The position numbers and the translations under genes were made by a program. The notes under the pieces were generated by a model. That model saw only the letters and a list, made by a program, of their open reading frames with translations, was not told the origin of the DNA and ran no database searches. A stretch of 64,000 nucleotides of DNA. It comes from Planctomycetota bacterium. GTDB taxonomy: Bacteria; Planctomycetota; Planctomycetia; Pirellulales; Lacipirellulaceae. Within the stretch, counting starts at the first letter, position 1, and every line of letters begins with the position of its first letter. Below are positions 1 through 64,000 of this stretch, piece by piece. The DNA is taken from NCBI GenBank assembly GCA_013286045.1, contig JABDGM010000002.1, forward strand, positions 1 to 64,000, written 5' to 3'.

Positions 1-105
1 TTTTGCCGCGAGCTTGGCGACCGAACCGTAAAGCCCTCTCCGTCCATCGAACATCCTGAACCGGTTCACGCAACAACATAGCAAAGCCTCCATAAAAGCG
101 GGCCT

Positions 106-1257
106 CTAAGCGACGCCCTGGGATTCATTGCCAAACGGCACAATTAGCATGAACCGCTGGCTCTCTTGGTCAGAAAGTTTATAGTACACGTGGCTAGCGG
201 CTCGATCCGGCGCATGATTTTGCCAGACGTCGACAACCTCGCGCGGGACACCGGCGTGAATGCCGATCGTTTTGAATGAGCTGCGTAAGCTGTGGAAGGT
301 AAAGCCGCCGACCCTCCCTGCGGGCATGTCTAGCTTCTTGAGCAGCTTGATCAAATCTTCGTTCACATGCTTAGGGTTGATGTGGTGGCCACCACTTGGG
401 AACTTGCGACTTGGTTCGGCCGTAAAGAACAACCCCTCTTTGCCGTGAGGCACACGCTTTAGAATTGACCGCAAGCGCGAGTGAAGCGGTACTTTCCATG
501 ACTGGCCGCTCTTTGTTTCCAAGCCTGGCCTCGAGACAATATTCAACCAGCCGTTTTCGAAGTCGACGTCCTCAACCCGTAAACGCGCAATCTCGCCGAT
601 CCGGACCCCCGCGAAGGCGCCCACCGCGATGATCGCGCGACGCGCCGGCGTGGCAGCCTTGAGGATCATATTGATCTGCTCCAAAGTTGGGCCGCCGCGC
701 GACTTCGCTTGTGGGCGTTTATATTTCTCGTCCGCGAGCGGATTCTGGAGAACGAAACCACGCTTAAGACACCAGGCAAAAAATCGTTTCAGCGCCCCGC
801 CCTCGTTGGACATGCTCCGGGCCGACAGCGCGGGTTTACGAAACGCTCGATACTTGTCGACTAGCGACAAATCGACGTCGCCAATTTGATCCACGCCCTG
901 CTCTGCTGCGTATTCCGCGAACGTTCGAAAAATCCCCTCGTATTTCGTCAGCGTTTTTCGGCGACGGCCTTCGGTTTTGAGATAATTGATAAAGTCGGCA
1001 GCCGCCTCGGTGATTGATGCCTTGGCGACCTCCTTCGCTGGCTTGGTAGTTTTATGCACCAGAATTCCGTTCTCAAGTTCGTACTCCAGCTCCATTGCCT
1101 TTCGCATCGCCTCCTTTTTGACCGTGGTCTTCAGCGACCTTCGGCAATGCTGCCCCGCCTGATGAAAGTCGGCGACATAGATGCTGTTCTTACCCCGGGG
1201 TGAGATCGTCACTCGTAGACCCACACGCGTTCTGTCATTGTTAGTGCTCTTAATCAT
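106..1257 (-). CDS. Tyrosine recombinase (phage/island integrase)
   Basis: Site-specific recombinase of the tyrosine (lambda Int) family, expected to integrate or excise a mobile element. The 383-residue protein has an N-terminal arm-binding-like part, a core-binding SAM-like domain (about residues 80-170) and a C-terminal catalytic domain. The visible catalytic set is Arg219 in GVRIGE, His322-x-x-Arg325 in HSLRSSF, His348 in QNHAPD and a tyrosine pair at 358/359 in HVYYKLS, so it looks intact. An upstream in-frame start at 1305 exists, but the ATG at 1257-1255 overlaps the stop of the preceding excisionase-like gene as ATGA, which points to translational coupling and decides the start. It lies at the left edge of the window, as expected for an integrase beside an attachment site. 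Confidence 0.9.
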   Translation of the reverse strand: MIKSTNNDRTRVGLRVTISPRGKNSIYVADFHQAGQHCRRSLKTTVKKEAMRKAMELEYELENGILVHKTTKPAKEVAKASITEAAADFINYLKTEGRRRKTLTKYEGIFRTFAEYAAEQGVDQIGDVDLSLVDKYRAFRKPALSARSMSNEGGALKRFFAWCLKRGFVLQNPLADEKYKRPQAKSRGGPTLEQINMILKAATPARRAIIAVGAFAGVRIGEIARLRVEDVDFENGWLNIVSRPGLETKSGQSWKVPLHSRLRSILKRVPHGKEGLFFTAEPSRKFPSGGHHINPKHVNEDLIKLLKKLDMPAGRVGGFTFHSLRSSFKTIGIHAGVPREVVDVWQNHAPDRAASHVYYKLSDQESQRFMLIVPFGNESQGVA

Positions 1258-1484
1258 TGCCACTGCGGACCGTTGAAAATGCGATCGAGCGCTTTGTCGC
1301 GCCAAATCAGGTTGTGTTTACCTCTCTTTCGAAAACAGCCGTCCAGCCGACCGTCCGCGATCCATACGTAAATGGTTTTCACCTTCAGGCCTAGCAAATT
1401 TGCGAGCCCTGCCGGGGACAAGATCGCGTTATCCTTGTCGGGAAAGTGCGCCTCCAGTTCGGCGCGTGAAATTATCTGAGCCAT
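1254..1484 (-). CDS. Small helix-turn-helix protein, probable excisionase
   Basis: A 76-residue protein with a MerR/excisionase-type helix-turn-helix: LSPAGLANLLGLKVKTIYVWI is the predicted helix-turn-helix and GRLDG...RKRGKHNLIW the wing. Proteins of this size directly upstream of a tyrosine recombinase usually act as directionality factors or integrase regulators. It overlaps the integrase by four bases (ATGA) and so is probably co-transcribed and translationally coupled with it. The function is inferred from fold and position; a plain repressor is the alternative. Confidence 0.7.
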   Translation of the reverse strand: MAQIISRAELEAHFPDKDNAILSPAGLANLLGLKVKTIYVWIADGRLDGCFRKRGKHNLIWRDKALDRIFNGPQWQ

Positions 1485-1557
1485 ATCGGGTCCTTGCTTC
1501 TCGCGAAGCGGCGGGCGCTTTTGCCCGCGCGATATGACTACGATGAGCGATTTTAGA

Positions 1558-1597
1558 TAAAAAAGATGGGGCGCATCGTGTAAACGATGCGCCCCAA
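1558..1597 (-). terminator. Rho-independent terminator-like hairpin
   Basis: A perfect 12-bp stem (1568-1579 pairing with 1584-1595) closes a 4-nt loop. Read on the minus strand it is followed by a run of T (1558-1563 complement). It sits just after the stop of the minus-strand gene at 1626 and before the excisionase gene, so it should end the transcript of the 1626-2657 gene. Confidence 0.75.
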
Positions 1598-1625
1598 TTT
1601 CTTCCAGTTCTGCAGGAATAGAAGG

Positions 1626-2657
1626 CTACTGCCGACGGAGCAGCGATTTGATCGAGCCGCGCCGCAGGGCCTTTAGAGATTTTCGCAGTACTCCGATGCG
1701 GTCGGTGCTGATCTGCAAGATGTCGGCGAGCACGGCCTCCATTTTGGTGACGAAGCCGTGCACGCGATCCATTCGGGAATAACGCGAAGAAAGGACGCGT
1801 TCCCAATGATCCAACTCGAACATGTGCGCGTATGTGTCCCATTTCCCAGGATCTACGACGCCATGATATTTAGCTGCCCTTAGTTCGTGAAACATCTCCG
1901 TCGTAGCACCTACCCCGTCTTGTCCTAAAACGCTGAAATGCCATGGGATCGAAACTCCCATATGTCCTTGTTCGCGCAGCGCCGCTGGAACTGCGGTGGG
2001 GATCAGTTGTGGCAGCCGTACAGCAGGTAAATGCCACGTGGTTAATCCCAATAAATCCCAGCGACCACAGAGCTCATCTACCGCGACGAAGAACTCAACA
2101 AGTTGTCGCATGGCCTTGGTGGATTGTCGGACAGCAGGCTTTGGAAAATTTGGCGACGCGATTAGGGGTAAGCTTGGCCGCGTTTCAGCCGGCAGCGATC
2201 GCCATTGTGCGCGCAACTTATCGCGTGACGCGAGAAATTTAGGATTCGAAATAACTCGACCTACCGACGCGTTTAAACGCCGGCTGTAATTGTTCGGTTT
2301 ACCGTAGAGAATCGCAGCGCCAACGATTTCGTCCACTGCCTCTTCAAGCTCGATATGCGGCAAAAACCTAGGCTGTCGTTGCGTCAAAAACGGATAGCGC
2401 AAGAGTTTGCCGTCATATATGCCGACCGCGCAATGGCGGTAGCAGATCCGTGATAGCTCGGTTTCAGTTTCGCGAAAGTCTGGACTAGTCTTAAACAGAT
2501 CCATGCATGCGTTTACATGAGCAAGTGGCAGGTCGTGCAAGACACCGTCTACGTCTAGTCGATCCGCGACCCAACTCGAATTCACATCAAGAAAATCACG
2601 CAGCCCTTTGGCCGACGGAGACCGATAGAATTCAGCGGATTTAGGCATCTTTGCCAT
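1626..2657 (-). CDS. Hypothetical protein, about 343 aa
   Basis: I do not recognise this protein. It is soluble-looking, with no signal peptide or membrane segment. The N-terminal half is rich in aromatic and acidic residues, and the C-terminal 40 residues are strongly basic and helical (DRIGVLRKSLKALRRGS), which could bind nucleic acid. A GTG start at 2711 is also open, but the ATG at 2657 (MAKMPKSAEF) is more likely. It ends at a strong terminator, so it is a separate transcription unit from the integrase genes. Long gene-poor DNA upstream and its place next to an integrase suggest island cargo; a role in element maintenance or defence is possible but not shown. Confidence 0.6.
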   Translation of the reverse strand: MAKMPKSAEFYRSPSAKGLRDFLDVNSSWVADRLDVDGVLHDLPLAHVNACMDLFKTSPDFRETETELSRICYRHCAVGIYDGKLLRYPFLTQRQPRFLPHIELEEAVDEIVGAAILYGKPNNYSRRLNASVGRVISNPKFLASRDKLRAQWRSLPAETRPSLPLIASPNFPKPAVRQSTKAMRQLVEFFVAVDELCGRWDLLGLTTWHLPAVRLPQLIPTAVPAALREQGHMGVSIPWHFSVLGQDGVGATTEMFHELRAAKYHGVVDPGKWDTYAHMFELDHWERVLSSRYSRMDRVHGFVTKMEAVLADILQISTDRIGVLRKSLKALRRGSIKSLLRRQ

Positions 2658-3777
2658 AGTGAACCTAACAATTCGATTCGTTGACCGCGATTCGCCAACA
2701 CGCGCGCTCACTTTTCGTGTCTCTCAAGATTTCGCACAGGTTAATACGCTATCCTGGGGATAATAACTCCTACCATACCGGGAGAGCTGAAGTCACGGGA
2801 ATCCCCGCTCGCATACCACTGGAAATATAGTCTCGCGAGACGCCGGTTCACTGACTTATGTGGGAAATGAACAGCTAGCTTCGGCCGGCCGAATCGACGT
2901 AAGCAATTTACAGTGTCGTTCTCCTCGAATGTCGGGCAATGCACCGGGGGCGGTTGGTGCATCACCGCCACCGAAGCTCGGACTTTGGGCACGCTCTATT
3001 TATCATATTGGGCATTTTTCTGGCCTTCATATAAGTTGTATTTTGCAAATAGCGAAATGCCCCGATGTCGAACACCATTATCCATCCTAATAGTCCCTGC
3101 TCCGGGCTAGGTATTTGAAGGTTTGTTCAATTGGTTGGCGAACCAACGAGTAGCATCGCGACGATGGGTGGAAGCTGCGGCACAAAGAGGTAAGCGCCCT
3201 CACCTACTTATGACACAAATCGGCGCAAAATTTAGCACTCTTATGCTACGCGAAAGAGGGCATTTATGGCTTAATGCAGAATTTACCCGCGCTTCTTATT
3301 ACAAGGTGATTGCATGATCCCGAATCGAAACGTATTGCGACTTATCAGGCTTCGCATACCTCGCGCATATCAGGGGTATATCGCGAAAGGACGAATGGCA
3401 AGCCATCGCATCGCTAGGCACGCCGCCCACCACCGCATGCCGTAGTCATGCGATATGCCATTCCAGCATTGGTGGACTAGCCATTACCGTTGTAGTTGTT
3501 CTTCCAGCTGAACAAGGCGGGTAGTAAATGGCATGGTGCGCCACCGAACGCCACCCACCAACGGCACGGCCATACGTCAATTGACCTTCTCGCACCCTGC
3601 ACCCACACCTACATTGGAATGGCCCAAAATCCCGGTGTTTTGGCGATTTTCCACCGCCGAAAGGCCGCGTCTCGCGTTCCCTCGCGCTGTTTTCGACTCG
3701 ACTTTGGCGAGCGGTGAGAGTGGCTATAACCCTTTACCGGGCAATGTCCTAAGCTGGCGCAATCGGGGATTGGCAAC
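2658..3777. other. Gene-poor stretch
   Basis: About 1.1 kb without a convincing gene. Open frames are short, overlapping and lack recognisable features. There is a small inverted repeat at about 3129-3142 (GTTGG CGAA CCAAC). No tRNA, IS ends or CRISPR-like repeats were seen. Together with the decayed genes at its right side it probably represents eroded island DNA. Confidence 0.5.
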
Positions 3778-4257
3778 ATGTCGCGTGCGCGTCCCAATCT
3801 GCCCGAACAGTGTTATTATTGGGGCAATGATGTACCAACCTGTTTTTGCCACTGGCGCAATTCGGCGGTCGCGGCGTCAGAGCCAGCCCACCGTGGCCCA
3901 CCGCATTGATCGTCACGGTGGCGGTTGTGGCTTTGCTTTTCGTTGTCGCCGTCGTGTATCGACTGGTTCGCAACCCACCTCGATACCGATTACGGACGTT
4001 GCTTGTGGTCACGACGGTTTTTAGCCATCGTTTTAGGGCTAGTCGGTTACTGCATCCAAAGCGCGCCCCGTTGGAAGGAAGAATTGGCGCTCGCCAGCGC
4101 CGCCCGCGCCCGTGCCTATGCGGAAGACGACAGGCGACAAGCACGCCTGCACTGCGATGCAGCGCTCTCCCCATTCGACGACAAGATCAACGCCCTAGTC
4201 GCCAACTTTGCCGGTTCGCTTTGGCGTCGCGCCGAGCGCACTGAACACTTCGACTAA
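3778..4257 (+). pseudogene. Frameshifted small planctomycete membrane protein
   Basis: Remains of a short single-span membrane protein. An ATG at 3778 opens MSRARPNLPEQCYYWGND. A second frame supplies a hydrophobic helix (TALIVTVAVVALLFVVAVVY) followed by RYRLRTLLVVTT. A third frame then continues AIVLGLVGYC and an Ala/Arg-rich tail to 4257. The RYRLRTLL(V) segment before a second hydrophobic stretch is a common theme in small planctomycete proteins. One extra T in the run near 4017-4021 explains the second frame change. The 3' part lies antisense to the damaged endonuclease, so the true end is unclear. A sequencing error in homopolymers is the alternative to decay. Confidence 0.55.
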
Positions 4258-4830
4258 GTAATCCTCCCATGCGTCATCGCGCAATGAGCGCCATTCGCGG
4301 TTGAGCAGCGCTGCGCGGCGCCATTCAACGGATTTAATAATCTCGGCACGTTCTTTCGATGGCGATTCGAGCCGTGTCCTAGTGGCAACCAGCTCGTGAG
4401 AAAGGTTGATTAATCGACCGTCAAAGTCGTGCTGAATCAGTTCGGCTTCGCCCGTCACAGTCGGCAGCGCTGAATCGCTCGGGTAATGGAACAATACGCC
4501 GACGACGCACGCGGCGGCTATTGCTCCGACAATCGACAGATAGAAGCTCGTCATTCCGGATAGCGAAAGCAAATCGAGAATGACAAAGCAGAATACGCCC
4601 GCGGCGTCGGCGCTCACCATCAATAAGCCAGGCTGCCGGAGGCCGTAGCTTTCGGAAGGCACGCGCAGTCGGCGAGCAAGTCGTAAGTAGCGCAGCCTCC
4701 ATCGCGCGTTATCGGCCGTCTTAGCAAAAGTCGGTCGCTGCTTTTCAAGCGAGCTGATCCTTTCCAGGCACCCGCTAGTGCCGTTTTCGATAGTAGCAAA
4801 GCGCGCGTTGTAATTCTCGTAGACCGACAT
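4130..4830 (-). pseudogene. Mrr-type restriction endonuclease with membrane anchor, interrupted
   Basis: The open frame from 4830 encodes 211 residues: an N-terminal coiled-coil-like region, two adjacent hydrophobic segments (about 90-125, GVFCFVILDLL and LSIVGAIAAACVVGVLF), a second helical region and the start of an Mrr_cat nuclease domain (WEDYLVEVFSALG, then RTGKVGD). A TAG at 4197-4195 follows, and in the same frame the sequence continues GVDLVVEW and IAVQAC. Family members read GD-Q-GVDLVV...(I)AVQAK, so one CAG to TAG change cut the gene inside the catalytic core. Homology is lost after IAVQA near 4130-4150, so the 3' end is also deleted. It is last in a four-gene minus-strand cluster. 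Confidence 0.75.
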
Positions 4831-4888
4831 TTCGCTGAGATACTGCCGGATGAAATATTGCGAAACTGTCTAAAGCCGCATGGCTTCA

Positions 4889-5086
4889 CTATCGACCACC
4901 CTCACCGTGCGCGTTTTCTGCGGCGTGTGAGTTCGCAGCACTGGTTTTATTCAATTCCGATCCTTTGCGATCGGTCGATCGACTTATCGACACCAGTGCG
5001 AAGGCGACAAGCACTATCAAAGCGCAAATACCAGCGGCGCGAAGAGCCGTCGTTTGCATCGACTGAACTCTGACGGTAGCGCGCAT
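4889..5086 (-). CDS. Small single-span membrane protein
   Basis: A 65-residue protein with one hydrophobic segment (ALRAAGICALIVLVAFALV) and a polar His/Asn/Glu-containing tail. The start is four bases after the stop of the upstream gene at 5091, so it probably belongs to the same transcript. A later start at 5059 is possible. No family recognised. Its place between a membrane protein and a membrane-anchored endonuclease suggests a membrane-associated complex, which is inference only. Confidence 0.5.
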   Translation of the reverse strand: MRATVRVQSMQTTALRAAGICALIVLVAFALVSISRSTDRKGSELNKTSAANSHAAENAHGEGGR

Positions 5087-5090
5087 CTAG

Positions 5091-5582
5091 TTAGTGCCTC
5101 ATCGCAAGGAAGATAGCAACGACCCCGATAATGGCAGCAACGACCATGATGACCGTGTAGTTGCTCTTTCGCACTTCGAAGTTCCAGCTTCCACTGGCTG
5201 TCCGGCCTTCATAATTACCGGTGACATCCATTCCGGTTCGCCCAAGCTCGCGCACATGCTCGACCGATCCCTGGATTTCGTGCTCAAAGTTTCTGTACGC
5301 CTGTTGTGCTTCAGCGGCTTTGGTTTCAATTTCAATTTTCTTTTGAAGCGCAGTCTCCATTAGCTCATGCTGCTTTTCGACTGGTAAGCTATTAAACGCA
5401 TGATCGAGCACGCTGCTCCCGCGAGGCAGTGTGGCAGGGGTCTGATTCCGGCTTGGCGCCAAATCAGTGCGTTCCGAGCGGTTTGCCGACTCGGTTGTAA
5501 GGTCCGTTTTCTTAGACTCGCTATTCGAACGGCCGGCATTATTAGTGGGTTCATTCATAGAAGTCATGATAGCAACCGCCAT
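5091..5582 (-). CDS. C-terminally anchored coiled-coil protein
   Basis: A protein of 158-163 residues. The first 60 residues are low-complexity and polar (Ser, Thr, Asn), followed by an amphipathic helical region (about 60-110) and a C-terminal membrane helix (YTVIMVVAAIIGVVAIFLAM) ending MRH. This is a tail-anchored layout. The alternative start MTSMNEP lies at 5567. It begins 10 bases after the zinc-ribbon gene and ends 5 bases before the next small gene, which supports one operon (6689 to about 4195). Function unknown. Confidence 0.55.
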   Translation of the reverse strand: MAVAIMTSMNEPTNNAGRSNSESKKTDLTTESANRSERTDLAPSRNQTPATLPRGSSVLDHAFNSLPVEKQHELMETALQKKIEIETKAAEAQQAYRNFEHEIQGSVEHVRELGRTGMDVTGNYEGRTASGSWNFEVRKSNYTVIMVVAAIIGVVAIFLAMRH

Positions 5583-5591
5583 TCGCTACAT

Positions 5592-6689
5592 TCAACCATT
5601 TGGCACAATAAATTCGCTTTTGCAATTCGGGCAGCTTTCAGCTTTGCCGGCATCACTTAAAGGGCTTACCAGACGGTCTCCACACAGCGGGCAATCGTAG
5701 TGGACCTTATGGCCACCCCAAAGCCCTTTGCGGACTTCCACGTGTAAGTTTGCCCGTGTTTTTTTGAGGTCACCGTCTGTGTACACGTAAGCGAGCCCGC
5801 ATCGGTGGCAAGTTATCTTGGCTGATGCACACTCCACTGGCTCATCACGATAGGCCTTAAGCGTCGTTTCAAGTTCCGCGCCGCACCCAGGGTTTTTGCA
5901 GATTATCGTAAGCCTGCGCCGGGAGCCACCAACCTCGCTCGGCAGAAGCGGAACGAATTTGCGCAAATCAAACGGGGCTCTTGTGATCGTGACGTTGATC
6001 TTGCCCTGCGGCAACTCGATCGTGTGGTTGAACGATGAAACACCTCCCTCCGCCGTCAATGTTCGCGTAATCCGAATATATTCACGGTTGAGATACAGGG
6101 TGCGAACCGCCGCCTCATCTACTTCGATGGCAGCGAGCAAATCCTGCGCAGCCTTGCCCGAGCTGTTCGTCAGCCATTTCAGCTTTTCCAAAACGGCTTC
6201 CGGGAACTCAAACTGATTGCTGTAATCAACGAGCCCCGCAACAACGGGCGGCAGCTTTCTGAACCAATCCGTCGTGTGGCACTTCAAATCGATGATCTGA
6301 TAGCGGACATACATCGACCGTACTTTTTTAACTAGGGCAAGCACCGCATCGGCGTCTAACACTAAAGGAACTAGGTTCAGAAGGCGCGCTATCACCACGC
6401 CGCTCATTTTAATTTCGCCTGATTGCCACCGAGGATAAGTGTTCTTTGCATAAATTACTTTGCTGATGCCGTAGAGTTGCCCATACTGCAGGAACACTTT
6501 CGTCAGTTTGTTGGCTGGCAACTCCAGAAAGATTCTCCTGATGTCCTCATCAATCCCTGCTATGAGACCAGATAGTGCCCCCCGTTCCGCCTTTGTTTTA
6601 TAGTTACCTTCGTCCTCAACTAGATCTGCGATGTCAATTAACTTGGTGAGTCCGAACTGCGTAGGGTCAGGTTCCATCGCCGATTGCAC
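5592..6689 (-). CDS. Zinc-ribbon protein of unknown function
   Basis: A 365-residue soluble protein and the first gene of a four-gene minus-strand cluster. The N-terminal 200 residues are helical with no recognised domain. The C-terminal part carries several Cys pairs: CKNPGC, CHRCGLAY, CPLCG and CPNC, fitting two or three zinc ribbons of the type that bind nucleic acid or act as substrate readers. A second start, MEPDPT, lies four codons in. Downstream genes are two membrane proteins and an interrupted Mrr-type nuclease, so a sensor role for a membrane-linked nuclease system is a fair hypothesis, without direct evidence. Confidence 0.6.
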   Translation of the reverse strand: MQSAMEPDPTQFGLTKLIDIADLVEDEGNYKTKAERGALSGLIAGIDEDIRRIFLELPANKLTKVFLQYGQLYGISKVIYAKNTYPRWQSGEIKMSGVVIARLLNLVPLVLDADAVLALVKKVRSMYVRYQIIDLKCHTTDWFRKLPPVVAGLVDYSNQFEFPEAVLEKLKWLTNSSGKAAQDLLAAIEVDEAAVRTLYLNREYIRITRTLTAEGGVSSFNHTIELPQGKINVTITRAPFDLRKFVPLLPSEVGGSRRRLTIICKNPGCGAELETTLKAYRDEPVECASAKITCHRCGLAYVYTDGDLKKTRANLHVEVRKGLWGGHKVHYDCPLCGDRLVSPLSDAGKAESCPNCKSEFIVPNG

Positions 6690-6853
6690 TCACTTTTGCG
6701 ACTGAATTTGCGGACTACTCGTAGTGTTACTGTGCGGTTCATGGTGGTCAATCGAAACTGTGTGATTTGCGGCGTCATGCTGTCGACTCGCATGATCAAG
6801 CCGTCATCGGTTAAACCGGCAAGGACGTGCAATTCACCTTTTTAGGAGGCTAA

Positions 6854-7747
6854 ATGGCATTACAAGTTATTGACCACAAGCGGATAAGCTTGCGCGAGCA
6901 GCCGGGATTTACTGAAAAATGGCTGCTGGATCGGATTGCTGAGAGCCCAATAATTTTGGGGCTAGGCGATGTTGAGATTTTGGTTGTTGAGAAAAAGCAG
7001 TCGAGTGGCGGGCGCCTCGACTTGTTGCTGCACAACGAACAACTTGAGAGACGCTACGAAGTCGAACTAATGCTCGGCGCCACGGACGCAAGCCATATTA
7101 TTCGTACAATTGAATACTGGGACCTAGAGCGGCGTCGATACCCTGCATACGAACATGTTGCCGTAATTGTTGCTGAGGATGTGACGACGAGATTCTTGAA
7201 CGTGATGAGTTTGTTCGCGGGAAGTATACCGCTAATCGCTATTCAGTTATCGGCGCTAGAAGTCGAGGGCAAGGTTTTGTTACATTTTGTTCGCGTCCTA
7301 GATCAGACTCGACTGCGAACCGATGATGCCTACGAAGCAACGGCGAGTGGTTCCAACACGCCCGATACCGACCGTACTTATTGGCAGTCAAACGTTGGAA
7401 CTCAAATATTGGAACTCTGCGACCGAGTGCTTGGGATCGCAAATGAAGTCTCGGCTACCCCGTTGGAACTGAAGTACAAAAAGAGGCATATCGGATTGTG
7501 CGTCGGTGGCTCCTTCTTCAATATTGGCGCGTTGGTGCCCCAAAAGCAGGAGGTCCAAGTGCGTTTTCCTACCACGTCCTTTGATAATGTAGAGAACTGG
7601 GCAGAGCGATTGACTGCAGACGGGTTCACCGTGGCCGTCAAATCCAATTGGATTGGCGTGTATGTGCGGCCAAGCGACTTGGAACAGAAAGCGAAATCAA
7701 TCATAGACTTTGTTCATGCCGGCATACGCGGGTATCAAGCGGAGTAG
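6854..7747 (+). CDS. Conserved hypothetical protein, possible PD-(D/E)XK fold
   Basis: A 297-residue soluble protein with a textbook Shine-Dalgarno (AGGAGG at 6843-6848). Residues 20-130 resemble a restriction-like fold in layout: an early acidic residue (Glu21), GGRLDLLL with Asp56, then RYEVELMLG with Glu69/Glu71, then helices and a VAVIVAED strand. This matches E-D-ExE spacing, but the usual lysine of the last motif is replaced, so activity is doubtful. The C-terminal third has a separate alpha/beta pattern ending in an IDFVHAG helix. It is divergent from the zinc-ribbon cluster (6690-6853 between them) and could be its partner. I know this only as a conserved uncharacterised type. Confidence 0.6.
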   Translation: MALQVIDHKRISLREQPGFTEKWLLDRIAESPIILGLGDVEILVVEKKQSSGGRLDLLLHNEQLERRYEVELMLGATDASHIIRTIEYWDLERRRYPAYEHVAVIVAEDVTTRFLNVMSLFAGSIPLIAIQLSALEVEGKVLLHFVRVLDQTRLRTDDAYEATASGSNTPDTDRTYWQSNVGTQILELCDRVLGIANEVSATPLELKYKKRHIGLCVGGSFFNIGALVPQKQEVQVRFPTTSFDNVENWAERLTADGFTVAVKSNWIGVYVRPSDLEQKAKSIIDFVHAGIRGYQAE

Positions 7748-7775
7748 TGGCGCATATAGCGCGCCAAAATATTGC

Positions 7776-8744
7776 ATGAAGCGTAACAGACTGCTAATTT
7801 GGTTAGTTCCACTGGTCGCCGCCGTTTGCCCGGCGCGTCTTTTCGCCTGGAACTCGCTTGGGCACGAAATCGTTGCGGAGATTGCATGGCGCCAACTCGA
7901 TCCGAAGATTCAGCAGAGCGCTGTAGAAACGCTGCGTCGGCACCCGCGGTTCGACAACGATTTTGCTTCGAAAATGGAAGACGCCGGTAGCGATAAAGAA
8001 ACTCAGGATCGCTGGATATTTCAACACGCCGCAACATGGCCGGATCAGATTCGCAAAAACAAAGAGTACGATCGGCCGTCGTGGCACTACATTGACCTGC
8101 CGATCTTCCTCGATCAGGGCGAAAGAGTGGATCTTGGCAAATTGCCTGTTAACATATTGGCCGACTATCCGACGAAGCTTCCGATCGACAAGTACAACAT
8201 TTTGCAGGCGATGGCTCATTGTCGAGCGGCGCTAAAGAGCAAAGCCGGGCCGGAAGTAAAAGCCGTTGCATTGTGTTGGCTACTTCACCTAGTCGGCGAT
8301 ATTCACCAGCCGTTGCATTGCACTGGGCTGGTCAGCGTCGATCGCTTTCCGAAAGGCGATAAGGGAGGCAACGAAATTCCGTTGAAGCGCGGCAAGAATC
8401 TGCATTCGCTTTGGGACGGATTGTTGGGCAGCGACAGTAAAATGAGCAGCGTTGCAAAAGCAGCGAATGAATTGTTGGACAAAAGCAAGTTCGGCGTCCA
8501 ATGGGAATCGGCGACGAACGAAACAGACCCGCGAAAATGGGCCGAAGAAAGTCACCAAATTTGCGAGTCAGCAGTTTACGATCCGGTAATTTTAGAAGCC
8601 GTAAGGAATACTGTCGCAGGGGAGAAAATCGAACCGATTGAATTGCCGCTCAGCTACTACACTAACGCTGGCGAAACTGCCCGAAAACGCGTTTTAGCGG
8701 CGGGCTTGCGACTCGCAGCGCTGCTGAATTCTGTAGGTCCGTGA
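7776..8744 (+). CDS. S1/P1-type zinc-dependent nuclease, secreted
   Basis: Exported single-strand nuclease of the S1/P1 family, degrading DNA or RNA with a trinuclear zinc site. The start MKRNRLL gives a clear signal peptide cleaved before Trp in FA-WNSLGHEIV, as the family needs a mature N-terminal Trp ligand. The other expected zinc ligands are present: His in LGHEI, Asp in WPDQ, His in WHYID, His/Asp/His in LLHLVGDIHQPLH, and His/Asp in LHSLWD. The length (322 residues) is normal for bacterial members. An earlier in-frame start at 7710 would bury the signal peptide. It is followed after 75 bases by another secreted protein on the same strand. Likely role: nucleotide scavenging or attack on extracellular DNA. 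Confidence 0.9.
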   Translation: MKRNRLLIWLVPLVAAVCPARLFAWNSLGHEIVAEIAWRQLDPKIQQSAVETLRRHPRFDNDFASKMEDAGSDKETQDRWIFQHAATWPDQIRKNKEYDRPSWHYIDLPIFLDQGERVDLGKLPVNILADYPTKLPIDKYNILQAMAHCRAALKSKAGPEVKAVALCWLLHLVGDIHQPLHCTGLVSVDRFPKGDKGGNEIPLKRGKNLHSLWDGLLGSDSKMSSVAKAANELLDKSKFGVQWESATNETDPRKWAEESHQICESAVYDPVILEAVRNTVAGEKIEPIELPLSYYTNAGETARKRVLAAGLRLAALLNSVGP

Positions 8745-8819
8745 GGGTGCTTGATTATCCCCAATCGCGGGGGCATAATCACAAAAGCAATCTGCTCGCT
8801 CATTGAAAGGGACGGGCCT

Positions 8820-9554
8820 ATGTTTCGCGTCGCAATTGCATTATTGCTTTCACTCTCATCGTCGCTTTTGGCTGAGTCGTGGCACGGCAGCGACGGCCAG
8901 CTAATCGCCAACGGCGCTGTTACCAGTGTCGACGGCGAATCTGCCAATGTTCAACTCACTGGCAAGTCGACCGCAACGCTTCGGCTTGATGATCTATCGT
9001 TAGCTGATCGGGCTTATTTAAAGACTCGCGACAAAGCAGACTCGGAATTCCAGAAGCCGCAACGGCAATGGACGAACGTGAGCGGCAGCTTCCACATTGA
9101 CGGCAAGGCAATTGCATTTATTGATGATACCAACGTTCGATTAACGCGTGCCGATTCAAAAGTCATCAGCATTCCGATCGAGAAGTTATCAAGCGAAGAT
9201 CGGGAGTATTTGAGCCGATTAAAAGAAGCGGCAAAGCCTAGTGCTCCCGCATCAACTGTAGCGACCGTTGCACCTGATGATCCGTTTTCGACGGTGGAGT
9301 CATTTAGCGGCACCGCAAGCGCAGAACCGCCAAAAACGTTTTCTAAATCGGTAAGGCGCAGCGCGGCGAAGCCAAGCACGCGAGAAAACACAAGCGACGT
9401 TAGCCGGCCCAATATAGATTCAGTAGACCGCAATCCGTACAGCGAGCAAGTTACCGGCTCAACACCCACTGGCATACCGGCGTACACCGGGCCGCGCGGC
9501 GGAACGTATCACTACAGCGCGAGCGGCAACAAGGTATATTCGAAGCACAAGTAG
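8820..9554 (+). CDS. Secreted SHD1-domain protein with C-terminal basic GPRGG motif
   Basis: A 244-residue exported protein: signal peptide (MFRVAIALLLSLSSSLLAES), then two SHD1-like repeats (about 21-65 and 80-125, with WHGSDGQ...LRLDDLSLADRAYL and WTNVSGSF...IPIEKLSSEDREYL), a Pro/Ser/Thr-rich linker, and a short C-terminal module YTGPRGGTYHYSASGNKVYS. The SHD1 type is abundant in planctomycetes. The C-terminal GPRGGxYY...GxKVY pattern is known from basic adaptor domains of large DNA viruses and some secreted proteins. The start at 8820 gives the signal peptide; an upstream start at 8751 does not. It may be co-transcribed with the nuclease gene before it. Confidence 0.75.
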   Translation: MFRVAIALLLSLSSSLLAESWHGSDGQLIANGAVTSVDGESANVQLTGKSTATLRLDDLSLADRAYLKTRDKADSEFQKPQRQWTNVSGSFHIDGKAIAFIDDTNVRLTRADSKVISIPIEKLSSEDREYLSRLKEAAKPSAPASTVATVAPDDPFSTVESFSGTASAEPPKTFSKSVRRSAAKPSTRENTSDVSRPNIDSVDRNPYSEQVTGSTPTGIPAYTGPRGGTYHYSASGNKVYSKHK

Positions 9555-9588
9555 AATCATCCGAACCGGGTATTCGCCGCGTCTTTCA

Positions 9589-10332
9589 TCACTTGGCGAC
9601 CAGCGCATTAATATCCGATATGAGCTTGCTGAATCTCTCCAACGCTTCATTCGCATTTGGCAGGTTTAAGCCTTCATCGCCATTTTGAAATAACCACTCA
9701 GCCGGCACGAAGTGGTCAAACTCTAGATAATGCGGCGGAAGCGTTCGGCAGTGTTCTTCGGCTTCCTTTGCGACTCTGTCCGATGCTCCGGTTGGCCGTG
9801 CAGAACTTAGTTGGTGCGCCGGTTGCAACCCGAGAGATTTTGTTACTAGAGCAGAATAAAAGTCCCGGCCGATAACGTCCTCTATATCCGATTCCTTCTG
9901 ACCAGTGTATTTATCGAGCGTGAAAAGATGCCCCTCGGGTAGCCTTTTCCTTGCGTTGTCGATCTTAGTCTTATCGCCGTTCTGAACATCCGCGATTGCG
10001 GCAATGAAATGCGAATTGCCACGAAAGAGTGAAACCAAACCGGGGATGCGGTCAACGCCACCAAGAACGCTGATATTCCAACGATAATCGAGCCCCGCCT
10101 GTCCTCTGGTTTCAAGTTGCCGAGAGAACGATTTTAAATACAGCAAATCGGACGGGCCCTCGACAAGCAACGTGTGCCGACCAATAAACAGCGTTTGCGT
10201 CAGTTCATATCCCAAAGCACGTTGAAGGGGCGAGATCGTGTCAGGATCGGTGCTCAGTACGTCCTTGGAGACCTTCGTACCTCGAAGTTCCTCGTCGCCC
10301 GACTTTTTATCTTTAACACTAGCGCGACCGGA
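9589..10332 (-). pseudogene. C-terminal fragment of OLD-family ATPase/TOPRIM nuclease
   Basis: The reading frame is open from 10332 and contains the linker and TOPRIM domain of an OLD (overcoming lysogenization defect) family protein: LQRALGYELTQTLFIG, then HTLLVEGPSDLLYL (the acidic TOPRIM glutamate), LGGVDRIPGLVSLF and HFIAAIADVQNGD (the DxD-like strand). The whole N-terminal ABC-type ATPase (Walker A, signature) is missing: upstream is a TGA and unrelated DNA. The first ATG is at 10215, inside the domain. OLD proteins act in phage defence, so this is the stump of a lost defence gene. It lies next to a tRNA-like attachment core, and recombination there may have removed the rest. Confidence 0.8.
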
Positions 10333-10514
10333 TCATGCAGATTCGAAAAGCTGTCAATGCAACCACGGCACGGACGTCCCTGTCGAACTTTTTTATTTCT
10401 TTCCCCACTGGGGCCAGAAATATAACTCGCCACTGATCATAACCCGATCAACCCCTACGATGGCGACACACATGCCATGTTTGAACTGAAAATGACCCGG
10501 GAACGCGCAATATC

Positions 10515-10540
10515 GTGACGTTTGGGACCCCCAAGGTCAC
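10515..10540. other. Inverted repeat beside putative att core
   Basis: GTGAC and TTGGG pair with CCCAA and GTCAC around a 3-nt loop, with small internal mismatches. It lies about 20 bases before the tRNA-like core and could be an integrase arm or core binding site, or a terminator for plus-strand reading. There is no T-run, so a terminator is less likely. Confidence 0.35.
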
Positions 10541-10561
10541 AGTGTCGCGCATTACTGCACG

Positions 10562-10581
10562 TTCGAATCCTGTCCTCTCCG
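10562..10581 (+). repeat. tRNA-Ser-like 3' end, putative attachment-site core
   Basis: The 20 bases match the T-loop to acceptor end of a bacterial tRNA (TTCGAATCC followed by TGTCCTCTCCG), typical of serine tRNAs whose 5' acceptor strand is GGAGAGG. The bases before it do not form the rest of a tRNA, and the T-stem is broken at one position. This is what a displaced attachment core looks like when an element integrates into a tRNA 3' end. With the integrase at 106-1257 it suggests an element of about 10.5 kb whose left end, with the intact tRNA, is outside the window. Confidence 0.5.
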
Positions 10582-10704
10582 TTCTTTCTCGAAGCCGTCT
10601 TCTTAACCCGTTGACGGCTTTTATTTTGCGCGTTCATGCTTTTTCTCCTTGTGTAAACTGTGCTAAAAACGTGCTAACGAATTGGCATGGCTCGTCGCCA
10701 GATC

Positions 10705-11022
10705 TCACTCCTTGGGCTGGCTGTCTCCTCCTTCCGTGCCCTGCCCTTCAACAGGTTGATCCGAACTCGCACTCTCCGACATCGGGAACAATCGCGCCAT
10801 TTGGGCTTTTGACTCGCAATCGGCGATGTGCCTGTACACCTTCAAGATTTGGCCATCAACATGTCCCGCCCAAGCGCGGAGCCGCAGGGTTACTGTTAAC
10901 TGCAGCGGGTAGTCAGAGTACATAAAAACGCAGGGTGATACTTCTGCTTCAAGTACGGAGCCATCCGGCAGTTTGCGGATACAGGTTTGACGAGGAGTTA
11001 TTGCAGGTGAAGTTTTATCCAT
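10705..11022 (-). CDS. Hypothetical protein, about 105 aa
   Basis: Small soluble protein beginning MDKTSPAIT, with an AAGGA-type Shine-Dalgarno before 11022; an earlier ATG at 11043 is less well placed. It has a central beta-rich part (GSVLEAEVSP, LQLTVTLRLRAWAG) and a polar tail rich in Ser, Gln and Glu. No family recognised. It is followed on the same strand by another small conserved protein, 81 bases away, so the two may form a unit of plasmid or island housekeeping genes. Confidence 0.5.
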   Translation of the reverse strand: MDKTSPAITPRQTCIRKLPDGSVLEAEVSPCVFMYSDYPLQLTVTLRLRAWAGHVDGQILKVYRHIADCESKAQMARLFPMSESASSDQPVEGQGTEGGDSQPKE

Positions 11023-11103
11023 AAGAATGATTCCTTCTATCATTCGAATCTTTTTACGTCATTGAAAAAGGGCGAACCATTTCTGGTCCGCCCTTTGACT
11101 GGC

Positions 11104-11319
11104 TTATTTTCGCTTCTCGCTGGCATTGAGAAGGACGATGCGGCCCGAAAGCGGTACAGATTCCAATTCGATATTGAATCCACGACCAGATTTGTGGGGC
11201 CAAGCCGCACCGACGATCAGCCACATAGCGGATTTCTTTTCACTGTTTTCGCGTACGCAATATGCATAGTGCGTTGGCTTGTTGGATGTCTTGGCGACAG
11301 AGTTCGTTTCGTTAGTCAT
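11104..11319 (-). CDS. Small conserved protein of plasmid/island type
   Basis: A 71-residue protein starting MTNETNSVA. The core YAYCVREN...MWLIVGAAWPHKSGRGFNIEL...PLSGRIVL matches the general pattern of a widespread uncharacterised small protein (W-x-x-IGxAxPHxDGxGFN...LPLxGxIVLR) found on plasmids and genomic islands of many phyla. A longer frame back to 11433 has no support. Function unknown. Its presence fits the mobile character of this stretch. Confidence 0.65.
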   Translation of the reverse strand: MTNETNSVAKTSNKPTHYAYCVRENSEKKSAMWLIVGAAWPHKSGRGFNIELESVPLSGRIVLLNASEKRK

Positions 11320-11798
11320 TGTTCGATTCCTTTTGTTTAGCGTTTCGGCCACGACCATCGCGGCCTTGCACCGAACAGACGCTTGAGGAAGCGACGGGGC
11401 GGAGCGAAGCGAGCGTACCGTCAACCGAAACACGGAGGGTCCGCGACAGCGGAAACCGTGTTGGCAGGTTTACGTGCCTGACGACGAAAGCGTAAAGGTG
11501 CAAGAAAAGGCCGCGTTCGTGGCAGTGTTAACGCGTATTAAGAATCGATGTGACTAAACGTTTACCATTTTGGTGCATGCCTGCCACAGCCGACAGAAAA
11601 TCTCATTGCGATTGTAAAAAAGCATTTTGATGTTGATGACTGGTTGCACGTGGACACGTATACGATGTCTTCATGCTGAGCGGCTTAGCGCACACGATCT
11701 ATTTCGGCTAACGAAACTGCGCGACGTCGTACAATTGCATCGGCGACGTTCGATGATGATCCCCGCTCCGGAGATAAGACGCGAAAGAGAGTTGGCCC
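11320..11798. other. Intergenic region with stable hairpin
   Basis: No gene seen. A compound hairpin lies at 11429-11462: outer AACACGG/CCGTGTT, with an inner CCGC/GCGG. It may be part of the leader of the minus-strand gene starting at 11319 or an unrelated structured element. The right half is the probable promoter region of the plus-strand gene at 11799. Confidence 0.45.
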
Positions 11799-12209
11799 GT
11801 GAGCGATAGCGTACTCCACCATTTGACCGATCGCCTTGCGAAGAAATCGCAAGAGCCCATTGACGAATCGGAAATGACCGACGACTACGGCGCGTTTGGT
11901 TGGTTGCGGGGTGTGCGTGACCGCGCACTTTATCTGGAACTTCGTCAGAAAGATGGCAGCGTCACCGCCTTGGGCTATCCGTGGCTGGAAAGCGTGACAT
12001 TCGACCCGTCAGACGGCCTAACGCTGAAGTTCACCGGCCGGACGGTGACCATCCATGGCCGCAATCTTAACGCGGAGCGCCGTCCGAACGTGCAGCTTCT
12101 AAATGGCATTTTACGCCACAAGATTCCATGGATTCAGGAGGCCACTAGCTCATCGCTACTTTTATTGTCGCCAGATCAGCCAATCGTTGAATCGTTGCGA
12201 TTCGAATAA
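11799..12209 (+). CDS. Conserved planctomycete hypothetical protein
   Basis: A 136-residue soluble protein with a GTG start. The central part (YGAFGWLRGVRDRALYLELR, then a beta-rich segment with GRTVTIHGRNLNAE and a tail GILRHKIPWIQEA) follows a pattern I associate with small uncharacterised proteins of planctomycetes. It is probably a single small beta-rich domain. No enzymatic motif and no signal peptide. Neighbours are mobile-element remnants, so it may be cargo with a general regulatory role; nothing in the sequence proves this. Confidence 0.6.
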   Translation: MSDSVLHHLTDRLAKKSQEPIDESEMTDDYGAFGWLRGVRDRALYLELRQKDGSVTALGYPWLESVTFDPSDGLTLKFTGRTVTIHGRNLNAERRPNVQLLNGILRHKIPWIQEATSSSLLLLSPDQPIVESLRFE

Positions 12210-12490
12210 ATTTGGAGATTGCACCTCCAAATACTTGACTACGGTTGATGTGAATTCATAGACTAACCGACACTTAGTCGCTTTACCGCTCTCATCTTTG
12301 CTCCCGAAGCTAATGACCCTTGGGTTGGCATCTGGCATTTGCTAGCTCATTGCTTCGGTCGATCTTCAGTCCAACGGTACTAAGTCGATCGTGCGCTCGC
12401 TTGTTTGGAAGAGCGTATCCGTTTTGCACCTCACAGCCTCTCCGTTTTTTTAGAACGACAGCTACACAGCTTATCAACGCGAGTAAATAT

Positions 12491-15232
12491 ATGCGGGTAA
12501 TTAACATCGCTTTTAGCACTCTGTTGATATTTATCGTTTTCTTCGCGCCAAGTATGCGTACGACGCGTGCTGACACCACGAAGTACGACTTTCCATTCAC
12601 AGGCTCATTAACCTTAAACATCGCTACTTCTCCGATAATAAGTGACAGCAAATTGCTTACGACGGTATCGCTGCCGACTGTACGAGATGGCCTGACATTG
12701 AGCGCCGTCGATTTCGTTCTCAACAGTTTTACTCTCGACTCCAGTTGGAACCCCGCGCTCCTTGGACTCTCAATGAGCAACGCCCATCTCTCGTTGGGAG
12801 CGGCGGATCAATTCGGAGGTATTGCCGGTCTACATGGGGAACCCGACTGCTCATTTACCACTTGCGGACTCGGCGATACGGACCACCAATCGCTCGGCAG
12901 CAATGTTCCTGTACGACTTTGGGGAACAGTAGATAGCCCAATCACTGGCGCGCCTTCGCAATTTGACGTTCAGCTGTCGGCGAATCTCACGGGAGGGCTG
13001 GTGTCGACGACTGCGGCCGCAGTTAACGGAAAATTCGTCGCGACATATGACACACCGGTTGTTCCGAATCATGACGTCGTTTGGACTGCTGCAGTTGACG
13101 GAAATTGGACTGACGGTACGAAGTGGTCGCCGAATTCGCCAGATATTGACTCCGATGTTTATTTTAAAACCGGTTCGAGCACGTCATACAACGTTAGTTT
13201 TCCAAGTGGACCTTTTGGCGGAGCACACCCAGCGAAGAGCATGTCTATTCAAGGCGATACAGTGACCTTAAGTGGCCAGACGAACCTAGCAATAAGTGGC
13301 CCTATCAATGTCACAGGAACCGCATCCGGGCCCGGCTCGCTCATTATTACGGGAGGGAAAGTAAGTGCCGGTGAGACCGTAGCTATAGGGACAACATCGA
13401 GTACTTTCGCTACCTCGTCCATGACGCTTGATCTCGCTGCGCTCACCGGAAATGTGAACAACTACGGCCAGCTTAACGCGATTAAGAATTCGACTATTTC
13501 AGGGAACGTAGTTAACAATGGGGTCTTCAGTACAAGAACCCCTTCATACATCACGTCACAAGAGAGTCTTGTAACAATCAACGGCAACTACGTTCAATCC
13601 CCCTCCGCAACGCTTCGGTTGCAAGTCAATCGGCCCTATATAAACGACCAGATTCGAATTAGTGGTTCAGCTCAGTTGGCGGGAACCCTGGACGTCACGT
13701 CATCATATGTTCCGTCAGTTGGCGATCGAATGACGATAATGACCTACGGCTCGTTGAAAGGCCGGTTTGATACTTTTACTGGTTCCGTGATCAAGGATAC
13801 AAGCGGCCAGCCAATTGCGGCCGCCAGCAATGAATTTTTTGGTCTTCTCTATGGTGCCGTGGGATTGGATGGAATCGGAAGCTTGGACGTGGTCACTTTA
13901 CCCGTTCCGCAGCGAGTGGGAGCAAATGGCATGACGTCTTCACTCAATTCGGTACCGAACAACAACACCGCGGGCTTGATACTTCTTACCCATGGATGGC
14001 TTTCCAATACTTCTGCTTGGGCAAATCAAATGGCGCAAAGCATATCCCACTCAACGCTCGTCGGGAATTGGGACGTTGCCACAATGGATTGGTCCGATTT
14101 CAGCGGCGCTTCTTTGGCAACAACGGCGGCTGTAAATGGAAACGATGTGGGCGAGAGTTTAGCAAACTGGATGCGTGAAAAGGGGATTACATATAACCAA
14201 ATGCATCTGATCGGCCATAGTGCTGGATCGTGGCTGATTAATGGATTGGCAAACGGCGTCAAAGAGCACAATACCACAGTTTCAATACAGGAGACTTATC
14301 TAGACGCATACAATCCATCCGGGCTTGCCTTTCAGGGCTACGCTTCCCCTCCTCGCTTAGGACAAACCGCCAATTATGCAGAGCAATATTTTGATGGAGG
14401 CAACGCGATCTTGCATCCCAATTTCTCGGGACTGGATACAATCTTGCCAACAGCCGTTAACTTTGATGTGCAAAAACTGAAATCCACATTTTATTATTTA
14501 ACTGATATTCCAATAGTGGGGCCACACCAATGGCCGTATAAGTGGTATCAACAAACAATCCTGGCCCCAACTGGAGATATTAGCGGCGGCGGCTGGGGGT
14601 TTGCAAACTCGATTGAATACACTGGCCGGATGCCAAGCTATTCGGTATTGCACGACTCCCTCGTGGTGCTTCCCACTACCGCCAAATTCAATAACATTCG
14701 CTCGGACATGCAGACTGACTTATTGAGCCTGACTCATGTGACGACTGGTAGTGTGCAGTCGGATGGAAGTGGCGGCATTATACTGTCAACTTCAAGCCTC
14801 TCATCTATCAGCGCTGAGTCGCAAAGCGCATTAAATCTTAAGTCACCAAGCGGCGATCCCTCAATTCTCACAGACGACATCGTGTTTGCTTCAAAGACGA
14901 ATTTGCTTAGTTTCGTCGGACAGTTTCTTCCTTCTGGACACGGGTTGCTAACCGCCTATCTCGATGGCGACGAGTTTTATCAGGTCGACGAATTGGATAC
15001 AGGATCAGACCTGTTTGCTGCTGTAAATGTTTACCTGGGCGACGAATACGCCGCAGGGGTGCACACCTTGATGCTCCGTTTAGATCCGTTTGATGGCCTT
15101 GCCTCCACAGTTGATGTCAACGATGTAAGATTTGGGCTCGGAACATTTTCAGTACCGGAGGCGCCGACAAGTGAACTTTTGACGGGACTGGTGGCTGCTT
15201 TATGCGCGGCAAGAATACGAAAGGCGCGATAA
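12491..15232 (+). CDS. Large secreted lipase-like protein with beta-rich N-terminus and C-terminal sorting tail
   Basis: A 913-residue exported protein. The signal peptide begins at MRVINIAFSTLL, so the start is 12491 rather than the open 12320. Residues from about 180 to 430 are Gly/Ser/Thr-rich beta repeats like the GNWTDGTKW passenger type seen in planctomycete and autotransporter-like proteins. The middle part is an alpha/beta hydrolase: LILLTHGWLS (oxyanion strand) and HLIGHSAGSW, the GxSxG nucleophile elbow. The C-terminus has a jelly-roll-like region with a VDVNDVRFG motif and ends VPEAPTSELLTGLVAALCAARIRKAR in pattern, a variant PEP-CTERM-like tail (short motif, hydrophobic span, Arg-rich end). 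Likely a surface esterase/lipase; substrate unknown. Confidence 0.75.
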   Translation: MRVINIAFSTLLIFIVFFAPSMRTTRADTTKYDFPFTGSLTLNIATSPIISDSKLLTTVSLPTVRDGLTLSAVDFVLNSFTLDSSWNPALLGLSMSNAHLSLGAADQFGGIAGLHGEPDCSFTTCGLGDTDHQSLGSNVPVRLWGTVDSPITGAPSQFDVQLSANLTGGLVSTTAAAVNGKFVATYDTPVVPNHDVVWTAAVDGNWTDGTKWSPNSPDIDSDVYFKTGSSTSYNVSFPSGPFGGAHPAKSMSIQGDTVTLSGQTNLAISGPINVTGTASGPGSLIITGGKVSAGETVAIGTTSSTFATSSMTLDLAALTGNVNNYGQLNAIKNSTISGNVVNNGVFSTRTPSYITSQESLVTINGNYVQSPSATLRLQVNRPYINDQIRISGSAQLAGTLDVTSSYVPSVGDRMTIMTYGSLKGRFDTFTGSVIKDTSGQPIAAASNEFFGLLYGAVGLDGIGSLDVVTLPVPQRVGANGMTSSLNSVPNNNTAGLILLTHGWLSNTSAWANQMAQSISHSTLVGNWDVATMDWSDFSGASLATTAAVNGNDVGESLANWMREKGITYNQMHLIGHSAGSWLINGLANGVKEHNTTVSIQETYLDAYNPSGLAFQGYASPPRLGQTANYAEQYFDGGNAILHPNFSGLDTILPTAVNFDVQKLKSTFYYLTDIPIVGPHQWPYKWYQQTILAPTGDISGGGWGFANSIEYTGRMPSYSVLHDSLVVLPTTAKFNNIRSDMQTDLLSLTHVTTGSVQSDGSGGIILSTSSLSSISAESQSALNLKSPSGDPSILTDDIVFASKTNLLSFVGQFLPSGHGLLTAYLDGDEFYQVDELDTGSDLFAAVNVYLGDEYAAGVHTLMLRLDPFDGLASTVDVNDVRFGLGTFSVPEAPTSELLTGLVAALCAARIRKAR

Positions 15233-15323
15233 CGAGTTGCATTGCGACAAACTCTGGTTTAACTCTTAAAGCACTTTCCTTTGCCGACAGGTGTAAAAAA
15301 ATGGATAACAATGCATTGCAAAT

Positions 15324-15446
15324 ATGATCATCAAGTCTAGAACATTGTTACTTCTGTTCTTGACTTATCTCTCGCTTGGTTTGTTTGTAATGACAAGCAT
15401 TGCAGTAATTAGCGGCATTGGTTCGTCCTCGGATCGAGAAATATAA
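15324..15446 (+). CDS. Possible 40-residue membrane microprotein
   Basis: An ATG at 15324 opens 40 codons with one long hydrophobic helix (TLLLLFLTYLSLGLFVMTSI) and a polar tail SSSDREI before TAA. No clear Shine-Dalgarno. It lies in otherwise empty DNA after the lipase gene. It could be a real small membrane protein or chance. Confidence 0.25.
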   Translation: MIIKSRTLLLLFLTYLSLGLFVMTSIAVISGIGSSSDREI

Positions 15447-15525
15447 GCCAGCCCCTTTATCTGGCTTTGGGATAGTTTGTTCTGGCCATTGTCATTGTTC
15501 TTCGTCGATCTATTTAGCTGTCCTT

Positions 15526-15681
15526 CTACTTATCTAAGTCAAATTGCCTTGGGTCTGCACCAATTGCGACAATCGCGGCGATTGCCCATATGAAGCATAT
15601 TAAGAGTTGTATTGAAGGCCACGGTCGCCTTTTTTGTAGGCCACTATTCGCAACGTCAGCAATCTTTCTCCCATCCGTCAT
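15526..15681 (-). CDS. Possible 51-residue membrane microprotein
   Basis: Starting at an internal ATG (MTDGRKIADVANSG), this frame has one hydrophobic helix (IQLLICFIWAIAAIVAIGA) and a DPRQFDLDK tail. It may be a small single-span protein of the planctomycete kind. Weak start signals and no known family keep confidence low. The interval 15233-15739 holds nothing else recognisable. Confidence 0.3.
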   Translation of the reverse strand: MTDGRKIADVANSGLQKRRPWPSIQLLICFIWAIAAIVAIGADPRQFDLDK

Positions 15682-15739
15682 TGTGCTGCCCGTATTGGTA
15701 ATATCGATCCGATAACAACGACGGAACTTTACCAATCTT

Positions 15740-16735
15740 TTAGCATGGCTGTAATCGGTGCAGGCAGCCCACCGCCTGGCTCGCATGCGATGCGGCGGTA
15801 AAGATGGCTCGCTTGTCGTCTTTGAGCACCTTCAGCCAGTGGTCGAGGTAGCTCGCGTGGTCGTCGCGTAGTTCGGGCGTGATCTGCAAGTCCGCACACA
15901 GAAACGCCGAGGCGAGTTCGGCTACCAGCTCTTCCATGGCGTAGCCTTCATCGCCAAATCGTTTGCGGCCGAAGTCGCGATTAAGTCTCGATGCGTGCCG
16001 CGTCCAGTGCGTGAGTTCGTGAGCAAGGGTTGCCGCGTGGCTTTCCGCGTCCCGGAAAGTCTCGAAGGGCGGCATGCGAATAAAATCGTCGGTGAGGTTG
16101 TAGTACGCCCGGTTACCACCATTGCGAATGTCGGCGTTGGTGTTGGCGAAGAACCGGTCGGCCTGCTCGATGCGTTGCATTGTCTCCTTGGGCGGCTCCG
16201 CCAGTGCGTAGTAATGCTCCGGCAACCCTTCGACCTGACAGGCGTTGAACACGGTGAATTGCTTCAGGCACCGGCAATCGCGTTCGACCTTCTCGCCGCT
16301 CTCGTCGGTGTCGTTCTTCTTGTACGTGCTGGCGTAGACGACGGGTGAACCATGCTCGCCCTTCTTCACGAATCCGCCAAGCTGTTTGGCCTGCTGGAAT
16401 GTCAGCCAAAACGGACAGTTAAAGCCCTGGGTCTCCGCCACCATCCACAACACAATAATGTTAATGCCGTGATATTTCTCACCGTTGTGACGCAGCGGCC
16501 TGGTTATTCTGCCGGCCGCGTGCTCAGCATTCCAACAAGGTACGCTGTGGGTCATTAGCCACGAGGAACTGGAACGGTTTCGCCGTGAAGGACTCTTGCC
16601 GCTGAGTAGCACCGTTCGCCGCGGCGAAGTTCGCGCAGCGATTGCGGTACGCGTGCGTCTGTCCAGACGCGCCGGCTCGTAACCGAATATCCGATTGATT
16701 GCTACCTCTTGTACACTCGGATATCCTTTACTCAT
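15740..16735 (-). pseudogene. ArdC-type antirestriction/zincin protein, 5' truncated and joined to an integrase tail
   Basis: From about 16537 downward the frame encodes most of an ArdC-like protein: CWNAEHAAGRITRPLRHNG, HGINIIVLW, the ssDNA-binding DUF1738-type domain, then a metallopeptidase part with HELTH (residues 239-243 of the frame) and FAELASAFLCA-like helices ending HRLQPC. The usual first 30-40 residues are absent. In their place the frame starts with YPSVQEVAINRIFGYE, the extreme C-terminus of a tyrosine recombinase, as at 20253-20303. So an integrase end and an ArdC gene were joined with loss of sequence in between. ArdC proteins protect incoming plasmids from restriction. A fused product could still be made, but start and N-terminus look wrong. 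Confidence 0.75.
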
Positions 16736-16809
16736 CGGTCGCTGCGACCGACCCTAGTTCGCTGCCCGTCGCGAGGGCCTTTTCGAAAACAGTGGGTTGT
16801 TGACGTGTG

Positions 16810-17676
16810 TCAGGCCCAACGATTTCTTGGAAGTACACTTGCAAAATGGCGACGCCGCAAACCTAAGCCGACAGCCATCACGACCAGCAGCAACAGAGTG
16901 GCAGGTTCGGGAACGGTGGCATTCGCATTGGTACTTGAGGCGCTGCCTAGTCCGTTCGTCATCCCGAAGTTGGCCCGCCATGTGTTGAACCCAGCCGGTG
17001 TGCCGTCGGTCTTCCGCCACACGACATAGTCGGATGCGTCCACAGTGCCGTCTTCGTTGTAATCTCCCGCGAGCATGTCAGGGACTTCTTTCTCGCCGGT
17101 GATGGTAAAGCTTATATTGCCAAAGCGAAACCGCGCGCCGCCAGCATCACGTCTGACGGCAAGGGCAAATTGGATGTCAGGCGCTCCAAGAGAGAAATCG
17201 GGGACGCCCGGCCCGGTTCCAATCTCTCGTCCGAAAAGCGAGATTGGCAGTGACCAACTCAAGCCTTGGCTAACGCCAGACTCGCCGGGCTGTTGGTAGT
17301 AAGCGCCCGGCGGCGCATAGACATTCTGGCCTTGCACGAGCACAGGCGAAAAAATCGGGAAATTCTGATCGAGGAAGAAATCTGCTGACAGCGCAATGTT
17401 GGTAATCCCACCGTATTGTGCGTACGTCCAAACGGGTGTTTTGCGATAAATGGCTGAATAGAATTGGGCGTTGGCTACGCAGCTCAACGCTTCGGTATTG
17501 ACAAACGAAGAATCGGAAATTGAAACGGGGCTGAGTTTGTTGATTACTGCCCAATCGGCGGGGCGCATGTCGTGGTCAATAATCGATAGCGTTGTCGACA
17601 CCGTCGTTCCTTGCGACACATTTGCGCAAACGAGACCTATGGCGACACAGATAATGCGATGCATGTTCTTGATCAT
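16810..17676 (-). CDS. Secreted dockerin-like, PEP-CTERM protein
   Basis: A 288-residue exported protein starting MIKNMHRIICV, with a signal peptide ending near QGTTVS; an earlier start at 17742 is unlikely. Residues about 25-200 form a beta-rich domain without recognised catalytic motifs. Next comes a dockerin-type calcium repeat half, GDYNEDGTVDASDYVVWRK, with the second half GFNTWRANFG, then a Ser/Thr linker and a classic PEP-CTERM tail (VPEPATLLLLVVMAVGLGL plus RRR). This combination is typical of Planctomycetes. The protein is expected on the cell surface or in a secreted assembly. No exosortase gene lies in the window. Confidence 0.8.
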   Translation of the reverse strand: MIKNMHRIICVAIGLVCANVSQGTTVSTTLSIIDHDMRPADWAVINKLSPVSISDSSFVNTEALSCVANAQFYSAIYRKTPVWTYAQYGGITNIALSADFFLDQNFPIFSPVLVQGQNVYAPPGAYYQQPGESGVSQGLSWSLPISLFGREIGTGPGVPDFSLGAPDIQFALAVRRDAGGARFRFGNISFTITGEKEVPDMLAGDYNEDGTVDASDYVVWRKTDGTPAGFNTWRANFGMTNGLGSASSTNANATVPEPATLLLLVVMAVGLGLRRRHFASVLPRNRWA

Positions 17677-18277
17677 CAGGGCACCGTTTGCGTTGACCAG
17701 CTGCTCAAGCGTGTAGATGCAAATGCGAATTGTCTTAGTCATGATAAAGCATCCTTAAAAAACGGCTAATTGAACTAGGTAGACCATGTCGCGAAATGCT
17801 TCTGAATTCTTAGTGCTGCAATTCTTCCTCCTTCGTTTGGTGCACCACGATAAATGCCGAGAGCACAATACTGCCGGCAGCAACTGATTCTCCCATAGAT
17901 TCTTGCAACCGGTACCAGTCCTACGTCAGAGATATCAACTTAGCTTTCGATGCTTACGTAACGCGGAGATGCGAGGATTGAATTCCTCAAGAACAGTCGA
18001 TATCGACTTGCACTGCTTTTCGCGGGCGTGCAAAGTGCGTCCGGTGCTTCCGGGATACATTGGGGGATCAATTCCGCGGTGAAATAACTTTTCCACCGAT
18101 CGGAAAAGATTAGTTTGGCTTCGCGCCGCGGGGCGGTCACGTATCAACATCCGACGAAGATTCTAGCTCTAAAGTTAATCAGGGTGTATTTCCCTACTGG
18201 TCCCCATCTATAATCCCCGTGAGAGGCCACAGCCACTCGGCTCCCCTAATCCATACTTCGGCGACCAACCAGTACAA
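17677..18277. other. Intergenic region
   Basis: About 600 bases between divergent genes. Short frames here (for example 17935-18150) have no credible features. It presumably holds the promoters of the dockerin-like gene and of the unknown gene at 18278, but I see no convincing promoter or operator. Confidence 0.5.
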
Positions 18278-19828
18278 ATGACGAAACGACGCTCACAACC
18301 GAAACAGAAACCAGAATCGATAAGTAAGCCGGGTCCAAAAACTGGCGACAATACAAACAGATCCCTTTCACTTCGATGGCCTGACTTACTTTTCTGTATG
18401 TACCATGGTTATCTTGCAGAATTTCAGTCGCCAATTACTGCAGAAGATGGGAAGGAAATCGGCGAAAATGTTCTATCTTGCCCGGCTGGCATTCCAGACG
18501 AAGACCGTCGGCAAGAACAAACAATCAAAAATGAAGCCAACGGGCGAATCAGACGCTCTCTAAATCGAGCAATCGATATTCGTGCTGAGGAATCTGGGAA
18601 AAACAAGGCGGACTTTCTCAGAGCTTGCAGTCCGAGTAATAAAAGAGACTCGCTTGAAAAAATGTTAGGAAGGTTTTCTTATGATGAAATTGCCACTGAA
18701 GCAAATCGTGAAAAATGGAACTTTTTATTTGCAAAATTGAAGATGAGGCCTGAGCTGTTTATCACGTTTGCCCCAGAACCATGGAGCAATTGGAAGGACG
18801 GCTCGCCTGTGAAAGTGCTAGTCGGCGCGCACCCAGGAGGTTACGGCGCGCCGTTCACTGATCACACGTTCGGGAAAACGAAGAATTCTCGCATTTTTCC
18901 TGACTTCCCGTTGGTGGTTTCGCTTCATGAAGCACAAGCCGTCGCCGAGTTATGCGATTATTGGCAGTCAGATCCTCGCGTTAATCGACAATGTAGCGTG
19001 TCCTATGTTTCAGCTCCCCATGATCAAATGGCAGGACAAGTGCCCGCAACCAGTTCAGTTAGCGAGCAGTCGAAGGACGATTCCGCTAACAATCGCAAAG
19101 CAGAGTTGGACTGGCAACTCGATCTGACAACAAACAACTCGGACATGTTTGTGCTGGCAGCAGAGCATCTAGATGAGAACATTAAGCGGATGACGGAAAC
19201 CTTTCCAATCGAGAAGAAGAAATCCGTTCAGAAAATAGTTGGAGCGATCGTCGCCGTGGGATCGGTGTTCTCGAACCCTTATGCGGGCGCGATATCGGAT
19301 AGATTGTTCCATTCATGTGGCAAAGAACTGCCAAAGATGGTATTCAAAAAAGGGAATTTGTACCACAAAAGTTCGATTTTCGAACTTGATAAGAAAGGCC
19401 GAAATAACTGCCTTATCTTGCCAGCCGAGCCGAAACCACAACGGCTTCCGCTGGTGTTTACCAAGGATCGCATTGAGGATTTCGGACTAGTGGTGATTCA
19501 CTGGCCTCCTCCGACAAATAAACCCCAAGTAGTACTAATGCTTGCATGCGGACTTGGCCACTGGGGGTCACAGTCGGCTATTGCGGCCTTAACCTCTGAA
19601 GAAGTGCAGTTCGCTATACAAAGCCTAAAACAGTCCGAAAAGGTTGTTCCACATGACCCTCGTTTTCTGCGGATCGAAAAGCCTCGTACATTAATGGCCA
19701 TTGTTGAAGTTAACCTAGACCAGCACAATCTTCCTGTCCATAAACTTCCACGCGCGAACTATAGAGATCCTATGTCTGTCGAAGAGGTTAAGCCAATCGG
19801 TTGGCGTTTTTTGAATATCAATCTTTGA
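18278..19828 (+). CDS. Unrecognised 516-aa protein (orphan cargo)
   Basis: A large soluble protein that I cannot assign. It starts with a basic, Lys/Arg/Gln-rich segment (MTKRRSQPKQKPESIS). A central part contains KVLVGAHPGGYGAPFTDHTFG and, later, a short moderately hydrophobic segment (IVGAIVAVGSVFSNPYAGAI) after an amphipathic helix rich in Lys/Glu. The C-terminal third has a strand pattern with LVVIHWPPP, VVLMLACGLGHWGSQSAIAAL and a polar tail. No Walker, HEXXH or nuclease motif is obvious. The coding sequence is visibly richer in A/T than its neighbours, and it sits between two integrase remnants in otherwise gene-poor DNA, so it was probably acquired as cargo. Confidence 0.6.
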   Translation: MTKRRSQPKQKPESISKPGPKTGDNTNRSLSLRWPDLLFCMYHGYLAEFQSPITAEDGKEIGENVLSCPAGIPDEDRRQEQTIKNEANGRIRRSLNRAIDIRAEESGKNKADFLRACSPSNKRDSLEKMLGRFSYDEIATEANREKWNFLFAKLKMRPELFITFAPEPWSNWKDGSPVKVLVGAHPGGYGAPFTDHTFGKTKNSRIFPDFPLVVSLHEAQAVAELCDYWQSDPRVNRQCSVSYVSAPHDQMAGQVPATSSVSEQSKDDSANNRKAELDWQLDLTTNNSDMFVLAAEHLDENIKRMTETFPIEKKKSVQKIVGAIVAVGSVFSNPYAGAISDRLFHSCGKELPKMVFKKGNLYHKSSIFELDKKGRNNCLILPAEPKPQRLPLVFTKDRIEDFGLVVIHWPPPTNKPQVVLMLACGLGHWGSQSAIAALTSEEVQFAIQSLKQSEKVVPHDPRFLRIEKPRTLMAIVEVNLDQHNLPVHKLPRANYRDPMSVEEVKPIGWRFLNINL

Positions 19829-20166
19829 GACGGCGTGGCCTCGATTCCAAATTCGTTAGATGACCATCAGCGGCTTCACATAAGACTTGCAAGCTCCCCA
19901 AATACGAGAAACCGTGCGTTGTCAGGCACTCTACAAGGTGAGATATGACGGCTTATTAATCCTCGGACAACATCGTCCGAATATTCATTCGACAATCAGA
20001 ATGGGGAAAACTCATCTAATATGAGCTAAACGGTGCTTCGCCTTGACATCTTCGGTAGGGCCTTGCGCGCTTCGGTCGAAGTGCGCAAGCAGTTTCGTTG
20101 GACTTTGGTAAGTCAAGTAGATTGAAGCAAACTACGCAACTGATTGCCAACTATCTGGACAGACGG
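19829..20166. other. Intergenic region with long hairpin
   Basis: No gene. A stable inverted repeat spans 20062-20089 (CTTGCGC, G.T pair, CTTCG; then CGAAG and GCGCAAG). It lies just beyond the 3' end of the integrase pseudogene and could end its minus-strand transcript, although no T-run follows. Confidence 0.45.
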
Positions 20167-21454
20167 TTAGGACTTGCCGGTGGCGGGCTTGAATCGACCG
20201 GCCCCAGGAGCCGCACGCTGATCGACACTTGCAATCGAGTCGCGGTGTGGTCTCGATCCGAATACTCGGTTGATCGCCGCCGCTTGTACACTCGGATAGA
20301 GGTGACGGTAGCGACGTCGCATCGCTTCGCTGCAGTGACCCACCCATTCGTCAATAAATCGCTGGTCGATTGCCTTGGCGGCACAAGCGCTGATGAAGGA
20401 ATGACGCAGGACGTGCCATCCTTTAATAACGCACCATTTTGACTCATCGAGCACTCGCCGCAGGCCTTATGAACGGTCTGTACGGCAAGTGGCGCCTCGT
20501 CAGCGCTGAATACGTGGACGCAGTTGCGTCTCTGGCGAAGCCACACCTTCAAGGTCTTTGCGAGGGTGAACTGATTGGTACACGCCTTGTCGTACGGCTC
20601 CCGCGGGCCCGTTTCTTTTCGCGGATCGTCAGAACACCGTTTTTTAGATCAGTATCTTCCTGCAACATCCGGATCAGCTCGCTGCGACGCGCTCCGGTGT
20701 ATGCAGCAGTCGTCAGCATCGGATACACCCAAGCCGGGGCGTGCTTTGTTCGGACGTGGGATAGCAATGCTTCAATCTCTTTCATGTTGAGGTAAAGGCA
20801 CTCCCACAGAGAACCGGCGTCGGCCCCTGCCCTGACCCGCCGCCTGATCTCGTCCCACGTCATGAAGGGCAGTTTTTCGTCGGTCTTGGGATATACCAGA
20901 CCTTTTGCCGGAAAAGGCTGATTGACCCACTGCATCGTAATATCCCAATTCCAGGCCGTGCGGAACGTGTCGATTTCCTTCTTGATTGTGACCGGTAACA
21001 CATCGGCTTGACGACGATTGACATGCTCCTGCAATCTGCCGAGCGTGATGCCCGACAGCAGGAACTTTTTGCCGAGCGTCCGTTCCAAATGGTCGAGATG
21101 GATGCCGGCGGTAGCCAGCGTGTTCTTCTCAATCGCTCCGTTACTGTGGGTGTCGAGATAGCCCTTTCGCAGTTCTCGAAGCGTAGTCTGCTTCCGCAGA
21201 GCGAGAGCCGGATCAACGGGCGGCTTTCCATCACACAGGATAAAGTCGGCGATGGCGACGCCAGGCGGGACTTCGAGAAGTCCTTGCCGAACGCGCATCA
21301 GCAATTGCTCGCATCGCGTCTTGCACTGCTGTGCCTCGGTCGGGCTGATGTCGCCTAGTGTGCAACTTTGTTGCTGGCCGAGGTACTGGAATATTAGGCG
21401 ATAGGAATCGCCTCGAAGTTGTAAGGCTGCCATTGGGTGGCTCTCCAATGCCAA
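20167..21454 (-). pseudogene. Tyrosine recombinase broken by two frameshifts
   Basis: The first 285 residues (frame from 21454) give the arm-binding and core-binding domains and the start of the catalytic domain with TGARRSELIRM (first catalytic Arg). The frame then runs out after RTTRRVPIS. A second frame continues with LKVWLRQRRNCVHVFS, and a third, from about 20454, gives WHVLRHSFISACAA (HxxR), EWVGHCSEAMRRRYRHLYP (second His and Tyr region) and QAAAINRVFG. All catalytic pieces are present but in three frames, so at least two indels inactivated the gene. A tRNA-like core lies 90 bases upstream of its start, as in attP-int arrangements. Confidence 0.85.
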
Positions 21455-21542
21455 CCCAACACCGTCGCAACAGTCTTACCAAATTCTTACCAAATCAGCT
21501 ACGGGTTGGTAGGATTCTACGCAGGACGCGGGAGAAAAGAAG

Positions 21543-21562
21543 CTGGGGAACTAGGATTCGAA
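21543..21562 (-). repeat. tRNA-like 3' end, putative attP core
   Basis: Read on the minus strand, TTCGAATCCTAGTTCCCCAG has the form of a tRNA T-loop, 3' T-stem strand and acceptor end. The 5' T-stem strand is only partly present and no other tRNA parts precede it. It lies directly upstream of the broken integrase gene, the usual place for the attachment core of an integrase module. It is not an intact tRNA, so the integrase module is not integrated at this point. Confidence 0.4.
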
Positions 21563-21739
21563 TGTAGTCAAATCGTATTGGTCTTGCGAGGCTAATGCAG
21601 GGCGGACACATGGGAAAGCGGGAATTCGTGGCGGATTTTTCAGTTTTCCACCAACATCGCATGGGAACAGCGTGGCAACCGAAGGGGTTTAGGATTGCCC
21701 GTGCTGTGTCGGATTTGTGTCGGATTTACGCACGTCTAC

Positions 21740-23020
21740 TCACGACATCAGTTTGTGCGTGCGTAGACTTGTGCTCAGCTGCCGAGCGATGAAGACTGCC
21801 GCAATCATTATGGCGCCAAACGTCCAGAATGCGATTTGAACTCCGAACTCGTGGGCAACGAATCCGGCGATTAGCGAGCCGAGTGGTTGGCCTAAGCGAA
21901 AGCCCAGCGATTGGAGGCTGGTCACCCGGCCGCGATATTCGTCCGGGGAAGATTGAATGATCGCGGTTCCGAGTCGGATCATGGTGCTGATAAACGCAAA
22001 GCCGGAAAGAGCCACCAAAACAACAACGATCGTAATTGGCAATTGGAACGCGACAGCGATCAGGCAAACGCCGTAGATGCTGAGATATGGAACAGCTCGG
22101 CAAGGCTTTGGACTGCTGCGGCTTCGCAGCGCCACAAATCCGGCGGCAACCACAGCTCCAACGCCAAAACTGCTTAAGAGGAGTGAATATGTAGACGCAT
22201 CTCGATGTAGCACGGATTTCGTGAGGGCTGGCATCATCGAAATCATCGGCGCGCCGACAAATGCGGCGAGCATCACCAAAAAAAGCAATGTTCGGATATT
22301 CCCGTTTTCATGTACGAACTGCAAGCCGTCGCGAAGATTATCACGGACCGATTCACTCATGGGCTTCACGGCGGGGACGGTCGCAATCAAGACTAGCGCA
22401 ACTACCATTACGAGAAAGCTGAGCCCGTTTAGAGCGAAGCTATATGAAGCCCCCAAATAAATCAACGTCGCGCCGCCAATCGCCGGGCCGATAACACGCG
22501 AGACGTTGAACTGAAGCGAATTCAGCGCGATTGCATTCGCGGTATCCCGTTCACCAACTAAGGATGGCAGGATCGACGTGCTGGCTGGGACCATGAGCGC
22601 TTGAACGATCCCAGATAGACCTGAAACAACAATTATGTGCCAGACTTGCAACCTGTCGCTGAACACGAGCGCCGCCAGTGCAAATGCAAGGCACGCGCTG
22701 GCAACGTTTGTCCAAATGAGCAAGTTACGACGGTTGACCCGATCCGACACCACTCCGCCCCATGGCAGGAGCAACACGGTCGGGATCCCCGAAGCGAAAG
22801 CATCGATGCCGAGCCACGCTTCGGAGCTCGTGATGTGATAAATCAGCCAGGATGTCGCGACTTTCTGCGCCCACGAGCCAACGTTACTTGCAAAAGTACC
22901 GAACCACAGTAGGCGAAAGTCACGATGCCGTAGCGAGGACAGGCCATGGGGGAGATTTGATGTTGCGGAAGCAAGGACGTCGTTCGATTCCAAGCGCTCG
23001 TCGGAAGGTGAATCGAACAT
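21740..23020 (-). CDS. MFS exporter (EntS/MFS_3 type)
   Basis: A 426-residue inner-membrane transporter of the major facilitator superfamily with about 12 predicted helices. The start MFDSPSDERLE places a short cytoplasmic lead before FRLLWFGTFASNVGSWAQKVATSWL, typical of EntS/TMP-like exporters. The loop 2-3 signature reads GGVVSDRVNRRNLL. An earlier start at 23155 would add an unlikely Arg-rich lead. It probably exports a small molecule or drug by proton antiport; substrate cannot be told. Flanks contain no clear regulator. Confidence 0.85.
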   Translation of the reverse strand: MFDSPSDERLESNDVLASATSNLPHGLSSLRHRDFRLLWFGTFASNVGSWAQKVATSWLIYHITSSEAWLGIDAFASGIPTVLLLPWGGVVSDRVNRRNLLIWTNVASACLAFALAALVFSDRLQVWHIIVVSGLSGIVQALMVPASTSILPSLVGERDTANAIALNSLQFNVSRVIGPAIGGATLIYLGASYSFALNGLSFLVMVVALVLIATVPAVKPMSESVRDNLRDGLQFVHENGNIRTLLFLVMLAAFVGAPMISMMPALTKSVLHRDASTYSLLLSSFGVGAVVAAGFVALRSRSSPKPCRAVPYLSIYGVCLIAVAFQLPITIVVVLVALSGFAFISTMIRLGTAIIQSSPDEYRGRVTSLQSLGFRLGQPLGSLIAGFVAHEFGVQIAFWTFGAIMIAAVFIARQLSTSLRTHKLMS

Positions 23021-23399
23021 GAAACAACTCAGCTGCCGACAGGGTCTCATACGCGCGAGCGCGCAGTCCCTCGATCTCAATTGAATTCTCACGCAATTGA
23101 AGGAGCGCGTCGAGATAGGCAAGATTTGTTTGGAAATCTGTTTGCTGGCAGTCAATAACCCTGAAAACGTAAACTCGCTTTGCTCATAGCCTTACTAAGA
23201 CGACTAATATTGCCGTCGAACCGTTCCCAATTATAGCCAGCGGACGTCGCGGTGTTTGTAAAGCGCAATACATGGAAGCGTCGATTCACAATTCTCGACG
23301 TGCGGAATGTCTCAACTTCATCGACTTCATTGCGCGATCCGATGTCCCTCCTGCCGCATCTACAATGCGTCGCAATGTGTCGGGCAGATTTTGGCCAGT
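23021..23399. other. Intergenic region
   Basis: Nothing recognisable in about 380 bases between the MFS gene and the 3' end of the TolC-like gene. Both neighbours are on the minus strand, so a terminator and a promoter are expected, but I see no strong hairpin with a T-run. Confidence 0.45.
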
Positions 23400-24797
23400 T
23401 TAACGAGATCCCGGCGGCGGCATTTCTTCCTCGTCTGGCCCACCGTCAATCGCGCCGCCCACAGCACGAACCAGCTCTGCAAACCGACTGTGATACATTG
23501 CTGCCGCCTCTTCGCGCTTTTCCCGTATCTCAATTAGTCTGCGTTCGGCGGTAGCGAGATCAAGAAAGCTCGACTTGTTGACGTCGTAGTTGGAGCGGGC
23601 GGCCGCCACATTTTGAGTCGCGGCTGGCAGCAGCCGTTCAGAGTACAGCTTGAGCACCTTCCGGCTTTCATCTACTTGCTCAAATTCTGAAGTAACCTCG
23701 TATTGAATGTCGAGTACAAGTTGCTCGTACTCCGCACGGCGCTGATTGACGGTAAAGCGACTCTCCATCACGGCTGCATCAAGCCTGCCGCGATAGATTG
23801 GCACGTTTAGATTTACGCCGACTGCCGGTTTGAGTGGGTTTTCTTGCCACATGGCGTCGTAACGGCCAAAGACTTCGGTGTCAGGATAATAGCTTTTCCC
23901 AGCGAGAGTTTCAGCTGCCTCAGCCGCTTGAACTCTCGACCGTAGCGCTGCCAAGTCAGGACGTCTGCGGATTGCCAATTGCTGGAGTAAGCAGACGTCC
24001 AGCGGAATGGAGGGAAGACTAAGTTCTGTAGGTGGAGGTGCGAGTGGGCACGACGGCTCATTCCCAAGCAGCATGTTTATCCTGGCGATGGAAACTCTAT
24101 CCATCCGCACCAGTTCAAGGTTCCTTCTTTCTAGGTCGGCCGCTTCTAGCTCTGCTTGCAGCACGTCTTGCTGTGTCACGAGATTGCCTTCGTATTTTGA
24201 TTGCGCTGTTTTTTGAAACTGCAAAATGACTTCCAAGTTGTTCCGGTTTAGGTCAAGGCTTCGCCTGGCAAGATAGTACTGGTAAAAAGCGGTGCTCGTT
24301 ATTTCATCCAAGCGGTTTTTGCTGTCTTCCAAATCGTGATAGGCCGCTTGTGATTCAGCCTGCGCTTGGCGTCCACGGGCCGCTCGTTTTCCAAACCAGG
24401 GAAACTTTTGAGAACCCTGTAAGGTGTAGCCGGGGTTTACCAAGTCCGAATCAAACGAGGCTGGCGCGGCCATCGCCATAAACATTGGATCTTCGAGCGA
24501 GATCGCTTGTGGATACCGCTGCGCGGCAGATTGCCAAGCCGCGGCCATCGCTTGAAGGGATGGATTTCTAGCGCGGACTTCATCAAGCAGCTTGGGAAGT
24601 GAAAGCTCTTCCTGTATCGGCGAACTTACAACCGGTACAGGGGTGTCTTCAAAGCGTGGCTGGGATATCGCACCCGGTGACGTTGAAGCAGAAGTACCTG
24701 CACGAAGCGGCTCGGCTGCATTCGTCGCCATTTGAGATGGCCAAGCAAATGCGAGGATAAGAAACGCGAATAGTTGCGCAGTGCGGAACAGCGACAT
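23400..24797 (-). CDS. TolC/CusC-family outer-membrane efflux protein
   Basis: A 465-residue periplasmic/outer-membrane channel subunit. It has a signal peptide (MSLFRTAQLFAFLILAFAWPS), a Ser/Thr-rich lead and two outer-membrane-factor repeats with the long alpha-helical barrel segments (for example LRAEL-like heptads around VTQQDVLQAELEAADLERRN and a second half with ERRLIEIREKREEAA). Homotrimers of this family form the exit duct for RND pumps. It is divergent from the Cys-rich/HMA/CusB/CusA gene set starting at 25129 and is the obvious outer-membrane partner for that copper/silver pump. The start at 24797 gives the signal peptide; the frame is open from 24815. Confidence 0.85.
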   Translation of the reverse strand: MSLFRTAQLFAFLILAFAWPSQMATNAAEPLRAGTSASTSPGAISQPRFEDTPVPVVSSPIQEELSLPKLLDEVRARNPSLQAMAAAWQSAAQRYPQAISLEDPMFMAMAAPASFDSDLVNPGYTLQGSQKFPWFGKRAARGRQAQAESQAAYHDLEDSKNRLDEITSTAFYQYYLARRSLDLNRNNLEVILQFQKTAQSKYEGNLVTQQDVLQAELEAADLERRNLELVRMDRVSIARINMLLGNEPSCPLAPPPTELSLPSIPLDVCLLQQLAIRRRPDLAALRSRVQAAEAAETLAGKSYYPDTEVFGRYDAMWQENPLKPAVGVNLNVPIYRGRLDAAVMESRFTVNQRRAEYEQLVLDIQYEVTSEFEQVDESRKVLKLYSERLLPAATQNVAAARSNYDVNKSSFLDLATAERRLIEIREKREEAAAMYHSRFAELVRAVGGAIDGGPDEEEMPPPGSR

Positions 24798-25128
24798 GAC
24801 GCCTCCGTCGTGCAACTGGCGGGCTTGAATTTTGCTGGCGGGTTAGCAGGTAGGGCATAATTCTGATAAAAAGCGCCCCGCCGGAATAATCGGTAGGTGC
24901 TTTGCGCTTTGGCGAGTGCAACTCGTTAGATCCCCACGACGATGCATTGCTTCCACCCCCTTCGACCCAATTAAGTGTCAACGCTTCACATATTTGTTGG
25001 CGCAACGGGATTTCTTTGCTAGCAACAAACCGCGTTTTTTCCAAGGAAGTGAGCGGTTTGGCTGGCTAGGCTCCCACCAAAATTGGATTGGCCCCTTTGA
25101 TTGACGTCGCCTGGACGGAACAATACAG
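24798..25128. other. Divergent promoter region of metal-efflux island
   Basis: The 330 bases between the TolC-like gene and the Cys-rich gene should hold both promoters and any metal-responsive operator. A TTGACG at 25101-25106 could be a -35 element, but the matching -10 (17 bases on) is poor. I found no convincing CueR- or CusR-type palindrome by eye. Confidence 0.35.
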
Positions 25129-25704
25129 ATGACGCGAGCGGCCATCACCGCCGCACTCAGGCGTTTTTGTAGAACCAGCGTTCCGAGCCATTCGATGTAC
25201 GGTTTTTTTAAAATCCGTTTTCTTCGCCGCATCGCTCGGGCGCTAGTGGTCTGGGCGATGATGCCGCTGGTTGTTCTAAATGGGCGAACGGTTGTTGGCT
25301 GCGGCTGTAGTGGGCATTTTGAAGATATCTGTCGCTGCGGTACGGCGTCTGGAAACTGCTGCAAGCCAGGCGGCAGTTGTTGTAGTCCAGGGAACAGCAA
25401 AGGCTGTTCTTGCTGCAATCACAAAAAATCAGCGTCCTCGTCTGATTTAAAGCGTGATCAGACTGCGAATGCGCTTTGCCATATCGGGTCTAAGCACTGT
25501 GTTCGAATTGCTCTGCACGATGTTATTCCTGCAACCGAAGTTCAAAGTGACTTAAGCGACGCTGGCCTGATGGCTTGCCTCGATTTTGGCACAAGTGCTG
25601 ATTCCTACGTGCCGGCGGTACTACCATCGCCGCCTCTCGTTTTGCCAGACCTAAAGTGTCCGCCAAACGATCTAACTGTATCGCTCCACAGGTTCATCAT
25701 CTGA
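25129..25704 (+). CDS. Cysteine-rich, probably exported, metal-binding protein
   Basis: A 191-residue protein. A hydrophobic segment (IARALVVWAMMPLVVLN) near residues 35-52 acts as signal or anchor; a start at 25195 (MYGFFKIRFL) would put it nearer the N-terminus and may be the real one. After it come about 40 residues with 13 or so cysteines in CxC, CC and CxxxC arrays (VVGCGCSG, CRCGT, GNCCKPGGSCCSPG, GCSCCNHKK), a metallothionein-like metal clamp. The rest is a plain polar tail with a few Cys/His. As first plus-strand gene of the Cus-like island it may buffer Cu(I)/Ag(I) in the periplasm. No named family recognised. Confidence 0.65.
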   Translation: MTRAAITAALRRFCRTSVPSHSMYGFFKIRFLRRIARALVVWAMMPLVVLNGRTVVGCGCSGHFEDICRCGTASGNCCKPGGSCCSPGNSKGCSCCNHKKSASSSDLKRDQTANALCHIGSKHCVRIALHDVIPATEVQSDLSDAGLMACLDFGTSADSYVPAVLPSPPLVLPDLKCPPNDLTVSLHRFII

Positions 25705-25851
25705 TTACCTGTTGCGCAGTGCATCGTTTCGTTGCACCGCGACTCTGACGCTTGCTCGCGCTACGCGCTTGCGCCGGGTTGGTTTCAACCGGTGACCTGC
25801 TAAGGCGTGGCGTGGGAATCTTTTTACTTCCCTTTCACCTAAGGTGCCTCT

Positions 25852-26382
25852 ATGAAACGAGTACTTGTGATTGCGTTATTTAGCGGTTTGGCTTTGGCAA
25901 AAAGCGTGGCTGCGCTGGACACAGAACCTCCCAAAGAATCACACGACGTCGTCAAAGCGACTTACGTGCTAACGGGTCTTCATTGCCAGGGTTGCGTAAA
26001 GACGATTGAATCATCACTGTCGCACGCAACGGGGATTGAGTCAGTCACCGTCGACTGGAAAGCAAAAGACGCTCACATCGAATTTGATGAGTCAATAATC
26101 TCAGCGCAAAAGGTGGCCCGCCTTATCGCCGACACGCCCCACATGATGGGCAAAAATATGCACTATGAGGGCCTGCTAGCGCTTAACGTCTCCGAAGTTG
26201 AAAACGATGCTTCGGCAAAATCAGCAACCGATGTCTTGCGGAAAATTGAAGGCGTTAAGCGCGCTACTGCCTTACCTAAGCAACATACGGTCGAAGTGCA
26301 ATTTGATGCGAAAGGGCGTGTAACGGAGGCACAGCTACTTAGCGCTCTCAAAGACGCAGGCTTTCATGCAAAAAACCTTTAA
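25852..26382 (+). CDS. Periplasmic heavy-metal-associated (HMA) protein
   Basis: A 176-residue exported metallochaperone-like protein. The signal peptide (MKRVLVIALFSGLALAKSVAA) is followed by an HMA fold (about 35-100) with the metal-binding loop GLHCQGCVKT (CxxC) and then a second HMA-like ferredoxin fold (about 105-176) that has lost its Cys pair. HMA domains bind Cu(I), Ag(I) or Zn(II) and hand it to partners. It lies between the Cys-rich protein and the TRASH-type lipoprotein in the metal efflux gene set on the same strand. The family role is firm; the ion is inferred from the CusA/CusF neighbours. Confidence 0.8.
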   Translation: MKRVLVIALFSGLALAKSVAALDTEPPKESHDVVKATYVLTGLHCQGCVKTIESSLSHATGIESVTVDWKAKDAHIEFDESIISAQKVARLIADTPHMMGKNMHYEGLLALNVSEVENDASAKSATDVLRKIEGVKRATALPKQHTVEVQFDAKGRVTEAQLLSALKDAGFHAKNL

Positions 26383-26442
26383 CCGCAATGACAATGTTGA
26401 ATCGTGTTCCCAAACAACACCCAACCCTTTTTTGAGGTCCCT

Positions 26443-26808
26443 ATGCGTTGGTTATATTCACTAGTCGCTATGCTTGGATTGGCGATTCTCTTGTTAGCAC
26501 CTGGATGCAGCAGCGGCGGTAGTAACGAAAACAAAGCAGCAGCTACTACGAGTTCTAATGCGACTGAAACGGCAAAAGACGTCGCTCCCGATGCAGACAT
26601 TGCCTCGGGACTTGCAAAGCTTACTGCCGAAGACAGGGCACTTGCTTTGAGTCAAAAGATTTGCCCGGTTTCTGGAGAAAGGCTCGGGGAAATGGGAGAG
26701 CCCGTCAAACTCGATGTAAAAGGTCAGCCGGTGTTTATTTGCTGCGAAGGCTGCAAAGATAAGATCTTATCGCACCCCGATGAATATCTCGCAAAACTAA
26801 AAAAGTAA
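26443..26808 (+). CDS. Lipoprotein with TRASH/YHS-like metal-binding domain
   Basis: A 121-residue lipoprotein. MRWLYSLVAMLGLAILLLAPGCSS holds the signal and lipobox (LAPGC), and GAGG before 26443 is the Shine-Dalgarno. After a Ser/Ala/Asn linker the C-terminal 60 residues form a small Cys domain: KICPVSGERLG, then FICCEGCKDKIL, the same layout found inside the CusB-like adaptor encoded just downstream. Such TRASH/YHS-like domains coordinate copper or similar ions. The pair suggests a duplicated metal-binding module used both free at the membrane and fused to the pump adaptor. Confidence 0.75.
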   Translation: MRWLYSLVAMLGLAILLLAPGCSSGGSNENKAAATTSSNATETAKDVAPDADIASGLAKLTAEDRALALSQKICPVSGERLGEMGEPVKLDVKGQPVFICCEGCKDKILSHPDEYLAKLKK

Positions 26809-26861
26809 CGAACGTCAACGTCGCAATTGCGACAGTGACATGAGTTTTGACTATTGAATGA

Positions 26862-26931
26862 CGGCAGCCGTGGCCAGGCTGGCGGGTTAGCACCATTTGT
26901 CTGGCTGGCTTGTGTCCACGGCTGCCGCTTT
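26862..26931. terminator. Long inverted repeat with T-run, possible terminator
   Basis: A 12-bp perfect stem (26862-26873 with 26916-26927: CGGCAGCCGTGG / CCACGGCTGCCG) encloses 42 bases and is followed by CTTTT. It may end or attenuate transcription between the lipoprotein gene and the adaptor gene on the plus strand. Confidence 0.5.
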
Positions 26932-26961
26932 TCTTGCCTCGCTCGGTCAGGGTTAATCTAA

Positions 26962-28998
26962 ATGACTGAAAAACCTATCCACTCAACTGAATCTCAGACC
27001 TCGACGTTATCGGCTGCCGATGAGGGCGGACTGTCTGCTCCGCCTGATCTGCACGGCTGGGGTAAAGCGTGGTGGTGGTTTCACTTCGTCATCTTAGTAA
27101 ACCTGGCGAGATTGCGATTTATTGCAATCTTAGTCGTCATTGGCGCGGTGATCATGAAATGGGAAACGCTCACCGCGTATTACGAAAAATGGACGCGGCC
27201 AACCGGCGCGGCAGTCGTCGTCGAATCGGACGTTGAGTATTTTTGCCCGATGCATCCGTCGATTGTTCGCGATCATCCGGACAAATGCCCGATTTGCTTC
27301 ATGCCGCTTTCGAAGCGCAAAAAGGGCGGACCGGCAGAAGCACTGCCCGCTGGGATCGTCAATCGTGTTCAATTATCGCCTTACCGTGTTGTCCTCGCGG
27401 GAATCCAGACGTGGCCCGTCGATTATCGGCCACTAACGAAGGACATTACAGCGGTCGGATTTGTTGAATTCAACGAGCGCGGACAAAGCACCGTGCCTGC
27501 CCGCGTCGCGGGGCGTATCGACAAGCTGTTCGTGAACGAGACCGGGCAGATGGTCGAGGCAGGCGATGAATTGGCGTTGCTATATAGCCCCGATCTCCTC
27601 GTGACAGTGCAAAACCTGCTGGATGCTAAGCGGACGGGAAATGCATCGCTGCTGGAAAGTGCTCGCAGCCGATTGGAGCTGCTTGGTATCGACAAGGTGC
27701 AGATCGACGACATTATAGCTTCCGGGAAAGCAGATACGCATTTGAAGATTCGTTCGCCCATTAGCGGCCATGTGATCAATAAATACATTCGTGAAGGCCA
27801 GTACGTACAAGAAGGCATGCCACTCTACGACGTTGCTGATTTATCGACGGTGTGGATTCAGGCTCAGATTTACGAGGACGATATCCCGTTCTTACCCGTC
27901 GCGCGCGATGGCGGTTCAATCGATGCCGACGGGCTAGAGGTAGTAGCGACAACTCGCGCGTTCCCCAATGAAGAGTTTCACGGCAAGCTGACTTTCATTT
28001 ATCCGCACGTGGATGAAGAAACTCGGACGGTAACCGTTCGTTTCGAATTGGCAAACAAAGAGCACAAGTTACGGCCAGGCAGCACCGCCACCGTCACGCT
28101 CAAGGTGAAGCCTGTGGATTTGCCGTTGTTTAGCGCAGTTGGTGAGTCCGAACGAAAGTCGATCATCAAAGACGGTCAGATTTTAGCCGTCCCAGATGGG
28201 TCGATTATCGACACAGGAAAACAGAAGATTGCCTATCGCGAGGCTTCGCCGGGGGTCTACGAAGGTGTGGACGTGAAAGTTGGTCCTCGCATGTTGGGTC
28301 AGGACGGCGCCGCGTATTATCCGGTGCTCGCCGGTCTGAAGCCCGGTGACTTGGTGGTGACTAGCGGCTCATTCCTAGTCGACGCAGAAACTCGGCTGAA
28401 TCCGGCGCTCGGTTCCGTGTATTTCGGCGGCAGCGGCGGCTCGCAGGCCAAGGGGACAAAGGTGAGTAGCGTCCGTCCGTCTACGCCTCAAAACCCCGCC
28501 GCGATAATTAAAGCGGGGTTGGCCCAACTGACACCGGAAGATCGCAAACTGGCTGAAGCACAGGGATTCTGTCCAATTACAAAAAATCGTTTGGGTTCGA
28601 TGGGCACGCCCGTGAAAGTGCTCATCGATGGACAGATTGTGTTTCTTTGTTGTCCTGCATGCAAGGAAAAGGCGTTGGCGAATTCACAGCAGACGCTCGC
28701 TACGGTTGCTGACTTAAAGCAACAACCATCTCGCGATTTAGGAAAGAAGACGTCAACTGTGCCAAAGGAAACTAACATGCAATACGACATCGTCGGTAAA
28801 GTGACAGCCGTGGATAGCGACCAGAAAACAGTGACTATCGACCACGAAGCAATTGAAGGTCTCATGTCGGCAATGGAGATGCCGTACAAGCTGGACAATT
28901 CCCAGCTGCTTAATGGCATCGAACCGGGCGACCAAATCCGCGGACGCCTGGAGGTCCGCGGTCCAGATTACGTAATCACCGAACTGCACAAACGCTAA
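26962..28998 (+). CDS. CusB-type RND adaptor fused to metal-binding and CusF domains
   Basis: A 678-residue periplasmic adaptor (membrane fusion protein) for Cu(I)/Ag(I) efflux. In order: polar lead, one membrane helix (about 50-65, FIAILVVIGAVIM), a heavy-metal-binding domain with YFCPMHPSIVR...CPICFMPL (about 93-118), the adaptor core (barrel-sandwich, lipoyl halves around VPARVAGRIDKLFVNETGQ and RSPISGHVINKYIREGQYV, beta-barrel, membrane-proximal domain to about 480), a TRASH-like Cys module (FCPITKNRLG...LCCPACKEK, about 533-570), and a C-terminal CusF domain (IDHEAIEGLMSAMEMPY) with the His/Met ligand pattern. Single-chain fusion of adaptor and CusF chaperone is unusual against E. coli. 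It ends 10 bases before the pump gene. Confidence 0.9.
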   Translation: MTEKPIHSTESQTSTLSAADEGGLSAPPDLHGWGKAWWWFHFVILVNLARLRFIAILVVIGAVIMKWETLTAYYEKWTRPTGAAVVVESDVEYFCPMHPSIVRDHPDKCPICFMPLSKRKKGGPAEALPAGIVNRVQLSPYRVVLAGIQTWPVDYRPLTKDITAVGFVEFNERGQSTVPARVAGRIDKLFVNETGQMVEAGDELALLYSPDLLVTVQNLLDAKRTGNASLLESARSRLELLGIDKVQIDDIIASGKADTHLKIRSPISGHVINKYIREGQYVQEGMPLYDVADLSTVWIQAQIYEDDIPFLPVARDGGSIDADGLEVVATTRAFPNEEFHGKLTFIYPHVDEETRTVTVRFELANKEHKLRPGSTATVTLKVKPVDLPLFSAVGESERKSIIKDGQILAVPDGSIIDTGKQKIAYREASPGVYEGVDVKVGPRMLGQDGAAYYPVLAGLKPGDLVVTSGSFLVDAETRLNPALGSVYFGGSGGSQAKGTKVSSVRPSTPQNPAAIIKAGLAQLTPEDRKLAEAQGFCPITKNRLGSMGTPVKVLIDGQIVFLCCPACKEKALANSQQTLATVADLKQQPSRDLGKKTSTVPKETNMQYDIVGKVTAVDSDQKTVTIDHEAIEGLMSAMEMPYKLDNSQLLNGIEPGDQIRGRLEVRGPDYVITELHKR

Positions 28999-29008
28999 GA
29001 AAGCCAAC

Positions 29009-32000
29009 ATGATCGAGCGTATTATCGAGTTTTCGATTCGCAATCGATTCTTAGTGCTGATCTTAGCGTGCGCACTAACCGTGGCGGGCGTGTTTGCAGT
29101 GTTGAACACGCCGGTGGATGCCATTCCGGATTTAAGCGAGAACCAGGTTATAGTCTTTACCGATTGGATGGGTCGCAGCCCGCGAGAAATCGAAGACCAG
29201 ATAACATATCCGCTTTCACGAAAATTGCAGGGACTCGCTGGCGTAAGGGCGGTGCGTTCGTCGTCAGAATTCAACTTCTCGATGATCACCATCATCTTCA
29301 ATGATGACATCGACTTCTACTTTGCGCGACAGCGCGTGTCCGAGCGGCTGGCCCAGGCGGCGAACTTTTTGCCAGCCGGAGCGGTTCCTTTCTTAGCACC
29401 GGATGCAACCGCCCTTGGGCAAATCTACTGGTACACAGTCGAAGCGTCGGCTGGCCATCCGGTAGATCCCGGCCGGTTGTGGGCGCTCAACAAGTTTTAC
29501 ATTGCCCCGCAACTTAATTCAGCACCGGGCGTTGCGGATGTTGCCGTAGTTGGGGGCATGCCGCTGGAATATCAGATTGACGTGAGACCCGAAGATTTGC
29601 GGGCGTATGGCATCACGCTAGGCGATGTATTTTCAGCTGTCGGGCAAAGCAATATGCCGGGTGGCGGCGGGGTCGTGCAGAAGAACAATGCCGAATACAT
29701 TGTTCGCGGCGTCGGCTGGATCAAAGACAAACACGACATCGAGAATACAGTCATCAAACAGATCAAGGGCACCCCGATCTTTGTAAAGAACATCGCGTCA
29801 GTGCAACTCGGCACGCAGTTTCGCCGTAGCGTCTTTGAAAAAAACGGTAATGAAGTAACCGGCGGGGCGGTCCTCATGCGGCACGGAGAGAACCCACTCG
29901 CCGTGACTAAGCGAGTCAAAGAAAAGATCCAGGAGCTGCAACCCGCACTACCTGAAGGCGTTCATATCGTAACTGCCTACGACCGCACGCGACTTATCGA
30001 AGGCGCCATTCACACGCTGCGGGAAGTGATGTGGCATGAAATGATTATCGCGTCCATCGCTATTCTTCTGATCTTAATGCATTTTCGCAGCGTCTTTGTG
30101 ATCTGCGTAACGCTACCGTTATCGGTGCTGTTTTCGTTTCTCCTGATGTGGGTCTTGCGGCGTACGGGCATCATCGACATTCAAGCCAATATCATGTCTC
30201 TTGCCGGAATTACGATTTCCATCGGCATTCTGGTCGATCAGGCCATTGTGATGACAGAGAACGCGACTCATCACTTGAAATTGCATTTTGGCGATCGAAA
30301 AGTAACTGGTGACATCCGCGAACTGGTAATTGAGCCCTGCCGAACGGTAGGGCGGCCGATTTTCTTTTCCGTCTTGATTATGTTGTTGTCCTTTGTGCCG
30401 GTATTCATACTCAGCGGGCGCGAAGGAAAATTGTTTCATCCGCTGGCCTTTACGAAAAGCTTTGCGATGCTCGGCGTCGCACTTATCTCAGTGACAGTTG
30501 TGCCCGCACTCATTCCGACCTTTCTTAAAGGGCATTTGCGCAGTGAAGAAGAAAATCCGATCGTCCGGAGCTTTATCAATATCTATAAGCCGCTGCTTAC
30601 CTGGGCCTTACCACATCGCAATCTGGTAATGTGGGCGTTCGCCGCGATACTCGTGTTAGCGCTTGGCATCTTCCCCTTGCAGGCAATCTTTGGACAAGGA
30701 GCCTCGGAAACGGCGTGGCGCGTGACCTTCCTGTTTTGGTTTGCGGTTGTCACGTTTGTGACGGTGTATTTCACGCTGAAGTGGTACTGGCAAGCGTTGT
30801 CGCTGGCGAGCCTCATTTTGATCGGGTTGTGGGCCTACCACTTTCCAAAGATTGGCGTGGCCTTCATGCCAGCACTCGACGAAGGCGCGACGCTCGATAT
30901 GCCGGTGACGGTACCCCGAGCGAGCATAACTCAAGCGGCGGATGATCTCAAAGCCAGAGACGCTCTGCTGCGGGGCTTTCCGGAAGTGGAGTCAGTGATT
31001 GGCAAATCCGGCCGGGCGGATACGCCGACCGATCCCGCGCCGCTGGATATGGTCGAAACGTTCGTCAACTATCGACCGAAGGAGATGTGGCCCAAGCGCG
31101 TCTTAAAATTTGCGGACGCGCAAAGCCAAACTAGCCGCGTCCTGGATCGCCTCGAACAAGAAGGATTTGTCGCACCACATACCGATGCGCCCGAGCGCAA
31201 AAGTCTCATTGCCGATGCCAGCCAAAAGGCGTTGGAACGATTTGACGAAACAATGCGCGAAATGGCCCTGCTGAGATACGTAGAATTTGAGCGGGCACTT
31301 GAGCCAGCTTTAACCCATTTCGCTGTCGAAGATCTGGTGCGCCGGTTAAAGGATGCTGGCCAGCTGACTTGGCCCGCGGGAACGGATGAAACGAAGCAGA
31401 TCGAGACACTTTCTGTAGCATTGCAACCCAAGTACGGGCAGTGGTTGGCCAAATCTCCCTCCCTTGAAGATGCGACACACCTCAGCCAAGACGTTGCCGC
31501 GAAACTCGCGGAAGTCGGCGCCATCGAGGACGTTGTTGGCGCATTGGAATTAAAACAGTCGATCGTCTCCACGTTGACAAGTGGAGTGAACGAATTCCTT
31601 GGAGGAGAGCACAAATCACTGGCTGGCGAATTGCACAACGCCGTCGAAGAAAAACGCGTTCAACTGTGGCATGAACGTATTCATGCAATCAATTGGGAGC
31701 TTTTCGATCGGGGGATTGAGGCGTTCACTTGGAACTCTATGGAGGAGTTGATCAAAGGTGCGGATAAGCTTGGATGGCTAACGAAGGTTCCCCGAGGCAA
31801 CGAAGCGGAGCAATTTGCAGTTCAAGCACTGAACGCCCAGTTGGGGGAGAATTCTGACCCCGCGACTTTTAAAGCGTTTTACCAAATGCGTGAGGAATTA
31901 GAGAAACCCTTCGGCAAGAAAGTCTTCTTCTGGCCACGGCAAACCGGACCGAAGGGCGATCTTGTCGATGATGAAATGGGCCGAGTTTTGCAGGTCCCGG

Positions 32001-33400
32001 GTTGGAGCAATATTTTTACGCAGCCGATTATTAACCGAATTGAAATGCTTTCAACGGGCGTTCGCACCGATATCGGAGTGAAAGTATTTGGTCCGGATCT
32101 GGACACGATCGACCGTGTGTGCAAGGAGATTGAAACCTCGCTTCAGCCCGTCAATGGAGCCCGCGATGTTATCGCTGCCCCGATCATGGGGAAGGGATAT
32201 GTTCAAATTGACATCGATCGCGAGCGGGCTGCACGTTACGGGATTTCGGTAGAAGATATTCAAAATGAAATTGAAGTTGCATTGGCTGGTCGAGCCGTTA
32301 CGTTCACCGTTGAAAATCGAAACCGATTTCCAGTGCGCGTTCGCTATGCACGAGCCGACCGTAATGACGAAGAAAATATCCGCAGATTGCTAGTGAGCGC
32401 GCGAGGAATGGGGTACTCGTTGGACGGTACGTCTTCGCCCGGCGGAATGTCCACTTCGACGACGGGATCTGGTGATGAGTCTTCCACAACAAAAACCGCT
32501 GGGGAACATTCCGCCGCTCCCGCGCACTCGGCTAAGCGAAGCGCCTTAATCCCACTAAGCGCCATGGCCGACGTGCGGATCGTCGAGGGGCCAGCGATGA
32601 TCAAGAGCGAAAACGGCCGCTTGCTGAACTACGTAACGCTCAATGTCCGCGGGCGGGATATCGTAGGGTTTGTCGATGAGGCGCAGCGCGTGGTAGCGCA
32701 AAAGGTTGCGTTGCCAGAGGGAGTCCACCTGGAATGGAGCGGGGAATTCGAACATCAGGTGCGAGCTGCCCGGACCCTCCGCATTATTTTTCCTGTTGTG
32801 TTCGTCCTTATTTTCATCATCCTGTACCTCACATACAACGACCTCGCCGATGCCGGGTTGATGATGCTGGCCGTACCCGAAGCACTCGCTGGTGGTGCAT
32901 TCTTTATGTATCTGTTCCCAAAAATCCTGAACGGCTGGGAATCTCCCCCGATGGATTTCAGCGTCGCCGTGTGGGTCGGCTTCATCGCTTGCTTCGGAAT
33001 GGCCACAGAGACGGGCATCATCATGCTCGTCTATCTGCGCGAAGCCATCGAAAAACGCGGCGGTCTTGAAAACATACAGTCGCTTGAAGAACTGCGCCAG
33101 GCAGTCATCGAAGGCGCCGTGCATCGACTTCGACCGAAGTTGCTCACCGAGGGTGTCGCCATCATTGCGATCTTCCCGATGGTTTTTGCCAAAGGTGTGG
33201 GCGGGGAAATCCTGGCCCCGATGGCATTGCCCGTTTTGGGCGGACTGTTGATCTCCGATGAGGTTGTCGATTTATTCTTGCCGGTTCGGTTCTATTGGGT
33301 CCGGCGTGCTCGTTGGCTGAAGCTTCATGGCAAAGGTTCAATGATTCATTTGCCGGACAGCCACCCAGATGATCAAGTTGTCGAATCGAGCGCAGTGTGA
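29009..33400 (+). CDS. cusA: CusA/CzcA-family RND heavy-metal efflux pump, enlarged
   Basis: Inner-membrane proton-driven pump exporting Cu(I)/Ag(I) through the tripartite channel. Twelve helices flank two porter regions, and the relay segment GILVDQAIVMTEN is present. Three methionines matching the E. coli CusA relay (Met573, 623, 672) are visible at residues 631 (LDMPVT), 681 (LDMVETF) and 1013 (IEMLSTG), which favours monovalent copper or silver over divalent metals. At 1463 residues it is about 400 longer than usual: roughly 280 residues are inserted between Met681 and Met1013, rich in helical Glu/Lys/Arg/Leu segments, and a Ser/Thr/Gly-rich loop lies near 1137-1175. It starts 10 bases after the adaptor gene. 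Confidence 0.92.
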   Translation: MIERIIEFSIRNRFLVLILACALTVAGVFAVLNTPVDAIPDLSENQVIVFTDWMGRSPREIEDQITYPLSRKLQGLAGVRAVRSSSEFNFSMITIIFNDDIDFYFARQRVSERLAQAANFLPAGAVPFLAPDATALGQIYWYTVEASAGHPVDPGRLWALNKFYIAPQLNSAPGVADVAVVGGMPLEYQIDVRPEDLRAYGITLGDVFSAVGQSNMPGGGGVVQKNNAEYIVRGVGWIKDKHDIENTVIKQIKGTPIFVKNIASVQLGTQFRRSVFEKNGNEVTGGAVLMRHGENPLAVTKRVKEKIQELQPALPEGVHIVTAYDRTRLIEGAIHTLREVMWHEMIIASIAILLILMHFRSVFVICVTLPLSVLFSFLLMWVLRRTGIIDIQANIMSLAGITISIGILVDQAIVMTENATHHLKLHFGDRKVTGDIRELVIEPCRTVGRPIFFSVLIMLLSFVPVFILSGREGKLFHPLAFTKSFAMLGVALISVTVVPALIPTFLKGHLRSEEENPIVRSFINIYKPLLTWALPHRNLVMWAFAAILVLALGIFPLQAIFGQGASETAWRVTFLFWFAVVTFVTVYFTLKWYWQALSLASLILIGLWAYHFPKIGVAFMPALDEGATLDMPVTVPRASITQAADDLKARDALLRGFPEVESVIGKSGRADTPTDPAPLDMVETFVNYRPKEMWPKRVLKFADAQSQTSRVLDRLEQEGFVAPHTDAPERKSLIADASQKALERFDETMREMALLRYVEFERALEPALTHFAVEDLVRRLKDAGQLTWPAGTDETKQIETLSVALQPKYGQWLAKSPSLEDATHLSQDVAAKLAEVGAIEDVVGALELKQSIVSTLTSGVNEFLGGEHKSLAGELHNAVEEKRVQLWHERIHAINWELFDRGIEAFTWNSMEELIKGADKLGWLTKVPRGNEAEQFAVQALNAQLGENSDPATFKAFYQMREELEKPFGKKVFFWPRQTGPKGDLVDDEMGRVLQVPGWSNIFTQPIINRIEMLSTGVRTDIGVKVFGPDLDTIDRVCKEIETSLQPVNGARDVIAAPIMGKGYVQIDIDRERAARYGISVEDIQNEIEVALAGRAVTFTVENRNRFPVRVRYARADRNDEENIRRLLVSARGMGYSLDGTSSPGGMSTSTTGSGDESSTTKTAGEHSAAPAHSAKRSALIPLSAMADVRIVEGPAMIKSENGRLLNYVTLNVRGRDIVGFVDEAQRVVAQKVALPEGVHLEWSGEFEHQVRAARTLRIIFPVVFVLIFIILYLTYNDLADAGLMMLAVPEALAGGAFFMYLFPKILNGWESPPMDFSVAVWVGFIACFGMATETGIIMLVYLREAIEKRGGLENIQSLEELRQAVIEGAVHRLRPKLLTEGVAIIAIFPMVFAKGVGGEILAPMALPVLGGLLISDEVVDLFLPVRFYWVRRARWLKLHGKGSMIHLPDSHPDDQVVESSAV

Positions 33401-33448
33401 GACTGGTTAACTGAGTTGTAAATCACTCCTACTGACGGGAAGAAAGAC

Positions 33449-34168
33449 ATGGACTCAGAACACATCTCGCTGCCAATTCTTGATGCGGCGATGCCACCAG
33501 CAATCGATCCAGTGTGTGGAATGAAGGTCAACGTGTCGTCGGCGAAACACAAGTTCGACTACAATGGTAAGACGTACTATTTCTGCGGTCGTTCTTGCCT
33601 CGAAACGTTTTCCGCCAATCCTGGAGGTTTTTTGACGGCCTCAACACCGGGACCAAAGAACGACCGAGACAAACAAGCAAGTTCGGCTGAAGCGTCGCCG
33701 GATGCGTTCTACACGTGTCCGATGCACCCCGAAATACGCCAGCGCGGACCCGGGAGCTGTCCAAAATGTGGCATGGCATTGGAGCCTGAGTCTCCCCTGG
33801 TATCGGCACATGGCGTCGAGTACACCTGCCCGATGCATCCCGAGATTGTGCGCAGTGAGCCTGGCACGTGCCCGAAATGTGGGATGGCACTTGAGCCACG
33901 GACGGTCGTCGCTGAAGAAGCAAATCCTGAACTCGTCGCTATGAGCAGACGCTTTTGGACGAGCGCCGCTTTGACCGTGCCTCTGTTCATTCTCGCTGAA
34001 GGTCGCCCTTCACGAGCGTTACACCCGCGCTTTGCTAGACGGAAAACCTGCCGGACTTTTAGGCGTTGCGTTTTTAATCAGTGTCCCGGCAGTCGCGCCA
34101 CGACCAACTCCGACCATAATGGACATTGGTGTGGCCAGACCAAGAGCACAGGGACATGCAATGATTAG
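33449..34168 (+). pseudogene. Copper P-type ATPase, N-terminal fragment
   Basis: The frame opens MDSEHISLP and encodes a YHS domain (IDPVCGMKVN...YYFCGRSCLETF, about 20-60), two heavy-metal-binding domains (YTCPMHPEI...CPKCGMAL, twice, about 88-115 and 125-152) and the start of the first transmembrane helix (RRFWTSAALTVPLFILA). Homology then stops near 34000 and the frame continues in meaningless sequence to 34168. The A domain, the DKTGT phosphorylation site, the P and N domains are all missing. A CPC-containing piece of the same gene lies inverted just downstream. A soluble metal-binding peptide might still be produced. Confidence 0.85.
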
Positions 34169-34216
34169 CACAGCCACCGCATTGATAACTGCGAACGCAT
34201 AACGCGGCTCTGGCCC
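34067..34216 (-). pseudogene. Inverted fragment of copper P-type ATPase (CPC helix)
   Basis: On the minus strand the 50 or so codons read [19 protein letters not shown], then [13 protein letters not shown] and [11 protein letters not shown], ending LIKNA. This is the ion-binding CPC helix of CopA-type ATPases and the segment just after it. It is in opposite orientation to the N-terminal part at 33449 and broken on both sides, so the ATPase gene suffered an inversion plus deletions. Confidence 0.85.
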
Positions 34217-34470
34217 TCGTACCCAATGCTCTCCAGATGTCCTGATCACTCGTGGAAGCTACAAATCGAGCCGAGCGCTGAAGTTAATTTACGGGAACTG
34301 CGGTTAGCCTGCCGCTTGCGTTGACGAATCTGGTTCCACTTTAGTTACTCGCTTTTGACGACGGCAACGACGATGACAGTTATGCTGCTGACGCTGATTA
34401 TCCATGCGTCGCACACACGACGACCTGACAACAGGAGTCTGTTTAGTCCTGTTTCTCATCTACTTTTCGT

Positions 34471-36180
34471 GTGGATTTTCAGGTCGTGGTCAATCCTGTC
34501 GTCAATTTGCGATTGGTTGGGATAGCAGCCTGCGCGGCAGCATTGCTAGCATCCTTTCACATAAGCGCCTTCGCCGAATCTCCGGCAAGCGGCGATCCCG
34601 CTCGTCAAAGTGACAGTGCGGACGTTCAGAGCATCTACCGCCGACTCGATGGTCAGGAAGCGGAGATTCGTCGACTCCGCGAGGAATTGGCAGGCCGCGA
34701 GGGTACGGCGGAACATTCAGAGGTACTTCCGGATGGATCTACGTCCAGCGAGAGTGGCGAGGCAAAAGCCCCTACGTCCGACCTTGAGGACCGAATCAAT
34801 GCGCTAGAAAAGCGGCTCAAGAAGTTGGACACGCCAAAGGACAACACACCAAAAGACGATTGCGGGATGACCGGACCCTACGACGTCGGCAGCGATACAA
34901 AGATGAACGCCTCGTGGAAGAATGGTGTGGTCTTCGAATCAGCTCACAAAGATTTTCGATTTCACGTCGGTGGCCGAGTCCAGTGGGATATAAGCGCTTT
35001 CGATAATGACCCGGCCTTACTCGTGCCGCCAGCTGTTGGCGGCATCGGACCGCAACCCGACTCAACCCAATTTCGTCGCGCACGTATTCGCGCCGATGGC
35101 ACGATGTACGAAGTATTCGACTGGGTTGCCGAATACGACTTGGCGAACACGCTCACGCCAGCTGCGGCCAACGCGGGCCAACCCGTGGCCACGACCCCGG
35201 GGCTGACGGAGCTTACCATCACTTGGACGCATTTGCCGATTGTGGGCAATTTTCGCGCGGGCAATCAGCGCGAACCCATGGGTATGGAACATTTGACCAG
35301 CGATCTCTATCTCGACTTTATCGAACGTTCGTATCTGCGCGATTCGCTATGGGGGCCGTTCAACAACGGCTATACGCCGGGGATGACGTTTTTTGACTGG
35401 ACTGAATGCGAAGACGCCACTTGGGCAGTCGGCCTCTATGCAAACCAAGCGGACTCGTTCGGGTACGCAATTGGCGACGAGGTAGCAACTACCGGGCGTC
35501 TAACTTACTTGCCCTACTACGATGAACCTTCTGACGGCCGCTATTTGTGGCATATCGGCGCTTCCGGCAGCGTTCGCAATCCCGACCAGGGGCAAGTTCG
35601 AATTCGTACGCGGGGCGACATTCGCAGCGGTCCGCCGGGCGTTCTGAATCCGATTTACGCTGATACGGGAACGTTCAATGCTTCGCAGCAGGATATCGCG
35701 GGCATGGAAACGGCGGTCGTGTGGGGGCCGTTAACCCTCGAAGCTGAATACGATGGCACGTGGGTGCAGGATGCCACTTCAACAGGCGCAATTCCGGTCG
35801 ACTTTGGAACGCCTTTCTATCACGGCGGATATGTAACACTGCTCTATTTCTTGACAGGCGAGCACAGTGTCTACAACCGACATACGGGCACATTTGAGGG
35901 CGTCACGCCGTTCGAAAATGCGTTCTGTACTTCGAGTTGCAATGGGGCCAATACTGGAAGCGGCGCTTGGCAGCTGGCTTTCCGATATAACACGATCGAC
36001 TTGAACGACAACGGCATCAACGGCGGAGTACTAAATAGCTTCACGGCCGGTGTTAACTGGTACTGGACTTCGAACGCGAAGGTTCAATTCAACTACGATC
36101 TCACGCGTCGCAGTGAGGTCAAAACAGTCGATGCGGGCGATATCAACAGCTTTGGCCTGCGATTCGCGTACTTCTTCTAA
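34471..36180 (+). CDS. Phosphate-selective-type porin (OprP/OprO-like)
   Basis: A 569-residue outer-membrane beta-barrel protein with a GTG start. The signal peptide ends near SAFAES, followed by a coiled-coil segment (about 50-75, YRRLDGQEAEIRRLREEL) that may trimerise or anchor to peptidoglycan, a Ser-rich linker and a short helical piece before the barrel (from about 145, FHVGGRVQWDIS). Barrel motifs such as FRRARIRADGTMYEVFDW and the C-terminal LRFAYFF with terminal Phe are typical. Porins of this type pass phosphate or other anions. A paralogue follows directly, and the pair lies between two efflux systems. Confidence 0.8.
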   Translation: MDFQVVVNPVVNLRLVGIAACAAALLASFHISAFAESPASGDPARQSDSADVQSIYRRLDGQEAEIRRLREELAGREGTAEHSEVLPDGSTSSESGEAKAPTSDLEDRINALEKRLKKLDTPKDNTPKDDCGMTGPYDVGSDTKMNASWKNGVVFESAHKDFRFHVGGRVQWDISAFDNDPALLVPPAVGGIGPQPDSTQFRRARIRADGTMYEVFDWVAEYDLANTLTPAAANAGQPVATTPGLTELTITWTHLPIVGNFRAGNQREPMGMEHLTSDLYLDFIERSYLRDSLWGPFNNGYTPGMTFFDWTECEDATWAVGLYANQADSFGYAIGDEVATTGRLTYLPYYDEPSDGRYLWHIGASGSVRNPDQGQVRIRTRGDIRSGPPGVLNPIYADTGTFNASQQDIAGMETAVVWGPLTLEAEYDGTWVQDATSTGAIPVDFGTPFYHGGYVTLLYFLTGEHSVYNRHTGTFEGVTPFENAFCTSSCNGANTGSGAWQLAFRYNTIDLNDNGINGGVLNSFTAGVNWYWTSNAKVQFNYDLTRRSEVKTVDAGDINSFGLRFAYFF

Positions 36181-36308
36181 AATGCCGTCGCTGCCAGCAC
36201 TCTTTCGGCGCGACCCAATCCTCTTGCTTGCGACGAGCTTTCTAGCACGCCAGCGGCGGTAGCTGATCTGGACCGTTCGGGTTCATCCGCTACAATCCCA
36301 CCACGCCA

Positions 36309-38087
36309 TTGGCGTTTTACTTTTCCGGCGCACGTTCCACGCGCCAACGTGTTAGCATTTGCGAACGAGACTCCCCGTTGTTTACTGCGCCGATTTATCG
36401 CGCGGCACTCACGGCCGTGGCGACGGTCTCTGCTCTGGCTTGCGCTGCGGTAGCACAAGAAAGCCAGCCGACTGTTCGCACACAACCATCAAGCGCGTAC
36501 GCCGGAAGCTCAACCACTGGCCTAGGCAGCGATGGCATCTCCGCTACGGATGACGTTCGTGAACAGCTCGATCGCCAGGAAATAGAGCTTCGTCGATTGC
36601 GTCGTGAGCTCGAAGAATTACGGGCAGGAAATCTTCCGACTGCGGCGTCTTACACCTCCGCGGATAAAACCAGTTCTGTGGCGGGCGCTTCCGGCAGCTA
36701 CGACAACAAAGAATCACTACCCTCACCGGGGAAGTCAAATGCCGATGCGCAGTCGCCAGCGGACGACGGTCGGCCGGTATTTGGACCCGCGTATGAAGTC
36801 GGAAGCGACAAAGCGCTCAGTTCGAGCTGGAACAACGGCTTTGAAGCAAAAAGTAAGAACGGTGACTTCCGTTATCGAGCTGGCGGTTTGCTGCAGTTCG
36901 ACTCTAGTTTTCTCAACACCGATCCAGACCTGCTCCGGCCACCCGCAGCAGGCGGCATCGGTTCGAATCCCGATTCGCTACAGATTCGCCGGGCTCGAAT
37001 CACGCTTGAAGGCACGGCCTACGAGGTGTTTGACTTCAAGTTTGAATGGGATTTCGCAAACTTCGTCGCGCCAGCCGCCGCCTCCGCAGGCCAGCCAGTC
37101 GTCAGCACGCCGGGTTTGACTGAAATGTGGGGCCAGTGGACACAACTGCCGGTGCTTGGAATTATTCGCGTGGGCAACCAAAAGGAACCGCTTGGGCTGG
37201 AGCACGTCGAGCCCATCAAGTACCTGAGCTTCATCGAGCCGTCTTATTTATTTGACATGGTCTTCGGACCTTTTAATTTGGGTTTCACTCCCGGCATTCA
37301 GGTTATGAATTGGTCCGAGGACCAATCCACAACTTGGCAATACGGGGTCTTCGGAAATGACTCGGACGGCTTCGGTTACAGCATCAACAATGACTGGGCG
37401 ATTACCGGACGAGCAACGCACTTGCTCTGGTATGATGAACCCTCCAATGGGCGTTACCTGTGGGAGGTGGGAACGTCCGGTAGCATCCGCACGCCGGATG
37501 AGGGTGCGGTGCGGTTGCGAACCCGCGGCGATATTCGCAGCGGACCGCCGGGGGTATTGAATCCAATCTACGCCGACACCGGCGGATTGCTCTCAGACCA
37601 GCAAGACGTCGTGGCGTTTGAAACGTTTGCCCAGGCAGGGCCGTGGTCGTTGCAAGGTGAGTATGCTGGCACTTGGGTCCAGGACGCGGTGCAGCCTGCC
37701 GGGGTCGATCACGGCACGCCATTTTTTCATGGCGGCTACGTCGAACTGCTTTATTTTTTGACAGGTGACTGTCGTAATTTCAATAAGCAGTTCGCAGTTC
37801 CCGATCGTACCGTGCCACTAGAAAACGCCTTTCTGGTCGAAACTGCGAATGGATACAGCTCCGGGCGCGGTGCATGGCAACTGGGGATCCGCTATTCCGG
37901 CATCGATTTGAACGACAACGGCATCAACGGCGGCATTCTGAACTCGGGCACGCTCGGTCTGAATTGGTTTCCGAACCCAAACACCATCATCCAATTCAAT
38001 TACGATTTGACGCACCGTAGCCAAGTAAGCGGCACGCCGGATGGGTTTATTAACGGATTCGGCGCGCGAATGGCGTACAACTTCTAG
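36309..38087 (+). CDS. Phosphate-selective-type porin, paralogue of the preceding gene
   Basis: Same layout as the gene before it: signal peptide (ALTAVATVSALACAAVAQES), coiled-coil lead (REQLDRQEIELRRLRREL), linker, then a barrel with FRYRAGGLLQFD, RRARITLEGTAYEVFDFKF, NQKEPLGLEH and a C-terminal MAYNF. The open frame begins with TTG at 36309; the true start may lie nearer the signal peptide. Similar wording along both barrels (GDIRSGPPGVLNPIYADTG occurs in both) shows a tandem duplication that has since diverged. Ligand unknown; anion or metal-complex passage are both possible. Confidence 0.8.
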   Translation: MAFYFSGARSTRQRVSICERDSPLFTAPIYRAALTAVATVSALACAAVAQESQPTVRTQPSSAYAGSSTTGLGSDGISATDDVREQLDRQEIELRRLRRELEELRAGNLPTAASYTSADKTSSVAGASGSYDNKESLPSPGKSNADAQSPADDGRPVFGPAYEVGSDKALSSSWNNGFEAKSKNGDFRYRAGGLLQFDSSFLNTDPDLLRPPAAGGIGSNPDSLQIRRARITLEGTAYEVFDFKFEWDFANFVAPAAASAGQPVVSTPGLTEMWGQWTQLPVLGIIRVGNQKEPLGLEHVEPIKYLSFIEPSYLFDMVFGPFNLGFTPGIQVMNWSEDQSTTWQYGVFGNDSDGFGYSINNDWAITGRATHLLWYDEPSNGRYLWEVGTSGSIRTPDEGAVRLRTRGDIRSGPPGVLNPIYADTGGLLSDQQDVVAFETFAQAGPWSLQGEYAGTWVQDAVQPAGVDHGTPFFHGGYVELLYFLTGDCRNFNKQFAVPDRTVPLENAFLVETANGYSSGRGAWQLGIRYSGIDLNDNGINGGILNSGTLGLNWFPNPNTIIQFNYDLTHRSQVSGTPDGFINGFGARMAYNF

Positions 38088-38103
38088 ACGGGCCTAATGC
38101 TCG

Positions 38104-39717
38104 TTAGTGAGTCGTCAGGCAGTCAATCGACTGAGGTTCGCCCCACACTTTGTTATCGACGACGTTTTGGGCCGGATAACCTAACGCGTGGTAAAGTCTG
38201 AACTGCGCCTTGTTGTAGTCATTCACACTGGCATAATAGTTTAGGTAAGATTGCAATAACTGTCGCAGAGCTGCGGTGACTTCTTGGGGGCGGATCGCCA
38301 GTTGCAGTTGATTACCGGAGCGAATTGTCTCGCCCAGCCCGCGAAGATTTCCATCAAACGAGGCTTTGGCGGCGATCAATCCTGACTCGGCCTCGCCGAC
38401 GCGAGTCGCCGCTGCCAATACGCGAGCTCGGGCCTGGACGACTTCCGCGGCCACGTTGTCTTGCGTGCGAAAGAGCTCGACCGCGGCTTCGCGCTGTTCC
38501 CCGTGACGTTGATTCACTAAGCCAACATTTCCAGCGCCAAGGTTTTGGAGTTGCCAAAGCACTTGAAAATCCCAGTCGCTACGTCCAGCCCAGGTAGGAT
38601 CCTGGCCCGTAAGCCCGGCGCCATAGATGCCCGCGCCCAATGTTTGGCCAGGCGTAGAACCACCCTCTAAAACGAGACTCGGAATCCACGGCCGCATTTT
38701 TTCTTGTTTGAGCCTTGCAATCGTTGCTTGAACAATTGCTTGTTGTGATGCAAGCTCCGGCCGGTTCGTAAGCCCTTCCGTGATCAGTTCGTCGACCGCC
38801 TCGTCTGGAGCGACAACGGTCACTTTTAAATGCGGCGGTTCGAGCGGGATGATAACGGCCGCAGGATTTAATCGCAAAACACGGGTGAGATTGGAGCTAC
38901 TGATCCGCCAATCTTGTCTAGCGGTTGCCGTCTGTTGTTCTAAGTCAGCAAAAGCAGCGATAGCGCGCTCGACCTCGATTGGAGCAGTGAGGCCTAGCGA
39001 GAGTGAGCGAACTTTCTTTACCAGCTCATCGGCTTTGGCGTGCGTATCGACGTAAGCAGCTAACACGCCGCGCGACTCTTGCACGGAAAAATAAGCGTCC
39101 GAAACTGCCAGCAGTGCGTCATTCTGTGCTGCTTGAACGTCGTACGTCCGTGATCGATAAACCTGCTGCGCTGCAAGCGGAGCATAGATCGCATCTGTAA
39201 GGCCGAACACGGCTTTCATGCCGCCACCGGCCATGAACTGATTGCGAGAGTTAATTGCTACTTCGCCGGTAGTTCGAATCTGAGCGCCGTCGTGGCGTTG
39301 GTAATCTGTTCCCAAATCGACATCTGGAAGCCAGAGGACACGCGCCTTTTCAAGCTGTCCATATGCAGTGATTTCACTGGCTCGCGCGGCTTCGACTACG
39401 AGCGGCCGTGCTTCTGCCAATCTCAGTGCGGTGGCGAGGTTAATCGACAACGACTGGTCGATATCCTCGGGCCGCGCTGCGGGAATCTCTGGGACGTTGG
39501 ATGTGCCTAAAACTTGCGGAAGCGGACCGGGCTCAGGCAGTCGTTGTGGGGGTGGGATTTGTTCTGGGACGACGTCCTGGAAGTAGTTCGCAATGGCTCC
39601 CGAATGCACAACTGCGTCGTCGGGCCGAACATCTACCGCTTGTTGTGCGTATACGGCGCTGGGAGTAGCTAGCAATAGCGTTAATGCCAAGCGCGGCATG
39701 CAGATATGTCGCATCAT
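38104..39717 (-). CDS. TolC-family outer-membrane factor (second RND system)
   Basis: A 537-residue outer-membrane channel subunit. The signal peptide (RLALTLLLATPSAVYAQQ) is followed by a Pro-rich lead and two outer-membrane-factor repeats with long helices (for example LNLATALRLAEARPLVVEAARA, and a second half with RVGEAESGLIAAKASFDGN). It is transcribed away from the RND pump and adaptor at 40074-44957; the 356 bases between them should hold both promoters. It would complete that tripartite system as exit duct. Cargo cannot be told from the sequence. Confidence 0.85.
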   Translation of the reverse strand: MMRHICMPRLALTLLLATPSAVYAQQAVDVRPDDAVVHSGAIANYFQDVVPEQIPPPQRLPEPGPLPQVLGTSNVPEIPAARPEDIDQSLSINLATALRLAEARPLVVEAARASEITAYGQLEKARVLWLPDVDLGTDYQRHDGAQIRTTGEVAINSRNQFMAGGGMKAVFGLTDAIYAPLAAQQVYRSRTYDVQAAQNDALLAVSDAYFSVQESRGVLAAYVDTHAKADELVKKVRSLSLGLTAPIEVERAIAAFADLEQQTATARQDWRISSSNLTRVLRLNPAAVIIPLEPPHLKVTVVAPDEAVDELITEGLTNRPELASQQAIVQATIARLKQEKMRPWIPSLVLEGGSTPGQTLGAGIYGAGLTGQDPTWAGRSDWDFQVLWQLQNLGAGNVGLVNQRHGEQREAAVELFRTQDNVAAEVVQARARVLAAATRVGEAESGLIAAKASFDGNLRGLGETIRSGNQLQLAIRPQEVTAALRQLLQSYLNYYASVNDYNKAQFRLYHALGYPAQNVVDNKVWGEPQSIDCLTTH

Positions 39718-40073
39718 CGTTGCCCCCGATCAGCCGCTGATGGTCGTCCACTCGCGGTGAGCCGTCGCTCCGGCTACGCTGATCCATCGCCTAATAATCG
39801 TTACCATCGTCCCAGTTTCGATCGGGACTAGAGCTTATTGCACGGCAAAGTCGATACAATCAGAATAAGTGTAAGCGGACGCTGACCTTAAGACCTTCCT
39901 TGTTCTCCGCTAGCAATCCCCACCTTATTGGTCCGCAGGCGTGAGTGCCACTAGCAATTTCGCATTGCCGATAGCGGCTAAAGCGCTCCATTGGCGACGC
40001 AAGTGACTGGCGTGCCAACAACGCGATGCCAGCAGCAACGTCTAACCGAGCCACTTGAAGACAGGAGCTCGCG
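39718..40073. other. Divergent intergenic region of the second RND system
   Basis: No gene seen in about 356 bases between the outer-membrane factor and the pump. It should carry the promoters in both directions. No clear palindromic operator or regulator gene was spotted. Confidence 0.45.
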
Positions 40074-43000
40074 GTGAACTTTATCGTATTTGGAATGCGT
40101 CACCCGATCAGCACGATGATGATGATCGTGACGTTGATCGCCGTCGGCGGGCTGGCGTTATCTCGCATGCGGGTCGATATCTTCCCGCCCATCAATCAGC
40201 CGCAAATTGTCGTTTTCTGCAACTACGGCGGCATGGATCCTAGCCAGATGGAGGGTCTCCTCGTCAATCAGTTCGAGTTGGCGTTTCAATATGTAGACGG
40301 CGTAAAGAACATCGAATCACGTTGCATCAGCCAAGTCGCGCTCATTAAGCTCGCGTTCTACCCAGGTACCGATATGGCCAAAGCGATGGCCTCGGTCGTA
40401 AGCCAAGCGAACCGGGCACAGGCAAGCATGCCGCCCAATGTGCTGCCTCCGCTTATCATGCAGCTCGACGCGGGCAGTGTCCCCGTCGGCTATCTCGTAT
40501 TGCAAAGTAAGAATCGAACGCTTGGAGAAATGGGCGACCTCGCCCAAATGCGAATTCGGGCGCTTGTTCAGTCCAACGTGCCCGGGACCATGGCCACCTC
40601 TCCTTTTGGAACCAATACCCGTGCGATCGTGATCAGCGTTGATCCCGATCGGCTGCGATCGTATGACCTTACGCCCGATTCAGTCGTATCCGCGATTCGA
40701 GACGGCAATTTCATCAGTCCGTCGGGCAATGTGTATGTTCAAGATGAAATGCCATTGGTGCCGAACAACGCCATGATCAGTGAGCCGAAAGACTTCGGTA
40801 ACATTCCTATTAAACCCGGTAGTGGCGTGTATGTGCGCGATGTTGGCACGATCTCCGATGCGACCGACTTAAACTACGGCTACGCGTTGGTGAACGGACA
40901 TAAGTCCGTTTATTTGCCAATCGTCAAAAAGAGCACGGCTTCGACGTTGCAAGTTGTCGGCGACATAAAAAAGTCGATGCCGCTGTTCAAAAGCGTGTTG
41001 CCGGACGACGTCAATTTAAGTTTCGAATTCGATGAGTCGCCCGCCGTTAAGAGTGCGATCAGCAACGTGTTTATGGAGGGCTTGATCGGCACGGTGCTCA
41101 CAGGCGTGATGGTATTGATTTTTCTCCGCGATTGGCGGAGTGTGATTGTCGTCGTGCTCAATATTCCGCTCGCGCTGCTCGGGTCATTGTTTGGCCTATG
41201 GGTTACCGGCTACACGATCAATATCATGACGCTCGGCGGCCTAGCATTGGCGATCGGCATTCTCGTCGACGTGGCCACCGTATCGATCGAAAACATCCAC
41301 GTTCAGATGACTCGTACGAAGTCGCTGGCCCGCGCCGTAGAGCGAGGCAGTCATGAAACCGCGGTGCCGAGATTGTTGGCGCTCGTTTGCGTGCTGTCCG
41401 TGTTCATTCCCGCATTTATCATGGAAGAGCCGATTCGATCGTTGTTCGTGCCGCTGGCGCTCGCGGTCGGGTTCGCAATGGTTTCCTCGTACGTGCTATC
41501 GAGCACGTTCGTACCTGTTATATCTGTCTGGCTGATCAAGCATCACGGCGAGCACGCGGAACATGGGAAGCGGGGACTGTTCGATCGAACTCAGCGCATC
41601 GTCCGGATTTGGCTTCGTCGTCTAAGAAGAGGTCGTCGACTCGTAATTCCGGCATACATTACAGACCGTCTCAATCAGCCTGAGAAACCAGGAATAAAGC
41701 ACTCAGAAACTGCCAAGCAGGGATTGTTCGATCGATTTCAGGTCGTTTTCGGTGGCTGTGTGCGACAACTCGTAACTTGGCGGTGGATCGTCGTACCTGC
41801 CTATCTCGGCGTCAGTTTGTTCGTGCTGCTAGCGGCGGGGAGCCAACTCGGAATGGAACTGTTCCCGCAGGTGGACTCGGGAGAGTTCGTACTACGATTC
41901 CATGCGCCGCCCGGATCAAATTTCGAAATCACCCGGCAAATCGCGGCGAAAATTCTGCAAGTAATCGACGAAGAAGCACAGGCCGGAAACGTTCGAATTT
42001 CAATGGGCTTCGCTGGCCAGCAAGCGCCCGTCTATTCAATGAACAATTTGATTCTTTTTATGCGTGGGCCCGACGACGGGCAGCTGCGCATCGCACTAGA
42101 AGAAGAAAGTGGTATACGCCTAGCGCCGTTCCGAGAACGCTTGCGTAAAGTGCTGCCTGAAAAGGTTAGGCCATGGTTAGCGGACTTACTTGAACAACAA
42201 GGCCTCACGGCTGCCTCCGCAAAAGCCCGGGCGGATCAGGTCGCGTTCGGTTTCGAGCCGGGTGATATCGTGAGCGAGGTGATGAGCTTCGGGTCACCAA
42301 CGCCCATCGAGATTGCCGTGGTCAGTCCCAACTTAGCAGACGCTAAAGAGCATGCGGACAAAATCAAAACTGAGTTGGAAAAAATCCCCTATTTTCGCGA
42401 CGTCGCATACCATCAGTCGATTGATTATCCAACGGTGCCGGTGCAAATCGACCGGGAGCGGGCCGGCATGAGCGGCATGACGGCGAAAGAAGTTGCAGAC
42501 GCCATTTTGGTGAGCACGTCATCGAGCCGTTACGTCGCCCGCAACTACTGGCGCGACCCAAAATCTGGAGTGGATTATCAAGTCGAGGTACTCGTTCCGA
42601 CGAAACGGATGAATTCATCGCGACAAGTGGAAACGATACCCTTGCGCCGCGTGTCGGGAGGGTCGAACTTGCTTGTGCGCGATGTGGCCACGGTTAGTAA
42701 GGGAACGATGCCTGGACAGTTCGACCGAAACACCATGCAACGATTTCTGAGTTTAACCGCGAACGTCGAGGGTGAAGACTTAGGTCGGGCTGCGCGTCAA
42801 ATCAATGATGCCATCGAAGCGGCTGGCCAGCTACCAAAAGGTGTAAGAATTGATATCCGTGGCCAAATAACGCCAATGCAAGAGATGTTCAAATCGATGA
42901 CAATAGGATTGGCGATCGCCGTCGTTACCATCATGATTTTACTAACGGCATATTTTGAATCGCCGCGGCTGGCACTCGCTGCCGTGAGTGCCGTACCTGG

Positions 43001-43490
43001 TGTTCTCAGTGGTGTGGCATTGATTTTGTACATCACCAACACTTCGCTGAACATCGAATCATTCATGGGCTCGATTATGTGCATCGGCGTGTCGCTGTCG
43101 AACTCCGTAATGATGGTGTCGTTCATCGCGAGAGATTGGCAGCATGGGAAAAGTTCATTTGATGCCGCTTGGCTTGGCGCTCAAGAACGCTTGCGGCCAA
43201 TTTTAATGACGGCGTGCGCCATGACGGTCGGTATGGTGCCAATGGCACTTGCTTTGGAACGAGGTAGTGAAATGCAGGCGCCGCTGGGGCGAGCCGTTAT
43301 TGGTGGATTAGTTGTGTCTACTTTCGCCACGTTGCTGATTGTGCCGTCGGTATTTGCCCTGCTGATGGGCGCTCGCCCGTCTGTGTCACCGTCTGTACAT
43401 CCCGACGATCCTGCGAGTCGATATTACGATCCCTTGCCGGTCAAAGAAGGCGACGATCCCCGTACGAGTCAAGCCTTTGCCCACGCATGA
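40074..43490 (+). CDS. RND efflux pump, HAE-like
   Basis: A 1138-residue inner-membrane RND transporter with a GTG start. MNFIVFGMRHPISTMMMIVTLI is helix 1, followed by the porter domain FFPPINQPQIVV-like strand, a helix-4 relay segment AIGILVDVATVSIEN (one Asp where AcrB has two), and a second half ending in a Pro/Asp-rich cytoplasmic tail. It is about 90 residues longer than AcrB, with a basic cytoplasmic loop between the halves (around 505-560, LRRLRRGRRLV) and an acidic tail. Together with the adaptor lipoprotein 24 bases downstream and the divergent outer-membrane factor it makes a complete tripartite exporter. Family members export drugs, solvents or signalling molecules; metal relay methionines are not apparent. 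Confidence 0.87.
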   Translation: MNFIVFGMRHPISTMMMIVTLIAVGGLALSRMRVDIFPPINQPQIVVFCNYGGMDPSQMEGLLVNQFELAFQYVDGVKNIESRCISQVALIKLAFYPGTDMAKAMASVVSQANRAQASMPPNVLPPLIMQLDAGSVPVGYLVLQSKNRTLGEMGDLAQMRIRALVQSNVPGTMATSPFGTNTRAIVISVDPDRLRSYDLTPDSVVSAIRDGNFISPSGNVYVQDEMPLVPNNAMISEPKDFGNIPIKPGSGVYVRDVGTISDATDLNYGYALVNGHKSVYLPIVKKSTASTLQVVGDIKKSMPLFKSVLPDDVNLSFEFDESPAVKSAISNVFMEGLIGTVLTGVMVLIFLRDWRSVIVVVLNIPLALLGSLFGLWVTGYTINIMTLGGLALAIGILVDVATVSIENIHVQMTRTKSLARAVERGSHETAVPRLLALVCVLSVFIPAFIMEEPIRSLFVPLALAVGFAMVSSYVLSSTFVPVISVWLIKHHGEHAEHGKRGLFDRTQRIVRIWLRRLRRGRRLVIPAYITDRLNQPEKPGIKHSETAKQGLFDRFQVVFGGCVRQLVTWRWIVVPAYLGVSLFVLLAAGSQLGMELFPQVDSGEFVLRFHAPPGSNFEITRQIAAKILQVIDEEAQAGNVRISMGFAGQQAPVYSMNNLILFMRGPDDGQLRIALEEESGIRLAPFRERLRKVLPEKVRPWLADLLEQQGLTAASAKARADQVAFGFEPGDIVSEVMSFGSPTPIEIAVVSPNLADAKEHADKIKTELEKIPYFRDVAYHQSIDYPTVPVQIDRERAGMSGMTAKEVADAILVSTSSSRYVARNYWRDPKSGVDYQVEVLVPTKRMNSSRQVETIPLRRVSGGSNLLVRDVATVSKGTMPGQFDRNTMQRFLSLTANVEGEDLGRAARQINDAIEAAGQLPKGVRIDIRGQITPMQEMFKSMTIGLAIAVVTIMILLTAYFESPRLALAAVSAVPGVLSGVALILYITNTSLNIESFMGSIMCIGVSLSNSVMMVSFIARDWQHGKSSFDAAWLGAQERLRPILMTACAMTVGMVPMALALERGSEMQAPLGRAVIGGLVVSTFATLLIVPSVFALLMGARPSVSPSVHPDDPASRYYDPLPVKEGDDPRTSQAFAHA

Positions 43491-43514
43491 AGGCGATCTG
43501 AAAGGAAGTAAACT

Positions 43515-44957
43515 GTGAAATCGGTGAATCGACTTCTGCTTGGAATGCTGCTCTGCGGTTTTGCATACGGCTGCAGTAAACCAAAGACGGATAAAGCCGC
43601 GCCACTCAATTTGGTGCCGACAGTAAAAGTTGAGCAACCTGCATTGCGCGACATCGAACGTATTATTGCCCAGCCAGGGGCGATCGAAGCGTACGAGCAA
43701 ACGTCGATTTATTCCAAGATCCCGGGCTTCGTGCAGAAGTGGCACGTCGACATTGGCGATCGGGTTAAGAAGGGTGATTTGCTGATTGAGTTGCTTGTTC
43801 CTGAGCTGGCCGATGAGCACAGTCAAAAGGTCGCCCAGATCGAGCAGTCCCGGGCAGTCGTTCACCAATCCGAGAAGCTCATAACGGTAGCGGAAAGCAA
43901 CGTTCAATCTGCACAGGACGCTGTGACCGAAGCAAAGGCCAATATCGATCGCTACGTGGCGGACGTGGATCGATGGCAAGGTGAGATGAATCGCTTAAGA
44001 GGCCTCGCGAAAGATGGGGTTGTTAATCAGGAGGTCCTTGCCGAAACAGAGAATCAACTGAAGTCGAGCCAAGCGGCATTGGAATCTGCTCACGCCGCTG
44101 TAAAGAGCAAAGAATCGCAACGCCTCGCGGCCGAAGCCCAAGTGGGAAAGGCCAAGGCAGACTTAAATGCCAGTCAAGCGCAGGTCAAAGTTGCCGAGGC
44201 AGAAGAGCAGCGGCTTGCTTCGATGTTCCAGTACACAAAGATCACTGCTCCCTACGACGGCGCGATCACCTCGCGCAACGTCAGTACCGGCGATTTTGTC
44301 CGTGCGGGCACCGGCAACTCGCCTGAGGGCGGAAGTTCCGAGGCATCCGGTGGTTCACCAATGCCGATGTTAGTCGTTACGCGTACCGATCCGATGGTAT
44401 TCGTCATCGGAGTACCGGAGGTCGATGCGCAATACGTGAAAGTAGGCACCAAAGCGTCGCTTCGACTTCAGGCGCTCGCTGGTCGCGAGTTTGACGTTGC
44501 AGTCACTCGAATCGCCCCTACGCTCAACAAGCAGAGTCGAACCTTGATGGCTGAGGTCGACTTGCCGAATCCCAATGGCGAACTTTTGCCGGGAATGTAT
44601 GCTTACGGGTCCATTGAATTGAACCGCTCGAAAGTTCGCGCAATACCCAATTCAGCGACCGTGCAAATTGGCAATCGGATGTGCTGTTATTTAGTGGAGA
44701 ACGGGAAGGCGTCGCGCACTCAAATTCAAATCGGCGTCACCGACGGCAGTTGGACCGAGGTCGTGAAAAAAGAATCCTATCCAACAAACGGACAGTCCGG
44801 GACCTGGCAGGATTTCGACGGTTCAGAAAAAGTCATCGTTGGTGATCTGTCAGAGATTTCTGATGGCGAGCGGGTTGCGCTCGACGAAGGCCAAGCTCAG
44901 CAGCCGAAGTTAACCAGCTTTAAAGCTGGTCACGAAGTTGCCGCAACAACGCGCTAA
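43515..44957 (+). CDS. RND periplasmic adaptor lipoprotein
   Basis: A 480-residue membrane fusion protein with a GTG start. The lipoprotein signal MKSVNRLLLGMLLCGFAYGCS ends in a lipobox cysteine. The lipoyl half-motif (QTSIYSKIPGFVQKWHVDIGDRV) is followed by an unusually long alpha-hairpin (about 90-240, full of Glu/Ala/Gln heptads), the second lipoyl half (ITAPYDGAITSRNVSTGDFV), a Gly/Ser-rich insert (residues 265-282), the beta-barrel and the membrane-proximal domain. It bridges the pump at 40074 and the outer-membrane factor at 38104. Order pump then adaptor is the reverse of the copper operon, so the two systems have separate origins. Confidence 0.87.
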   Translation: MKSVNRLLLGMLLCGFAYGCSKPKTDKAAPLNLVPTVKVEQPALRDIERIIAQPGAIEAYEQTSIYSKIPGFVQKWHVDIGDRVKKGDLLIELLVPELADEHSQKVAQIEQSRAVVHQSEKLITVAESNVQSAQDAVTEAKANIDRYVADVDRWQGEMNRLRGLAKDGVVNQEVLAETENQLKSSQAALESAHAAVKSKESQRLAAEAQVGKAKADLNASQAQVKVAEAEEQRLASMFQYTKITAPYDGAITSRNVSTGDFVRAGTGNSPEGGSSEASGGSPMPMLVVTRTDPMVFVIGVPEVDAQYVKVGTKASLRLQALAGREFDVAVTRIAPTLNKQSRTLMAEVDLPNPNGELLPGMYAYGSIELNRSKVRAIPNSATVQIGNRMCCYLVENGKASRTQIQIGVTDGSWTEVVKKESYPTNGQSGTWQDFDGSEKVIVGDLSEISDGERVALDEGQAQQPKLTSFKAGHEVAATTR

Positions 44958-45071
44958 GTGACGAAGCCTCGCGCGGTCAATTGTCCAACTTTCGCTAACG
45001 AATACGAAGCGATCGAGTTGGGAATTCGGTCTCTCGTGGAGGACCGGCGATTCCGGGCGACAGCCGCTCAA

Positions 45072-46286
45072 TCATTTGGGCGACGGCGAGGTCGGGATCG
45101 CGGCGACACTATTGTGCTGCTTGGCAAGCAATTCGGCGGCCTCTGCTTTTTGTCCTGACTTCTCAAGCAATGCGGCATAACGCTGCACGAGGCTGTCCAT
45201 GTCAGGATGATGGTTTGACCCGAAGGCCTTTTCGTAGGTAGCCAGAGATTCTTTGTACAAGGATGCGGCTTCGTCAGTTTTGCCTTGCATTTCGCGCACC
45301 TGACCAAGCTGTTCAAGACTACGCGCTACCTTGGGATGTGCGACAGGGAATGCCTTCTTTCGCGATTGCAGAGAGGCTTCGCACAACGGTTCGGCTTCGG
45401 TCGCCTTTTCTTCGGCGATGTACACTTCGGCAAGGCCCGATTGACAGTTCGCCACGTACGGATGGTCGGCAGCGAACATTTTTGCAAAGGATTCTAAGCA
45501 TACACGGCTCAACTCTTCCGCCTCTTCGTATTTCTTCTCGGCGCAATACGTCTTCGCCAAATTGCTCTTCCCCATCCCAACGGTCGGGTTGTTTTCACCG
45601 AGCGTTTGTGTCCAGATCTCAAGCGACTGTTTCCCGAGAGACTCGGCTTCGTCGTACTTCTTTTCTTCGCGCACCACGACCGACAGGTTTTGTAAAACGT
45701 TGGCATACGCCGGATTCTTTTCGCCCGCGAATTGGCGGACGAGGGCCAGAGAGCGTCGATAAAGAGCTTCTGCCTCATCGTTTCGTCCCTCGGTGCGGTA
45801 GAGGACCGCGAGGTTCTGTGCCGCTGCCGCAATTCCAGCTTGGTCGCTAGGATAATTCTTTTCGATCGCGGCTAAGGCTTGCTTCCCAACCTTTTCCGCC
45901 TCATCGAACTTGGCTTCTTCTTGGTACAGTGACGCAAGATTGATTTGGCCTCGAATCGCATTTCTACCGTTTGCCCCTTCGGCATGTTCGACGATCGCAT
46001 TTGCGCGTTTGTAAGATGCCTCTGCGTCTACGTAGTAAGCTAAGCCCTGCTGCACGCTCGCCAGCATTCCCAGCGATTGGGCAAACCGCGGATCATTGCC
46101 CCCGAATTGTTCGGCCTGGGTGGCGGCGGATTGAAGTTGCTTAAGAGCTTCGGAATAGTTGCCTTGTTGCTGCGCCCTGAGCCCAGCCTGCATCGAGTTC
46201 TTCCACCCAGATTCCTGAGCAGCTGCAATGTTCGTGCAAAATATGAGCGCACAGGCGGTGACTAGTTCGAATCGTTGTAATTGCAC
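45072..46286 (-). CDS. Secreted tetratricopeptide-repeat protein
   Basis: A 404-residue exported protein with a GTG start, signal peptide (FELVTACALIFCTNIAAAQ) and about eight TPR units, several of the 42-residue kinesin-light-chain kind (AEALYRRSLALVRQFAGEKNPAYANVLQNL is one helix pair in pattern). These superhelices bind protein partners. It stands alone, convergent with the adaptor gene before it. Function in this context is unknown; periplasmic assembly or surface protein scaffolding are reasonable guesses. Confidence 0.8.
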   Translation of the reverse strand: MQLQRFELVTACALIFCTNIAAAQESGWKNSMQAGLRAQQQGNYSEALKQLQSAATQAEQFGGNDPRFAQSLGMLASVQQGLAYYVDAEASYKRANAIVEHAEGANGRNAIRGQINLASLYQEEAKFDEAEKVGKQALAAIEKNYPSDQAGIAAAAQNLAVLYRTEGRNDEAEALYRRSLALVRQFAGEKNPAYANVLQNLSVVVREEKKYDEAESLGKQSLEIWTQTLGENNPTVGMGKSNLAKTYCAEKKYEEAEELSRVCLESFAKMFAADHPYVANCQSGLAEVYIAEEKATEAEPLCEASLQSRKKAFPVAHPKVARSLEQLGQVREMQGKTDEAASLYKESLATYEKAFGSNHHPDMDSLVQRYAALLEKSGQKAEAAELLAKQHNSVAAIPTSPSPK

Positions 46287-46618
46287 AGCTTAACTCCTAG
46301 CGCACAGAGTGAATCGCTTACGGTCCGAAAATCCTTGGCCGGCTCATGAGCTGAACGAGGCGTTCAGATCGGACCGTTCAACGGTAGGCAGCAAAAGGCG
46401 TAACTATTTATTCAATTCTTTGCTCAACGACAATGCGAAAATCGTGCGCTGAAGACTGCTAGCTGGCGAAGAGATGTCCCCGAGTCTACTGTCGCTAGCT
46501 GCCCTAATTCTTTGGCCGCGAGAAGAAGCCGAGTGGGAGTGACGCCATCGCCAAACGATCAGCGACAGCTTGGTCCTGGCATTTCCGGTTCGCCCGATCA
46601 GGCTGATTCGTCCAGCCG
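46287..46618. other. Intergenic region
   Basis: No gene recognised between the TPR gene start and repeat copy 1. The left part presumably contains the promoter of the minus-strand TPR gene. Confidence 0.4.
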
Positions 46619-46771
46619 AGTGATTCGCTGCGTTGCGATTTCACCTGCCTTCGTCGGCCTGTCATCGTCGGGGCTCACGTCAAGCTGGCTCCGACGAGGA
46701 TGGGTCGAGGAAGGCAATTCACCCCCGCCTCTGCTAACCTGCCTTTGTTGGTCCGATTCCGAGGGGCCTTA
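46619..46771. repeat. 153-bp structured repeat, copy 1
   Basis: Nearly identical to 56636-56789 in the same orientation; most differences cluster at the ends. The core contains a 10-bp stem (TCGTCGGGGC with GCTCCGACGA, one G.T pair) around a 13-nt loop, inside weaker outer pairing (TGCCTT / AAGGCA). It is not an attC site (no RYYYAAC/GTTRRRY pair) and has no transposase. Next to it lies a fragment of a partition gene, as copy 2 lies near the intact partition operon. Confidence 0.8.
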
Positions 46772-46784
46772 TTGATTCGGAAAT

Positions 46785-46892
46785 TAGTCCAGAAAACCTT
46801 CTCTCGTAAGCCTCTCCGACAAGGCTTCTTCAGCGATTTCCTGTTGCGTAGAAATACTTGCTCCTTTGAGCCTAAGCTCTAAAGACGCGCGC
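46785..46892 (-). pseudogene. 3' fragment of a second RHH partition gene
   Basis: The last 35 codons of a gene: RASLELRLKGASISTQQE, then IAEEALSERLTREGFLD and TAA. They align without gaps to the C-terminus of the ribbon-helix-helix protein at 57496-57900 (RASLELRLRHAAMSSEQQ, IAEEALSQWLTKQGFLE). The frame is closed by a TAG immediately upstream, so the N-terminal part is gone. It is about 14 bases from repeat copy 1. This is the relic of a duplicated or earlier partition locus. Confidence 0.8.
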
Positions 46893-47248
46893 TATATCCG
46901 CCTAACACTTTGATGGGCAGCCCATGCAAAACACCCGAGACCAAGAGTAAGGAGTGCCGCGCATATGACAGCGTTGCGCAACAGCCGCGGATGGGTCTTA
47001 GATGCAGCGCCAAGTCGCTTGCCGCGCGAGATTGTGATGAAACGGCCGCTCGTAAGCGAACTCGCGGAGAATCGCGAGGGATTCTTTGGCATCGCGAACG
47101 CGAGGTTCCATCCAAGAATCGAATCCACTTTCCTCAATAAAGAACGGCTGCCGATGATGCCCATGCTCCATCACGTATTTTGACGCAGGCCGGATAAGAA
47201 ACGTCATGCTGTAGAATTTCTCAGTGCCTTGACCACGTAAAGGTCGCT
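46893..47248. other. Possible decayed gene with one hydrophobic helix
   Basis: A minus-strand frame ending at 46892 contains RNAVICAALLTLGLGCFAWA, a convincing membrane helix, preceded by Arg/Ser-rich sequence. An overlapping frame (to 46998) starts MEHGHHRQPFFIEESGF. They could be pieces of one frameshifted small membrane protein, or chance. Nothing else seen here. Confidence 0.25.
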
Positions 47249-47407
47249 GAACGGGAACTCATCGGGAAGAATCTCCCGGGCTTCTTTCCAACGCCGCGAG
47301 CGGTCATTCGGGAATTGTTGGAGCTAGGCGTTCGGTCGACGAGTCACCACCAACTATCAGACCATTTCCTTGCTCACATAACGGCGAGAGCACCGCCATG
47401 GCTGTGA
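47249..47407 (+). pseudogene. Fragment of a methylase-type protein (LPGFFPTP motif)
   Basis: The frame reads ERELIGKNLPGFFPTPRAVI and RELLELGVRSTSHH before a TGA at 47405-47407. The LPGFFPTP...(I/V)xxMLELA pattern marks the start of the Rossmann domain of a class of SAM-dependent DNA methylases found on plasmids and phages. The rest of the domain is absent. A relic, not a gene. Confidence 0.55.
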
Positions 47408-47489
47408 TCAGTTACTGAACACAACTGCGTGATTTGGTAGAATGAAGCGAGCATTCACGCATACGGCACTGCAACTTCAGGAGGCCGCA

Positions 47490-47669
47490 ATGGTAACAAA
47501 GGAATTCAAATGCCAACGGTGCGGGCATCGCTTCATGATTGAAGTCTTTGAGGAGGGCGAAGCAGATCAGAGACACTGGACGAGTCGTCCAGTCACTTGC
47601 GAGAAATGCCGCAGCCCGTCGGTGGAATCCTTACGGGTGATCGGACGATCGTCGTCTCAGTCGCGGTAA
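47490..47669 (+). CDS. Small zinc-ribbon protein
   Basis: A 59-residue protein beginning MVTKEFKCQRCGHRF, with a good Shine-Dalgarno (GGAGG just before 47490). Two Cys pairs, CQRC and CEKC, form a single FmdB/rubredoxin-like zinc ribbon. Proteins of this size often regulate or assist the next gene. The DUF4062 gene starts 24 bases after its stop on the same strand, so the two are probably co-transcribed. Confidence 0.6.
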   Translation: MVTKEFKCQRCGHRFMIEVFEEGEADQRHWTSRPVTCEKCRSPSVESLRVIGRSSSQSR

Positions 47670-47692
47670 TCGGTAGGAAGGCTTTAGGACAG

Positions 47693-48868
47693 ATGCGAAA
47701 ACGAATTTTCTTGAGTTCCGTCATGCGAGGATTTTCCGCTGAACGGACTGCTGCAATAGATGCGATCGAAACGCTCCGGCACGAGGCTGTCCGTGCGGAG
47801 GACTTTGGAGCTAAGCCGCACAGCTCGCAGCTTGCTTGCCTTGAAGGTGTGAGAGGCAGCGAGATCTACGTTGGTGTTTTTGGAGAAAGATACGGAGATG
47901 CGGTCGCGTCCGGACTTTCGCCCACTGAGGAAGAGTTTCACGAAGCTCGAAAGCGAGGCCTGCCGATTCTTTGCTTCATAACGAAGGGCGCAAAGGAGCC
48001 CCGGCAAGAAGAGTTCCTTCGGAGCATCACTGGATTCGAAGATGGATATTTTGTCGCATTCTATTCAAGTACTGACGATCTAGGAAAAGCGATAATCCGC
48101 GCGCTAAACGATCTTTCAACAACTGATGGCAAGGTTTTAGATTCAAAAGGCGCTGACCAAATTTTTCGCACGCGATTTGATGAGTGCTGTGTAGCCCAGC
48201 GCGGGTCTGTATCTTTCCGAATGGCACTTATCCCGGAACGGCATTCGGAGGAGTATTTCTCCCCCATAGCGTTGGGAAGCGAAGAGCTGAAAGATAAGAT
48301 TAGCCAGCTACTACTGTTTGGCCCGAAACCCCGTTTTTTTACAGCAGCACTTGGTGTCGAGCACACAGAAGGCGATGACTATGTTCGGCTGCATCAAGAA
48401 AATGAAAATCGCGGTATGCCAGGGCGGTCCGTAACTCTCTTCCACGACGCTGCAATCTTCGCGAGTTCGGAAGTGCAACGCGAGTCAAGTCGCACTAGCG
48501 GATTTTTAACTTCGCACATAATTGACGAAGAAATCTTCGTAGAGAAGTTGCAATCCTTTGTTCAAATCGTGTCCGAGATTGTCTCACTCGTGCCACAGAA
48601 CCAATTGTTAGCGAACTTTTTCTTTTCTTGCGAACTAAGCGGAATCGGTGACAAGTATTTTGGCAAAGTACCCTCACCTGCCCCAAACAGCATGAGCATG
48701 CCGGGGCGTCGGCTTCATGATCCTCTAAGCATTCCGAAAGAACCGCTTCGAGTGTCACGATCGAAGTTAACATCGGCAAACGAATTCGTGGCCGATATCG
48801 TTGAACGAACGGCTAGGACGTTTCGCGTAGCTGGAGCCTACTACATGAAAGAAGTAAGGGATTGGTGA
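47693..48868 (+). CDS. DUF4062-domain protein
   Basis: A 391-residue soluble protein. The N-terminal DUF4062 domain begins at once: KRIFLSSVMRGFSAERTAAI, AEDFGAKPHSS, GSEIYVGVFGERYG and GLSPTEEEFHEARKRGLPIL. This is a TIR-like flavodoxin-type fold often found as the sensor or effector head of NTPase-containing immunity proteins. Here it is joined to a 240-residue C-terminal region with no recognised ATPase and no WD or TPR repeats. The start at 47693 is chosen because the motif starts right after it; 47597 is open but overlaps the zinc-ribbon gene. A defence role fits the neighbourhood but is inferred. Confidence 0.7.
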   Translation: MRKRIFLSSVMRGFSAERTAAIDAIETLRHEAVRAEDFGAKPHSSQLACLEGVRGSEIYVGVFGERYGDAVASGLSPTEEEFHEARKRGLPILCFITKGAKEPRQEEFLRSITGFEDGYFVAFYSSTDDLGKAIIRALNDLSTTDGKVLDSKGADQIFRTRFDECCVAQRGSVSFRMALIPERHSEEYFSPIALGSEELKDKISQLLLFGPKPRFFTAALGVEHTEGDDYVRLHQENENRGMPGRSVTLFHDAAIFASSEVQRESSRTSGFLTSHIIDEEIFVEKLQSFVQIVSEIVSLVPQNQLLANFFFSCELSGIGDKYFGKVPSPAPNSMSMPGRRLHDPLSIPKEPLRVSRSKLTSANEFVADIVERTARTFRVAGAYYMKEVRDW

Positions 48869-48890
48869 CCGCAAGTCAGAGAATTCAGGA

Positions 48891-49049
48891 GTGCTTCTGT
48901 CGGACGCCGCTTATTTTAGGGTAACGGCGTTCGCCCATACGAACGACGCACGACAGGCAGAATTGGCTGGATTTCAGATCCATATTCCAAAGCCAGTCAA
49001 TGTTAGCGACCTCACGGCAGTCATCGGACGCCTCGCCAATCAGGCTTAG
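48891..49049 (+). pseudogene. C-terminal fragment of a response-regulator receiver domain
   Basis: From a GTG at 48891 the frame reads VTAFAHTNDARQAELAGFQ and HIPKPVNVSDLTAVIG, ending at TAG 49047-49049. This is the last third of a receiver (CheY-like) domain: the conserved Thr/Ser strand, the alpha-4 loop and the invariant Lys-Pro. The phosphorylatable Asp part is missing. Probably the stump of a hybrid kinase or response regulator. Confidence 0.75.
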
Positions 49050-49206
49050 CCGATCGTCGACTGAAGGACATATGCGTTTTGAATCTTAGAACCCGATGGT
49101 GCATCTCGTTTCAACTAGTTCGAGCGATTTCACCGTCAACGTGAGTCACTCAGCGAGAGCAACGTCAGTGACAGCTTCGCCCCGACTGCGGCGAGACAGA
49201 AACGCT

Positions 49207-50205
49207 TCAAGATTTCCGACGGGAGCGAGTCATCAAACCTAGCAGCCCCATCCCTGCCAACAGAAACGTCGTTGGCTCCGGCACGATAGCGCCGATGCGG
49301 AAGCCAACTCTCTCAGAATCAGTAGGAGCGAAGCCAGAACCGACGCTACCCGAAGAAAGCTGAAATGCGGGGCTGGCGAAGCTATTGCCGCGAAGGCCTC
49401 TGGCTGTTCCCGATAGACTTTGTTCCGTCCACTGGACGATGTCTCCGCACTGGTCAAACGTACCATAGTGACTTGGCGAGGATGCAAACGCTCCGACGTT
49501 CGTAAAATAGTCCGGCGTTAGCGTGCCGTCATAATTGGCATTGTTCGTTCCGATCGCGGACAAAACGTTGCTAGGAGTTGTGTCACTCTGTGTGGCGTAC
49601 GCCCAATAGCCGGAGCTGAGCCCATTACCCTTGTAGAAGGCTGCCTTATACCATTCATCGACGGTTGGAATGAAGTAACGTGCGCCTGGGTTGCGATTAA
49701 CGGCCATGAGTGCAGCGTCTGTATTTGCCCCACTAAGCGTATACGCCCCGGTTTCGGTTGTACCGTTACCTTCTAGGCCGGTGGGCTGGCCGTTTTGTAC
49801 CCAGTTTACGAAGCGCGCAGCATCTCCCCAGGTAACGTAACTGACAGGTAGATTTTCGAGGCCGGGAACCACAGAGTACGCGAAAGTTCCTGGCCCACCG
49901 CTTTGGACGATACCGACATTAGCGTTTCCAGACCCCATTCGCGCATGATAGAGTCCGTAAGTGTCGGTCTTTGCGACGGCGTTCAAAAACTGCGTGTACT
50001 GAGCGGTGGTTACGTCATACTTGTCGATGCTGTACTGATAGTTCACCGCACCAACGCCGTTGTCGCTTGTGTTCCCAACGTCCCCGATAGCCGCCAGTGA
50101 AATACTCGACTGGCCCGCTGTCATATTGAAAACGTCGGCGCTAGCATCAGCGGCGAAGGTAAAGAGAACGGCCGTGAAAACAACCGGCAGGAATAGTCTC
50201 ATCAT
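49207..50205 (-). CDS. Sulfatase-modifying-factor-like PEP-CTERM protein
   Basis: A 332-residue exported protein. The start MMRLFLPVVFTAVLFTFAADASA gives a signal peptide; the frame opens earlier at 50349 without support. The body is a formylglycine-generating-enzyme-like (FGE/SUMF) fold: VNYQYSIDKYDVTTAQYTQFLNA at the start, YVTWGDAARFVNW in the middle, YFIPTVDEWYKAAFYK, and near the end GTFDQCGDIVQWTEQ and RGLRGNSF. It ends with a PEP-CTERM tail (VPEPTTFLLAGMGLLGLM, RSRRKS). Such PEP-CTERM versions are common in planctomycetes and probably act as surface lectin-like or binding proteins, not as true FGE. Confidence 0.85.
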   Translation of the reverse strand: MMRLFLPVVFTAVLFTFAADASADVFNMTAGQSSISLAAIGDVGNTSDNGVGAVNYQYSIDKYDVTTAQYTQFLNAVAKTDTYGLYHARMGSGNANVGIVQSGGPGTFAYSVVPGLENLPVSYVTWGDAARFVNWVQNGQPTGLEGNGTTETGAYTLSGANTDAALMAVNRNPGARYFIPTVDEWYKAAFYKGNGLSSGYWAYATQSDTTPSNVLSAIGTNNANYDGTLTPDYFTNVGAFASSPSHYGTFDQCGDIVQWTEQSLSGTARGLRGNSFASPAFQLSSGSVGSGFAPTDSERVGFRIGAIVPEPTTFLLAGMGLLGLMTRSRRKS

Positions 50206-50326
50206 TTGAAGCCTTATCTCGCAACGAACTAAATACAGAGAAGTAGCACACGACCAATGCCCTATGAGCCTAATCATTTCGAGTACCGAGTAGGGACGTA
50301 GTTTCTGCGTCCTTTTTTGGGTGTCA

Positions 50327-50701
50327 TCATTTCTGCCGACACCGCTCATGGCGGTCCACTTGCCGCGAGACTTCTAGAACCCGCATTGCTAATTCCATGC
50401 GGCCTCTTGTTCTTGTCCTTGCCGCGATGCGTGACTGATATGTCCGTAAAGTCGATTCGCTGATTTGAATCTCGGCTGCGATTTGCTTATCTGGCAGTCC
50501 ACGCAACATGAGTTTCAGGACTGCCGCCTGTCTTGGCGAAAGCTCTAAGGCTTCGACGATTGCGCGCCAATGAAGCTCATCGAATGGAAGAGGTGGAGCA
50601 GACTCCGAACCAGTCGTCGTAGAATTATCTGAGTGACGAGCCACAGCAGGCTCCCAAAAAAAGAGGCGTCGAACCAGAGACGCCCAGCGAACCCCCGGCA
50701 A
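50327..50701 (-). CDS. LuxR/GerE-type transcription regulator
   Basis: A 124-residue protein with a TTG start (weak evidence). After a polar lead, residues 52-110 form a LuxR-type helix-turn-helix: LSPRQAAVLKLMLRGLPDKQIAAEI and SESTLRTYQSRIAARTRTRG. There is no receiver or other sensor domain, so it is a stand-alone regulator like GerE. It lies 122 bases upstream of the PEP-CTERM gene on the same strand and may control it or be co-transcribed with it. Confidence 0.7.
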   Translation of the reverse strand: MPGVRWASLVRRLFFWEPAVARHSDNSTTTGSESAPPLPFDELHWRAIVEALELSPRQAAVLKLMLRGLPDKQIAAEIQISESTLRTYQSRIAARTRTRGRMELAMRVLEVSRQVDRHERCRQK

Positions 50702-51007
50702 GAGGGCATACGGAACGTACCCTGGCCGACGCCCTTTTCAGGGCGCGGCACAAGGCACTGCATCCGTATTCAAACTTGCCGGTTTTCGCTGGAGCAGCGT
50801 CTTGACGCTCGCGCGTCATTTCAAATTGTGGTCGTCATCGCATCGGATGCCGACGCCTCTATTGTATCTGGCGCAGAGGAATTTGGGATCATTGATCGCT
50901 ATCGGCTTCTACTCGCTGAACAGCAACCTCTGGTGCGAGCAAATTCGTCGAATTCGTCGGGCGAAAGAGTCTTTGACGTTTGCCAGAATATGCGGGATAA
51001 TTGTGGT
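50702..51007. other. Intergenic region
   Basis: About 300 bases between the LuxR-type gene and the antitoxin gene, which diverge. Open frames run through it but look non-coding. It should include the autoregulated promoter of the toxin-antitoxin pair; no clear operator palindrome was seen. Confidence 0.4.
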
Positions 51008-51274
51008 ATGTCCGTTGATCCGAAATCCATATCGCTAAATGACGCGCAGCGTCACGTCCTGGCCGAGCTCTCGGACCAGTCGGGAAAACCGTGGCCGGAA
51101 ATCCTGACCGAAGCTCTCACGCTATACCGACCGGCGGCGGCAAATAATGGGCACAGCAACGAATCGTTTACCGAATCTGCAGAACGTCTTGGCCTCGTCG
51201 GCTGCGTCGATGGGCCAGCGGATCTAAGTACTAACGCCACTTACATGGAAGGTTTCGGCGAAAGTGAGAAGTGA
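51008..51274 (+). CDS. Probable VapB-like antitoxin
   Basis: An 88-residue protein beginning MSVDPKSISLNDAQRHVLAE. Its stop overlaps the start of the PIN toxin by 11 bases, the usual coupling of an antitoxin with its toxin. The N-terminal half looks like a small helical DNA-binding unit (ISLNDAQRHVLAELSDQSGKPW in pattern, RHH-like), and the acidic/polar tail (ADLSTNATYMEGFGESEK) would wrap the toxin. A longer frame from 50633 is not supported. Confidence 0.7.
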   Translation: MSVDPKSISLNDAQRHVLAELSDQSGKPWPEILTEALTLYRPAAANNGHSNESFTESAERLGLVGCVDGPADLSTNATYMEGFGESEK

Positions 51275-51680
51275 GCGCGTTATCGTTGACGCGGGCCCAC
51301 TAGTTGCGATCTTAAATCGCCTTGATGCTCACCACGCGGCTTGTCAAAAACAGGGGCTCGATCTTCCCCGCCCGTTTCTCACAACTTGGCCAGTGATTGC
51401 TGAAGCAGCGTGGCTCCTTAGGAAAACTTCGGGCGGCGTCTCAGGTCTTCTTCGGATGGTGAGCGAAGGGTTACTGGATTGTTATCCGCTTGACTCAAGA
51501 GCTGCGGTATGGATGGATTCATTCTTAACGAAGTACGCCGATCAAAGTCCGCAACTTGCCGACGCGTCTCTTATGTACATAGCCGAGCAAGAAAAAATGG
51601 ACACCCTGTTTACTCTCGATCGCCGCGACTTTCTCGTTTATAGACTGTCTGACAACCGCACGTTGACACTTCTTCCCTAG
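51264..51680 (+). CDS. PIN-domain ribonuclease toxin (VapC-like)
   Basis: A 138-residue PIN-domain protein with a GTG start. The four acidic residues of the active site are visible: VIVDAGPLVA (Asp), WPVIAEAAWLL (Glu), PQLADASLMYIAE (Asp) and TLDRRDF (Asp). VapC toxins are Mg-dependent RNases that cut tRNA or rRNA when freed from the antitoxin. It follows the antitoxin gene with overlap, in a stretch rich in mobile and defence genes. A role in plasmid stabilisation or phage response is likely. Confidence 0.85.
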   Translation: MRSERVIVDAGPLVAILNRLDAHHAACQKQGLDLPRPFLTTWPVIAEAAWLLRKTSGGVSGLLRMVSEGLLDCYPLDSRAAVWMDSFLTKYADQSPQLADASLMYIAEQEKMDTLFTLDRRDFLVYRLSDNRTLTLLP

Positions 51681-52023
51681 CACGTGTGGGGCTGGTCCAT
51701 TTCTTCACGCGGTAAAGAAAGCCTTCGTTTCCTTTACACGCGAATGCTTCTTCCCAAGTAAGCCAGCTGTCCCGGTGCGCTTCGACTTTCTTTATGTTGA
51801 CCCAGTGCCTCCCGCACCAGATCTCATCACCGACTCTGAGGTCGATCGTTCGACGCTTAGGTGGCCTCGGATATCCGTTTCTGTCACTGCGTTTGCCTGC
51901 GGGCATCCCGCGCCTGTCCAGTGGTACGACGAGCGCCAGAATAAATTCGGGCTTCTGGAGGGGTATTGGCCCAAGCTCAAAGTAGAGTGAATAAATGATG
52001 CGATATGCCATGCCGGAGAGCAT
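51610..52023 (-). CDS. Small hypothetical protein
   Basis: A 137-residue protein (or 133 from MAYRIIYS). The middle reads like a real small domain: DLRVGDEIWCGRHWVNIKKVEA, HRDSWLTWEEAFACKG and YLYR-like LYRVKKW, resembling short barrel-type proteins seen in planctomycete islands. The last 24 codons overlap the 3' end of the PIN toxin antisense, so the true stop or the functional end may be questionable. No function known. Confidence 0.45.
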   Translation of the reverse strand: MLSGMAYRIIYSLYFELGPIPLQKPEFILALVVPLDRRGMPAGKRSDRNGYPRPPKRRTIDLRVGDEIWCGRHWVNIKKVEAHRDSWLTWEEAFACKGNEGFLYRVKKWTSPTRAREEVSTCGCQTVYKRESRGDRE

Positions 52024-52098
52024 AGCTGCCGCTCCAGAATAGCGCTACACCATCCGATAACTTGTGATCTTTAAACGTTAATAACACACGCTCGCACA

Positions 52099-53493
52099 TC
52101 AATCGTTAGTCCCGTAGTACTTGAAGATTGTGCCCGGGTCCGCGTGGTCTTCAAAGCCGGTCACATTGATGATGGCCTCTGCCAGCCGGTCTTTCGGGTT
52201 GCGACCTTTGTTCAACGCGCGCCGCTGCATTCCGCCTGCAATCAGATCGGCACATTCCAGGAGAACGGTGCGGCCCTTGGGGACAGCTTCTACAGGCAGG
52301 ACAGCCAACTCGCCCGGGAACTCCAGCGCTACCACCTCGCCGAGCTGCTTAGTCATCTTATGCAGGAATACGGAGTCAAAGCCTGTTTCGGCTTCCTTGA
52401 TGACACGAACGCTACGGTTCTCCGTCAGGCAATTGCAGTCGCGGAGGTACTTCAGCGAATCCACAATAAGCTGAATAAACAAAGAGAACAGGTCTTGGTG
52501 CGTGCGGCCACGAGAAGTCAACGAGTAGCCCAGGAAAAGAACGCCCGAGCGCCGAGACTGGAGTTGTTGAAGAAGAGACACGGCACGATCTAGGTTGTTC
52601 TCCGAAGTATCGGAAAAATGAATCGTCTCGGGGCCCTGATTGGAACGCCACTGCTCCAACGCCGCGCAGTGCTTTTCAAACTGCTTCCAATTGATGACGC
52701 ACACACCGGCGATTCCCGTGTAAGTTTTGTGACCCTCATTGCCCGTTTCGTCGAGATAGAACCGAACTTCCGAAAGTGAGTCGTGATGCGATGCTATGTA
52801 TTCGTGAAACTCGGACTGCCTCGCTTCTCTTCCACGGTGCACCTCGGCTACGCCTCGGAAAAGTCGCAACTGGTTCTGGATCATGCGCCGCAAGCGACCA
52901 ATTGTCTCTATGCGATCAAGTTCAAAAAGCACCTCCAGTTCAAGCGTCTGCCAGCGTTCCAGCACATCCGCCTGAAACATCTTCCAATACCTAATGCACA
53001 ATGCCGTGTCGCTGTCGCGCGTCTCGGGGAATCTGTGCAAAATGTGAGCGACACGCTGTTCACTTGTCGCTAAGGACGAGTTGGCGATGTCAGCCAACAT
53101 TTTCTGTCGGTGCACAGCTTGTTCAGGCGACAGGTTCGGCTCACGGGGAACCGACCAAGGTTGAAGATCGTCAATTGGATCATGAATTGGGAAGAGGAAA
53201 CCGCTCTCGTCTCTGTCACGAGAACCTGTTTCGGGCGCCTCCGGCATCACCAATGGCTCGGGCGGGAGAGCTGCCATGGGAGGCACCAGAGCGGAGTCCG
53301 CTAACGAGGTGTCGTCGCCTCCCAAGACAAGAAGTTCCTCCCATATGCGGTGCTTGTCTTCGGTTGTGGCCGCGGGGTTGATCTTCTGACAGACGGCCTC
53401 AAACTCAGAGGAATATGGAAGATGTACAACGTCCGGCCCTTCGTTTCGGGCCAGGTCGAGCAGCATTTGCTTTTGATTGCGTTTCTTGCTCAT
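52099..53493 (-). CDS. DUF3800-domain protein (RNase H-like fold)
   Basis: A 464-residue protein starting MSKKRNQKQM (frame open from a GTG at 53556, 14 bases after the RT stop). The N-terminal 230 residues are helical and unrecognised. The C-terminal part is a DUF3800 domain: VRFYLDETGNEG (first Asp/Glu), TIHFSDTSENNLDRA (second Asp), LFLGYSLTSRG and the final ECADLIAGGMQRR (third Asp). DUF3800 has an RNase H-like fold with conserved acidic residues and often occurs beside defence genes. As third gene after a methyltransferase-like protein and a reverse transcriptase it is a candidate effector nuclease. Confidence 0.75.
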   Translation of the reverse strand: MSKKRNQKQMLLDLARNEGPDVVHLPYSSEFEAVCQKINPAATTEDKHRIWEELLVLGGDDTSLADSALVPPMAALPPEPLVMPEAPETGSRDRDESGFLFPIHDPIDDLQPWSVPREPNLSPEQAVHRQKMLADIANSSLATSEQRVAHILHRFPETRDSDTALCIRYWKMFQADVLERWQTLELEVLFELDRIETIGRLRRMIQNQLRLFRGVAEVHRGREARQSEFHEYIASHHDSLSEVRFYLDETGNEGHKTYTGIAGVCVINWKQFEKHCAALEQWRSNQGPETIHFSDTSENNLDRAVSLLQQLQSRRSGVLFLGYSLTSRGRTHQDLFSLFIQLIVDSLKYLRDCNCLTENRSVRVIKEAETGFDSVFLHKMTKQLGEVVALEFPGELAVLPVEAVPKGRTVLLECADLIAGGMQRRALNKGRNPKDRLAEAIINVTGFEDHADPGTIFKYYGTND

Positions 53494-53569
53494 CGCTGCA
53501 TGCCCCGGCTTTTTCACGACAGCGTATTGTACGACGGGCGCCACGTGGCTGAACACGCCTCTAACTACA

Positions 53570-55309
53570 TTAGGTAAAATATCCTCCGCCGATATCTAAA
53601 CCGAAGAGCGGAACATCTTCATCGTTATTGAACCGTTCTAGAAGTATTTTCTCCAATTCATCTCGTGTCCAACCGGATCTCAAAGCGTGCAGCTCTCTTA
53701 AATAGTCAGGGGTGTCCGCCTCGAACGGTTCCAACTCGTAACCGTTCGCCATCTGAAGTAGCTGACGATTCGATAATCGCGGCATTCTTGCGATCCATTC
53801 ATGTGGAACTGACACCACACCATACGTAGCTAGCGCCACTGCGCTGTCTCGTTCAAAATAATCAGGCTTCTCCGACCAGCGGACAGAGGGAACCCCAACC
53901 CCGTGCTCCTTCCACAATTGGGCAAAAGTATCGACTGAGGCCCCCGGGCGGAGGAGCAACTCCGACGCGTCCCCTGTTCTTAATGCCGTTAAAATTACAC
54001 GAAGCTCCGCGCATTCGGCCACTTGCGGAAGGAGACGCAAGAGCTCTCCGTATTCAGAGAACGGAAGCAGGTACATTAGCCGGGCAAATGTGAAACGAAT
54101 TTCTGATGTCCGCCATCGTCTTACCATCCCCGGCTGTGGAATTTCTTCGACCGCGATGCGCTTGGCATTCTCAAGGAACTTGTCGCGGATCTCTATCGCG
54201 GATTTCAGTAGGCTTTCAGGCGATTCAAAAATATAGGTGAGCTTCTGATCCCACTTACTGCGGTGAAAAAGAATCTTGAGGAACCGTCTGAATCGTCCGT
54301 ACGTGGCGACTGATTGAAGGCGTGAAAATGGTAATGAAAACCCAGCGCTTTTGAACAAGTCCCGTGTCGCCATCCAGTTCTCTGGCGAACTAGCGCAATA
54401 AACTTGCAGTCGACGAATCAATGATCCAAACGTATCGGTAGTCACAGACTTTTCTCGCCGTGCAACGTGAGCGTTCCATTGATTTGCTGCGACGAAATCC
54501 GTCTTTGATTCATTTACGGCCAGCCCTTCCGCGACAACTAAGGCGCGAAACTGTCGCAACGCCGCTTCGACCTTCGACGCTTCGACTACAATCACTACAT
54601 CATCCACGTAGCGAAAGTAACGGGCTGGATACAGCTTCGCCATTTCCCGATCGACATTCTCCAGCACAACATTAGCTAGAACGTGAGATAGCGGCGGGCC
54701 GACTGGAAGACCACTCTCTGGAAAGGAGAGCAGTTGCTCGACGAGGAAATTTGCCGTGTCCTTCTCGCTGTTTGTCGCTTCGGCTTTGCTTACTCGCTCT
54801 CGAAAGCGTCGAAGCGCTTTGTCTTTGTCGACGGACGGGTAAAAGTTTTTCAAATCAAGAATTATGCAGGTGTGATCAGGCGATTGACGCACCGCTTCGG
54901 CGACGTGTCTCTCTCTCAATCGATATCCATAAAAGAAATGGGCAAAAAGGTGTCCGCCCTTCCCGTATGACGGCCACAAATAGCTGTAAACGGCTGGGTG
55001 ACGCGCAAATTGAGGCCACTGGCTAAGCATTGAGATTAATCGGCATTCAGCTAGAAGCGTTGTCGGACTGCCGACTACGAAGTGCCGATATTCGAGCTTC
55101 CCCTGCTCGTCCTGTCCCTTTAGCCCGGAATACTTCCAATACGCCTGCCTGCGGCGTGTGACGCTACGACGATCTACGTAACCGACAGTCCAGTCATTCC
55201 GCAGCTCTTTAGACGTACTCTCAGCGAAAACGCGAAGTCCCAAATAAGACGGCACATACTGCCGCGGCAATTGGTTCAAGGCTCTCGTGATCAGAAGAGT
55301 GGCGTCCAA
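53570..55309 (-). CDS. Reverse transcriptase of UG/DRT (defence-associated) type
   Basis: A 579-residue protein with a TTG start abutting the stop of the upstream gene. The polymerase motifs are intact: motif A CIILDLKNFYPSVD (Asp152), motif B SGLPVGPPLSHVLANVV (200-215), motif C YFRYVDDVVIVV (YVDD 234-237) and motif D VNESKT (266-270). It lacks the maturase X and HNH domains of group II intron proteins. About 140 residues precede the palm, and about 290 residues of helical C-terminal extension follow, as in Abi/UG-type RTs that make DNA for phage defence. Context (methyltransferase-like upstream, DUF3800 downstream) supports that. I cannot assign a UG class by eye. Confidence 0.85.
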   Translation of the reverse strand: MDATLLITRALNQLPRQYVPSYLGLRVFAESTSKELRNDWTVGYVDRRSVTRRRQAYWKYSGLKGQDEQGKLEYRHFVVGSPTTLLAECRLISMLSQWPQFARHPAVYSYLWPSYGKGGHLFAHFFYGYRLRERHVAEAVRQSPDHTCIILDLKNFYPSVDKDKALRRFRERVSKAEATNSEKDTANFLVEQLLSFPESGLPVGPPLSHVLANVVLENVDREMAKLYPARYFRYVDDVVIVVEASKVEAALRQFRALVVAEGLAVNESKTDFVAANQWNAHVARREKSVTTDTFGSLIRRLQVYCASSPENWMATRDLFKSAGFSLPFSRLQSVATYGRFRRFLKILFHRSKWDQKLTYIFESPESLLKSAIEIRDKFLENAKRIAVEEIPQPGMVRRWRTSEIRFTFARLMYLLPFSEYGELLRLLPQVAECAELRVILTALRTGDASELLLRPGASVDTFAQLWKEHGVGVPSVRWSEKPDYFERDSAVALATYGVVSVPHEWIARMPRLSNRQLLQMANGYELEPFEADTPDYLRELHALRSGWTRDELEKILLERFNNDEDVPLFGLDIGGGYFT

Positions 55310-56230
55310 CTAAGCTATGCCTCCATCCTTCCGTTCATATCGATGAACCATGACTGTGCCAGCAATGGTCTTATTCTCAATAGGTTGACGCCAGCTAAAT
55401 CGGCTTTGAGCGTCAGCGGCAAGATCCTCCGACGGCTTCAACCACCACGAGAAGCTAAAAATCTCCTTGATTCTCTTGGTTATGCTTTTTTCAATAATTG
55501 GCTCAATCCAAAGAACGGTGGATGCGACGTTCGATATTCTCGCAGTGATGTGCTCGAAGGAGCGTTGAAAGGCTTGGACAATAGTCGGCTCCGTGATGCC
55601 ACTCAAATTGCCAACCAATACGAAGTATTCGTTGGCATCAGCATGTGTTGCAAACCATGTGTCGCAGACGCCTGATGTTTGGTTGATCTGCGCAGCATCC
55701 CAATTCAGCGTGGTTACATTTAAGGTGATGCCGTTTCTTTCAAATTCGGGAATGAGAGCGTTGGCAATTGACGAATAAATATCTAGCGCGGTCGGCGATA
55801 CATCAGCGCCTATGACGCCCACTGTGAGCGGAAGCGATGGAAGTTGCCGGTGAGCGCGCGCGGTGGCCAGGACCGCTAAGAGAGAAAGCAGGCTTGCGCC
55901 AGCCCCACAAGGCGCATCCAGTACTGCAATCTTATGGCTCGAAAACGACTGAAATACTTCCACCGGTAGTGAAGCGAAGCTGCTGGCGGGATCAACAAGA
56001 ATGCACACGACCCTACTGCACGAATTGGCAAAGCGGTATTTAAAATGCTTAAGCGTCTCCTGCGGCGTCGGTCCTCCGTGGATCTGTTTTTCGGTCGTAC
56101 CAGCAATTGCTTCTTCCAAGAGTCCGCGACGGGCAAGTTCTGCACGGTAAGCATTCTGTAGGGTGGTCGGAAGATGAAGAAGCGGATGCGGATCTATCAG
56201 TTCGCGGCAATCTATTCTTTGAGTCGTCAT
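55310..56230 (-). CDS. SAM-methyltransferase-like protein, first gene of the RT operon
   Basis: A 306-residue soluble protein. Residues 100-240 look like a class I methyltransferase Rossmann fold: KIAVLDAPCGAGASLLSLLA (motif I with GxGxS-like loop), VIGADVSPTALDIY (acidic residue after strand 2), then YFVLVGNLSGI in the motif IV position. There, NLSG takes the place of the NPPY/DPPY of DNA amino-methylases, so substrate and even activity are uncertain. It begins 59 bases from the edge of a TM0106 fragment, with no obvious Shine-Dalgarno, and ends directly at the start of the RT gene. Tight coupling implies one functional unit. Confidence 0.7.
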   Translation of the reverse strand: MTTQRIDCRELIDPHPLLHLPTTLQNAYRAELARRGLLEEAIAGTTEKQIHGGPTPQETLKHFKYRFANSCSRVVCILVDPASSFASLPVEVFQSFSSHKIAVLDAPCGAGASLLSLLAVLATARAHRQLPSLPLTVGVIGADVSPTALDIYSSIANALIPEFERNGITLNVTTLNWDAAQINQTSGVCDTWFATHADANEYFVLVGNLSGITEPTIVQAFQRSFEHITARISNVASTVLWIEPIIEKSITKRIKEIFSFSWWLKPSEDLAADAQSRFSWRQPIENKTIAGTVMVHRYERKDGGIA

Positions 56231-56319
56231 ACGGCGCTAGCCTAAAGTGTTTCGGAGCCAGTGTAAGAGAAACTATCAATGCAAGTAAACTAGCTGCCGG
56301 TCCAACATCGCAGTTGTCT

Positions 56320-56545
56320 ATGAGCCTGGTCTCTTGTGGCCCGAGCTCGCTCGGCAAGAGACAGCTCGGATCCAATAATCGCGACTGCCTTTCCGCTAGC
56401 CTTTAGGCTTTCAAGGTACGCGGCTTCGTGCTCTGCACCTTGTCGACGCAGAAGCAGTGCGCTTTCTGATGTTTCGTCTTTTTTCAAAGGTTCAGAGAAT
56501 GACTTTAGATCCAAAACGGTCCGAGTGAGCGCAGCCAAGACAGTT
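56320..56545 (-). pseudogene. N-terminal fragment of TM0106-type RecB-like nuclease
   Basis: Inside an open frame (56290-56682), residues matching the start of TM0106-family proteins are seen: RTVLDLKSF, ETSESALLLRRQGAEHEAAYLE and LSLAERARATRD. The family pattern is LLRRxGxEHExAYLxxL. Upstream and downstream parts do not match, and the downstream nuclease and helicase domains are missing. Relic of another nuclease gene, cut off right before the RT operon. Confidence 0.6.
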
Positions 56546-56635
56546 GACGAGGTCTGTCGGTGAGACCAGATAACTCTTGTCGTGTCTTCGTTGCATAGAT
56601 TCCGCCTTCGCCGTATCACGCCAATCGTCACTTCA

Positions 56636-56789
56636 AGTGATTCGTTGCGTTGTGCCTTTACCTGCCTTCGTCGGCCTGTCATCGTCGGGGCTCACGTCAA
56701 GCTGGCTCCGACGAGGATGGGTCGAGGAAGGCAATGCACCCCCGCCTCTGCTAACCTGCCTTTGTTGGTCGGATTCGCTCGGGGCCTCA
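56636..56789. repeat. 153-bp structured repeat, copy 2
   Basis: Same orientation and nearly the same sequence as 46619-46771, including the 10-bp stem and 13-nt loop. It marks the right border of the segment that holds the toxin-antitoxin, DUF4062 and RT-operon genes. A 44-base stretch separates it from the next gene. Confidence 0.8.
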
Positions 56790-56832
56790 TGTATTAGAAA
56801 CTAGAAACGCAACTATTCAGAATACTGTGCGC

Positions 56833-57387
56833 TCATGCGGCCGGTACGTCATCTTTCGGTTCAATTACTTTTTTTGCGGCTAATCTTGCGTATTTAGTAG
56901 CTAGCCAGATCGTCATGAGCGATTCGAACATATCGAACCACGGGTGCTTGTGACCCAACACTTCTTGTCTTGGGCTCGCGTCGTACAGCCGAACAAGTAC
57001 GCCAAAGACGACGATTAGTTCAGTGATCGCCGAAGCCGCAAGCACAAGTTGTCGAAGTTTAACGTGCTTTAAGAATCGCAAGTAACCTTTGGAATAGCGC
57101 TGCACCATACCCACAGCAATCATTATAGATGAGAGAATCGGGATGATTGCCATCCAGGCGAGTACCGCAATCAAAAGCTCGCCATTGGGGGCGCTGCTTG
57201 TGCTAATCATAATTTGAACGACGGTCGGCATCGACAGCAAATTCCGAATGTTGAAGACCACATTCGGTATCACGAGAGCGATGTCGAGGATAAGTTTTCC
57301 GCGTTTTCCTTTCGGCTCACTCAGACAATAGTTGAATATAGCGCAGTAGCCCAAGCACATGCAGAGAACGATCAGCATTAGCGGCAA
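56833..57387 (-). CDS. Four-helix membrane protein of unknown function
   Basis: A 184-residue protein with four predicted membrane helices (LMLIVLCMCLGYCAIFNY, a second near LDIALVIPNVVF, ELLIAVLAWMAIIPILSSIM, and LVLAASAITELIVVFGVLV), an amphipathic C-terminal helix (SLMTIWLATKYARLAAKKV) and a charged tail. No family recognised. It lies between repeat copy 2 and the partition operon on the same strand as parA. A role in plasmid surface or entry exclusion would be speculation. Confidence 0.55.
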   Translation of the reverse strand: MPLMLIVLCMCLGYCAIFNYCLSEPKGKRGKLILDIALVIPNVVFNIRNLLSMPTVVQIMISTSSAPNGELLIAVLAWMAIIPILSSIMIAVGMVQRYSKGYLRFLKHVKLRQLVLAASAITELIVVFGVLVRLYDASPRQEVLGHKHPWFDMFESLMTIWLATKYARLAAKKVIEPKDDVPAA

Positions 57388-57495
57388 TTAACATTTATAG
57401 ACGGTTATCGCAATCGGATAACTTTTAGGAAAAACCAAAATTAGAAATTGCTCAACCCGCGCAAGGCGACGCGATTCTGTTTTTCGATCGTGCAA

Positions 57496-57900
57496 TTACT
57501 CCAAAAAACCTTGCTTCGTTAGCCACTGCGATAAGGCCTCTTCAGCGATCTGCTGTTCGGAAGACATTGCTGCGTGGCGAAGCCGTAGCTCAAGTGAAGC
57601 TCGCTTTAAGGCCTGAGCCGTTCGGTGCTGAAGTCGAATCGTCTTCGGGACCAAAAGCTGGTCGAGGATCTCTTTGGCGTCTGGCTCATTGGCTCGTTCC
57701 CTACGCTTTGAAACCCGCCCTTTTGAATTATTTGACAGCTCTGTTGCTCCCCTTTCTTCAAGGTCGACGATTTGCTCAGCATCGCTCGGTGAATCCTCTT
57801 TCGTAGCTTTTGGCTTTGGCGGCGCCGATTGACCGCCGATGAAAGCAAGCTTCTCGGGGGTCATTTTGATTGCATCTCCTAACGATCTTCTGTCACCCAT
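57496..57900 (-). CDS. Ribbon-helix-helix centromere-binding (ParB/ParG-like) protein
   Basis: A 134-residue protein whose start overlaps the parA stop by 8 bases, so it is the second gene of a partition operon. The N-terminal 75 residues are charged and flexible. The C-terminal 50 form a ribbon-helix-helix: strand LVPKTIRL, helix 1 RTAQALKRASLELRLR and helix 2 SSEQQIAEEALSQWLTK. Small RHH partners of ParA bind repeats near the operon (type Ib segregation) and may also repress it. The flexible N-terminus would stimulate the ParA ATPase. A 35-residue relic of a related gene lies at 46785. Confidence 0.75.
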   Translation of the reverse strand: MGDRRSLGDAIKMTPEKLAFIGGQSAPPKPKATKEDSPSDAEQIVDLEERGATELSNNSKGRVSKRRERANEPDAKEILDQLLVPKTIRLQHRTAQALKRASLELRLRHAAMSSEQQIAEEALSQWLTKQGFLE

Positions 57901-58567
57901 TTGCTAACTTCTGCCTCCTATCGTTTGTCATGTTGTTTACTGTTTCACCCAAGAGTTCTTTGAAAAGTGCATCCATATCTGCCGCAGCTTGCGCCCCTTT
58001 TCGTCCGAAGCGGCTTACGACAGTGCCTTGTTGCGCAACATCCCGGTACGCTTGGAGGTCTCGAATGACACTCGACGCGACCTTAAGTCCGAGTCCCGGT
58101 GCCCCAACTTTTAGCTCCTGACTTATCGTGTCACGAGTCCTCATTTTGTTGAGTACCAGGATTCCATCTGGTCTTCCGCCATTGATCTTTTGAGCATACC
58201 GAAGAACGGCAGTCGCACCCTCAACCGAACGAACATCGAGAATTGAGGGCGAAATCGGGAAAATTGCGAGGTGGGCCAAAATGAGCAAGGTGCGGCTTAG
58301 GTCCTCAAGGCCACCCGGAGCGTCCGCCACGACGAAATCGTGGCTCTGAATCAATTCTTGGGCGGCAGAAAGGCAATTTTCAGGGGTGTCAGCGACCCGA
58401 ACGGTGATTTGAGGTTCTACCTCGGCGATCCATTGCGAACTCGAACGCTGTTTGTCGGTATCGAGTAACGCCGTTGGAAACCCGCAATCGTAGAGCGACA
58501 CGGCGATGTGAACGGCGATAGTGCTTTTGCCGACTCCCCCCTTCGAATTTGCGGTCACGATCAACAT
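57893..58567 (-). CDS. parA: ParA-family partition ATPase
   Basis: A 224-residue Walker-type ATPase: MLIVTANSKGGVGKSTIA with the deviant Walker A lysine, LLDTDKQRSSSQW (Walker A' Asp), DFVVADAPGG (Walker B) and a conserved helix with QAYRDVAQQG. The short length without an N-terminal DNA-binding domain is typical of type Ib plasmid ParA. It is transcribed away from the replication origin, with the RHH gene overlapping its 3' end. It moves plasmid copies apart by nucleoid-bound gradients together with the centromere-binding partner. Confidence 0.9.
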   Translation of the reverse strand: MLIVTANSKGGVGKSTIAVHIAVSLYDCGFPTALLDTDKQRSSSQWIAEVEPQITVRVADTPENCLSAAQELIQSHDFVVADAPGGLEDLSRTLLILAHLAIFPISPSILDVRSVEGATAVLRYAQKINGGRPDGILVLNKMRTRDTISQELKVGAPGLGLKVASSVIRDLQAYRDVAQQGTVVSRFGRKGAQAAADMDALFKELLGETVNNMTNDRRQKLANG

Positions 58568-58592
58568 ACGCGGAAGCTAGCGCGAATGCTGG

Positions 58593-58760
58593 CTTTCTGA
58601 CAAGCATGTTTTTTTACTGTGCAGCAGGATTGCTGACTGGCTTACTTTCTTACTTGCTGCCTTTCTGGTTTGTCTGTCAGTAAGCAGGACGGTTTGCCGG
58701 TCGGATGCGCAGCAAACTTGCCGCGTCGTCGGCATGAAAGCTGGTTTGCTGACAAGCTTG
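58593..58760. repeat. Degenerate direct repeats upstream of parA, probable centromere/operator
   Basis: Copies of a TTGCTGACAAGC-like unit occur at 58593-58608, 58628-58645 (TTGCTGACTGGC) and 58744-58760, with weaker relatives at 58692-58704 and several TTGCTT/CTTGCTG tracts between. They lie right in front of parA, where type Ib systems keep the sites bound by the RHH protein. Function is inferred from position. Confidence 0.5.
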
Positions 58761-58811
58761 CTTGCTTGTTTCCATTCCGGCCAAAGCTGAACGTGTAGGT
58801 GGAGCCCTTAG

Positions 58812-59104
58812 AGGGAACGAGAACAGACAACTGATGAAGCGGTACGGTGAAACGAAGCAGGAAAGAAGGCGTGCCACTATACACCTACAGTGAAACGAGA
58901 CAGAGGTAACTGCACCATGGCGATTGTGCTCAAGACGCGAGACGGAAAAGGTTACGGTGAAACGAGACAGATGGGACAGGTGAAACGAGACAGGGATGGC
59001 CCCTTGCTTAGAGGGAACTGAGACAGCGAGGTACTGTGAAATGAAGCAGGATGAGCGGGGAAATGAGGCAGCGAAGTAAAGGTCTCTACGGTGAAATGAG
59101 ACAG
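58812..59104 (+). repeat. oriV: Iteron array, putative plasmid origin of replication
   Basis: Eight clear 15-bp direct repeats of consensus GGTGAAAYGARRCAG: 58846-58860, 58889-58903, 58956-58970, 58979-58993, 59012-59026, 59035-59049, 59057-59071 and 59090-59104; a ninth, poorer one is at 58812-58826. Spacing varies from 22 to 67 bases, several intervals being about two helical turns. The last copy ends 42 bases before the earliest possible rep start. Iterons in front of an RPA/RepA gene bind the initiator and set copy number. No convincing DnaA box was seen. Confidence 0.8.
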
Positions 59105-59146
59105 AGAAATCGCGCGTAAGGCCTCGATAGAAAAAGGCTTTTCGGA

Positions 59147-60661
59147 GTGCAACTCTTGTGTAATAACTTTAAAGAACTTGCAACAACAGAGAGCGTGTTG
59201 GTGCATTTTTCTAAAAAAGTAATGAGCGAAGAATTAGCAACAGAACTCCCCCCAGTTAAGCACAGTACGCCACAGCCTTTCAACTTTGACGATGGTCGAG
59301 ATGAACTGAACTTGGCAGAGTTTCCGCTAGCAGCAATTGCTGATCGCGTTCCCGACAATCAAAAAACACTTGTGTTCGAAGATCATATTTTCGACTCTGG
59401 CAAATCGGAAATGATAAAGCGTCGACTGACGATCTCAGCCTCCGACAAATTTGGATTGCCGACCTCCCTTGATGACGAGGTGATCTTAGGGCTGATTCAA
59501 CTCACGAAGCAGTATCGTTTTACTGAGCGTAAAGTGAACTTCAGTCGCTACCAACTGATTCAAGTACTGGGGTGGCGACACGAAGGGCATAGTTATGAGC
59601 GGCTCGAAAAATCACTGAAGCGCTGGTTGGGGGTGACACTCTATTACGACAAGGCGTGGTGGGACAAAGACGAGCAAAGTTGGGTCGACGAAAACTTTCA
59701 CATACTGGAGCAAGTGACTCTCTATGATCAAGAGCGGCGACTGAAGCGATTGCGAAGCAGCAATTCCGAACCACCATTGTCTTCGTTCACTTGGAACGAA
59801 GTCGTGTTTCGCAGCTTCAAGTCTGGGTACCTGAAAGCAATCGATCTCGGCGTCTATCGACAGCTTAAGCACGCGGCTGCTAAGCGCATGTACCGATTTC
59901 TGGACAAACGGTTTTACCATACTCCGCGCTGGGAATTTGATCTCACGGAATTTGCATGTGAGCATATTGGACTCAGTCGTAACTACGATGTTGGTCAACT
60001 CAAAAGACGACTGAAAGCTGCGATTGCCGAACTGGAGTCGGTCGGTTTCTTGGAAGCTCTTTCTCCTGCGCAGCGGTACGTGAGAATTTGTCGCGGTCAG
60101 TGGAAAATTGTTTTTGTTAAAAAAGCAGTTCCACAAATCGAGCAGCCGAGCCGAGAGGCCGCTTCACTCATCAATCAACTCATTGACCGCGGCGTTACGC
60201 CGTCGGTGGCAACTGAACTCGTACGTGACTATCCGCAAGAGTTAATCGCAATGCAAATGGAAGTGCTCGATCGTTTGCGACAAGCGAAGGAGCGAGAACC
60301 GATGCGAAACCCAGCCGGGTACCTGGTCGAGTCGATTCGAAAAGGTTACGTTCCATCCAATAAGTTACGTCCGAAGAAAGTTGCTGCGACGCCCGCTGCG
60401 GAAGCGAAGATCGACACTCCGCCAAAGAAAACTCCAGTCGAACAACAGATAGATGCTTACCTGTCGTCACTCAGCAAAGAGGAAATTGATGCGCTTGAGC
60501 AGACTGCGCTTGAAAGTGCCGAAGCTACGCTCTCGGAAGGCTATCATCGCTCGAAGCGAGCGGGCGGGCCTGCCTTCGCAATGTATCGGCGGATGATTCT
60601 GGAACGGGAGATTTCACGAAGGCTTTCTTCGGAAACCATTCTCAAAACGTGCGCAGCTTAG
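59147..60661 (+). CDS. repA: Replication initiator protein A (RPA/RepA family)
   Basis: Initiator of plasmid replication that binds the upstream iterons. The N-terminal RPA domain is clear: GRDELNLAEFPLAAIADRVPD, then LTISASDKFGLPTSLDDEVILGL in pattern, FSRYQLIQVLGWRHEG (winged-helix recognition part), LKRWLGVTLYYDKAWWD and FTWNEVVFRSFKSGYLKAID. A second winged-helix region follows with YRFLDKRFYHTPRWEFDL, and a helical C-terminal 150 residues. The start is uncertain: GTG 59147 is the first, but ATG 59222 (MSEELATELP) leaves a more usual N-terminus; neither has a strong Shine-Dalgarno. 504 residues from the first start. Confidence 0.88.
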   Translation: MQLLCNNFKELATTESVLVHFSKKVMSEELATELPPVKHSTPQPFNFDDGRDELNLAEFPLAAIADRVPDNQKTLVFEDHIFDSGKSEMIKRRLTISASDKFGLPTSLDDEVILGLIQLTKQYRFTERKVNFSRYQLIQVLGWRHEGHSYERLEKSLKRWLGVTLYYDKAWWDKDEQSWVDENFHILEQVTLYDQERRLKRLRSSNSEPPLSSFTWNEVVFRSFKSGYLKAIDLGVYRQLKHAAAKRMYRFLDKRFYHTPRWEFDLTEFACEHIGLSRNYDVGQLKRRLKAAIAELESVGFLEALSPAQRYVRICRGQWKIVFVKKAVPQIEQPSREAASLINQLIDRGVTPSVATELVRDYPQELIAMQMEVLDRLRQAKEREPMRNPAGYLVESIRKGYVPSNKLRPKKVAATPAAEAKIDTPPKKTPVEQQIDAYLSSLSKEEIDALEQTALESAEATLSEGYHRSKRAGGPAFAMYRRMILEREISRRLSSETILKTCAA

Positions 60662-60666
60662 AGTGA

Positions 60667-61296
60667 CTAGAAGGTCACGGACTCTGGACGCTCAGGCGTT
60701 CTTAATTCGTTAAGAACATCTATTACGGAGGAACGAATAAATGAAGACGGACGAAGCTCTGGTAAGGGCACATTTCTAGCCGCGTCTAAATCGACATCGC
60801 TTTGCGTCATTAGACCGCCAAATCGCAAAGTCAGTCCCAAGAAATCGTGGTAGCATAGTCTTTCAGTGCAGTCGTCTTCCAAAGAAGATACGAGGCCTTT
60901 TGCCAGATCGTTACACTCGCGTGAAAAGTCAGCGAAGTTTTGTACGTAGCGCATCCGCAAGCCGCCGCCGACTTTGCCGCCAAAGCCGCTGGATATTTCG
61001 GGAATCGATAGGGCTGAGGCATCGCGAATGTCTAGGATTTCTTGAAGCGTGTAATCGCAGCGCCGGATACACTTAGCAAAGTTGACAGGTGCTTCGACAT
61101 GGCCACTGGAATACAAATGCCGATTCTGGCCTAGAACGTGGATCGCATTTAGCATATTTGCAGCCGTGAGGTTTTGAGAGAACAGCGATATCGCGTCGTC
61201 GATTTCTTGAACTCGTCCGTTAATATAGGGTGTTACTGGCCCTGTTGTTGGTTCGGGATTGTTCCAAGGCTGGATTCTCTCACTTATCTGCTGCAT
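60667..61296 (-). CDS. Hypothetical protein convergent with repA
   Basis: A 209-residue soluble protein, mostly helical, with one Gly-rich loop (EISSGFGGKVGGGLRMRY) and two Cys/His-containing patches (NFAKCIRRCDYTLQEIL, CTERLCYHDF). No family recognised. The stop is 5 bases from the repA stop on the opposite strand, so the two transcripts converge. It may be a plasmid maintenance gene; no evidence beyond position. Confidence 0.5.
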   Translation of the reverse strand: MQQISERIQPWNNPEPTTGPVTPYINGRVQEIDDAISLFSQNLTAANMLNAIHVLGQNRHLYSSGHVEAPVNFAKCIRRCDYTLQEILDIRDASALSIPEISSGFGGKVGGGLRMRYVQNFADFSRECNDLAKGLVSSLEDDCTERLCYHDFLGLTLRFGGLMTQSDVDLDAARNVPLPELRPSSFIRSSVIDVLNELRTPERPESVTF

Positions 61297-61485
61297 AGAC
61301 CTCCTGAAGCATCTTCAATCGCGCTCTTCGCAAGATATCACGATTCAATGCGGCTAAGCAAATTGGTCAGCCGACCGTATGGAATTAAGTGAGCGCCGCC
61401 GTTTTCTCGATTCGGTCGCAAAGCCCCGATCCCTGCTCGCTACAATGTCGTTTAGTTAGCATCCGCCACTTCGGGGCAGCATTAC

Positions 61486-62496
61486 ATGCACACGCAATCG
61501 AAGCCACCACTCGGTTCCTTAGACGTGCCGGGCAACTGGATTTGGGATAGTTCCGTCGTCGAGCACAACGGCGTTCTCTATCGATATGCGTTAAGCGCTA
61601 GTAAGAAATGGTCTCGCGATGAGCGGCACGATCATGCGGAATTGCGATTGGCAACTTTAGGCGCGCGCGATGCTACTTGGCAGGACAAGGGGATCGTGAT
61701 AGAGGCCGAACAAGACGCCGAGTGGCCCAACCTTGTGATCTGGACCAGTAACGCAATCGTTCGACTTACGGAAGATGGAGCTTTCGAATTCGTTTTGGCG
61801 ATAACCGGACGTAATATCGACGATGGATACCTACAAAGAATCGGAATCGCTAAATCAATGAACGGTGTGAAGTTTACGCCACCCAAAATGGTGCTTGCAC
61901 CGGAGGGCCCGAACGTCGCTGAACGGGGCTACGATGTGACCGACCTCAATCCGTCCAAAGAAGTCATCATGGCGTGGCGAGATCCGTATCTGTTTCTTGA
62001 TCCTAACGACGAACGGTGGCATCTCTTCTTTGCTGCGAAACCGCTGAATCCGAATCCGCTCGGACCGGTCGGAACTGTCGGCCATGCCGTAGCCAGTGAC
62101 TCGACGCTCGAAGTTTGGGAACTTTTACAGCCGTTGGACCTGCCGCAACATTATCACCAACTTGAAGTTCCCTCGGTTATCTATAGGGGCGGAGAATACT
62201 TCCTGTTTGTCTCCACACAGAATAATCCGTTGATGAAAACAAACTTCGATAAAGAGGCTGCGTTTCGCGCTTATCGAGCGGACTCGATCACTGGAAAATG
62301 GAAGTCGATTTACGAAGGCTCGGACCTTGTTCACAACCACAAAATCTATGCTCCCACTATCTTTCAACGAGAAGATGGGAGTTTTTGGGCGGTAGCATTT
62401 TACTCCGAAGACACTCCTTGGCACATCATCGGTACGCCGATAGTGCCACTTCAGTGGCACGATAACTCTCCTAGGTTGCAATTCGTGGTCGAATAG
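61486..62496 (+). CDS. Five-bladed beta-propeller glycosidase (GH32/43/68-like)
   Basis: A 336-residue protein without a clear signal peptide. The layout matches GH32/GH43/GH68 clan propellers: GNWIWDSSVVEHNGVLYRYAL at the start (nucleophile-type Asp in WIWD), IMAWRDPYLFLD (the transition-state RDP) and HQLEVPSVIYRGGEYFLF (acid/base Glu). Sequence nearest to the levansucrase/fructosidase-like group in pattern (SVVEHNGVLYRYALSA), but a GH43 glycosidase is possible. Normal single-domain length. It is the only carbohydrate gene on this part of the replicon and stands between repA and the structured RNA region. Confidence 0.75.
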   Translation: MHTQSKPPLGSLDVPGNWIWDSSVVEHNGVLYRYALSASKKWSRDERHDHAELRLATLGARDATWQDKGIVIEAEQDAEWPNLVIWTSNAIVRLTEDGAFEFVLAITGRNIDDGYLQRIGIAKSMNGVKFTPPKMVLAPEGPNVAERGYDVTDLNPSKEVIMAWRDPYLFLDPNDERWHLFFAAKPLNPNPLGPVGTVGHAVASDSTLEVWELLQPLDLPQHYHQLEVPSVIYRGGEYFLFVSTQNNPLMKTNFDKEAAFRAYRADSITGKWKSIYEGSDLVHNHKIYAPTIFQREDGSFWAVAFYSEDTPWHIIGTPIVPLQWHDNSPRLQFVVE

Positions 62497-62716
62497 TTGT
62501 GATTCAACCAGGTCTCAAGCGGCGCCGTTTGCTTAGCGCGAAACGGCCGTGCTATAAGGATGTTTAGAGAGACACAGGATAGGTCTTTTGACTGTCGATG
62601 ATCGTAAAACGCTTTGACAAGTTCCGTCCGTTTGGGAGTGCTCGCCCACGTAGCTTGGCCGCCAGCCACGCGAAAGGGGACGGGGTTTACCGCCCGTCAT
62701 GAGTGCTTGCCACGTA
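62497..62716. other. Non-coding stretch before the structured region
   Basis: No gene. The last 90 bases (from about 62626) change in character to GC-rich, self-complementary sequence that leads into the domain-V-like hairpin at 62717. Confidence 0.4.
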
Positions 62717-62752
62717 GAGCCGGATGCGCCTTACAGGTGCTTGTCCGTGCTC
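62717..62752 (+). ncRNA. Group II intron domain V-like hairpin
   Basis: GAGCCGGA pairs with TCCG-T-GCTC (one bulged T), then a T/TTG internal bulge, then GCGCC pairs with GGTGC around a TTACA loop. This is the architecture of group II intron domain V: AGC triad at the base, 8-bp lower stem, asymmetric bulge, 5-bp upper stem. The usual domain is 34 nt with a GNRA loop; this one is 36 nt with a 5-nt loop. GAAGGAGG follows, as is common before domain VI. The upstream 1 kb is a glycosidase gene, so no complete intron can precede it: a 3' relic or part of another RNA. Confidence 0.45.
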
Positions 62753-63002
62753 GAAGGAGGCTGTTCAGAGTAATCCTGCAAGTCACCGAGCTGCCTTTGT
62801 ATGGCAGATCGAGTAACGCAGAGTAATCCTGAGCTTCTATCCTATAGAGATACTTTTCATTTTTTCTCGCCCGAATGGGGGCGATGCGGAAATAGTCACT
62901 CATAAGTTCTTGAGTGACCCGTCAGTTTTCAAAGTTGGTGATGTTGCGGCAATCGTCGCAGCGTAATCCACACACGGGGTTCGCTTCCTGTTTTCAAGGG
63001 GC
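62753..63002 (+). other. Structured spacer with hairpins and a 13-bp direct repeat
   Basis: Contains CAGAGTAATCCTG twice (62766-62778 and 62819-62831), a small hairpin between them (CTGCC...GGCAG), a hairpin at 62867-62884 (TCGCCC/GGGCGA) and a perfect 8-bp stem at 62895-62918 (GTCACTCA/TGAGTGAC). No reading frame looks coding. Confidence 0.5.
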
Positions 63003-63960
63003 GTTCAACGAGGTCCGGCGTGGGGAACCACGAGCCTAGCGATAGGCCGTGCCGGGGAGTGACATCCTCGGGTACCGAAGTAAGTCTTCGGACGCGAATA
63101 GCTCAACCACGAAAGGCCCGTAAGGGCTTGCCGGTAAGCTTTGAGAGGGTCGATGCCGAGATTTGTCCAAGTGCGGCAATAGCCGAACTGGACTGGGGAC
63201 AAGCAACCGTTTCTCCGTAACCCGATCTTCTGGATTCGTAGGGAGAAATCAAAGCCCGTTGGCCTTATCGGTCAATTGGCTTTGTAAAGTAGGACGGCCT
63301 GACCGCCGCACCTAGAGATGTGTTTGCCACGCAGTGAAAACTGCTCACCCACGGAACTCTCACAGCAAAGAAACTGACTAACGCAGGAACCACTTACGAA
63401 GCCGGTTGGTAACCGGTGCGCGGCCAAGTCGGCCACGTGCTTAAAACTCGTAAGTGGGGGAGTGGGCTGCAAGTAGATAGCTGGCAGCGTGCGAGGCGGA
63501 AGCCTCGCGTGCTGTCGGACGATGGTCTTTGCGAAGGCAAAGACGCGAAGCCGATGCACGAAGCATCGAGCTTGCGCCGGGCAAGGCAGTCCGGACTCGT
63601 TGGCAGTTCTGGGTGGCACCAGAGCGAAGTTTGCCACGACGAAAGCAGCGACTGGCCTATTGGCCAAACGGACGGACAATGCCTGGGGGCTGCCGGGATT
63701 TGTATTCCCGGCAGTCCGCTGCGGCATTTCCTTGGTTGGAAGCAATGTGAGTCAAACGAGTTCTCTTCGGGAGAAGAGAAGTCCTTTGACAGCGAATCGA
63801 GGGTGAACAGTCGACGTGTATTCATTTCACGGAGACGTTCATCCCGAGGTTTTCGGTACGACGGTGGCATGCAATTGAGTGCGGGGCTGCTGTGAATTCA
63901 GCAGCCAGCAGCCGCGCCGCTGCCGCCGTCGATTCCGAAAGGCTTTTGATTGCAAGGTTC
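63003..63960 (+). ncRNA. Putative large structured RNA
   Basis: Nearly 1 kb without a credible gene but dense with stable stems. Examples: 63019-63032 (CGTGG-GGAA-CCACG), 63034-63047 (GCCTA-GCGA-TAGGC), 63052-63071, 63075-63091 (CCGAAG/CTTCGG), 63114-63129 (GTAA loop), a three-way junction closed by a 10-bp stem 63390-63399/63448-63457 with inner hairpin 63402-63416, 63491-63508 (GCGAGGC-GGAA-GCCTCGC), 63525-63544, 63689-63713 (9-bp stem) and 63761-63780 (TTCTCTTC-GGGA-GAAGAGAA). Several loops are GNRA on the plus strand only, which sets the sense strand. Candidates: group II intron D1-D4, an IscB/IsrB-type omega RNA (GTTCAACG near its left end) plus more, or a giant ncRNA. Confidence 0.6.
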
Positions 63961-64000
63961 AGAAGGATTTTCGAGAGGTTCTCGAAAGCCTAGCTGCATT

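Follow-up and report, generated by a model that had tools for sequence, protein, structure and literature searches.

The 3' end of the 64,000-nt stretch of planctomycete DNA analysed here (the window) most probably encodes a circularly permuted (CP) group II ribozyme on the plus strand, with its partner gene acpG directly downstream; the assignment comes from sequence comparison, and from it we infer catalysis and function. Both the CP group II RNA class and AcpG are already known, and the RNA in the window is a member of that known class. Because it forms one coherent CP group II RNA, it does not constitute a new class. The preliminary description of this DNA had proposed either pieces of group II introns or a giant ncRNA of a new kind. 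Its group II origin stood, while the scattered parts and the new class did not.

A densely folded, gene-free region at the end of the window

We compared the folding energies of 200-nt tiles with those of dinucleotide shuffles. Over positions 62620-63919 the plus strand gave a mean z of -3.71, with 11 of 12 tiles below -2, and the minus strand, tiled in the same way, gave a mean z of -3.01. By comparison, 40 tiles placed elsewhere in the window had a mean z of 0.05, and none of them fell below -2. The survey of open reading frames (ORFs) detected no outstanding frame from about position 62,620 to the end of the window; ORFs of at least 60 aa are present in the RNA region, yet conservation sits in the RNA. 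The dense RNA-like structure without genes that had been described from the letters alone was therefore borne out. Its coordinates, given as 62640-64000, need little correction: the 5' end of the RNA lies near 62623 and its 3' part extends to 63906 or beyond, and the gene-free DNA extends about 120 nt beyond the window, up to the start codon of acpG (contig C2, 97,802 bp). C2 belongs to a fragmentary genome, and its nearest named homologues come from Pirellulales. The minus strand folds well too, and a plus-strand RNA, as originally proposed, is upheld because the group II motifs and the covariance model fix the strand.

Domain architecture of the permuted RNA

The RNA is arranged in the order D5, D6, a short linker, the 5' splice site, and then D1 and the remaining domains (Table 1). 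The D5 triad is conserved as A in 55, G in 61 and C in 60 of 61 sequences, its bulge is T followed by T or C in all 63, and its two helices carry double-sided changes at 6 of 8 and 4 of 5 pairs. In every one of the 63 RNAs the distance from the D6 branch adenosine to the 3' splice site is seven positions, the adenosine included. The linker between the splice sites varies from 12 to 189 nt in the 63 homologues (median 26) and measures 33 nt in the window copy. The domain at the D1 position is supported by the covarying column pairs 270-272/719-721 and by many others within it. The apical loop of D5 (window 62728-62739) is UUACA, which also occurs in Lacipirellula (L043); most relatives have a GNRA loop there. 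The nearly invariant motif GAGTAATCC flanks the D6 internal loop on both sides (window 62768-62775 and 62822-62828).

Table 1 Features of the CP group II RNA locus in window coordinates
Feature	Position	Strand	Evidence
ParA-type ATPase	57893-58567	-	PF01656 and PF09140
repA, replication initiator protein A	59147-60661	+	PF10134 (RPA), E 3.8e-11
Long-range helix, 13-bp perfect inverted repeat	62623-62635 with 63664-63676	+	Inverted repeat and homologue comparison
Structured stretch before D5, positioned like the P1/P2 stems of CP group II RNAs (tentative)	62637-62708	+	Consensus structure
Domain 5	62717-62752	+	AGC triad 62718-62720; two-nucleotide T-Y bulge 62741-62742; column counts
Domain 6	62755-62843	+	Branch-point adenosine 62839, A in 63/63; helices 3-5 of the D5-D6 pair count
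3' splice-site motif AT	62844-62845	+	A 63/63, T 63/63
Linker between splice sites, predicted 33-nt RNA circle	62846-62878	+	Circle predicted from PMC8637638
5' splice-site motif GGGCGA	62879-62884	+	G63 G63 G60 C63 G63 A63 of 63
Large domain at the D1 position, following the 5' splice site	62885-63385	+	Closing pairs 62885-62887/63383-63385
Additional helices with covariation	63390-63457 and 63467-63648	+	Consensus structure, covariation test
Loop of pseudoknot	63232-63234 with 63897-63899	+	E 2e-5 to 3e-3; 100% canonical in 63
3' hairpin, loop takes part in pseudoknot	63885-63906	+	Read from sequence
acpG, 228 aa	64122-64808 (window-equivalent, just outside the window)	+	ORF, profile match to Thermus AcpG

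Two long-range interactions tie the RNA together. An equivalent of the long-range helix, differing in sequence between RNAs, was found in 41 of the 63 homologues, better than in all 20 shuffles; in the homologues it joins a segment about 85 nt upstream of D5 to a segment 775-1125 nt downstream. The loop-loop pseudoknot accounts for three of the four covarying pairs that lie outside the RNAalifold structure. Against the class pseudoknots of CP group II RNAs, namely P2-D2, D3-D1 and P1-3' end (PMC8637638), the RNAs here show a single pseudoknot with strong covariation, besides the long-range helix at the 5' side, with the domain names unmatched. In many loci a strong hairpin also stands at most 140 nt before acpG (in L002 at about 4010-4122, where the L002 coordinate plus 59999 gives the position in window numbering), and several of these hairpins have a GTGCC..AA-like loop and are followed by a T-run; the hairpin could be D4, an attenuator or a terminator.

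Homologues and covariation

Of 98 related genomes, 24 contained the region by nucleotide search, and in four the match extended over about 1.55 kb at 76-85% identity. When the 2 kb preceding each gene were searched with iterated profiles, the RNA was recovered upstream of 71 of 74 acpG homologues. In L071 and L081, two of the three loci lacking an RNA within 2 kb, the D5-D6 model matched 5.8 kb upstream of acpG. In these two loci, between locus positions of about 220 and 6001, it looks as if DNA had been inserted between D5-D6 and the gene.

Covariation was assessed on an alignment of 63 RNA sequences with a test of our own, modelled on R-scape, which combines a G-test with average-product correction and builds its nulls by re-placing substitutions on the tree. 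At a cut-off of E<0.05, this phylogeny-aware test returned 67 covarying column pairs, 63 of them within the RNAalifold structure and all 67 at least 89% canonical. An independent pair count for D5-D6 found double-sided changes in 22 of the 28 pairs; the covariation score was 0.683, vs 0.188 for shuffled alignments and 0.05-0.11 when the pairing was slid. The preliminary description had called for this test and had named missing covariation as grounds for refutation; the pairs found across the 63 homologues speak for its folded RNA.

These data also bear on whether the region is a decayed remnant, or a set of scattered pieces, of canonical group II introns that has lost its function. Group II motifs in the RNA and ordinary group II reverse transcriptases (RTs) in related genomes would fit such an origin, but the catalytic positions are invariant, the helices covary across 63 divergent RNAs, the permuted order is identical in all of them and acpG is maintained. 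We therefore regard a functionless remnant as very improbable.

Assignment to the circularly permuted group II class

CP group II ribozymes were described by Roth et al. 2021, with a 5' splice-site motif GGGCG and a 3' motif NU (PMC8637638). The RNA here shares with them the D5-D6-linker-D1 order, the GGGCG 5' splice site, the branch adenosine of D6, a short linker, the lack of an internal ORF, the AcpG partner and the association with plasmids. We built a covariance model, R1, solely from the new sequences; it spans D5 to the 5' splice site. Among published CP RNAs, R1 detected that of pPNAP05 at E 1.9e-8 and that of pTT8, which is divergent from TTHC007, at a modest E 0.0017. It also gave weak matches to two further Thermus plasmids and strong ones to three copies on cyanobacterial plasmids. 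A whole-RNA nucleotide profile gave no match to pTT8, and a plasmid nucleotide search with the window RNA gave no match. The pTT8 results weigh somewhat against the overall reading, as do the UUACA loop of D5 in the window copy and the lack of covarying IBS-EBS pairs. In 187 kb of viral DNA preselected by the splice-site pattern, R1 found no CP RNA among 21 splice-motif matches.

The RNA here differs from the published members in several respects. It is about 1.3 kb long from the 5' helix to the 3' hairpin, whereas the published RNAs are about 0.9 kb; its hosts are planctomycetes and cyanobacteria rather than Thermus, Firmicutes and Proteobacteria; and acpG lies nearly always downstream on the same strand, whereas it takes any orientation in the published loci. 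Canonical bacterial group II introns with an RT/maturase share the catalytic RNA signature, and their RT is the best match of the AcpG models. In contrast to their D1-to-D6 order, D5 and D6 occupy the 5' part here, the ORF comes after the RNA instead of lying within D4, and AcpG lacks the YADD aspartates.

The Rfam search that had been suggested as a check came back empty: at the gathering level and at E up to 5, the window RNA matched no family, including canonical group II introns, GOLLD, ROOL, OLE and HEARO. This result, together with the length and ornate structure of the RNA, would favour a new giant ncRNA class unrelated to group II introns. GOLLD, ROOL and OLE are likewise large, ornate and non-coding, but D5, D6 and the splice-site signatures mark the RNA here off from them. 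The published pTT8 CP RNA likewise goes unreported by Rfam, which lacks a model for the CP class; the lack of an Rfam match follows from this and does not speak for a new class. Moreover, D5, D6 and the splice-site motifs stand in CP order, the published CP RNAs are cross-detected and an AcpG partner is present. An unrelated class is thus largely refuted, and the likelihood left to it is slight.

The partner protein AcpG

The gene that follows the RNA encodes a protein of 228 aa. TTHC007 of the Thermus plasmid pTT8 has been named AcpG and described as having no known homology (PMC8637638). The planctomycete family aligned with a profile of five Thermus AcpG sequences by hhalign at E 3.7e-7 over 169 collinear columns; against one Thermus AcpG the value was not significant (E 0.073). 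Both proteins are linked to a CP RNA. They differ in sequence (about 20% identity) and length (228 vs 259 aa), and the Thermus gene is divergent from its RNA. Two of the protein alignments exclude L120, which has a stop codon in its sequence. For the 228-aa protein, Pfam, NCBIfam and PHROGs returned nothing significant, and a sequence search of solved structures gave no match.

Predicted structures point to a common fold. AlphaFold models of two divergent AcpG members reached pLDDT 94.4 and 96.3, and the group II intron RT 8h2h_D was the best structural match of both: for one model, 200 residues matched with Z 9.9 at 4.7 A; for the other, Z was 10.1 across 189 residues at 4.0 A. All 50 structural matches listed for each model were RT- or RdRp-fold proteins, Prp8 among them (Z 7-8). 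Since models that have no relatives often reach a best Z of 7-8, the Z of about 10 for AcpG is good, not decisive, and the Foldseek E-values were modest. When AcpG was compared by sequence profile with local group II RTs, the RTs were inseparable from unrelated controls (hhalign E about 0.3). A predicted strand-turn-strand at residues 71-84 of AcpG (QYLR...FVLLAT) resembles by eye the group II RT hairpin RYADDFVIL. No aspartate pair is conserved at the turn of this predicted hairpin, residues 76-79, and the YADD catalytic turn is lost. By these models, AcpG is probably a non-catalytic RT-fold protein with palm and thumb.

A tentative, possible extension is that AcpG would be a catalytically dead, miniaturised group II RT serving as a dedicated scaffold of the permuted ribozyme, beside plasmid replication and partition genes and parallel to the Prp8-snRNA core. 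The RT-like domain of Prp8 in the spliceosome likewise has an RT fold without polymerase activity in an RNP. Prp8, in contrast, is far larger and works with snRNAs, and descent of AcpG from a shared line is unsupported.

Genomic setting and distribution

Among 98 relatives, acpG lay downstream of the RNA on the same strand for 39 of 47 strong RNA matches, mostly 1.2-1.7 kb from D5; 8 RNAs and 9 AcpG proteins had no partner, some of them near contig ends. The Calothrix plasmid locus L125 holds two CP RNAs near each other (632-772 and 2783-2914), with acpG after the second only. Homologues of the 228-aa protein occur in 36 of the 98 near relatives and in 101 stretches of a named genome collection, mostly from Planctomycetota with scattered bins labelled as other phyla, and also on plasmids of Planctomycetes K2D, Leptolyngbya boryana and Calothrix. 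Phylum-wide they occur in 8 of 392 genomes, which fits a passenger of plasmids or integrative elements. No AcpG homologue was found in the phage and viral contig collections searched.

The plasmid carriage proposed at the outset is upheld as a plasmid-type context by the repA and parA genes nearby. The common gene order is parA(-) repA(+) RNA(+) acpG(+). In the loci with at least 5 kb upstream, a RepA-type initiator was present in 22 of 46 and ParA also in 22 of 46; in 27 loci repA was the immediate upstream neighbour, on the same strand. In the window, a levansucrase/invertase-like gene (GH68, E 1.7e-8; 61486-62496) lies between repA and the RNA, a place where many relatives are without any insert. 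Near the element, a small uncharacterised protein of about 110 aa is found repeatedly (L002 4997-5341, minus strand, and 23 loci).

As a first guess, made because the repA/parA neighbourhood recurs, the RNA may serve to maintain the plasmid or to control its genes. In the stronger form of this idea, the main task of the RNA would be to control replication or copy number for the adjacent repA, with splicing secondary. The frequent repA-RNA order argues for it, as does the pPNAP05 copy, which lies near the origin (PMC8637638), but about half of the loci have no repA nearby. The pTT8 CP RNA has in addition been reported to be dispensable, in that nearly all of it can be deleted with replication kept, although a chromosomal copy could complement the loss (cited in PMC8637638). 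We consider a primary control function unlikely, if worth keeping in view.

Alternatively, the ribozyme with AcpG might use reverse splicing against other RNAs or DNAs and so serve the mobile element as a weapon or a defence, a possibility raised by the discoverers of the class (PMC8637638). The patchy distribution, rare phylum-wide and common among near relatives, would agree with this. Across the 63 homologues, however, covariation revealed no IBS-EBS or guide-target pairing in the linker; the lack of AcpG homologues in the viral collections also counts against targeting, though it says little about targets. We judge this explanation doubtful.

Discussion

If the CP group II assignment is correct, the published biochemistry of the class (PMC8637638) suggests how the window RNA may react. 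Adenosine 62839 would attack at 62878/62879, the 5' splice site, releasing a 3' end that would then attack the 3' splice site (62845/62846). A circular RNA of 33 nt and a branched, T-shaped RNA are the expected products. AcpG, with its predicted palm-and-thumb fold and without catalytic aspartates, may act in the manner of a maturase, holding the large RNA in its active fold. Published CP RNAs are active in vitro without protein, and one of them needs high Mg2+ once its pseudoknot is removed; in vivo processing of a CP RNA was not seen in the one species tested (PMC8637638). Together these observations make a protein helper plausible, although the unseen processing also weighs against the overall reading.

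The main text of PMC8637638 does not contain the large planctomycete branch, the cyanobacterial plasmid copies or the longer RNA, nor the near-constant RNA-acpG order, the recurrent repA/parA neighbours or the candidate RT-type fold of AcpG; earlier reports of any of these are possible. CP group II ribozymes have a known reaction without a known role, and an RT-like AcpG hints at the job of the protein. Since the branch is large and has cultured hosts (Lacipirellula, Bythopirellula, Leptolyngbya and Calothrix), since RNA and acpG are mostly adjacent, and since a candidate fold for AcpG is at hand, the role of the RNA and the function of AcpG are directly testable. The candidate fold would also bear on how splicing machines gained non-catalytic RT-type scaffolds such as Prp8.
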